IMG/VR virus record: IMGVR_UViG_3300045789_000282
Coordinates: 1 to 26,732 of that record
Strand: one strand, 5' to 3'
DNA: 26,732 bases
Source: a virus
The notes below the pieces were generated by a model that saw nothing but the letters and a program-made list of their open reading frames with translations, had not been told where the DNA came from and searched no databases. The translations under genes were made by a program, and so were the position numbers. Shown piece after piece: positions 1 through 26,732 of this stretch. Each line of letters starts with the position of its first letter. The stretch's first letter is position 1.

Positions 1-468
1 GAAGGCACACATAACGCCTTTAGTGAATAGAAACTCTTTTATTTCTTTTCTACTAAACCCGTCTGGGTACCTACACATTTGCTTTCTATCTAATTGTTCA
101 AACATATATTTGTACCAGTATTCCAACTCATCGGATTCAGGTACAGAGGGATGTTCTACAATTTCTATTTCTGGTTCTTTCTCCGGTTCTGTTTTAAAGA
201 TATTTTTTAACCCGGAAACATCTACTAAAGGTTCAGCTTTGTTACCTACTGCAATCTTAGTAATGTATAGATAGATGGATACAACAGCTCCTCCTACGAT
301 GCCTACAGCCATACCAGCAAATGTTCCCATAAATATAATGGCTAAGGTGGCTGTAATGATTATGTCTAGGCTAAGGCCTCCTCCTGCTACCTTACGTTGT
401 GGTAATTTAAGCAGTATGAAGATGAACGCTACACCTACTACTAATCCTAACATTAGAAATTCAGCCAT
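1..468 (-). CDS. Membrane protein, C-terminus cut off by the window edge
   Basis: This minus-strand reading frame starts at ATG 468 and stays open for 156 codons to the left edge, so its end is not in the window. The start is preceded by a strong AGGAG site a few bases upstream. The protein begins MAEFLMLGLVVGV. It has a hydrophobic segment at about residues 3-21 and a long Gly/Ala-rich hydrophobic stretch at about 34-69, probably two membrane helices. An acidic, glutamate-rich hydrophilic domain follows (about residue 75 onwards). The layout suggests a phage inner-membrane protein with its tail in the cytoplasm. A holin-like role is possible but not supported by any specific motif. It follows the 53-residue membrane protein at 490-651 by about 20 bp and is probably cotranscribed with it. 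The two plus-strand frames opposite it lack ribosome binding sites and are shadows. Confidence 0.75.
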   Translation of the reverse strand, partial: MAEFLMLGLVVGVAFIFILLKLPQRKVAGGGLSLDIIITATLAIIFMGTFAGMAVGIVGGAVVSIYLYITKIAVGNKAEPLVDVSGLKNIFKTEPEKEPEIEIVEHPSVPESDELEYWYKYMFEQLDRKQMCRYPDGFSRKEIKEFLFTKGVMCAF

Positions 469-489
469 GATTTTCTCCTTTTATTTACT

Positions 490-651
490 TTAAAATAAAT
501 CGTATTTTTTTATGCAAAACATCATAGCTAATGAACCCAGTATTACCCCCACTAAAAAGGATAGTGTAGAGTTTTCTATGTAAGCTCTAATAACTGCAGA
601 TGCTACTGATGTTCCTGATATAACTATTCCTGTTTTAACCCACTTGTTCAT
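490..651 (-). CDS. Small membrane protein, 53 residues
   Basis: A short complete frame begins at ATG 651 and ends with TAA at 490-492. A GGGAG site lies six bases before the ATG (GGGAGTAACAATG). The product starts MNKWVKTGIVISGTSV. It has a hydrophobic segment at about residues 7-22 and a second at about 30-46, then ends in the basic tail CIKKYDLF. This is the layout of a two-helix membrane microprotein. It lies between the zinc-ribbon gene and the larger membrane protein on the same strand with short gaps, which fits one operon. Two short helices with a charged tail are compatible with a holin or with a host-membrane modifier; I do not recognise the family. Confidence 0.65.
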   Translation of the reverse strand: MNKWVKTGIVISGTSVASAVIRAYIENSTLSFLVGVILGSLAMMFCIKKYDLF

Positions 652-687
652 TGTTACTCCCAATGTGTTATTTATTGCAGCTTTTCC

Positions 688-1131
688 TTACTTTTTCCTT
701 ATTGATTGCCAGTATTTATCTGAAACTGTACTTTGTCCTTTGCATTGACTAGTACAGTAATAAAATTTACCGTACTTGCCTTTCCTAGAGTGCATTTCTT
801 TGTGACACTGGTTGCACGTTGGGTTTTCTTTCTCTAGGTTTTTAATGGCTGTTTTATTCAAGGCCACCGTGGTTTGTACTGGTTGGTGCTTTTGGCTTTC
901 TGCAATTAGTAGATCTTTAGTACAGCTAAGTAATTCAGTGTTTAAATTTTCTACAGTGGGGATACTTGATCTATCCCATGCTTCTTGTATTCCTTCTTGT
1001 TCTGTACACATTTCGTCTACAAATCCAAGATGGTAAGCTTCTTCGTCTGGCATAAGTCCATTAACGTATTGATCCCGTAGATCATCCATTACGGCTATAT
1101 CCTGTAGTACATAGTCTGCTTGCTCGCTCAT
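688..1131 (-). CDS. Small protein with C-terminal zinc ribbon
   Basis: This is a 147-residue protein. The start at ATG 1131 is supported by GGAG seven bases upstream (GGAGTAGATAAATG). The first 95 residues are acidic and rich in helix-forming residues, with no motif I recognise. The C-terminal part carries four cysteines at residues 106, 109, 126 and 130 (CxxC, 16 residues, CxxxC) in a Lys/Tyr-rich context. This resembles the zinc ribbons at the end of topoisomerases and other nucleic-acid-binding proteins. The expected activity is zinc-dependent DNA or RNA binding, by inference from the ribbon only. It is the first gene of the minus-strand group after the gap at 1132-1414, so its promoter probably lies in that gap. 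Confidence 0.7.
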   Translation of the reverse strand: MSEQADYVLQDIAVMDDLRDQYVNGLMPDEEAYHLGFVDEMCTEQEGIQEAWDRSSIPTVENLNTELLSCTKDLLIAESQKHQPVQTTVALNKTAIKNLEKENPTCNQCHKEMHSRKGKYGKFYYCTSQCKGQSTVSDKYWQSIRKK

Positions 1132-1414
1132 TTATCTACTCCATATCATTTTAAGGTTGAAAGACACGCCTTGGTGCAGCTTTTCCAATTTTATAGTGAC
1201 CGAACCTGCTGCTTAAAATCACTTACTGCTATTTTCTACTAAGTCCTATTTTATGCTCCTTTGGCGAGGAAATATGGACCCCACGGATACCTGCTCTGGG
1301 GGTTGATTTTGATTTTATATAATGCTTTTAGTGCGTAGCCTCCGTTTGATTTTGATTTTCACCCGGCATAAAAAAAGATGCCCAACCTGCTATTAGCAGG
1401 TCAGGCAAGTATTT
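1132..1414. other. Gene-free gap with minus-strand terminator and short repeat
   Basis: No frame with a ribosome binding site is seen in this 283-bp gap. It contains the terminator described at 1370-1407, the exact 14-bp direct repeat TTGATTTTGATTTT at 1303-1316 and 1346-1359, and an AT-rich block TTATATAAAATC (minus strand) between the two copies. Because a new minus-strand gene starts at 1131, the gap probably holds its promoter. I cannot pick clear -35 and -10 boxes. Confidence 0.5.
1370..1407 (-). terminator. Rho-independent terminator
   Basis: Read on the minus strand, TGCC and an inner ACCTGC arm pair with GCAGGT and GGCA (stem 1379-1407, inner loop of five bases, small internal bulge). 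A run of seven T follows at once (the A tract 1370-1376 on the plus strand). It lies 8 bases past the stop codon of the gene at 1415-2149 and should end the operon that starts near 3174. Confidence 0.85.
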
Positions 1415-2149
1415 TTAGTGCATGTGACTAAAGGACTGAGTGGTACCCTCCATTTCCCTCTCTAGAACCAGTGTACGGTCTTCTAAACCGTCTTTAATAT
1501 CGTTTAAGACCATCACTTGAGCTTCAATACCTAAACGCTTACGGGGCATGTTAGTCTTTAACCAAGCTAATTTTAAACGCTCTGTATTGGCATGAATTTT
1601 ATCGTACAGTTTGATGTACATTGATTTACAAGTGAACGCATTAAGCCCAGTAATGTTAACAGGTTTCGTATTATCTAAAGCTACCTGTAACTGTGTCTCA
1701 ATTTGACTATAGTCGAGTGTACTTAACTCGTCACGTTCTTGAGTTTCACGTACTGCTAACAATGCTAATGCTTCAGCTTCAGTACTACCAAATACTCTGA
1801 TTAAGTCCTCTATCTCTGTATGTTGAGGTTTCATAGGTTGTTTAATCATCTCAACTACTTTTTCAGCAGTGGGTGAGTAGTCTTTAAGGGCATTTGGTGA
1901 AGCCCATTCAACTAATTCCAAAGCCTCTGAAGCAGCATCCTCAAGTTTTTTGATGTAGTCCACCTGAGCATCTGTAAGTACACCTTCGTTAGCGTGTTCT
2001 TTAACACTACTAATTTTGATTGCTGTACCGGCATAACGCATTGCCTGTGACCATGCTAATGACGCATAGAGTGAACCACGCATATCAACTTCTTCTGTTT
2101 GGTCAAGTACGTCTTCAATTTCACCAATTGTATGTTTATATGTATCCAT
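1415..2149 (-). CDS. Uncharacterised soluble phage protein, 244 residues
   Basis: The start chosen is ATG 2149 (MDTYKHTIGEIEDV), which has GGAG nine bases upstream; the longer frame from 2182 would overlap the previous gene without a binding site. The protein is acidic and predicted to be mostly helical, with no cysteine cluster, signal peptide or membrane segment. It contains a segment around residues 65-115 rich in E, A and L. I do not recognise a family. It is the last gene of the minus-strand operon: the stop codon of the upstream 71-residue gene lies immediately before its ATG, and a strong terminator follows it. Its position in an accessory early-type module suggests a host-interaction or regulatory role, which is inference only. 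Confidence 0.75.
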   Translation of the reverse strand: MDTYKHTIGEIEDVLDQTEEVDMRGSLYASLAWSQAMRYAGTAIKISSVKEHANEGVLTDAQVDYIKKLEDAASEALELVEWASPNALKDYSPTAEKVVEMIKQPMKPQHTEIEDLIRVFGSTEAEALALLAVRETQERDELSTLDYSQIETQLQVALDNTKPVNITGLNAFTCKSMYIKLYDKIHANTERLKLAWLKTNMPRKRLGIEAQVMVLNDIKDGLEDRTLVLEREMEGTTQSFSHMH

Positions 2150-2150
2150 T

Positions 2151-2366
2151 TTATTTCTCCGTTTTAGTTTCTGTCCACTCACAAATTTTATCTGAGCGTT
2201 CGTTTACTGATTTAGCAATTTTCTTAATACCCGCTAAACCGACTGATGGCACAACAAATGCTACATTTGCTATACCGTTAAGTACTGCTGAACCACTATC
2301 CTTCAATACTGTTTCATTCTGTACTGAATTGTTTATTTTGTTTACCGCGGTTTTAATGAATTTCAT
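2151..2366 (-). CDS. Small basic amphipathic protein, 71 residues
   Basis: ATG 2366 is preceded by AGGAGAG, seven bases away, and overlaps the TGA of the upstream gene by ATGA, so translation is probably coupled. The product begins MKFIKTAVNKINNSVQN. Its centre (about residues 26-50) is a Gly/Ala/Val-rich hydrophobic stretch with the sequence VAFVVPSVGLAGI, flanked by lysine-rich ends. This suggests membrane association or an amphipathic helix pair. I do not recognise a family. Its stop codon lies next to the ATG of the 244-residue gene, whose ribosome binding site sits inside this gene. Confidence 0.7.
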   Translation of the reverse strand: MKFIKTAVNKINNSVQNETVLKDSGSAVLNGIANVAFVVPSVGLAGIKKIAKSVNERSDKICEWTETKTEK

Positions 2367-2623
2367 TTCAACTCTCCTTTTAATTTATTTAACCAAACTA
2401 AAGCATTTTCAGCTTCTTCAACTTTAATCTGACAATCCCTACGTGCTAAGAAATCACCAAAACTTTCTAAGGCTTTAAGAAGAAGAACTTTGTCTTCTTT
2501 AAGTCTGTAGTAAGTTGTAATTTCACCTGTTTCAACAAGTTCCATTATTGAGTAATCTTTATAACCCCTGATTGCTGAGTTAACATTTTGTAGTGCATGT
2601 TCAAGTTGTACTGCTGTATTCAT
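2363..2623 (-). CDS. Small helical protein, 86 residues
   Basis: Two in-frame ATGs exist, at 2635 and 2623. The sequence ATGGAGATTCACATG shows that the GGAG following the first ATG is the ribosome binding site of the second, so I start at 2623 (MNTAVQLEHALQN). The protein is predicted to be all-helical and charged, with LLKALESFGDFLARR and AENALVWLNKLKGELK as likely amphipathic helices. There are no cysteine motifs and no membrane segments. The stop overlaps the next start by ATGA. The function is unknown; small helical proteins of this size in phage early regions are often host-protein inhibitors, but nothing here shows that. Confidence 0.7.
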   Translation of the reverse strand: MNTAVQLEHALQNVNSAIRGYKDYSIMELVETGEITTYYRLKEDKVLLLKALESFGDFLARRDCQIKVEEAENALVWLNKLKGELK

Positions 2624-2672
2624 GTGAATCTCCATATTATGTGAAATGCCTTATATATCAAGGCTGTGTTGT

Positions 2673-2783
2673 TTAATGTAGCAGTGTGATTATGTAATCA
2701 AATGCTGAAATAAGCGCCGTTGAGCCTCCCCATATAGCGATAAAGGCTAAAGGGTACTTGAGGTAGTGCCATAGTGTATTCAT
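2673..2783 (-). CDS. Membrane microprotein, 36 residues
   Basis: The frame runs from ATG 2783 to 2673. The product starts MNTLWHYLKYPLAFIAIWG and has one hydrophobic segment covering most of its length (about residues 10-34). The ATG lies two bases after the stop of the 29-residue gene at 2786-2875, with no clear ribosome binding site of its own, so it is probably translated by reinitiation. A longer in-frame start at 2882 exists, but its first half overlaps the 29-residue gene, which has an excellent binding site; I regard that extension as spurious. Confidence 0.5.
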   Translation of the reverse strand: MNTLWHYLKYPLAFIAIWGGSTALISAFDYIITLLH

Positions 2784-2785
2784 GG

Positions 2786-2875
2786 CTAAGAACCGCTTAC
2801 AAGGCGTACTAGAGCAGCAGCTATGTAACCTACGGCTGTTAATGCTCCCATTACTTTCATTATGTATAAGCTCAT
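2786..2875 (-). CDS. Membrane microprotein, 29 residues
   Basis: ATG 2875 has an almost perfect AGGAGG site seven bases upstream and overlaps the TGA of the upstream 100-residue gene by ATGA. The product is MSLYIMKVMGALTAVGY followed by IAAALVRLVSGS, a single hydrophobic helix with little else. The strong binding site and coupling are the main reasons to believe it. It is followed two bases later by another membrane microprotein, so the two may act together in the inner membrane. Confidence 0.6.
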   Translation of the reverse strand: MSLYIMKVMGALTAVGYIAAALVRLVSGS

Positions 2876-3174
2876 GACACACCTCCTAATGCTAAGATGG
2901 CAACTCTGTTACCGTTGTTGCTATCCCATTTCATAACTTTACCGGTGGTAACACTGATAATGTTAGCCTTAGCAGTTACAAGGTATTTACTGCCTCGATA
3001 TTCCACTACAGTCGCAGGTTTGTATTTAGTAGGGAACAGCTTACTAGTACCTACCTGAAGAACCTCTACACCTGTAGGGATAAGACGCAGGATACGGCGT
3101 AGATGGTTACGTTCTTCAGTAACCATGTATGTGTGTCCTTTATACTGCACGTATGCACCTATTGTTGTGTTCAT
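2872..3174 (-). CDS. Small protein with two SH3/KOW-like repeats
   Basis: This is a 100-residue basic protein. ATG 3174 is preceded by GGAG (GGAGATATAAAATG). It contains an internal duplication: residues 6-20 (GAYVQYKGHTYMVTE) match residues 53-69 (ATVVEYRGSKYLVTAK) in spacing and pattern, each followed by an I-x-x-x-x-T-G turn. The beta-rich pattern with Y-x-G and V-T is like small SH3 or KOW-type barrels, which often bind nucleic acid or proteins. This is fold-level inference. It is the first gene of the leftward operon downstream of the hub at 3175-3821 and overlaps the next start by ATGA. Confidence 0.7.
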   Translation of the reverse strand: MNTTIGAYVQYKGHTYMVTEERNHLRRILRLIPTGVEVLQVGTSKLFPTKYKPATVVEYRGSKYLVTAKANIISVTTGKVMKWDSNNGNRVAILALGGVS

Positions 3175-3250
3175 TTTATATCTCCATATCTGACGAAATT
3201 GTCACAATCCGTTACTGAATAAAGACTGACGTAAGGAAGTCTTTTTCTTG

Positions 3251-3334
3251 GGGGGTAGGGGTATGACTCTAATGTGTTGTTGTATAGGAATCCGAATCCG
3301 AAGTGGGGGGTGTCTTTGGAGACCGGGGGTAGGT
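3251..3334 (+). repeat. G-tract cluster
   Basis: On the plus strand GGGGGG TA GGGG is followed by a second GGGGGG and, after the small hairpin GTCT TTGG AGAC, by GGGGG TAGG. The runs are all on one strand and in a gene-free segment of an AT-rich genome. They could form a G-quadruplex or mark an origin or packaging signal. Confidence 0.5.
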
Positions 3335-3382
3335 CTAGTCCACATACTTATATAGCACTTTTCATACTTTTTAATTGCCCCA

Positions 3383-3463
3383 CTAAAAAATTTTATAAAA
3401 AATTTATACCCAGACACCACGGAGGTACTATATAGGAGACTCTAAAAAATTTTATAAAAAATT
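3383..3463. repeat. Direct repeat of 22 bp, AT-rich
   Basis: Positions 3383-3404 and 3442-3463 are identical over 22 bases (CTAAAAAATTTTA then TAAAAAATT), 59 bp apart. Each copy has a TATATA motif on its left side (near 3350 and 3430). They may be duplicated promoter UP-elements for leftward transcription or DNA-unwinding elements. Confidence 0.6.
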
Positions 3464-3466
3464 ATT

Positions 3467-3503
3467 GGAACCTCCAACAGGAATCGAACCCGTTTCCTCG
3501 CCA
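3467..3503 (-). tRNA. tRNA-like 3' half (T-arm and CCA end), probably not a full tRNA
   Basis: On the minus strand the segment contains ACGGG TTCGATT CCTGT, a five-pair T-stem with a canonical loop, followed by the seven-base acceptor strand TGGAGGT, base T and an encoded CCA ending at 3467. A possible acceptor partner CCCTCCT lies about 100 bases upstream near 3565 and gives only five pairs. I could not fold a normal D-arm and anticodon arm; a GTGCAAA loop (Cys-type) near 3524 has an imperfect stem and a long variable region would be needed. It may be a decayed tRNA, an unusual class II tRNA, or a captured tRNA end such as an attachment site. Confidence 0.4.
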
Positions 3504-3690
3504 CTTATGCTTTTTAAGAGTTTGCACCTTTTTGTTGGTACAACGGCTAACCGTACGGTAGGAGGGGACAATAGCAACTAGTTTCAATAACTGCTCCAGT
3601 AGCGGCTCTCGCAAGGGCAAATACTGTTTATATTGGGGTATTTAAGGATGTTGTTGATTTGTAAGGGGTTTTTTAAAGTAATCTCTTACG

Positions 3691-3790
3691 GCTACCCGTA
3701 GCTATCCTTTGGAGGAAAACCGTAGCTATTCTTTGGGGTTAGGTGTATTAAGTTACTACCGTGCTTTCTTTTTTATTATTGTTACGGTAG
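3691..3790. promoter_or_regulatory. Operator-like repeats upstream of the rightward genes
   Basis: CCGTAGCTATCCTTTGG (3696-3712) is repeated with one change at 3720-3736. GCTAC CC GTAGC (3691-3702) is a palindrome that overlaps the first copy. CTACCGT at 3756-3762 is inverted as ACGGTAG at 3784-3790. They lie just before the winged-helix gene at 3822, so they may be binding sites for its product and house the rightward promoter. I do not see convincing -35/-10 boxes. Confidence 0.5.
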
Positions 3791-3821
3791 ACTATGCCTA
3801 CACCCTGATATTGAGAGTACT

Positions 3822-4274
3822 ATGAAGAAGCCTTTTATGACCTACTATGAGAATATGGCTAAGTTAGCTACCATAGCTAATAAGCAAACTATGTTTTTAG
3901 CACATATCCTTAGTAAAGCTGAGTTTGATAGCGATCTTAAAATGTTAGTGATTGATTTAACCCCTAGAGTTAAAAGAGCAATACTGCAGGATATTGGCGC
4001 TGTTTCTAAAGATCCACTTAACTTAGCTAGAACCTACACTAAGCAGTTAGTTAAGGCAGGGCTTATTAAGCAAATAGAAAGAGGGTGTTACGCTATTGAC
4101 CCAGAAAGTTACAGTTATAGTACCTACGTTTCTAAAGAGCTTAGATTACGTGCTCGTAATATTTTTGAAAAGGTACAGTACTCTGCAGATGGAGCAGAGA
4201 AGAAAGAAGTTTGGGTAGAACTTAAATCTGGAGAGATGAGAGAGATTACCATAACAGATAAAGATATTTATTAA
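3822..4274 (+). CDS. RepL-like winged-helix DNA-binding protein
   Basis: This is a 150-residue basic protein. Residues about 12-90 have the layout of the RepL-type winged helix: a helix with ANKQTMFLAHIL, then LTPRVKRAILQDIG, then LARTYTKQLVKAGLIKQIE and the wing GCYAIDPESY. The pattern L-x-x-x-G-L-I-x-x-I, then G-x-Y-x-I-x-P is typical of this group, which starts plasmid replication or acts as a regulator. The remaining 50 residues are charged. The ribosome binding site is weak (GAGAG). The gene is the first rightward gene after a repeat-rich hub, which fits an initiator or regulator that binds those repeats; this link is inference. Confidence 0.6.
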   Translation: MKKPFMTYYENMAKLATIANKQTMFLAHILSKAEFDSDLKMLVIDLTPRVKRAILQDIGAVSKDPLNLARTYTKQLVKAGLIKQIERGCYAIDPESYSYSTYVSKELRLRARNIFEKVQYSADGAEKKEVWVELKSGEMREITITDKDIY

Positions 4275-4317
4275 TTATTTATAGGTACTTGCCACCTTTG
4301 ACGGCATGGAGATAAAC

Positions 4318-4536
4318 ATGAGTGAGAAAAAAACAAATGACCATATAGAAAGAATGAAGATAGAGCATAAAGAACTTGTTGATAGACAAGGGGTTTTAAA
4401 TGCGTTTATTCACGGTAACTCTATGTTTAAAGATTTAGACGACTTGGAACAAGCCAGAATGATTAAGCAGTCCGGTTTTATGGGAGCTTATGCAAGGGTA
4501 TTGGAACAGCGTATTTGGACTGCTGTAGGGAAATAG
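4318..4536 (+). CDS. Small phage protein of the crAss001_48-related type
   Basis: ATG 4318 is chosen over the in-frame ATG 4306 because GGAG in ATGGAGATAAACATG is the ribosome binding site of the second ATG. The 72-residue helical protein has the order E-H-K-E-L, then L-x-A-F-I, an acidic F-x-x-L-D-D-L-E-Q-A segment, then Q-x-x-x-M-x-x-Y-x-x-V-L-x-x-R-I. This arrangement is common in a widespread family of small phage proteins of unknown role, sometimes labelled crAss001_48-related. It is probably a helical hairpin. A perfect palindrome (4541-4553) lies just past its stop. Confidence 0.65.
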   Translation: MSEKKTNDHIERMKIEHKELVDRQGVLNAFIHGNSMFKDLDDLEQARMIKQSGFMGAYARVLEQRIWTAVGK

Positions 4537-4540
4537 AACC

Positions 4541-4553
4541 GTAGCGCCGCTAC
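4541..4553. repeat. Palindrome GTAGCG C CGCTAC
   Basis: A six-pair perfect inverted repeat with one central base sits between two genes. It shares the GTAGC core with the palindrome at 3691-3702 and the direct repeats at 3696-3736. It has no T-run, so it looks more like a protein-binding site or RNA hairpin than a terminator. Confidence 0.5.
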
Positions 4554-4586
4554 CGCAGTGTACAATTTTATAATTAGGAGAGATTT

Positions 4587-4832
4587 ATGGAACCATCAGA
4601 AATATTAGAAAGATTACAAAAAATGAGTAATGGTGAAACTTTTACTTTTACCCTGCACGAAATGACTAAGGCTACTGTACACAAGGCTAATGGTATGTAT
4701 TTACTATTTGAAGTAGAGAACGGTACTGATGAAATGTACATTAATACTTACTATGATTTTCACTTACACTTTTTAGTTGCTAAAGTAACTCAAATTATTC
4801 AGTTTACTGTATCTACAGAAAGGAGTAACTAA
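4587..4832 (+). CDS. Uncharacterised small protein, 81 residues
   Basis: ATG 4587 follows AGGAGAG with six bases between. The protein starts with a short helix (MEPSEILERLQKM) and then looks beta-rich, with alternating hydrophobic and aromatic residues (TFTFTLHEM, MYLLFEVENG). No cysteine cluster, membrane segment or known motif is seen. It lies one base before the next gene, whose ribosome binding site is inside its 3' end, so the two are translated from one message. The role is unknown. Confidence 0.65.
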   Translation: MEPSEILERLQKMSNGETFTFTLHEMTKATVHKANGMYLLFEVENGTDEMYINTYYDFHLHFLVAKVTQIIQFTVSTERSN

Positions 4833-4833
4833 A

Positions 4834-5139
4834 ATGGAAAATGATGACCATTTAGCTGTTTTAAACATAAATGTTGGAGCTAACGGCATACTCGAACCTG
4901 AAAATGTAAAAGAAATAAGGGACTTTATAGACGGGGTATTCACTACATTTGTACCGGGTAAGCCTTTTACCACAACAGGAATAAGGGTTTACGCTAGTAT
5001 AGGGAGTAGGTGGAGGCAAGTAGCTGTTCAGCATGATGTACTAGAACAAAACCTACTAGCTGAGAGCACTGACAATCTCAAGCTTTACTTAGTCCGTAAA
5101 TTTGAAATTGAGTTAAATAACATGTTAGAGAAGGTTTAA
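4834..5139 (+). CDS. Uncharacterised acidic protein, 101 residues
   Basis: The ATG at 4834 follows AAGGAGTAACTAAA, a strong ribosome binding site. The protein is acidic in its first half, with VKEIRDFIDGVFTTF as a likely helix, then a beta-rich part with IRVYASIGSRWRQVAV, and ends in a helix (LYLVRKFEIELNNMLEKV). I do not recognise the family. It is directly upstream of the GIY-YIG gene and the terminase genes on the same strand. Confidence 0.65.
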   Translation: MENDDHLAVLNINVGANGILEPENVKEIRDFIDGVFTTFVPGKPFTTTGIRVYASIGSRWRQVAVQHDVLEQNLLAESTDNLKLYLVRKFEIELNNMLEKV

Positions 5140-5140
5140 T

Positions 5141-5167
5141 ATGAAAATTATAATTACAATACTTTAG
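5141..5167 (+). CDS. Possible leader peptide of eight residues
   Basis: ATG 5141 follows AAGGTTTAAT and encodes MKIIITIL before TAG. It lies 20 bases before the GTG start of the GIY-YIG gene, which has no ribosome binding site of its own. It may feed that gene by reinitiation, or be chance in AT-rich DNA. Confidence 0.25.
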   Translation: MKIIITIL

Positions 5168-5186
5168 TATTTAATAAAAACAAATA

Positions 5187-5585
5187 GTGTTCTTTACCCA
5201 AAAAGACCTTGGAAGAGTGTACGTTATCCGATTAGTCCCTGTGTGTGGAACAGTAGTCCTAAAGGTAGGTATGACCCACTCTGATAGGGCTACTGATAGA
5301 GTTTTTGAGATACTAAGGTCTTGGTTTAACAATTTTAGGTATGTTCCTTATACTCAACTTAAACTAGACTATGGTTGTGAAGACCCACGAGATATAGAAC
5401 AATTCGTACATAAAGTATTAGAGGAGTACCGGTTTGAACCAGGTAAAAATGTTCAAGGAGGTACTGAAATGTTTACCGGTGTAGATGAGCTAAAACTTAT
5501 ACACTTTATACGTAACACAGAAAAAGTTCCTGGAGAGCTTACTAAGGAAGAATATGAGATTATTGGGAGATTGCTAGCTTTATGA
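5187..5585 (+). CDS. GIY-YIG superfamily nuclease-like protein (T5orf172 type)
   Basis: This is a 132-residue protein. The pattern matches the compact T5orf172/MUG113 branch of the GIY-YIG nucleases: first strand VYVI (residues 11-14), second strand VLKVGMT (24-30), arginines at 34 and 38 in the following helix, and a late G-G-T-E-M-F with the candidate metal-binding Glu94. Known members cut DNA, so a nicking or double-strand cutting activity is expected. The frame is closed upstream at 5175, and only GTG 5187 or GTG 5217 can start it; neither has a clear ribosome binding site. Its stop overlaps the TerS start by ATGA, so it belongs to the packaging operon. Confidence 0.6.
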   Translation: MFFTQKDLGRVYVIRLVPVCGTVVLKVGMTHSDRATDRVFEILRSWFNNFRYVPYTQLKLDYGCEDPRDIEQFVHKVLEEYRFEPGKNVQGGTEMFTGVDELKLIHFIRNTEKVPGELTKEEYEIIGRLLAL

Positions 5586-6115
5586 AACCTGTAACACCAC
5601 CCACAGTAACTAAGTTTGCTGTAGACATAGTAACACCAAAAGAAAGATTACTTTTAGAGGCTTTAGCTTCAGGACTTTCTAGTAAACCTGCTCTAGAACG
5701 TGCAGGGTACGCTGTAAGCAGTAATCACCATAGATACGTTAAGAATGTGTTAACCAGACCCCGAGTAGCTGAAGAGTGGGGCAAGATGAAAAAGAAGACA
5801 AGGCGTAGAATGGAAATGAGTAGAGAAAGGGTTCAGGACATGGTTATGAAAGCCTTTGATTTAGCCGAATCTGTTGAAGACCCTAACGCTATGGTTAGAG
5901 CTGCAGCAGAAATTAATAAGATGTGCGGTTTCTATGCTCCTGAAGAGACAGTAGTTACACTATCTGAAGACGCTAAAGAGTTACAGCACCAACTACATAA
6001 TATGAGTGAAAAAGAGCTACTTAGGTTGAAAGGGGAGAATGATGCTTTAGATGCAGAGTTTGAGCTTGTTAGTGATGAACGTATAACAAAAACTTTAGGA
6101 GACTCAGTTGGATAA
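5582..6115 (+). CDS. terS: Terminase small subunit
   Basis: This is a 177-residue DNA-recognition subunit of the packaging motor. Residues about 18-60 form the helix-turn-helix with the family pattern L-L-L-E-A-L-A-S-G then A-L-E-R-A-G-Y, followed by a conserved K-N-V-L-x-R-P-x-V helix. A basic segment KKKTRRR is at about 70-76, and the central helices should form the oligomer ring. The acidic C-terminal tail probably binds TerL. The ATG overlaps the upstream GIY-YIG stop by four bases, and the 3' end overlaps the TerL start by eight bases. Identification rests on the helix-turn-helix pattern plus position directly before TerL. Confidence 0.8.
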   Translation: MKPVTPPTVTKFAVDIVTPKERLLLEALASGLSSKPALERAGYAVSSNHHRYVKNVLTRPRVAEEWGKMKKKTRRRMEMSRERVQDMVMKAFDLAESVEDPNAMVRAAAEINKMCGFYAPEETVVTLSEDAKELQHQLHNMSEKELLRLKGENDALDAEFELVSDERITKTLGDSVG

Positions 6116-8090
6116 ACCTCGTCAGGCCGACTTAGGTACTCATACTGAAAATATTTTTAAGTGTGTACAGTGTAATGTAGAGAAGAATACTAAAAAGTTT
6201 CAGTACATAAAAGATACAGCTCCAGCAGAATACGCTAACCTATGTAAGCTTTGCTTTAGAGAAAGCTTATCGGAGTATGACGCTGCACAGGTGAGAAAAA
6301 GAGTTCAGGAAAAAGCAGATAAACAAGCTGAAAGGGCGTTAGCAAGAAAAAGAAAAGCAGAGGTAAAAAATAACGCCAAACAACAGGCTAAACAGAAAGA
6401 GGAACAAAAACGAGTTGAAACTGCTGCAGCAAAAGCAGATAGGGAGCTTGCTAGTAGGGTATTAGCTAAACGTAGGTTATTGCACTTTATACAGAAGTTT
6501 GTACCAAAGTACGAAGCTGGTTGGGTTCATCAGGATATTTGTGCTCGACTTGAAAGATTCTTTTTAGACGTAGTAGATAAGAAAAGCCCTAGGTTAATGC
6601 TGTTCGTCCCACCTCGGCATGGCAAGAGTGAGATAGCTAGTAAGAATTTTCCTGCTTGGGCTTTAGGGCATAGACCCGATTTTGAAATAATTGCTAGTAG
6701 TTACGCTGTTTCTCTACCTATGGATTTTTCTCGTTATGTTAAAGACCTTATTAAAAATTCTCTGTATCAAAATATTTTTCCTAATACCGTACTTAAAAAG
6801 GACACACAGTCTACTGAAAGATGGATGACTACAAAGTCTGGTGGTTATGTAGCAGCCGGTGTAGGTGGTGGTATTACGGGTAAGGGTGCTCATATATTTA
6901 TTATTGATGACCCAGTTAAAGATGCTGAAGAAGCAGACTCTGAAAAAATTAGACAGCGTAACTGGGATTGGTATGGCTCTACTGCTAAGACTCGTCTAGC
7001 CCCTGGCGGAGGCTTACTGTTGGTGCAAACAAGATGGCATGATGCAGATTTAGCTGGAATGTGTGTTCAACAAATGTTGGACCATAAAAAGAGCGTTAAA
7101 GACCGTGTAGCGGTATTAAAGGAACAACAGGACGCTTGTATTAATGATCCAGCTAAACAGCGAGTATTTGAAGACGATATAAACAGTACAGAGAAAGAAT
7201 TAACAGAAATAGATAACTGGGAGATTGTTAGTTACCCGGCTATTGCAGAGAATAACGAATACCGGTTAGCTAATGGAGAAGTAATTTTAGGGGATAACCC
7301 TCCTGAAGAACCTTACAGGCTTTTAAGGGTTAAAGGAGAAGCGTTACACCCTGAAAGGTTAAGCTATAACCAGCTTATGAATATGAAGAGGACTATGCAA
7401 CCTCGACATTGGTCTGCGCTATATCAGCAGAACCCGGTTCCTGATGAAGGTATATTCTTTACTACCGATATGTTTAGATATGAAGCACAGTCTCCTACAT
7501 ATAAACATATGCACACCTATATTGCATTTGATTTGGCTATCGGTGAAAAGCAAACTAATGACTGGACTGTAGGTACAGTAATAAAGGTAGATCATGCAGA
7601 TCAAATACACGTAGTAGATATGGTACGGGGTAGATGGAATGCTTTTCAAATAGTAGAGGCTATGTTAGATTTATGCCAAAAGTATGAACCTACTCTACTA
7701 GGTATTGAAAAAGGACAACTTGAACATGCTATTAGACCTCAATTAGAAAAGCGTATGAAAGAAAGAAAGTTGTATCCTCCAATGCCCACAGGTAAAGAGC
7801 AGTTGGTGCCTATTAACGATAAATCATCTAGAGCACGACCTTTACAAGGACGAATGCAACAAGGGATGGTATACTTTCCTGAAAATCAACCTTGGGTAGA
7901 GGTGCTACGACATGAAATGTTAAGATTTCCTGGTGGACTACACGATGATGCTGTAGATTCTTTAGCGTGGAACGTTCGTATGTCTATGGGTAGGGCTGCT
8001 CCTAAGAAACCAAAAAGTAAACAAACTAGATCTTGGAAGAGTAAGCTTAAAGTTCGTGTAGAGGGTAACAGAGATCCTATGGGAGTATAA
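6108..8090 (+). CDS. terL: Terminase large subunit with N-terminal zinc-finger extension
   Basis: The packaging motor ATPase-nuclease has 660 residues, starting at TTG 6108 with AGGAG six bases upstream. Residues 1-60 hold four cysteines (19, 22, 46, 49) in a CxxC...CxxC zinc-finger layout. A Lys/Gln/Ala-rich coiled-coil linker (about 60-120) follows. The ATPase has Walker A PPRHGKSE near residue 170, Walker B FIIDDP near 266, and motif III LLLVQTRWHD near 305. The nuclease has Asp in IAFDLAIG near 475, Glu in LLGIEKGQ near 533 and the paired Asp of HDDAVDSLAW near 615. TerL normally lacks the zinc-finger part, so the protein is longer than the common 450-550 residues. It acts at the portal during head filling. 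Confidence 0.95.
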   Translation: MDKPRQADLGTHTENIFKCVQCNVEKNTKKFQYIKDTAPAEYANLCKLCFRESLSEYDAAQVRKRVQEKADKQAERALARKRKAEVKNNAKQQAKQKEEQKRVETAAAKADRELASRVLAKRRLLHFIQKFVPKYEAGWVHQDICARLERFFLDVVDKKSPRLMLFVPPRHGKSEIASKNFPAWALGHRPDFEIIASSYAVSLPMDFSRYVKDLIKNSLYQNIFPNTVLKKDTQSTERWMTTKSGGYVAAGVGGGITGKGAHIFIIDDPVKDAEEADSEKIRQRNWDWYGSTAKTRLAPGGGLLLVQTRWHDADLAGMCVQQMLDHKKSVKDRVAVLKEQQDACINDPAKQRVFEDDINSTEKELTEIDNWEIVSYPAIAENNEYRLANGEVILGDNPPEEPYRLLRVKGEALHPERLSYNQLMNMKRTMQPRHWSALYQQNPVPDEGIFFTTDMFRYEAQSPTYKHMHTYIAFDLAIGEKQTNDWTVGTVIKVDHADQIHVVDMVRGRWNAFQIVEAMLDLCQKYEPTLLGIEKGQLEHAIRPQLEKRMKERKLYPPMPTGKEQLVPINDKSSRARPLQGRMQQGMVYFPENQPWVEVLRHEMLRFPGGLHDDAVDSLAWNVRMSMGRAAPKKPKSKQTRSWKSKLKVRVEGNRDPMGV

Positions 8091-8138
8091 CGCTTTGTGC
8101 ATATTATCCCCTTACAGTGAAATTAATCGGAATTAAAA

Positions 8139-10199
8139 ATGCCTATAAATGAAGAGATAGCAAAAAAACAGTTTGAAAGATACCAATATGCAAGAGATAA
8201 CGGACATCTTGATTTTGTAGATAAAGCAGATACGTGTGAAGATTACTTTGCTGGAAACCAGTGGGACCCAGTTACCCGTAGAAAATTAGAAAACCAAGGT
8301 AAGCCTGTACTCACTATCAATAAAGTTCTAGCCACTGTTGCGGCCGTTATGGGAGAACAACTAGAAAATAGAGCAGACATTTCATTCAGGCCTCTTAAAG
8401 ACGGGAGCCAAGAAACTTCAGACGCTTTAACTAAGCTGTATATCCAAATAGCTAATGCTAATAAGTTAGATTGGGTGGAGAGTGAGGTAGCTGCAGATGG
8501 TTTTATTACTAGTCGCGGCTTCTACGATGTAAGGGCTGTTTTTGGAGACTCCATGCAGGGAGAGGCTCAGATAAAGAAGCTTAACCCGAGGAATGTTATT
8601 GTAGACCCGGATGCAGAAGACTATGACCCTGATACGTGGAAAGAATGGTTTCTTACGAAATGGTTATCTCCAGATGACATAGAAATTTTATACAGTAAGG
8701 CTGATGCAGATATACTAAGGTTAAGGCAACCAGACAGTCTTCTAGCAGACTATGACAATGTAGATAAACATCACGGAACTTTTGGAGGAGAAGCTAGAAC
8801 TTCTGACTCTAGCAGTACGGGCAGTACTGTAAGAAGAGTGAGAGTTATTGAAAGACAGTATAAGAAACTATCTAATGCTTGGCACTTCGTAGATCCTGAA
8901 ACAGGGGATGTAAGTATAGTTCCTGATACCTGGTCTGAAGATAAGCGTATAGAGGTAGCTGCAACGGCCGGCTTATCTCTTACAAGAAAGCTGGTAGAAA
9001 GAATTAGATGGACCGTAACTGCGGATAACGTAGTTTTATTTGATGACTGGAGTCCTTACCTTTCATTTACAGTTGTTCCTTACTTTCCTTTTTTCCGTAA
9101 TGGTAAAACTATCGGTATTGTAGAAAATTTACTAAGCCCTCAAGACCAGTTAAACAAAACCTCTAGTCAAGAACTTCATATCATTAATACTACTGCTAAC
9201 AGTGGTTATAAAGTAAAGACAGGCTCTTTACAGAATATGGACATTGAAGATTTAGAAGAAAGGGGTGCTCAAACCGGTGTAGTGTTTGAACTAACAGACG
9301 TTAATGACTTAGAGAAAATTCAACCTAACCAAGTACCTACAGGGTTAGATAGAGTAGCCTTTAAAGCAGACCAGTTCATTAAAGAAATTTCTGGAGTATC
9401 GGACTCTTCAAGAGGTTTTGATAGAGCAGATGTAGCTGCTAAAGCTATTGAAGCTAAACAAGCAGCAGGATCTGTTAACTTAGCTAAACCCATGGATAAC
9501 CTAGCAAGAACTAGGCACCTATTAGCTAAACGTATTTTAGATTTAATACAAACATTCTATACTGAGCATAGAGTACTTAAAATTGCTGGAACAGACCTAG
9601 TAGCTAAAACAGAAGAACTCGAAATTAACCAACCTTCTGCAGAAAGTGGTATTGTTAATGATTTAACAATAGGTAAGTATGACGTAGTAGTTACTACAGC
9701 TCCAGCACGTAATAACTTTGAAGAAACGCAGTTTAAAGAAGCTCTTGAACTTAGACAGCTTGGAGTTGCTATTCCTGATGACATTCTTGTTGAAGCTAGT
9801 CATCTAGAGCGTAAGGCTGAAATTGCTGAAAGAATTAAAGAACTCTCAGGAGATCAACCAGGTAGTCAAGAAGAACAAGCAGCAGCACAACTAGAACTTC
9901 AACTTAAACAGTTAGAGATTCAAGAAAAAGAAGCTGACATTGCTGTTAAACAAGCTAATGCTAAAGCTACAGTTATTAAAGCAAGTGCTGATGTTCAACA
10001 GTTAGGTGCTAATGATACCAGAACAGCGGATAGGCAAGATAAAGCTTCAGCAGAAGCTATGAGAATACTTGCACAACTTACTGCAAACAGGGAAACTATC
10101 GCAGCTAATAAAGAAATGAAGCAAGCAGAGCTTGATCTAAAACGTGAACAAATGACTAAACAGGATACGCAGAAACCTGAAAAAGAGACTGCAAAATAA
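8139..10199 (+). CDS. Portal protein, P22-like
   Basis: This 686-residue portal forms the ring at the head vertex. The first 80 residues (Y-F-A-G-N-Q-W, then K-P-V-L-T-I-N, then M-G-E-Q-L-E-N) are the classic start of the P22-type portal family. The centre carries G-x-x-x-x-N-L-L-S-P-Q-D-Q-L-N-K. A long Gln/Glu/Ala-rich coiled coil covers about residues 550-670, the region that in this family makes the barrel reaching into the head. The ribosome binding site is moderate (GGAATT). It follows TerL after a 48-bp gap and precedes the scaffold, the usual order. Confidence 0.9.
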   Translation: MPINEEIAKKQFERYQYARDNGHLDFVDKADTCEDYFAGNQWDPVTRRKLENQGKPVLTINKVLATVAAVMGEQLENRADISFRPLKDGSQETSDALTKLYIQIANANKLDWVESEVAADGFITSRGFYDVRAVFGDSMQGEAQIKKLNPRNVIVDPDAEDYDPDTWKEWFLTKWLSPDDIEILYSKADADILRLRQPDSLLADYDNVDKHHGTFGGEARTSDSSSTGSTVRRVRVIERQYKKLSNAWHFVDPETGDVSIVPDTWSEDKRIEVAATAGLSLTRKLVERIRWTVTADNVVLFDDWSPYLSFTVVPYFPFFRNGKTIGIVENLLSPQDQLNKTSSQELHIINTTANSGYKVKTGSLQNMDIEDLEERGAQTGVVFELTDVNDLEKIQPNQVPTGLDRVAFKADQFIKEISGVSDSSRGFDRADVAAKAIEAKQAAGSVNLAKPMDNLARTRHLLAKRILDLIQTFYTEHRVLKIAGTDLVAKTEELEINQPSAESGIVNDLTIGKYDVVVTTAPARNNFEETQFKEALELRQLGVAIPDDILVEASHLERKAEIAERIKELSGDQPGSQEEQAAAQLELQLKQLEIQEKEADIAVKQANAKATVIKASADVQQLGANDTRTADRQDKASAEAMRILAQLTANRETIAANKEMKQAELDLKREQMTKQDTQKPEKETAK

Positions 10200-10209
10200 G
10201 GAGAAAGGT

Positions 10210-11181
10210 ATGCCACCAGAAGATGAAAATGAAGTAGTAGATGAATTTGCCCAAGAAGATTTTGTATTAGAGACTGACAAGTTTACAGGTGAAACTCTAG
10301 ATGAACTAGGTACAGAAGAGGAAGAAAAGGAAGAAGAATCTACAGAAGAAGTTGAAGAGGAATCTACGGAGGAAGAAGAAACTGAAGAGTCCGAAGAGGA
10401 GTCTGAAGAAGAAGAAGAACCAGAACAGGAAGAAGAACCACAAGGTCTAGAAAAATCTAAGCCTATTATGATTCCTAAACATCGTTATGATTCTGCTAGT
10501 GCTAGAGCTAAAGCTGCTGAAGAAAAATTAGCAGCGTATGAAGCAAAATTAGAAAGTAAACAACCTGCAGCTAAACAGGAAGTTGTTGATGATACGGATA
10601 AAGCTTTAGCCGACTTAGATCTTAAGAGAGCTACAGCTCTAGCTGATGGTGATGTTGACCTTGCAGCTAAGATTTCTGGTGAAATTAGGATGCTAGAAAA
10701 ACAAGCGTATCAAGCAGAGATAAAGAGGTCTAACTCTGAAGTAGAGAGTTCTACGGTAGCTAAAATGAAATTTGATGCGGCTGTTGATTCCATTACTCAG
10801 CAGTATGATGTATTTGATCCTGATTCTGATAACTACGACCAGGCTATTGTAGATGAAACTCTTGATTTACAGTCTGCTTTTGAAGCTAAAGGGTATAGTG
10901 CAACAGAAGCTCTTTATAAAGCTGTTGGTTACGTAATTAAGGATGAAGTAGCTACAGAAGCTCCAGAGGCTAAAAAAGAAACTCCTGCAGCTAGAAAGAC
11001 TGACGTTAAAAAGAATGTGGATGCAGCTAAACGTACTCCCCCTAGTTTAGAAAAGTCTGGGTTAGACAGTGATGCTACAGGAGCTAAAGCGGTACCTAAT
11101 GCTACTGAGTTAAGTGAGGAAGATTTTGATGCACTCCCAGAGGCTACCAAAGCTCGTATGAGAGGTGATTTAGTCTCATAG
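10210..11181 (+). CDS. Scaffolding protein
   Basis: This 323-residue, very acidic protein is preceded by AAGGAG. Residues about 33-80 are nearly all Glu, Ser and Thr. A conserved-looking I-P-K-H-R-Y-D-S-A-S-A-R-A-K-A-A-E-E-K-L helix follows at about 92, as in other head scaffolds, where this part starts a coiled coil. The C-terminus is helical and less acidic (LSEEDFDALPEATKARM). Position between portal and capsid protein supports the call. It would direct prohead assembly and leave before or during packaging. There is no protease signature next to it, so exit rather than cleavage is likely. Confidence 0.85.
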   Translation: MPPEDENEVVDEFAQEDFVLETDKFTGETLDELGTEEEEKEEESTEEVEEESTEEEETEESEEESEEEEEPEQEEEPQGLEKSKPIMIPKHRYDSASARAKAAEEKLAAYEAKLESKQPAAKQEVVDDTDKALADLDLKRATALADGDVDLAAKISGEIRMLEKQAYQAEIKRSNSEVESSTVAKMKFDAAVDSITQQYDVFDPDSDNYDQAIVDETLDLQSAFEAKGYSATEALYKAVGYVIKDEVATEAPEAKKETPAARKTDVKKNVDAAKRTPPSLEKSGLDSDATGAKAVPNATELSEEDFDALPEATKARMRGDLVS

Positions 11182-11206
11182 CAGGGTTATTAGGTAAAAT
11201 TGTAAT

Positions 11207-11237
11207 AAAAGGCTTGCTATTTGTAGTGAGCCTTTTT
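11207..11237 (+). terminator. Strong hairpin terminator before the capsid gene
   Basis: AAAAGGCTTGCTA pairs with TAGTGAGCCTTTT (two G-U pairs) around the loop TTTG, giving 13 pairs, with T runs on both strands, so it may act both ways. It separates the scaffold gene from the capsid gene. Confidence 0.8.
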
Positions 11238-11272
11238 ACAATCAGGTCACGGGTTCTCTCACGACAGCAGAG

Positions 11273-11291
11273 ACAAGGATCGCACCCTTGT
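11273..11291 (+). promoter_or_regulatory. Hairpin in the leader of the capsid gene
   Basis: ACAAGG and CCTTGT pair across the loop ATCGCAC. The hairpin lies in the 5' leader of the capsid message, about 70 bases before the ATG. It could protect the message from decay; it has no T-run. Confidence 0.45.
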
Positions 11292-11360
11292 AAAATAATC
11301 GAATACGTACACTGACGAGACAGTAACAAATACTATTTAATTATTTTATGGAGAACGCAA

Positions 11361-12473
11361 ATGTCCTTAACAAATTTTGCTGCTCTTACTACTGAGGAAA
11401 AGACCGTATGGTCTAAAGACCTTTGGAAGGCAGCTCGAAACAACATGTTTATTTCTCGATTCACTGGCACTGGTCAGGATTCGATGATTCAACGAATTAC
11501 AGAACTCACTAAAAGCGAAAAAGGTGCTAGAGCAGTAATCACTCTTGTAGCTGATCTTGAAGGTGATGGTGTAGCTGGAGATCGTCAATTAGAAGGTAAC
11601 GAAGAAAGTATGAAAGCATACGATCAAGTTATCCAACTTGACCAACTTCGTAACGCTACTCGTCATGAAGGTAAAATGGCAGATCAAAAGTCTGTTGTAA
11701 ATTTCCGAAAGAGTGGACGTGATGTTCTATCTTACTGGTTGGCTGATCGTTGTGACCAAATAGGTTTCTTAACTATGTCAGGTGTTGACTACGGTATGAC
11801 TACTAACGGTATTCTACGTCCAGCTAACTCTGATTTGAATGTATTAGAATTTGCTGCTGATGTAACAGCACCATCTGCTAAACGTCATTTACGTTGGGAC
11901 GCTACTACTGGTCTAGAAGCCGGTGCTACTAACGCAGTTGCAGCCGCAGATACACCTACATGGAACATGCTTATTGAAACTAAAGCTTATATGAAGGATA
12001 ACTTTATCCGTCCTATGCGTGGAAGTGCGGGTATGGAAGTGTACAACGTATTTATGACACCTCAAGGTATCGCTAAGTTAAAACAAGATCCTGATTTTGT
12101 TGCAGCTTGGAGAAATGCTATGCCTCGTAGTGGTTCAAACCCTTTATTTAAAGGTGCTGAAGTAATCTACGTTGATGGTTTAGCTATCTACGAATACCGT
12201 CATGTTTACAATACTAAAGGTGCTACATCTGGTGTTGATAAATGGGGTGCTGGTAATGATGTTGATGGTCAGCGTGTATTGTTCTGTGGTGCTCAAGCTT
12301 TGGGTATGGCAGACATCGGATCTCCTGAATGGATTGAGAAAGGTTTTGATTTTGAAAACCAACAAGCCATTTCAGTAGGTAAAATTTTCGGTATGAAGAA
12401 ACCAGTTTTCCGTTCTCACGTAAGTAAGACGGATGAAGACTTCGGTGTTCTTTGTGTTGATACAGCAATTTAA
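11361..12473 (+). CDS. Major capsid protein, N4 gp56-like
   Basis: This 370-residue protein starts at ATG 11361 after GGAGAACGCAA. The start region (W-S-K-D-L-W, then F-I-S-R-F-T-G), followed by I-Q-R-I-T-E-L, then G-D-x-Q-L-E-G-N-E-E, and later F-R-K-S-G-R-D-V-L-S-Y-W-L, has the layout of the N4 gp56-type major capsid family (HK97-like fold). Length is in the usual range for this family (about 350-420). It sits between the scaffold and a small beta-rich partner, and is bracketed by two terminators. It builds the icosahedral shell. The pairing with a P22-like portal is unusual. Confidence 0.9.
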   Translation: MSLTNFAALTTEEKTVWSKDLWKAARNNMFISRFTGTGQDSMIQRITELTKSEKGARAVITLVADLEGDGVAGDRQLEGNEESMKAYDQVIQLDQLRNATRHEGKMADQKSVVNFRKSGRDVLSYWLADRCDQIGFLTMSGVDYGMTTNGILRPANSDLNVLEFAADVTAPSAKRHLRWDATTGLEAGATNAVAAADTPTWNMLIETKAYMKDNFIRPMRGSAGMEVYNVFMTPQGIAKLKQDPDFVAAWRNAMPRSGSNPLFKGAEVIYVDGLAIYEYRHVYNTKGATSGVDKWGAGNDVDGQRVLFCGAQALGMADIGSPEWIEKGFDFENQQAISVGKIFGMKKPVFRSHVSKTDEDFGVLCVDTAI

Positions 12474-12485
12474 CAGGAGTATAAA

Positions 12486-12911
12486 ATGAGCATTAAGACA
12501 AATGGTTCACGCCAATACCCTTTAGTTGCTAGACTACCTATCAGTTTTGACGACTTGGCTTTAGCAGATGCTGGTGTTGCACAAGTTGGTTTTAACCTAC
12601 CAGGCGGTTCTACAATTATCGGTGGTGCGGTTGTGGTTTCAACAGTATTCAACTCTTCAGGTGGTACACCTCTAGATACTTTGGATGTTGGTGATTCTAT
12701 CGACCCTGATCGTTACACAGCCTCTGTGGTTGACTTGACTTCTTTAGGGCGTACAGCTTTAACATTGACAGGCTATGAAACAGTTGGTGGTACAACAATT
12801 GACGTTACTTGGGATAACGGTACTGCAACTACTCTTCCTACAACAGGCGAAGCCTATGTAGAGATTCAGTATGTGCAGCTTGACCGTGCAAACGAGAACG
12901 TACCAGGGTAA
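12486..12911 (+). CDS. Small beta-rich virion protein, possible capsid decoration
   Basis: This 141-residue protein has a good ribosome binding site (AGGAGTATAAAATG) 12 bases after the capsid stop. It is rich in V, T, G and I, with repeated turn motifs (P-G-G-S-T-I-I-G-G, G-D-S-I-D-P-D-R-Y), few charges and no cysteine. This is the profile of a beta-sandwich outer-capsid or decoration protein. It shares the message and terminator with the capsid protein, which fits high-level synthesis of a stoichiometric partner. The role is inferred from context; I recognise no exact family. Confidence 0.6.
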   Translation: MSIKTNGSRQYPLVARLPISFDDLALADAGVAQVGFNLPGGSTIIGGAVVVSTVFNSSGGTPLDTLDVGDSIDPDRYTASVVDLTSLGRTALTLTGYETVGGTTIDVTWDNGTATTLPTTGEAYVEIQYVQLDRANENVPG

Positions 12912-12935
12912 CCGCATTTAGCGGATACATTATAG

Positions 12936-12982
12936 GTGGCTGGAAGGTTTACCCTCCTTCCCTTCCAGTCACTTATTTTTTA
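12936..12982 (+). terminator. Rho-independent terminator after the capsid unit
   Basis: GTGGCTGGAAGG (12936-12947) pairs with CCTTCCAGTCAC (12961-12972), 12 pairs with one G-U, then TTATTTTTTATA. This is the end of the capsid message. A small CCGC ATTTA GCGG hairpin at 12912-12924 precedes it. Confidence 0.85.
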
Positions 12983-13009
12983 TAAGGAGAACAAAAGGAT
13001 GACAATCAA

Positions 13010-13387
13010 ATGAAAATGACCTCTGTAAGAGATGTTATAGTCTCAACTAAAACAGGACACTGTATAGGATTCTCCGCTGGAGTACCCACTGAAGTTCCAG
13101 AAGGCGTTATAGCCGAATGTGCGGCTAAAGGGTGTATACCTTCAGAAGAACTTGAAAAAGTTTTAACCGCAGTAGATCCTATTAAAGCACCTGTAATTGA
13201 AAATGACGGTAAAGAAGAAAAACTAGTTGAGGCTATTGAAATGATGGTAGCTAGAAATGCTAAAGGTGACTTTACTGCAGACAAACTCCCAAACACTAAA
13301 GTACTAAGTAAAGAAACCGGACTTAATGTTTCTGTTAAAGAACGTAATGAAGCTTGGGAAGTTGTACAAGAAAGTTTAAAAGACTGA
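13010..13387 (+). CDS. Uncharacterised head/neck-region protein, 125 residues
   Basis: The chosen start is ATG 13010, with AAAAGG ten bases upstream; a second in-frame ATG is at 13016. A four-codon frame (MTIK, 12999-13013) overlaps the start by ATGA and could couple translation. Residues 1-45 are hydrophobic-polar with two cysteines (C36, C41). A charged linker follows, and the C-terminal half (about 70-125) looks like a small helical domain. Its position between capsid and adaptor suggests a structural or assembly role, for example a head-completion factor. I cannot name a family. Confidence 0.6.
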   Translation: MKMTSVRDVIVSTKTGHCIGFSAGVPTEVPEGVIAECAAKGCIPSEELEKVLTAVDPIKAPVIENDGKEEKLVEAIEMMVARNAKGDFTADKLPNTKVLSKETGLNVSVKERNEAWEVVQESLKD

Positions 13388-13398
13388 GGTAATGCTAC

Positions 13399-14103
13399 AT
13401 GCTAGTTCTTGATTTAGTTAAATTTTTAAGAGAGTCTATTTTAGACGATACCGGAGGTTCTGGTGTTGCTTGGGAAGATCTCTCAGAAGATGATGCAGCT
13501 ACTGCACAACTTAGATGGACGAATGAAGAACTAGTATCTTTTTTAAACCAAGCAGAAAGAGAAGTTGCTAGAAGAACTCAAACTTTAATTGATGACACAG
13601 GAGATTACGACATCACTACTGTCGTAGGAACTCCTGATTACGCATTAAGTTCTAAAGTACTAAGACTTATTGATGTAGAGTATGACGGTAAACCTTTAGA
13701 CCTACTGCAGCATAAAGACCTTAGAGCCATAAAAGATAGAAAAGCTATCAACAGCTACCCTAAAGGGTACACAGTAGATTCAGGTACTAGAAAAGTAACT
13801 TTATACCCTACACCAGATGCTATTTATAATATTGCAGTAGTTGCTGTAAGGTATCCTGCTATTGACTTGTCTTGGGATACTGCAGAAGACACTTCTCCAG
13901 AAGTTCCTGAAATGTACCATTTCGGTTTATTAAATTACGCTGCTCATTTAGCTTACATGAAAGACGAAGCTAGTGCTTTAGACCCTAGTAGAGCTTTAAC
14001 ATACAAGTCCTTATTTGACCAAGACTTCCCTCCCGAAACTTTAGGCAGAGAAGAAAAGAAACTACGTAACCGTGGAAGGACCGTTCAATACGGTGGATTG
14101 TAA
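13399..14103 (+). CDS. Head-to-tail adaptor protein
   Basis: This is a 234-residue protein. It has the pattern of the adaptor family of short-tailed phages: a first helix, then R-W-T-N-E-E-L-V-S-F-L-N-Q-A-E-R-E-V-A (the motif 'W-x-x-x-E-L-x-x-x-x-N-x-A-x-R-E' is typical), a beta-rich middle (D-Y-D-I-T-T-V-V-G-T-P-D-Y-A-L) and Y-H-F-G-L-L-N-Y-A-A-H-L-A-Y near the end. Such proteins, functionally like T7 gp11 or P22 gp4, bind as a twelve-fold ring under the portal. It sits just before the nozzle-like gene, three bases from its start. Confidence 0.75.
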   Translation: MLVLDLVKFLRESILDDTGGSGVAWEDLSEDDAATAQLRWTNEELVSFLNQAEREVARRTQTLIDDTGDYDITTVVGTPDYALSSKVLRLIDVEYDGKPLDLLQHKDLRAIKDRKAINSYPKGYTVDSGTRKVTLYPTPDAIYNIAVVAVRYPAIDLSWDTAEDTSPEVPEMYHFGLLNYAAHLAYMKDEASALDPSRALTYKSLFDQDFPPETLGREEKKLRNRGRTVQYGGL

Positions 14104-14105
14104 TA

Positions 14106-15389
14106 ATGCCTAGATTTCCTAAAACTGTAGAAGTAACTGCTTTTGTTGGTCTTAACAACGTACTACCCCCGGAAAGAACGCCTAACCAATTTTTAAAAAC
14201 TGCAGAAAATGTAGATATTGATAAAAGTGGTGGAGTGCATAAAAGACCTGGGTATTCTTTAAAGATAGCCGGAAACTTTCATTCTATTTGGGGAGAAGGG
14301 TACAACTTCTTTGCTGTTAAAGATGGTTACTTAGTAAGAATCAAGGATGACTATACAGTAGAAAATTTAATTGAGTATCCTTATAAAGATAGAATATCTT
14401 ACAGCTCAATAGAGGGTAGTTATGATGTCTACTTCACTTCTCCTAAAATGTGTGGAATTATCGAAGGGAACACAGTTAAGCCTTTAGGGTATGAAGCTCC
14501 TAACCCTCCTACAGTTACAGAGGTTACAAGCAATACAAGGCTTACTGCCGGGCTATACCAAGTTTCTTTAACTTACGTAGACGGTAATAATTTAGAATCT
14601 GGAGCAAAGCTGGGGCAGAAAGTAAGCATACAAGATGGTTCTTCTATTGTACTGACTGACATTAAACCTTCTACAGATTCTGAAATTCAGAGCATAAGAA
14701 TTTACTGCAGTACCCCTAATGGAGAAACTCAGTACCTGTTAGGTCAAGTACCGGTTAATACAACTACTTACACTATTACAAGTGTACACTCAGAAGGAGT
14801 TACACCTCTAAAATCATTCAATATGTTTCCAGCTCCTAAAGGAGACATAATTAGATACTTCAAAGGAAGGTTATGGATAGCTCAAGGAAATGTTCTTTGG
14901 TACTCTTCTCCTTTCTCATTAGGTTGGTTTTCACTAGCTCATGACTTTTTTCAATTTGAGCATGAGATAACAGAACTCATGCCAGTAGAAGAAGGTATCT
15001 GGATAGGTACTGAGAAAGGCTTAAACTACCTTTCTGGTAAAGAACCTGAAAAGATGAATCTTAGTTTAAAAGAACCTGTAAGCGTTGTTAGAAACACAGG
15101 AGAAAGGGTAGCTGGAATATATAACGGAGAAGAAACTCCTGTTCCTGGCTACCAGTGGCTTGTTACTACAGACAAAGGAGTTTTCGTATGTTTTAATAAC
15201 GGTGTAGCCGTAAATAAAACAGAAACAAATGTAGCTTTTCCCAAAGCGGATAAAGGGGTATCTACGTTTATAAAGAAAGATGGTATTAACAGGTACTTAA
15301 CCCTTTTACAGGAAAAAGAACCTTCTAATAATACTGCTGCTACAGACATAGTAACAGCTACAGTAATTAGAAACGGCGTTGTAGTATAA
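14106..15389 (+). CDS. Tail nozzle / DNA-stabilising protein
   Basis: This 427-residue beta-rich protein starts with F-V-G-L-N-N-V-L-P-P-E-R and A-E-N-V-D-I-D-K-S-G-G-V-H-K-R-P-G-Y. This beginning (G-x-N-N, then N-V-D-I-D, then R-P-G) is found in phage proteins that close the tail nozzle and hold the packaged DNA, as in P22 gp10-like and T7 gp12-like proteins. The centre has a fibronectin-like segment (L-T-A-G-L-Y-Q-V-S-L-T-Y-V-D, about 150-165), and repeated G-x-x-x-W/Y blades fit a beta-propeller. No membrane segment is seen. It is directly downstream of the adaptor, as expected. Confidence 0.7.
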   Translation: MPRFPKTVEVTAFVGLNNVLPPERTPNQFLKTAENVDIDKSGGVHKRPGYSLKIAGNFHSIWGEGYNFFAVKDGYLVRIKDDYTVENLIEYPYKDRISYSSIEGSYDVYFTSPKMCGIIEGNTVKPLGYEAPNPPTVTEVTSNTRLTAGLYQVSLTYVDGNNLESGAKLGQKVSIQDGSSIVLTDIKPSTDSEIQSIRIYCSTPNGETQYLLGQVPVNTTTYTITSVHSEGVTPLKSFNMFPAPKGDIIRYFKGRLWIAQGNVLWYSSPFSLGWFSLAHDFFQFEHEITELMPVEEGIWIGTEKGLNYLSGKEPEKMNLSLKEPVSVVRNTGERVAGIYNGEETPVPGYQWLVTTDKGVFVCFNNGVAVNKTETNVAFPKADKGVSTFIKKDGINRYLTLLQEKEPSNNTAATDIVTATVIRNGVVV

Positions 15390-15412
15390 TTTAACATAAC
15401 TAGGGATCCAAA

Positions 15413-15985
15413 ATGAGTAATTTAACTAAAGAAATTCTACAAGGTAAGTTTGAAAAAACTGAAAAAGACGGAGAAATATACCTTCCACAAGCTAAAGTAT
15501 TTATAGGTGGAGCATTTGAGTACTGGCTTAATGACGAAGAGCATTACGCCGATGGTAACATTGTAGTTAACGAAGGTTTAGACCATCTACTAGACGTTAC
15601 ACTTTCTAACGGCACTCAAAAGGCTAACTGGTTTGTAAGTATATTTAAAGCTAACTATACTCCTGTATCTACAGACACTGCTCAAAACATTTCTACTAAC
15701 TCTACAGAAGTAGTAGGTAGTGGGGACGTAGCTGAAACAGCAAGGCAAGCTTGGGTAGAACCTGGAGTTTCTTCACAGTCTTTAACTAATACAGCCTCTC
15801 CTGCAGTTTTTACTGCTACAGGTACTCTTACAGCCTACGGTGCTTTCTTAATTTCTACCTCTGCTTACGGTAACGGTATATCTTCAGATAAGCTTCTTGC
15901 AGCTTCTGCTTTCTCTGCCCCTCGTAGTATGATTGCTACTGACATTTTAAATGTTACCTATACGTTAAATGTAGCTGACGCTTAA
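15413..15985 (+). CDS. Tail-associated structural protein, 190 residues
   Basis: The start at ATG 15413 has AGGGATCC upstream. The protein begins with a short charged helix (LTKEILQGKFEKTEKDG), then becomes Ser/Thr/Asn-rich and beta-like, with S-T-S-A-Y-G-N-G-I-S-S-D-K and a V-T-Y-T-L-N-V end. Proteins of this make-up lie next to tail genes in several short-tailed phages but have no agreed function. It may link the nozzle to fibres. There is no catalytic motif. Confidence 0.55.
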   Translation: MSNLTKEILQGKFEKTEKDGEIYLPQAKVFIGGAFEYWLNDEEHYADGNIVVNEGLDHLLDVTLSNGTQKANWFVSIFKANYTPVSTDTAQNISTNSTEVVGSGDVAETARQAWVEPGVSSQSLTNTASPAVFTATGTLTAYGAFLISTSAYGNGISSDKLLAASAFSAPRSMIATDILNVTYTLNVADA

Positions 15986-15997
15986 AGGGAGTAGCAA

Positions 15998-18076
15998 ATG
16001 GCAGCACACCGTCATTGGCAGATATACGTAACATCTCCTAATGGTGGTGGGAATGACTTCGGCTTATCAGAACTGGAGTTTATGGAATCTGTTGGCGGTG
16101 CTGATGTAACAGGATCAGGAACTGCTAGTGGTACTGGAGGAGTACCTGCAGACGCCTTCGATAATAACACAGGAACTGAATTTCAGTCTTTCACTTTTGG
16201 AGGAGGCGCAAGAGAGCTAAGTTATGACTTTGGTTCAGGTAATGATAAAGACATACTAGAAGTAGCAATAACCGCATTAGCTACGCCTTCTAATGAACCT
16301 CTAGACTTTGAAATAAGACATTCTGATGATGGAACATCATGGACTTCCATTAAAGCGTATACAGGAGAATCTGGATGGACTTCGCTACAAAGAAGAACCT
16401 TCGGAACTTCTGCTATAACTGCTGTAAATGAGGTAATAACAGAAAGTATCGAATCTCGTATGGGACTTGGTAGTGTAGGAGACACCGTTTCAAAATACGG
16501 AGGTCATAGGTACTTTAAAATTGTAGTAACGCAATCTGAAACACCTACTTTAGTACAGTTAGCTAGTTTAGGTGTAGCGGAGACTGCTGGAGGACCCTAT
16601 AACTTTGAGATGGAAGGGTATACCGCAACAGCTTCATCAGAGAGTGCGGGGTTTGAAGCCCCTAACGCCTTTACCTCTGTTTCTTGGGCTTCTTTAGGAG
16701 GCAACGCTATGCCTCAAGAGTGGGTTCTAGACTTCGGAGTGGGAGATGAAAGAGATATTAAGGAGATCACTCTTAATGAAGCAGGGACATCTAATAGTCC
16801 TGAAGCGTTTTCCTTACATTACTCAGATGATAACGTCACTTGGTCACAGACAGGAGAGTTTACTACTGAATGGTTAGGTGGATACTTATCTCAAGAGGTA
16901 TTTACTCTTGGTGTTATAAACGTGTTCTTAGTTGAAGGGTTAACTCTAGATGATTTAGAGTACATAGGGACAATATACCCAGAGCTTGCAGCATCTTCCT
17001 TATCTACTGCCGATACTTTAGGTTCTAGTTCTGAAGCTGTTTCTAGTGTCATAGAAGACTTACAAGCTACCTCCACAATACTGCATGGTCTTATAAACGC
17101 CATTATTGAAAACGTAGATGTTAATTCTTCCTTAATCACTTCTGCTGCATTAAATAACTTAATAGAAGAGTCTACACGTGTATCTTCACTTATAAAACTG
17201 GGGTTCTTTTTAAGTATTATAGATAGCGTAAATACCTCTAGTTCTACAGAACTTACTAAAAAATTAAGTGGAAATGTAGAAGAGTTCACTTCTGCTGTAC
17301 TGGAAATTGTTACTCAAGTAGTAGGCAATGATAAAGTGGAAGAAGTTATAGAAGCCTCTGACTTCCAAGAGCTTCCTCTACTAGCACTAATAAATGAAAT
17401 CATAACTGGAAATGACTCCTTACTCCCTTCTTTAATAGCTAAAGAAGTTCTTAACGATGCTTCCGGGTTTTCAGATTCAGTCATAGAAAACTTACTACTT
17501 AACCTAACTCTTAAAGATACTATTGATTTCTCTTCAGGGGCATCTCTATCCTCTATCCTATTCTCTAAGATAGAAGATGTAATAACATTTACACTCAAAG
17601 ACTTTGATGATACTTCAGGGTATTACGGCTGGACTTATAGCCCAGAGAGTAGTGCAGTAACTAACTACTCCTTAGATTTCTCTGAGGTTACAGAGTATGG
17701 CGGAGAGTACTACTTAGGAGGTCCTTCTGGCCTCTTTATGCTTGGAGGTAACTTAGATCAAAATGACTTTATTCAATCGAGGATTACAACTGCAGGACTT
17801 TCCTTTGGAGCTAAAACAGAGAAGCAAATACCAGAGGTGTTTCTAGGAGTAGATGGAGATAACATAGTAATATCAGTTTCTGTAGATAAACAAGAAACTG
17901 TTTACTATAACTTAGTGTCCTCTGGAACGGATCCTTTACGTACAAAGAGACTAAAAATAGGTAAAGGGCTTATAGGGAACACTTGGCAGTTTTCCTTAAT
18001 AGACAAGGACTCTGAAGAGTTTAACTTAAATTCACTAGAGTTTTACCCGGTTACACTAAAAAGAAAACACAGGTAG
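15998..18076 (+). CDS. Tail fibre-type protein with two discoidin-like domains and 19-residue repeats
   Basis: This 692-residue protein begins with R-H-W-Q-I-Y-V-T-S, followed by A-F-D-N-N-T-G-T and, near residue 170, R-Y-F-K-I-V-V; this is the layout of an F5/8-type C (discoidin) carbohydrate-binding domain (about 1-195). A second copy covers about 200-310 (A-T-A-S-S-E-S, W-V-L-D-F-G-V, F-S-L-H-Y-S-D-D-N). Residues about 350-527 are built from tandem 19-residue units, pattern I-I-E-x-x-x-x-x-S-S-L. A C-terminal beta domain (about 530-692) has aromatic and Gly-rich strands. The ribosome binding site is good (AGGGAG). Receptor or capsule binding at the tail tip is the likely role. Confidence 0.7.
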   Translation: MAAHRHWQIYVTSPNGGGNDFGLSELEFMESVGGADVTGSGTASGTGGVPADAFDNNTGTEFQSFTFGGGARELSYDFGSGNDKDILEVAITALATPSNEPLDFEIRHSDDGTSWTSIKAYTGESGWTSLQRRTFGTSAITAVNEVITESIESRMGLGSVGDTVSKYGGHRYFKIVVTQSETPTLVQLASLGVAETAGGPYNFEMEGYTATASSESAGFEAPNAFTSVSWASLGGNAMPQEWVLDFGVGDERDIKEITLNEAGTSNSPEAFSLHYSDDNVTWSQTGEFTTEWLGGYLSQEVFTLGVINVFLVEGLTLDDLEYIGTIYPELAASSLSTADTLGSSSEAVSSVIEDLQATSTILHGLINAIIENVDVNSSLITSAALNNLIEESTRVSSLIKLGFFLSIIDSVNTSSSTELTKKLSGNVEEFTSAVLEIVTQVVGNDKVEEVIEASDFQELPLLALINEIITGNDSLLPSLIAKEVLNDASGFSDSVIENLLLNLTLKDTIDFSSGASLSSILFSKIEDVITFTLKDFDDTSGYYGWTYSPESSAVTNYSLDFSEVTEYGGEYYLGGPSGLFMLGGNLDQNDFIQSRITTAGLSFGAKTEKQIPEVFLGVDGDNIVISVSVDKQETVYYNLVSSGTDPLRTKRLKIGKGLIGNTWQFSLIDKDSEEFNLNSLEFYPVTLKRKHR

Positions 18077-18083
18077 TACACGA

Positions 18084-20357
18084 GTGAAAAGCTACACCCT
18101 ACCTATTAATCTTAAGCTGAATGGGAAAAGCACTTCTCAGGACATTGGGTATGCAGGAGTTGCTAGAAGTTTTTTAGGTAAGATGCTAGAAGTTAATGCA
18201 GCAGATCCTGTAGGTCAAAAATGGAACCTTACTTTACAAGATGGTACTACTATTTCTGCCTATGTTCCAGCAACAGGTATGTTACCTATAGTCAATATCC
18301 AAACACCTCTAATACTTGAAGACGAAGAAGTTGAATCTAATTTCTGTTATGTAGGTTTAGTAAGTACACCAGTAGCAAAAGAGTACACCCTTGGATGGGG
18401 ACTGCCTTTAGATGAGCCTAGTACTGTACTTCCATTAGGTACACCACTTTTAGCAGGTTCAGAGTTTTTAAGTAGGAGAGAGACTTTATTTTCTGCAAAC
18501 CCTGCCTTTAAAAAACAAACTAATACAATCCCCATTATGTACAGGCAGGATTTTGAGGAAGTGCCTTCTGCAGACTATTTTAACTCCTATATATCTGAAG
18601 AAAACAAAGTGTACACTTGGGGTGTATATAAACAATATGATTTCCTAGGGGCTAACAGGTATCACGGAAAAGGTAGTAACGGTACTTTTTACCGTTGTGG
18701 TAAGCCGTGGTTAGTTTGTCCTTCCACAGATATACGGGGTATGGCTATATTTGAGGGTTACGTATACGTGGTTACTGTTATAAACGCTTCTTGTTTCGTA
18801 TCTAGGCGTGTTTTTCAAGATACTTATACACCAGAGGAAATGCAAGAACTCTACCATCCAGAAAGTAGTCCTAATGGTTGGCACTTACATATAGCGGAGT
18901 ACGTTTTACCTCCTCTTTATTTCCAAGATGGTAACATTGACCCTCAAGAGATGTTTTTTGTAGGACAGTTCTTAGGAAGTAAAACCACAGGGGAGATGGT
19001 AGGAGGTGTAGGTAGAGTAGCTTTCGGAGTAAGGTATCCCTACGAGTATGTCAAAATAGACCTTTCTGATACTCCTACTTTTTCTTTTGTAGGAGAAACT
19101 ACAGTCCCCCTCTTCCTTGAACCAGAATTAACGTTAACTACCCCATCTACAGGGACATCTAACGGCTATACCAGAAGAATTTTTGACAATGGGGCTACGC
19201 AGGAAACTTTAGTTGTGGACGGGGTTACCACTAGTTTTAACACTGGGGATATATTGGGTACTCAGTATATCGTAAGCTATGAAGAAGAGTTTACGTATAC
19301 TAGTACTGTGGATTACCAATACCAGCGAGATGAGTATACAGAATCCACTAATACTCTTTTTGTAGACTATAAAGAAGATACGCTAGTAGTTGTACCTATA
19401 GTCACAACTCAAGAGGGGCTTGTTTTTGGTGGGGGTTCAACGGCAAATACACATGTACGTTCCGACATCACGTATACCTTTGATGGTGTGAATAACTACA
19501 GGGTACTTTCTATAACTACCACTACCTCAAACTCCTCTATGAACGAGTTCTACGAAGGAGGGGGGTTTAAAAGTGAGTTCACTATTCCTGGAGGGGATGT
19601 TGAGGTGTTGTGGGGAAGAGATACGTATAGGCTACCTTATGACATTTCAGAAAATACTGTACAAGTTAATACTATCACCTACACAAATCCGACAGATACG
19701 GGAACTTCAGTTGTAGTAAATACAGGAGGTGTAACAGGGAACTTTGACCTTAGAGGTGGAGATGTAGAAACAAGGAGTAAGGTGGAGTTTTTGGACTTAA
19801 GAACAGGCACTTCTGTTATAAGTAAAAGAGTAGATAACAGGATACCTCTCTCTTGTGATGTTGGATCTATAGTTCCCGGATCAGATCCTCAAAAAATCAA
19901 CTATACTGAAGTACGGGAACAAAACTATGAGTTCTCCCTTAAATACAATAAAGGTAAGGATGGCGGTCAGGTGTACTCTTTGCTCAGTGACACACTTACT
20001 TCTTCAAGGGAAAGAGAAGCGTTTACACGGGGAATTACAGGTCCTTACACCCCGTTTACTTCAGGTGGTGGTCCTGTAAGGTTTGTAACAGCAATCAGTA
20101 GGCTTCCGTACTGGGGGAGCTACTTAAAACCTGGGGAGTGTCAGATAGACCATTCAGGAGATGTTTTAATCACCACGAGAACTCCAGAACTTATATATGG
20201 AGAAACTTTAAATGACTTTTTTCCTATTAAAGAAGTTTTCGTAATTGTTAATGATACTGAGCCTTTTATAAACTTATACTCTAAATACATGGATATTGAG
20301 GGTACTGTAGGAGCCTACGGTACTGACTTTACCTGCACAAATAAAAAACTAATATAA
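18084..20357 (+). CDS. Large beta-rich tail protein, 757 residues
   Basis: It starts at GTG 18084, eight bases after the previous stop, with only a weak AGG upstream. It begins M-K-S-Y-T-L-P-I-N-L-K-L-N-G and is rich in T, Y, G and V throughout, with little predicted helix, as in fibre or baseplate-like tail proteins. Aromatic-rich segments lie at about 190-300 (Y-T-W-G-V-Y-K-Q-Y-D-F). Six cysteines are spread out with no zinc pattern. There is no glycosidase motif I can name. It lies after the discoidin protein and before the coiled-coil protein, so a second tail-fibre component or base is the best guess. Confidence 0.6.
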   Translation: MKSYTLPINLKLNGKSTSQDIGYAGVARSFLGKMLEVNAADPVGQKWNLTLQDGTTISAYVPATGMLPIVNIQTPLILEDEEVESNFCYVGLVSTPVAKEYTLGWGLPLDEPSTVLPLGTPLLAGSEFLSRRETLFSANPAFKKQTNTIPIMYRQDFEEVPSADYFNSYISEENKVYTWGVYKQYDFLGANRYHGKGSNGTFYRCGKPWLVCPSTDIRGMAIFEGYVYVVTVINASCFVSRRVFQDTYTPEEMQELYHPESSPNGWHLHIAEYVLPPLYFQDGNIDPQEMFFVGQFLGSKTTGEMVGGVGRVAFGVRYPYEYVKIDLSDTPTFSFVGETTVPLFLEPELTLTTPSTGTSNGYTRRIFDNGATQETLVVDGVTTSFNTGDILGTQYIVSYEEEFTYTSTVDYQYQRDEYTESTNTLFVDYKEDTLVVVPIVTTQEGLVFGGGSTANTHVRSDITYTFDGVNNYRVLSITTTTSNSSMNEFYEGGGFKSEFTIPGGDVEVLWGRDTYRLPYDISENTVQVNTITYTNPTDTGTSVVVNTGGVTGNFDLRGGDVETRSKVEFLDLRTGTSVISKRVDNRIPLSCDVGSIVPGSDPQKINYTEVREQNYEFSLKYNKGKDGGQVYSLLSDTLTSSREREAFTRGITGPYTPFTSGGGPVRFVTAISRLPYWGSYLKPGECQIDHSGDVLITTRTPELIYGETLNDFFPIKEVFVIVNDTEPFINLYSKYMDIEGTVGAYGTDFTCTNKKLI

Positions 20358-20387
20358 AGCATTAAATAATGTGGACAGAAAACTTAG

Positions 20388-20415
20388 TTGTAAGACTCTC
20401 TTCTCCTGCTATACT
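20388..20415 (+). promoter_or_regulatory. Possible sigma70-type promoter
   Basis: TTGTAA (20388-20393) and TATACT (20410-20415) are separated by 16 bases, in the only gap of this arm (94 bp) before the coiled-coil gene. It could give separate expression of the last three genes. Host-type promoter use is inference. Confidence 0.4.
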
Positions 20416-20451
20416 GTTCTCTATTAACTTACGCATCTTAAAAAGGTACTT

Positions 20452-22362
20452 ATGGCAATAACTACAGAAACTCCTGCTGCTGATGGAGGAAAATTTGCAT
20501 ATCAGATAGTAGGTCCAGAAATAGACTCTATGACATCTTACGCTACTCAAGCGTACGATAAGTCTGTAACTTTTATTGATGAACTGTTGCTATATATAGC
20601 AGATAACCAAACAAGCAACTCCAGCGTAACTTTAGATGATATAGACGTAGATATTCCTAGTACGAATATACCTACTATCCCAACAGCTCCAGCAGTAAAT
20701 ATAAACTTACCCAACTTACCTGCAGACTTTACCCCTAACACTATTGCAGGTATTAACTTAAGTGCTATAGGAAATATCCCAACTTTTACTACTCCTGAAC
20801 CTGCAATAAACTTACCTACTGCTCCTGCAGCATTTAGCGGTACTATTGCAGGAAGTGCTCCTACTGTTAAAGATGACTTTAGTTTTCCTGATGCACCGGT
20901 TTCTGTACTCCCTACAGTACCTTCTTTTGAATCTCTAAACATACCTGTAGCACCTACAGTAAATGTACCTAGTTTTTCTCAGGTACTACCTTCTGCAACC
21001 GGTGTTGTAGTTCCTGCTAATTCATTTTACTGGGGAGAAGAAAGTCCTTTCTCTGACACCTGCTTAACTGCTGTTAAAGATAAGCTGTGTGATTGGTTAC
21101 AGAATGGAGGAACGGGCTTAGTACCTCACGTAGAACAAGCTATATTCGATAGAGGACGTAATAGAGAAGACATTAACGCTGTACGAAGTGAAGCTCAGAT
21201 ATTAACAGAACAAGCTTCTAGGGGCTTCTCAAGACCTCAAGGAAGCACATTCGCTGCTGTAGACTTACTAGCTCAAGAAACACAAAATAAAGTAGCTGAT
21301 TTATCTAGAGAGATAATGATAAAGCAAGCAGATTTAGAGCAACAAAACATGCAGTTTGCTATACAACAAACTATAGCTTTAGAAAGTGCTTTAATATCAG
21401 AGAACCAGCAAATACAAGCTAGATCCTTTGAAGCTGCTAAGTACACTCAAGAAGTTGCTATACAGCTCTATAACGCACAGATAGCTAAAGTTAATCTAGA
21501 ACTTGAAGCTTTTAAATCTTATGCTGCTGCTTATGAAGCACAAGTTAGGTCTGAACTTGCAAAGGTTGAAATATTTAAAGCAGAGATAGAAGCACAGTCA
21601 CTTATCTCTGAAATAAACCAAAATACAGTTAATTTATACTTAGCCCAAATAGAAGGAGTTAAAACTTCTGTAGATATATATAAAACAGAAGTAGATGCTA
21701 TTTCTTCACAGATAGGTGCTGAAACTTTAAAGATTGAAAACTATAAAGGTTTAGTACAAGCGTACTCTGCTGAAGTAGAAGCTAGTAAGATTGAAGTTGA
21801 AGCTTATGCTGAAAGAATTAAAGGAGAACTAGGTAAAGTAGACATTTTTGATAGCCAGGTAAAAGCCTTCGTAGGTAGAATAGAAGCTTACGGTAAATCT
21901 GTAGATGCTCAATCTAGTGTAGTAGACTCTGAAATAGACGTAGAGAAGTTACGTTTACAGTCCTACTTAGGTAAGCTAGACTCTGTTATCAAACAAGTAG
22001 ATGCAGAGTCTAAAATTTATGGAGCACAAGTAGATGTTTATAGAGGACAAGCTGCAATGTTTAATGCTGAAGTAGGTGCTAATATCTCTGTTAATGAGCT
22101 ACAGTTAAAAGAGGCTGACTCTAAAGTTAGACTAGCTGTTGCTCAAGCAGATGTTGCTGTTAAGAATGCAGAGATTAACTTAAGAAATGCTGACAGCGTA
22201 GACAAGTTAAGGCTAGAAGCTATTAAGTCCGGTGCTGATATATCGAAAGGACTTGCTCAAGCTGCACTATCTGCTGTAAACGTAGGTGCTTCTGTATCTT
22301 CTTCTGGAACAGATAGTATTAGCTTTAGTCGTGCTGAAAATCATAACTATCAAGAGAAATAA
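20452..22362 (+). CDS. Long coiled-coil virion protein with Pro-rich N-terminus
   Basis: This is a 636-residue protein preceded by AAAGG. Residues about 65-185 are Pro/Ala/Asn-rich with repeated units of the I-P-T-x-P type. Residues 190-245 form a small domain (FYWGEESPFSD, then W-L-Q-N-G-G-T-G-L). Residues about 245-610 are an uninterrupted helical region rich in A, E, Q, I and V, with recurring V-E-A-Y/F and A-Q-V motifs. There are only two cysteines. It looks like a long rod: a needle or internal core protein. I do not know the exact family. Confidence 0.65.
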   Translation: MAITTETPAADGGKFAYQIVGPEIDSMTSYATQAYDKSVTFIDELLLYIADNQTSNSSVTLDDIDVDIPSTNIPTIPTAPAVNINLPNLPADFTPNTIAGINLSAIGNIPTFTTPEPAINLPTAPAAFSGTIAGSAPTVKDDFSFPDAPVSVLPTVPSFESLNIPVAPTVNVPSFSQVLPSATGVVVPANSFYWGEESPFSDTCLTAVKDKLCDWLQNGGTGLVPHVEQAIFDRGRNREDINAVRSEAQILTEQASRGFSRPQGSTFAAVDLLAQETQNKVADLSREIMIKQADLEQQNMQFAIQQTIALESALISENQQIQARSFEAAKYTQEVAIQLYNAQIAKVNLELEAFKSYAAAYEAQVRSELAKVEIFKAEIEAQSLISEINQNTVNLYLAQIEGVKTSVDIYKTEVDAISSQIGAETLKIENYKGLVQAYSAEVEASKIEVEAYAERIKGELGKVDIFDSQVKAFVGRIEAYGKSVDAQSSVVDSEIDVEKLRLQSYLGKLDSVIKQVDAESKIYGAQVDVYRGQAAMFNAEVGANISVNELQLKEADSKVRLAVAQADVAVKNAEINLRNADSVDKLRLEAIKSGADISKGLAQAALSAVNVGASVSSSGTDSISFSRAENHNYQEK

Positions 22363-22364
22363 CC

Positions 22365-23711
22365 ATGCCTGAAGAAAAGAAAAAACAGAATAACTCTAAT
22401 GTAAGAAATACTAACGTAGCTACAGGTAGACCTAAATCAGGGCTAAAAACTCCAGTACCGGCCGTAACTAAAAAACCGGCTAAAGAAAAACAAATTAGTT
22501 TTGATGAAAGTAACTTTAGAACTAAAGGAGTAGACGGAGGTTTAAGGGCAGGACTATCAGAAGCTAAAAAACAAAGCATCTCTTTACCTACGCAAACAGT
22601 AACAGCACCCCCTATAGATAAAGGTTTAAATACTCCTTCATTAAAAACCGGGGGTTCTTTTAGTAAGCCGGTGAGTGCACTTAGCGAACAAGATACAAAC
22701 ACGCTTGTAGAAAAGAACGGTACAAGACCCAATTCAGGATTAGAGAGTGTAGGCAAGTACGGTAAAACAGAGGTATTCCGTAGTGAAGGTGTAGATGAAA
22801 CTGGAGATAAAGTAACTAGATTTTCTGATGCTCCTAACGTGAATACTCACTTTGGTGGAGAAGCTGCAGCAGTTCCTAAAGGACTTAAAGCTTTAGGTAA
22901 TGACTCAGGTGCCTTTGAAATACAAGCAGATAGAAACTTAGCAGCAGCTAGAGGTGGACATTCTCAAGCAGAGTTTGATTTACTACAACAACAAAAGGAT
23001 TTTGATAACAGTCCTGAAGGACGGACTCAAAAAGGTTTAAAAATACTATCACAGTTATCAGGAAATCCAGGAGCTAGCCCTGAAGTTAGAAAAGCTAAAC
23101 AAGCTCAAGCTAATGCTTTCCTAGCTACTGCAGAATCTGGTAAAGACCGTCAAGCAGAAGCAGCTAATGCAAAAATAAAAGAGCTTACTGAAAGACTTGG
23201 TAAAGAAGAAGCTAACCGTATTACTCAAAGAGATAACGAAAGAAAAGCAAACGCTAAGAAGATAGAAGGTGATAAAAAGCTATCTTCACAAGATTTAAAA
23301 GATAGGTTAGCTATTATAGAAGACCCTGTAAGGAAAGAGGCATTTGCTAAAGCCGTAGGGTTACTTGGAGGAGACTCTCCTACTAGAGCACACATGGAAG
23401 AAGCTGCTTCTTTAGCTGAAGGTGCTGCTAGGTTTGCGGAAAACGCTCATACAGGCAATTTTAACAACCCTTTCAGTAGGGGAGACAATCCTACTGGAAT
23501 TGATTCTATTCTTACTAAAGGTAAAATAGGTTTAGACAAAGACGGTAAACCAGCTCTCTTAGACGAAGATGGAAGAATGTACATTTCTATTGATGGTGAA
23601 ACTTTCAACGTGGGTCGTGAAGACTTAGGGGATAGTGCTTTCAACGCTATGGGTAGATATTTCTTAAATAAGGCAAAAGACCAATTAGCAGAAAAGCCTA
23701 GGGGTTTATAA
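22365..23711 (+). CDS. Hydrophilic basic virion or internal protein, 448 residues
   Basis: Start ATG 22365 is two bases after the previous stop, with GAGAAA upstream. The first 150 residues are low-complexity (K, N, T, P, S) and likely disordered. Residues about 200-330 are strongly helical and charged (A-E-A-A-N-A-K-I-K-E-L-T-E-R-L). The end contains a compact G-K-I-G-L-D-K-D-G-K-P-A-L-L-D-E-D-G-R-M-Y-I-S segment, possibly a small beta domain. No enzymatic motif is visible. It overlaps no neighbour, and the next gene starts at the base after its stop, so both are probably internal proteins made together. Confidence 0.6.
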   Translation: MPEEKKKQNNSNVRNTNVATGRPKSGLKTPVPAVTKKPAKEKQISFDESNFRTKGVDGGLRAGLSEAKKQSISLPTQTVTAPPIDKGLNTPSLKTGGSFSKPVSALSEQDTNTLVEKNGTRPNSGLESVGKYGKTEVFRSEGVDETGDKVTRFSDAPNVNTHFGGEAAAVPKGLKALGNDSGAFEIQADRNLAAARGGHSQAEFDLLQQQKDFDNSPEGRTQKGLKILSQLSGNPGASPEVRKAKQAQANAFLATAESGKDRQAEAANAKIKELTERLGKEEANRITQRDNERKANAKKIEGDKKLSSQDLKDRLAIIEDPVRKEAFAKAVGLLGGDSPTRAHMEEAASLAEGAARFAENAHTGNFNNPFSRGDNPTGIDSILTKGKIGLDKDGKPALLDEDGRMYISIDGETFNVGREDLGDSAFNAMGRYFLNKAKDQLAEKPRGL

Positions 23712-26700
23712 GTGGCTGGACTACTAGACCCTAAGAAGCCTCAGTTATCTGCAAACAAGCCAGGACTCTCTTCTCTTAGAACAGAAGAGTCTGGTGTTCG
23801 TGTAGCTACTGCTGCAGATAACGCTCACCGTTCTGAGTTTACTAAAGGGGCTGTTTCTTCTATAGATAAGTTTCAGTCGTTCGCTGGACGTACTGCTAGG
23901 GACATAGGTAGAGATACAGGGTTTAAAGGTCTTCAAGAGTTTGGGCAAGAAGTACAAGACCGTAATAACGCTGAAGCAGAGCTTAACCCTTTAAAGATAC
24001 AATCTTACGAGCAGGTTACAGATATTGATAGTGCTTTAGACTTTGCTGGAGGTTTAGCAGGACAAGCTGCAGCCTCTTTAGGTCTAGCTATCCCTGGTGT
24101 AATCGCTGGAGCTACTTTAGGAGTACCTACAGGTGTTGCAGCAGGTTTAGTTACTACTGCTCCTGTACTCTTTGGTGAGTCCTCTGAGGACATAGAAGAA
24201 CGTACTGGAAAAGCTCCTTCAGTACTAGAAACATTACCTGCTGCTGTAGCTAATACTGCTTTAGAATTTCTACCCCCTGTAAAAGCTTTAAAGGGTGTAC
24301 TTAGAACTAAGGCAGCTACTAAAGCTAGACCTGCTGGAGACATACCTGAACTTTCAGGAATTGCTAAAGAAGTTTCTCAAGGTACTAAGTTAGGTGTAGC
24401 TAAAGAAATCGGTAAAGAAGCTGGAAAGAGTTCACTGTATGAGGGTGCTACTGAAGCAGCTCAACAACTAAATAATATACTAGCTGCTAGTCTTATAGAT
24501 GACACTGTAGACATTTCTTTAGAAGGTAATGCTAGTGAGTTACTCAATAACTTTTTAGGTGGTGCTATTGGTGGTGCTGGATTCGGTACTATGGGTGGAG
24601 TAGCTCAAGCTATTGCAGCATCTCCTACTAATGCCAAGCTAGAAGAAACTCCTAAGTCCTTTGGTGGAGGAACTAAAACTCAGTTTGATACTCAAGAAGA
24701 TAAGCTGAATGCAGCCAACAGAGAAGCTCTAAGAGCTGAAATAGAAGAAACCAGACAAGCAGCAGCAGAAGGTCAAATAGACTCAGAAACATCTTCTCAG
24801 GCTATTCAGGAAGCTGAAGCACGTATACAAGAAACGTTTAAACCGGTACAAGCTGAGTTTGGTAAAACTACTAAACCTAAACCTAAGAGAGCTACAAAAG
24901 AACAGCTTGAAGCACTTGTGGGTGAAACTTCTATAGAAGACGAGTTAACTAAAGAGTTTGCTAAATTAAATAAAGCAGAAAGAAGAGAATCACGTACTAA
25001 AGAAGAAGAGTTTAAGGATCGTGAGGATAGAGAACGTTTAATGGAGTTAAGAAACTCTGTTAATGACATCTACGGTTTAGAAGAACAAGGACGCCTTACT
25101 AAGGAAGAAGCTGACTTAGAGATAAACGAATTAAGAGAAGAATTTAATCAAGACAACAACTCTAATGATTCTTATGACCCTAACGACTTTGATAATACTG
25201 CTGTTGAACAAGAAGGTGTTGGTACTGAAGTAGTAGGTAATAAGAGCCAACGAGCTAGACCAAGCAGAACTCCAACGCCTACTAAAATAAAATCTTCTTT
25301 AGAGAAACGATTTGAAGAAGCAGTAAAAGAAGACTCTGAAGGTAAAGGTGATGATTACGTATCTCCTCTAAAAATAGAGACTCATGAAGACATAGTTAAA
25401 ACCGAAATTCTAGAGAAAGGTATTACTTCAAATGAAGAACCTGCTTTCTTTAAAGAAAAAGCAGATGAGCTACAAAGAAGTATTCTTAAAACTATTAGAA
25501 GTAATGATAAGACTAGTCCAACTTTTAAAGCTAAAGCTAGTGTTAAATTACACAAAGAAAGAATAAAAGGTGATAAAGAATTTCTACGTGCTTATTCTTC
25601 TATTACTAGACCTAAAGTAAAAGAAACTGCGTTATCTGAGCAGCTTCAGAATACTGATGATATTAGTAAGCTTAGAGAGAAAGGAATAGTAGTAAGAGCT
25701 AATAAGAATTTTGATAAGACTACACAAATAAAATTACCTAAAGGTGATAAAGCATTAGATCCTTTTCAGGTTACAGTAGAAGGTATGAAGACTTCTGTAG
25801 GTAGTAAATCTGAAGATAAGGGAGGTATTCCTTCCGTAGAACGTGTAGGAACAGCTTTCTTTGAAGGTTTGACATCTTTACTAAGTAACGAGAAAAACCC
25901 TCTAGGAGTGTCTGAGAAAGAAGCTAAGGCGTTCTTTAACAGCTTAGATGACAACCTGGTTATATTTCGTGCTGCTGGAGGAAAGAAGTACACAATTGGA
26001 GAATTTAAAAAGTTAAAAGGTAATTCTGCTACTTCTGCTGTTGATTCAAAAATAATTAAAACAACTAAACTTCTTCAAGAAGCTAAAGAGAACTTAAGGT
26101 TAGGTAAACCACGTACCGGTAAAACTGTTAGTGAACTTACAACTACTCTTAGTGCACTTAAAGCTAAAAAGAAAGCAGCAGTAGAAGAGGAAGTATCCTC
26201 TGCTGTAAGTCAGAATGATTTTTCTGGAGAGGCTGGAGGAGACTCTAATACTGACACAGGTAAACCAGACAGAGACAGAAATAAGAAAGTAGATGCTGCA
26301 GATCCTCTTTTAGACGTTAGTGTAAAGGATAGAGCAAATATCAATGCTCATGTATCTGCTGTACTCAAAATACAGGAATTACGTCAAAAGGGAGTACAGG
26401 AAGGTACTGGAAATTTAAGAGAAGAAGCTCGTAAAATTTATAAAGAAACTACGGGTAAAGATGCTCCTATAAGCGCTAATCCATTACAAATTATAAAGCA
26501 TCTACAAACTAAAGCAGCAGAGTTAACAAAGTTTGCTACAAGAACTCCAGAAGAAAAAGAAAATACGGCTACTGTAGTCGGAAAACAAAAACGTAACCCT
26601 AATAAACCTCTTACAAAAAGAGAGCAAAAGGAACTTGAAAAACGTACTAAAGCTAGTAAGAAATTAGCTAAAGACGCTAAAGAGAAACAACTACAAACTG

Positions 26701-26732
26701 AGTTAAACTCTTTAAACCTGCAGCTTACAAAA
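23712..26732 (+). CDS. Very large internal (ejected) protein, C-terminus outside the window
   Basis: From GTG 23712 the frame is open for 1007 codons to the right edge; AGGGG lies eight bases upstream. The N-terminus (about 1-100) is soluble. Residues about 111-156 are a Gly/Ala-rich hydrophobic stretch, followed by S-S-E-D-I-E-E-R-T-G-K, and a second Gly-rich hydrophobic segment lies near 276-303. The rest is Lys/Glu-rich, helical and partly disordered. Giant proteins with such a hydrophobic start are known from phages that eject polyvalent internal proteins (the N4 virion RNA polymerase is one). No polymerase or transglycosylase motif is seen in the visible part; catalytic domains may lie further right. 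Confidence 0.65.
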   Translation, partial: MAGLLDPKKPQLSANKPGLSSLRTEESGVRVATAADNAHRSEFTKGAVSSIDKFQSFAGRTARDIGRDTGFKGLQEFGQEVQDRNNAEAELNPLKIQSYEQVTDIDSALDFAGGLAGQAAASLGLAIPGVIAGATLGVPTGVAAGLVTTAPVLFGESSEDIEERTGKAPSVLETLPAAVANTALEFLPPVKALKGVLRTKAATKARPAGDIPELSGIAKEVSQGTKLGVAKEIGKEAGKSSLYEGATEAAQQLNNILAASLIDDTVDISLEGNASELLNNFLGGAIGGAGFGTMGGVAQAIAASPTNAKLEETPKSFGGGTKTQFDTQEDKLNAANREALRAEIEETRQAAAEGQIDSETSSQAIQEAEARIQETFKPVQAEFGKTTKPKPKRATKEQLEALVGETSIEDELTKEFAKLNKAERRESRTKEEEFKDREDRERLMELRNSVNDIYGLEEQGRLTKEEADLEINELREEFNQDNNSNDSYDPNDFDNTAVEQEGVGTEVVGNKSQRARPSRTPTPTKIKSSLEKRFEEAVKEDSEGKGDDYVSPLKIETHEDIVKTEILEKGITSNEEPAFFKEKADELQRSILKTIRSNDKTSPTFKAKASVKLHKERIKGDKEFLRAYSSITRPKVKETALSEQLQNTDDISKLREKGIVVRANKNFDKTTQIKLPKGDKALDPFQVTVEGMKTSVGSKSEDKGGIPSVERVGTAFFEGLTSLLSNEKNPLGVSEKEAKAFFNSLDDNLVIFRAAGGKKYTIGEFKKLKGNSATSAVDSKIIKTTKLLQEAKENLRLGKPRTGKTVSELTTTLSALKAKKKAAVEEEVSSAVSQNDFSGEAGGDSNTDTGKPDRDRNKKVDAADPLLDVSVKDRANINAHVSAVLKIQELRQKGVQEGTGNLREEARKIYKETTGKDAPISANPLQIIKHLQTKAAELTKFATRTPEEKENTATVVGKQKRNPNKPLTKREQKELEKRTKASKKLAKDAKEKQLQTELNSLNLQLTK

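Follow-up and report, generated by a model that had tools for sequence, protein, structure and literature searches.

The window, a 26.7-kb virus record analysed over its full length, carries immediately before its terminase small-subunit gene (terS) a gene that, on profile and model evidence, is a member of the GIY-YIG superfamily and the T5orf172 family and is predicted to encode a nuclease. Linkage of this family to terS in about 60 other phages, together with the presence of an HNH protein or of no nuclease at the same position in relatives, suggests that the protein helps in cutting the viral DNA for packaging.

The GIY-YIG gene and its product

Minus-strand genes of the window end at 3174 and plus-strand genes start at 3822. 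In the rightward operon the GIY-YIG gene (5187-5585) is followed by terS (5582-6115), the large-subunit gene terL (6108-8090) and a P22-type portal gene. The features referred to here are as follows.

3293-3309, plus strand: CGAATCCGAAGTGGGGG, a 17-mer candidate packaging-site element in the intergenic stretch between the divergent genes, 1.88 kb ahead of the GIY-YIG gene
3822-4274, plus strand: first gene of the rightward operon
5187-5585, plus strand: T5orf172-type GIY-YIG gene; GTG start, 132 aa, single domain
5582-5585, plus strand: ATGA shared by the GIY-YIG stop and the terS start
5582-6115, plus strand: TerS, terminase small subunit; weak Terminase_2 and phrog_51 match, orthologues adjoin terL in relatives
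6108-8090, plus strand: TerL, terminase large subunit; Terminase_6N, Terminase_6C and phrog_38
6162-6254, plus strand: zinc-ribbon-like stretch at the TerL N-terminus (C19-x2-C22 ... C46-x2-C49); weak match to phrog_2340 (phage endonuclease)
8139-10199, plus strand: P22-type portal

The span 5187-6115 of an earlier, sequence-only reading comprises two genes, GIY-YIG and terS, and the ATGA overlap that it described between the stop of one and the start of the other was confirmed from the coordinates. The T5orf172-like GIY-YIG pattern noticed in the same reading was also borne out. The VYVI and KVGMT motifs are present, and the profile search proposed as a check matched T5orf172 (PF10544, 20.9 bits; cut-off 20) and MUG113 (PF13455, 23.1 bits; cut-off 22.3) in Pfam, both above the curated cut-offs, and endonuclease family 681 in PHROG (1e-6). 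The T5orf172 profile was matched by 53 of the 56 family members, with a best E value of 1.3e-13. The AlphaFold model of the protein (pLDDT 92, pTM 0.85) has the core order strand-strand-helix-strand-helix of the GIY-YIG core, and many predicted viral T5orf172 proteins resemble it at probability 1.00. Searches of the PDB by sequence and by fold gave no convincing solved-structure match for the model, so the fold assignment is based on the profiles and the predicted viral structures.

Tyr12, Lys26, Gly28, Arg38, Glu41, Arg51, Glu71, Gly91 and Glu94 are invariant in the family (judged over 47-56 members for Tyr12, Lys26, Gly28, Arg38, Glu71 and Glu94), and the catalytic-type residues of the superfamily (Tyr, the Lys/Gly of the second motif, Arg and Glu) are all present. 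Glu94, which sits in GTEMF, had been proposed as the candidate residue. It is indeed invariant, but Glu71, in the helix following the third strand, is equally so and is the better first catalytic candidate, because the Glu that binds the metal in I-TevI and UvrC sits at this position; Glu94 would then be a subfamily signature. Nearly all family members are 116-170 aa long, and in nearly all of them no NUMOD or HTH match, and so no homing-type DNA-binding domain, was found; the exception is locus L132.

Relatives in N4-like phages

Using tblastn, we detected relatives in Alteromonas phage V19 (vB_AmeP_PT11-V19, WAK44719.1; 53% identical), in R22Y (58%) and in the AD45 phages (37% identity across part of the protein). 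The R22Y gene stops 1 nt before terS, and the V19 gene ends one base from the end of a record in which terS begins at position 1. The AD45-P1 'GIY-YIG nuclease family protein' (phrog_25400, YP_008125997.1) belongs to the same family and likewise precedes homologues of N4 gp69 and gp68 (terS and terL); it differs in its identity of ~30% to the window protein and in the distance of its gene from the gp69-like gene, ~320 nt. In IMG/VR, a scan with the single sequence gave 0 relatives and an alignment-based scan was needed, which returned 31 GIY-YIG loci. The bacterial and archaeal genome contigs scanned contained no relative.

Among 65 distinct GIY-YIG ORFs of N4-like phages (V19, R22Y, AD45 and IMG/VR contigs), 62 have terS at most 1.1 kb downstream, and in 29 of these 62 the spacing is -34 to +13 nt. 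The remaining three are V19, which is cut by the record end, L140, in which the gene lies between terS and terL, and a Klebsiella outgroup. The T5orf172 outgroups, Klebsiella phage RCIP0080 and E. coli phage mEp013, have no annotated or detected terminase gene alongside, so linkage to terS is not universal among small T5orf172 genes. Several contigs (L008, L007, L113, L117, L128 and L137) break off 0.3-1.4 kb before the GIY-YIG gene, perhaps at genome ends.

To measure the persistence of the gene, N4-type TerL sequences were clustered at 95% identity, and the clusters with 700 bp or more of sequence before terS were binned by TerL identity to V19/R22Y or AD45. The gene was present in 13 of 13 clusters at 75% identity or more and in 25 of 27 at 60-75% (38 of 40 at 60% or more), in 14 of 23 at 55-60%, and in none of the 24 at 50-55%, which keep the terS-terL junction. 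On the TerL tree its presence and absence need 3 changes, against a mean of 22.3 when shuffled. Of the 24 positive records searched over their full length, 23, some of them 60-100 kb long, carry a single copy; the exception is L132, with four T5orf172 matches. Over pairs with unsaturated dS that were not near-identical, dN/dS was 0.04-0.16, similar to that of terS and indicative of purifying selection, and no degraded copies were recognised.

Among N4-like phages, L143-L145, L151, L222, L227, L234 and N4 itself lack the gene and have an intact terS-terL, and no substitute nuclease was found at the locus in such phages. In many AD45-clade phages (L005, L012, L014, L017 and others) a ParB-N-like gene precedes the GIY-YIG gene; in L143-L145 and L151, where the GIY-YIG gene is absent, it stands directly before terS.

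The position before terS in the lineage of the window

The window resembles V19 and R22Y in its GIY-YIG protein, but where they have an N4-type TerS, TerL and genome, it has a KPP25-like TerL and capsid and a P22-type portal, so the head genes of this phage are not N4-like. Its TerL and capsid are closest to those of KPP25, phiR18, phiA008 and AP1, and its closest TerL relatives in IMG/VR are loci L028-L107. There is no detectable relationship between its TerS and that of V19, and the two TerL proteins are weakly similar (23% over 168 residues), whereas the GIY-YIG proteins of the two lineages are 53-58% identical. Retention of the gene beside terS, on which the sequence-only reading had asked for evidence, is thus strong in two N4-like clades and confined to the window itself in its own terminase lineage, where 0 of 80 TerL relatives have the gene.

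By a manual count, about 9 of roughly 24 TerL clusters of this lineage with 500 bp or more of upstream sequence have a gene for an HNH-type protein immediately ahead of terS, and the remaining clusters have no nuclease there. The HNH genes end -8 to +16 nt from terS. Their products are mostly of a zinc-ribbon type, with another HNH protein in L032. The zinc-ribbon proteins match endonuclease VII/HNH PHROGs (phrog_1035, 1e-20 to 1e-25), and a structure search gave an HNH fold with PacI as the best PDB match. The HNH gene is patchy even inside one 90% TerL cluster, being present in L047 and L050 and absent from L048. The C-x2-C...C-x2-C stretch of TerL, seen in the window, L028-L032, L039, L040 and L092, resembles the zinc ribbon of the HNH proteins beside related terminases.

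With modest support, the GIY-YIG protein of the window falls inside the V19 clade, and the terminase of the window is KPP25-like. A family linked to N4-like terminases thus lies in the nuclease slot of another lineage, and the gene probably moved between the lineages, by transfer from N4-like phages, to the position that HNH proteins have elsewhere. Independent recruitment of the gene by convergence was rejected given this grouping and the 53-58% identity to V19 and R22Y. At the DNA level, the similarity of the 3.1-5.7 kb region to N4-like phages is limited to the GIY-YIG gene and 74 bp of the first operon gene. The sole detected homologue of that first gene (3822-4274) belongs to an N4-like phage (L009/L204), in which it precedes the GIY-YIG gene, a hint that the two lineages have exchanged DNA.

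We tentatively propose, as a possibility that falls somewhat short of an even chance, that the slot before terS is a place for a terminase-helper nuclease that is open to unrelated folds, and that in the window such a slot, with an HNH gene or with no nuclease before, was taken over by a GIY-YIG protein of N4-like origin that would perform equivalent cleavage at the packaging site.

A possible role in packaging, and its alternatives

The HNH protein gp74 of HK97 promotes cos cleavage together with terminase (PMC9410871). Like gp74 and its relatives, the protein of the window is a small, single-domain predicted nuclease whose gene adjoins the terminase genes at tight spacing and in the same orientation as terS and terL. 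In contrast to gp74, it has a predicted GIY-YIG/T5orf172 fold unrelated to HNH, so it is not a member of the gp74-type family and is at most a functional analogue. With 132 aa, no visible DNA-binding module and a spacing to terS typical of translational coupling, it probably relies on a partner for direction. In our judgement the chances are evenly balanced that it is a small, partner-dependent endonuclease, co-expressed with the terminase, that cuts concatemers at or near the packaging site with TerS/TerL. We infer that such a protein would nick or cut concatemeric phage DNA at or near that site, that TerS or TerL would guide the cutting, and that the cut would serve packaging, as that of gp74 does.

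This packaging role is favoured over chance insertion by the linkage to terS, the purifying selection, the missing homing-type DNA-binding module and the occurrence of HNH proteins in the same slot. The part in packaging or genome ends that the tight overlap was taken to favour is supported to this extent, but an absolute need for the protein is not. Relatives that share the terS-terL junction and lack the gene, named in advance as evidence against the claim, exist in both lineages (including L029 and L265). The protein is therefore not obligate for either terminase, and a universal need for it in packaging is argued against.

In a survey of phage nucleases, T5orf172 genes were enriched near terminases and treated as probable homing genes, with the remark that a homing gene may also serve in packaging (PMC10448857). 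A selfish, or formerly selfish, gene of homing type that resides at a hot spot before the terminase, is maintained through homing or recombination among phages and is not needed for packaging is the strongest alternative, although we consider it rather unlikely. The known T5orf172 homing-type endonucleases (of ICP1 and others; PMC10448857) are of the same family and often lie near terminases, whose neighbourhoods are where T5orf172 genes are commonest (35%), and the region upstream has been called a homing-nuclease hot spot (PMC10448857). The GIY-YIG gene has crossed phage lineages, and alleles without it exist at larger distance. The locus also receives homing-type genes: L132 has in the GIY-YIG slot (3819-4832) a 337-aa composite of T5orf172 and zinc-ribbon/HNH that weakly matches NUMOD1, and in L131, L133, L137 and L147 GIY-YIG genes of the NUMOD3 type lie between terS and terL. 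Such clear homing genes are sporadic, however, and mostly lie between terS and terL, whereas the family of the window is fixed before terS, deep and clade-wide rather than scattered among close relatives. It is also single-domain and single-copy, under strong purifying selection and, apart from the L132 composite, free of an added DNA-binding module. L147 and L125, which are 93% identical, both keep the GIY-YIG gene while the homing-type insert differs. That insert, a GIY-YIG+NUMOD3 gene at 4988-5668 of L147 between terS and terL, is absent from L125, and beside it lie ~420 bp of diverged terL resembling a co-conversion tract.

SLX1 is a GIY-YIG resolvase, T4 endonuclease VII is a structure-specific nuclease, and T4 and T7 couple the packaging of their DNA to the removal of branches. 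The protein could accordingly be a Holliday-junction or branch resolvase that debranches replicating DNA for the terminase, with the link to terS reflecting timing. The match of HNH proteins in the same slot to endonuclease VII PHROGs (phrog_1035) fits such a role. We nevertheless regard it as improbable: there was no specific sequence or structural match to SLX1, Slx1 having scored no better than E 3.1, with a poor TM-score, when the PDB was searched by fold, and N4-like phages that lack the gene have no replacement nuclease at the locus. T5orf172 nucleases with interference roles are also known. Origin-directed nucleases are discussed in PMC10448857. Interference with co-infecting phage or host DNA by a nuclease that is in the late operon by chance is very improbable here, given the strict position and spacing beside terS across two phage lineages and the lack of a separate targeting domain in the protein.

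It is disputed whether nuclease genes beside terminases belong to the packaging machinery or are homing genes, a question raised in PMC10448857. A GIY-YIG family that is fixed before terS in N4-like clades and that also occurs at the HNH slot of another lineage offers a clean test case, with V19 and R22Y in culture. If the protein is a true packaging factor, nucleases of unrelated fold would be able to fill the terminase-helper slot, and phages believed to rely on TerL alone for cutting would have a second enzyme.

No Rfam families or tRNAs were found in the window. A sequence resembling a tRNA 3' half (GGGTTCGATTCCTGT...GGTTCC) lies on the minus strand at 3460-3560, between the divergent genes; neither ARAGORN nor Rfam reported anything at this stretch.

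Candidate packaging sites were recognised in both lineages. The 17-mer CGAATCCGAAGTGGGGG has 37 exact matches in IMG/VR, 30 of them close upstream of window-type terS/terL and in the same orientation, with two further matches on contigs carrying window-type terS/terL. These loci are the window, L028-L038 and L265-L300; in a few of them the called terS ORF starts before the site. Most sites are preceded, at 23-30 nt, by a near-palindromic core of the GGGACTCC/GGGTCCC kind and followed by a G-rich stretch; in the window the core is degenerate. Phages of the V19 clade share AATGGGTCCCATCC or near variants of it 2-4 kb before terS (L004 at 277-290, and L002, L009, L194, L202, L210, L215 and L218). 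Both elements are candidate packaging sites, of cos or pac type for CGAATCCGAAGTGGGGG. In R22Y, the V19-clade element falls within a direct repeat, exact over 335 bp, at the termini of the record, and the GIY-YIG gene is 2.2 kb inward.
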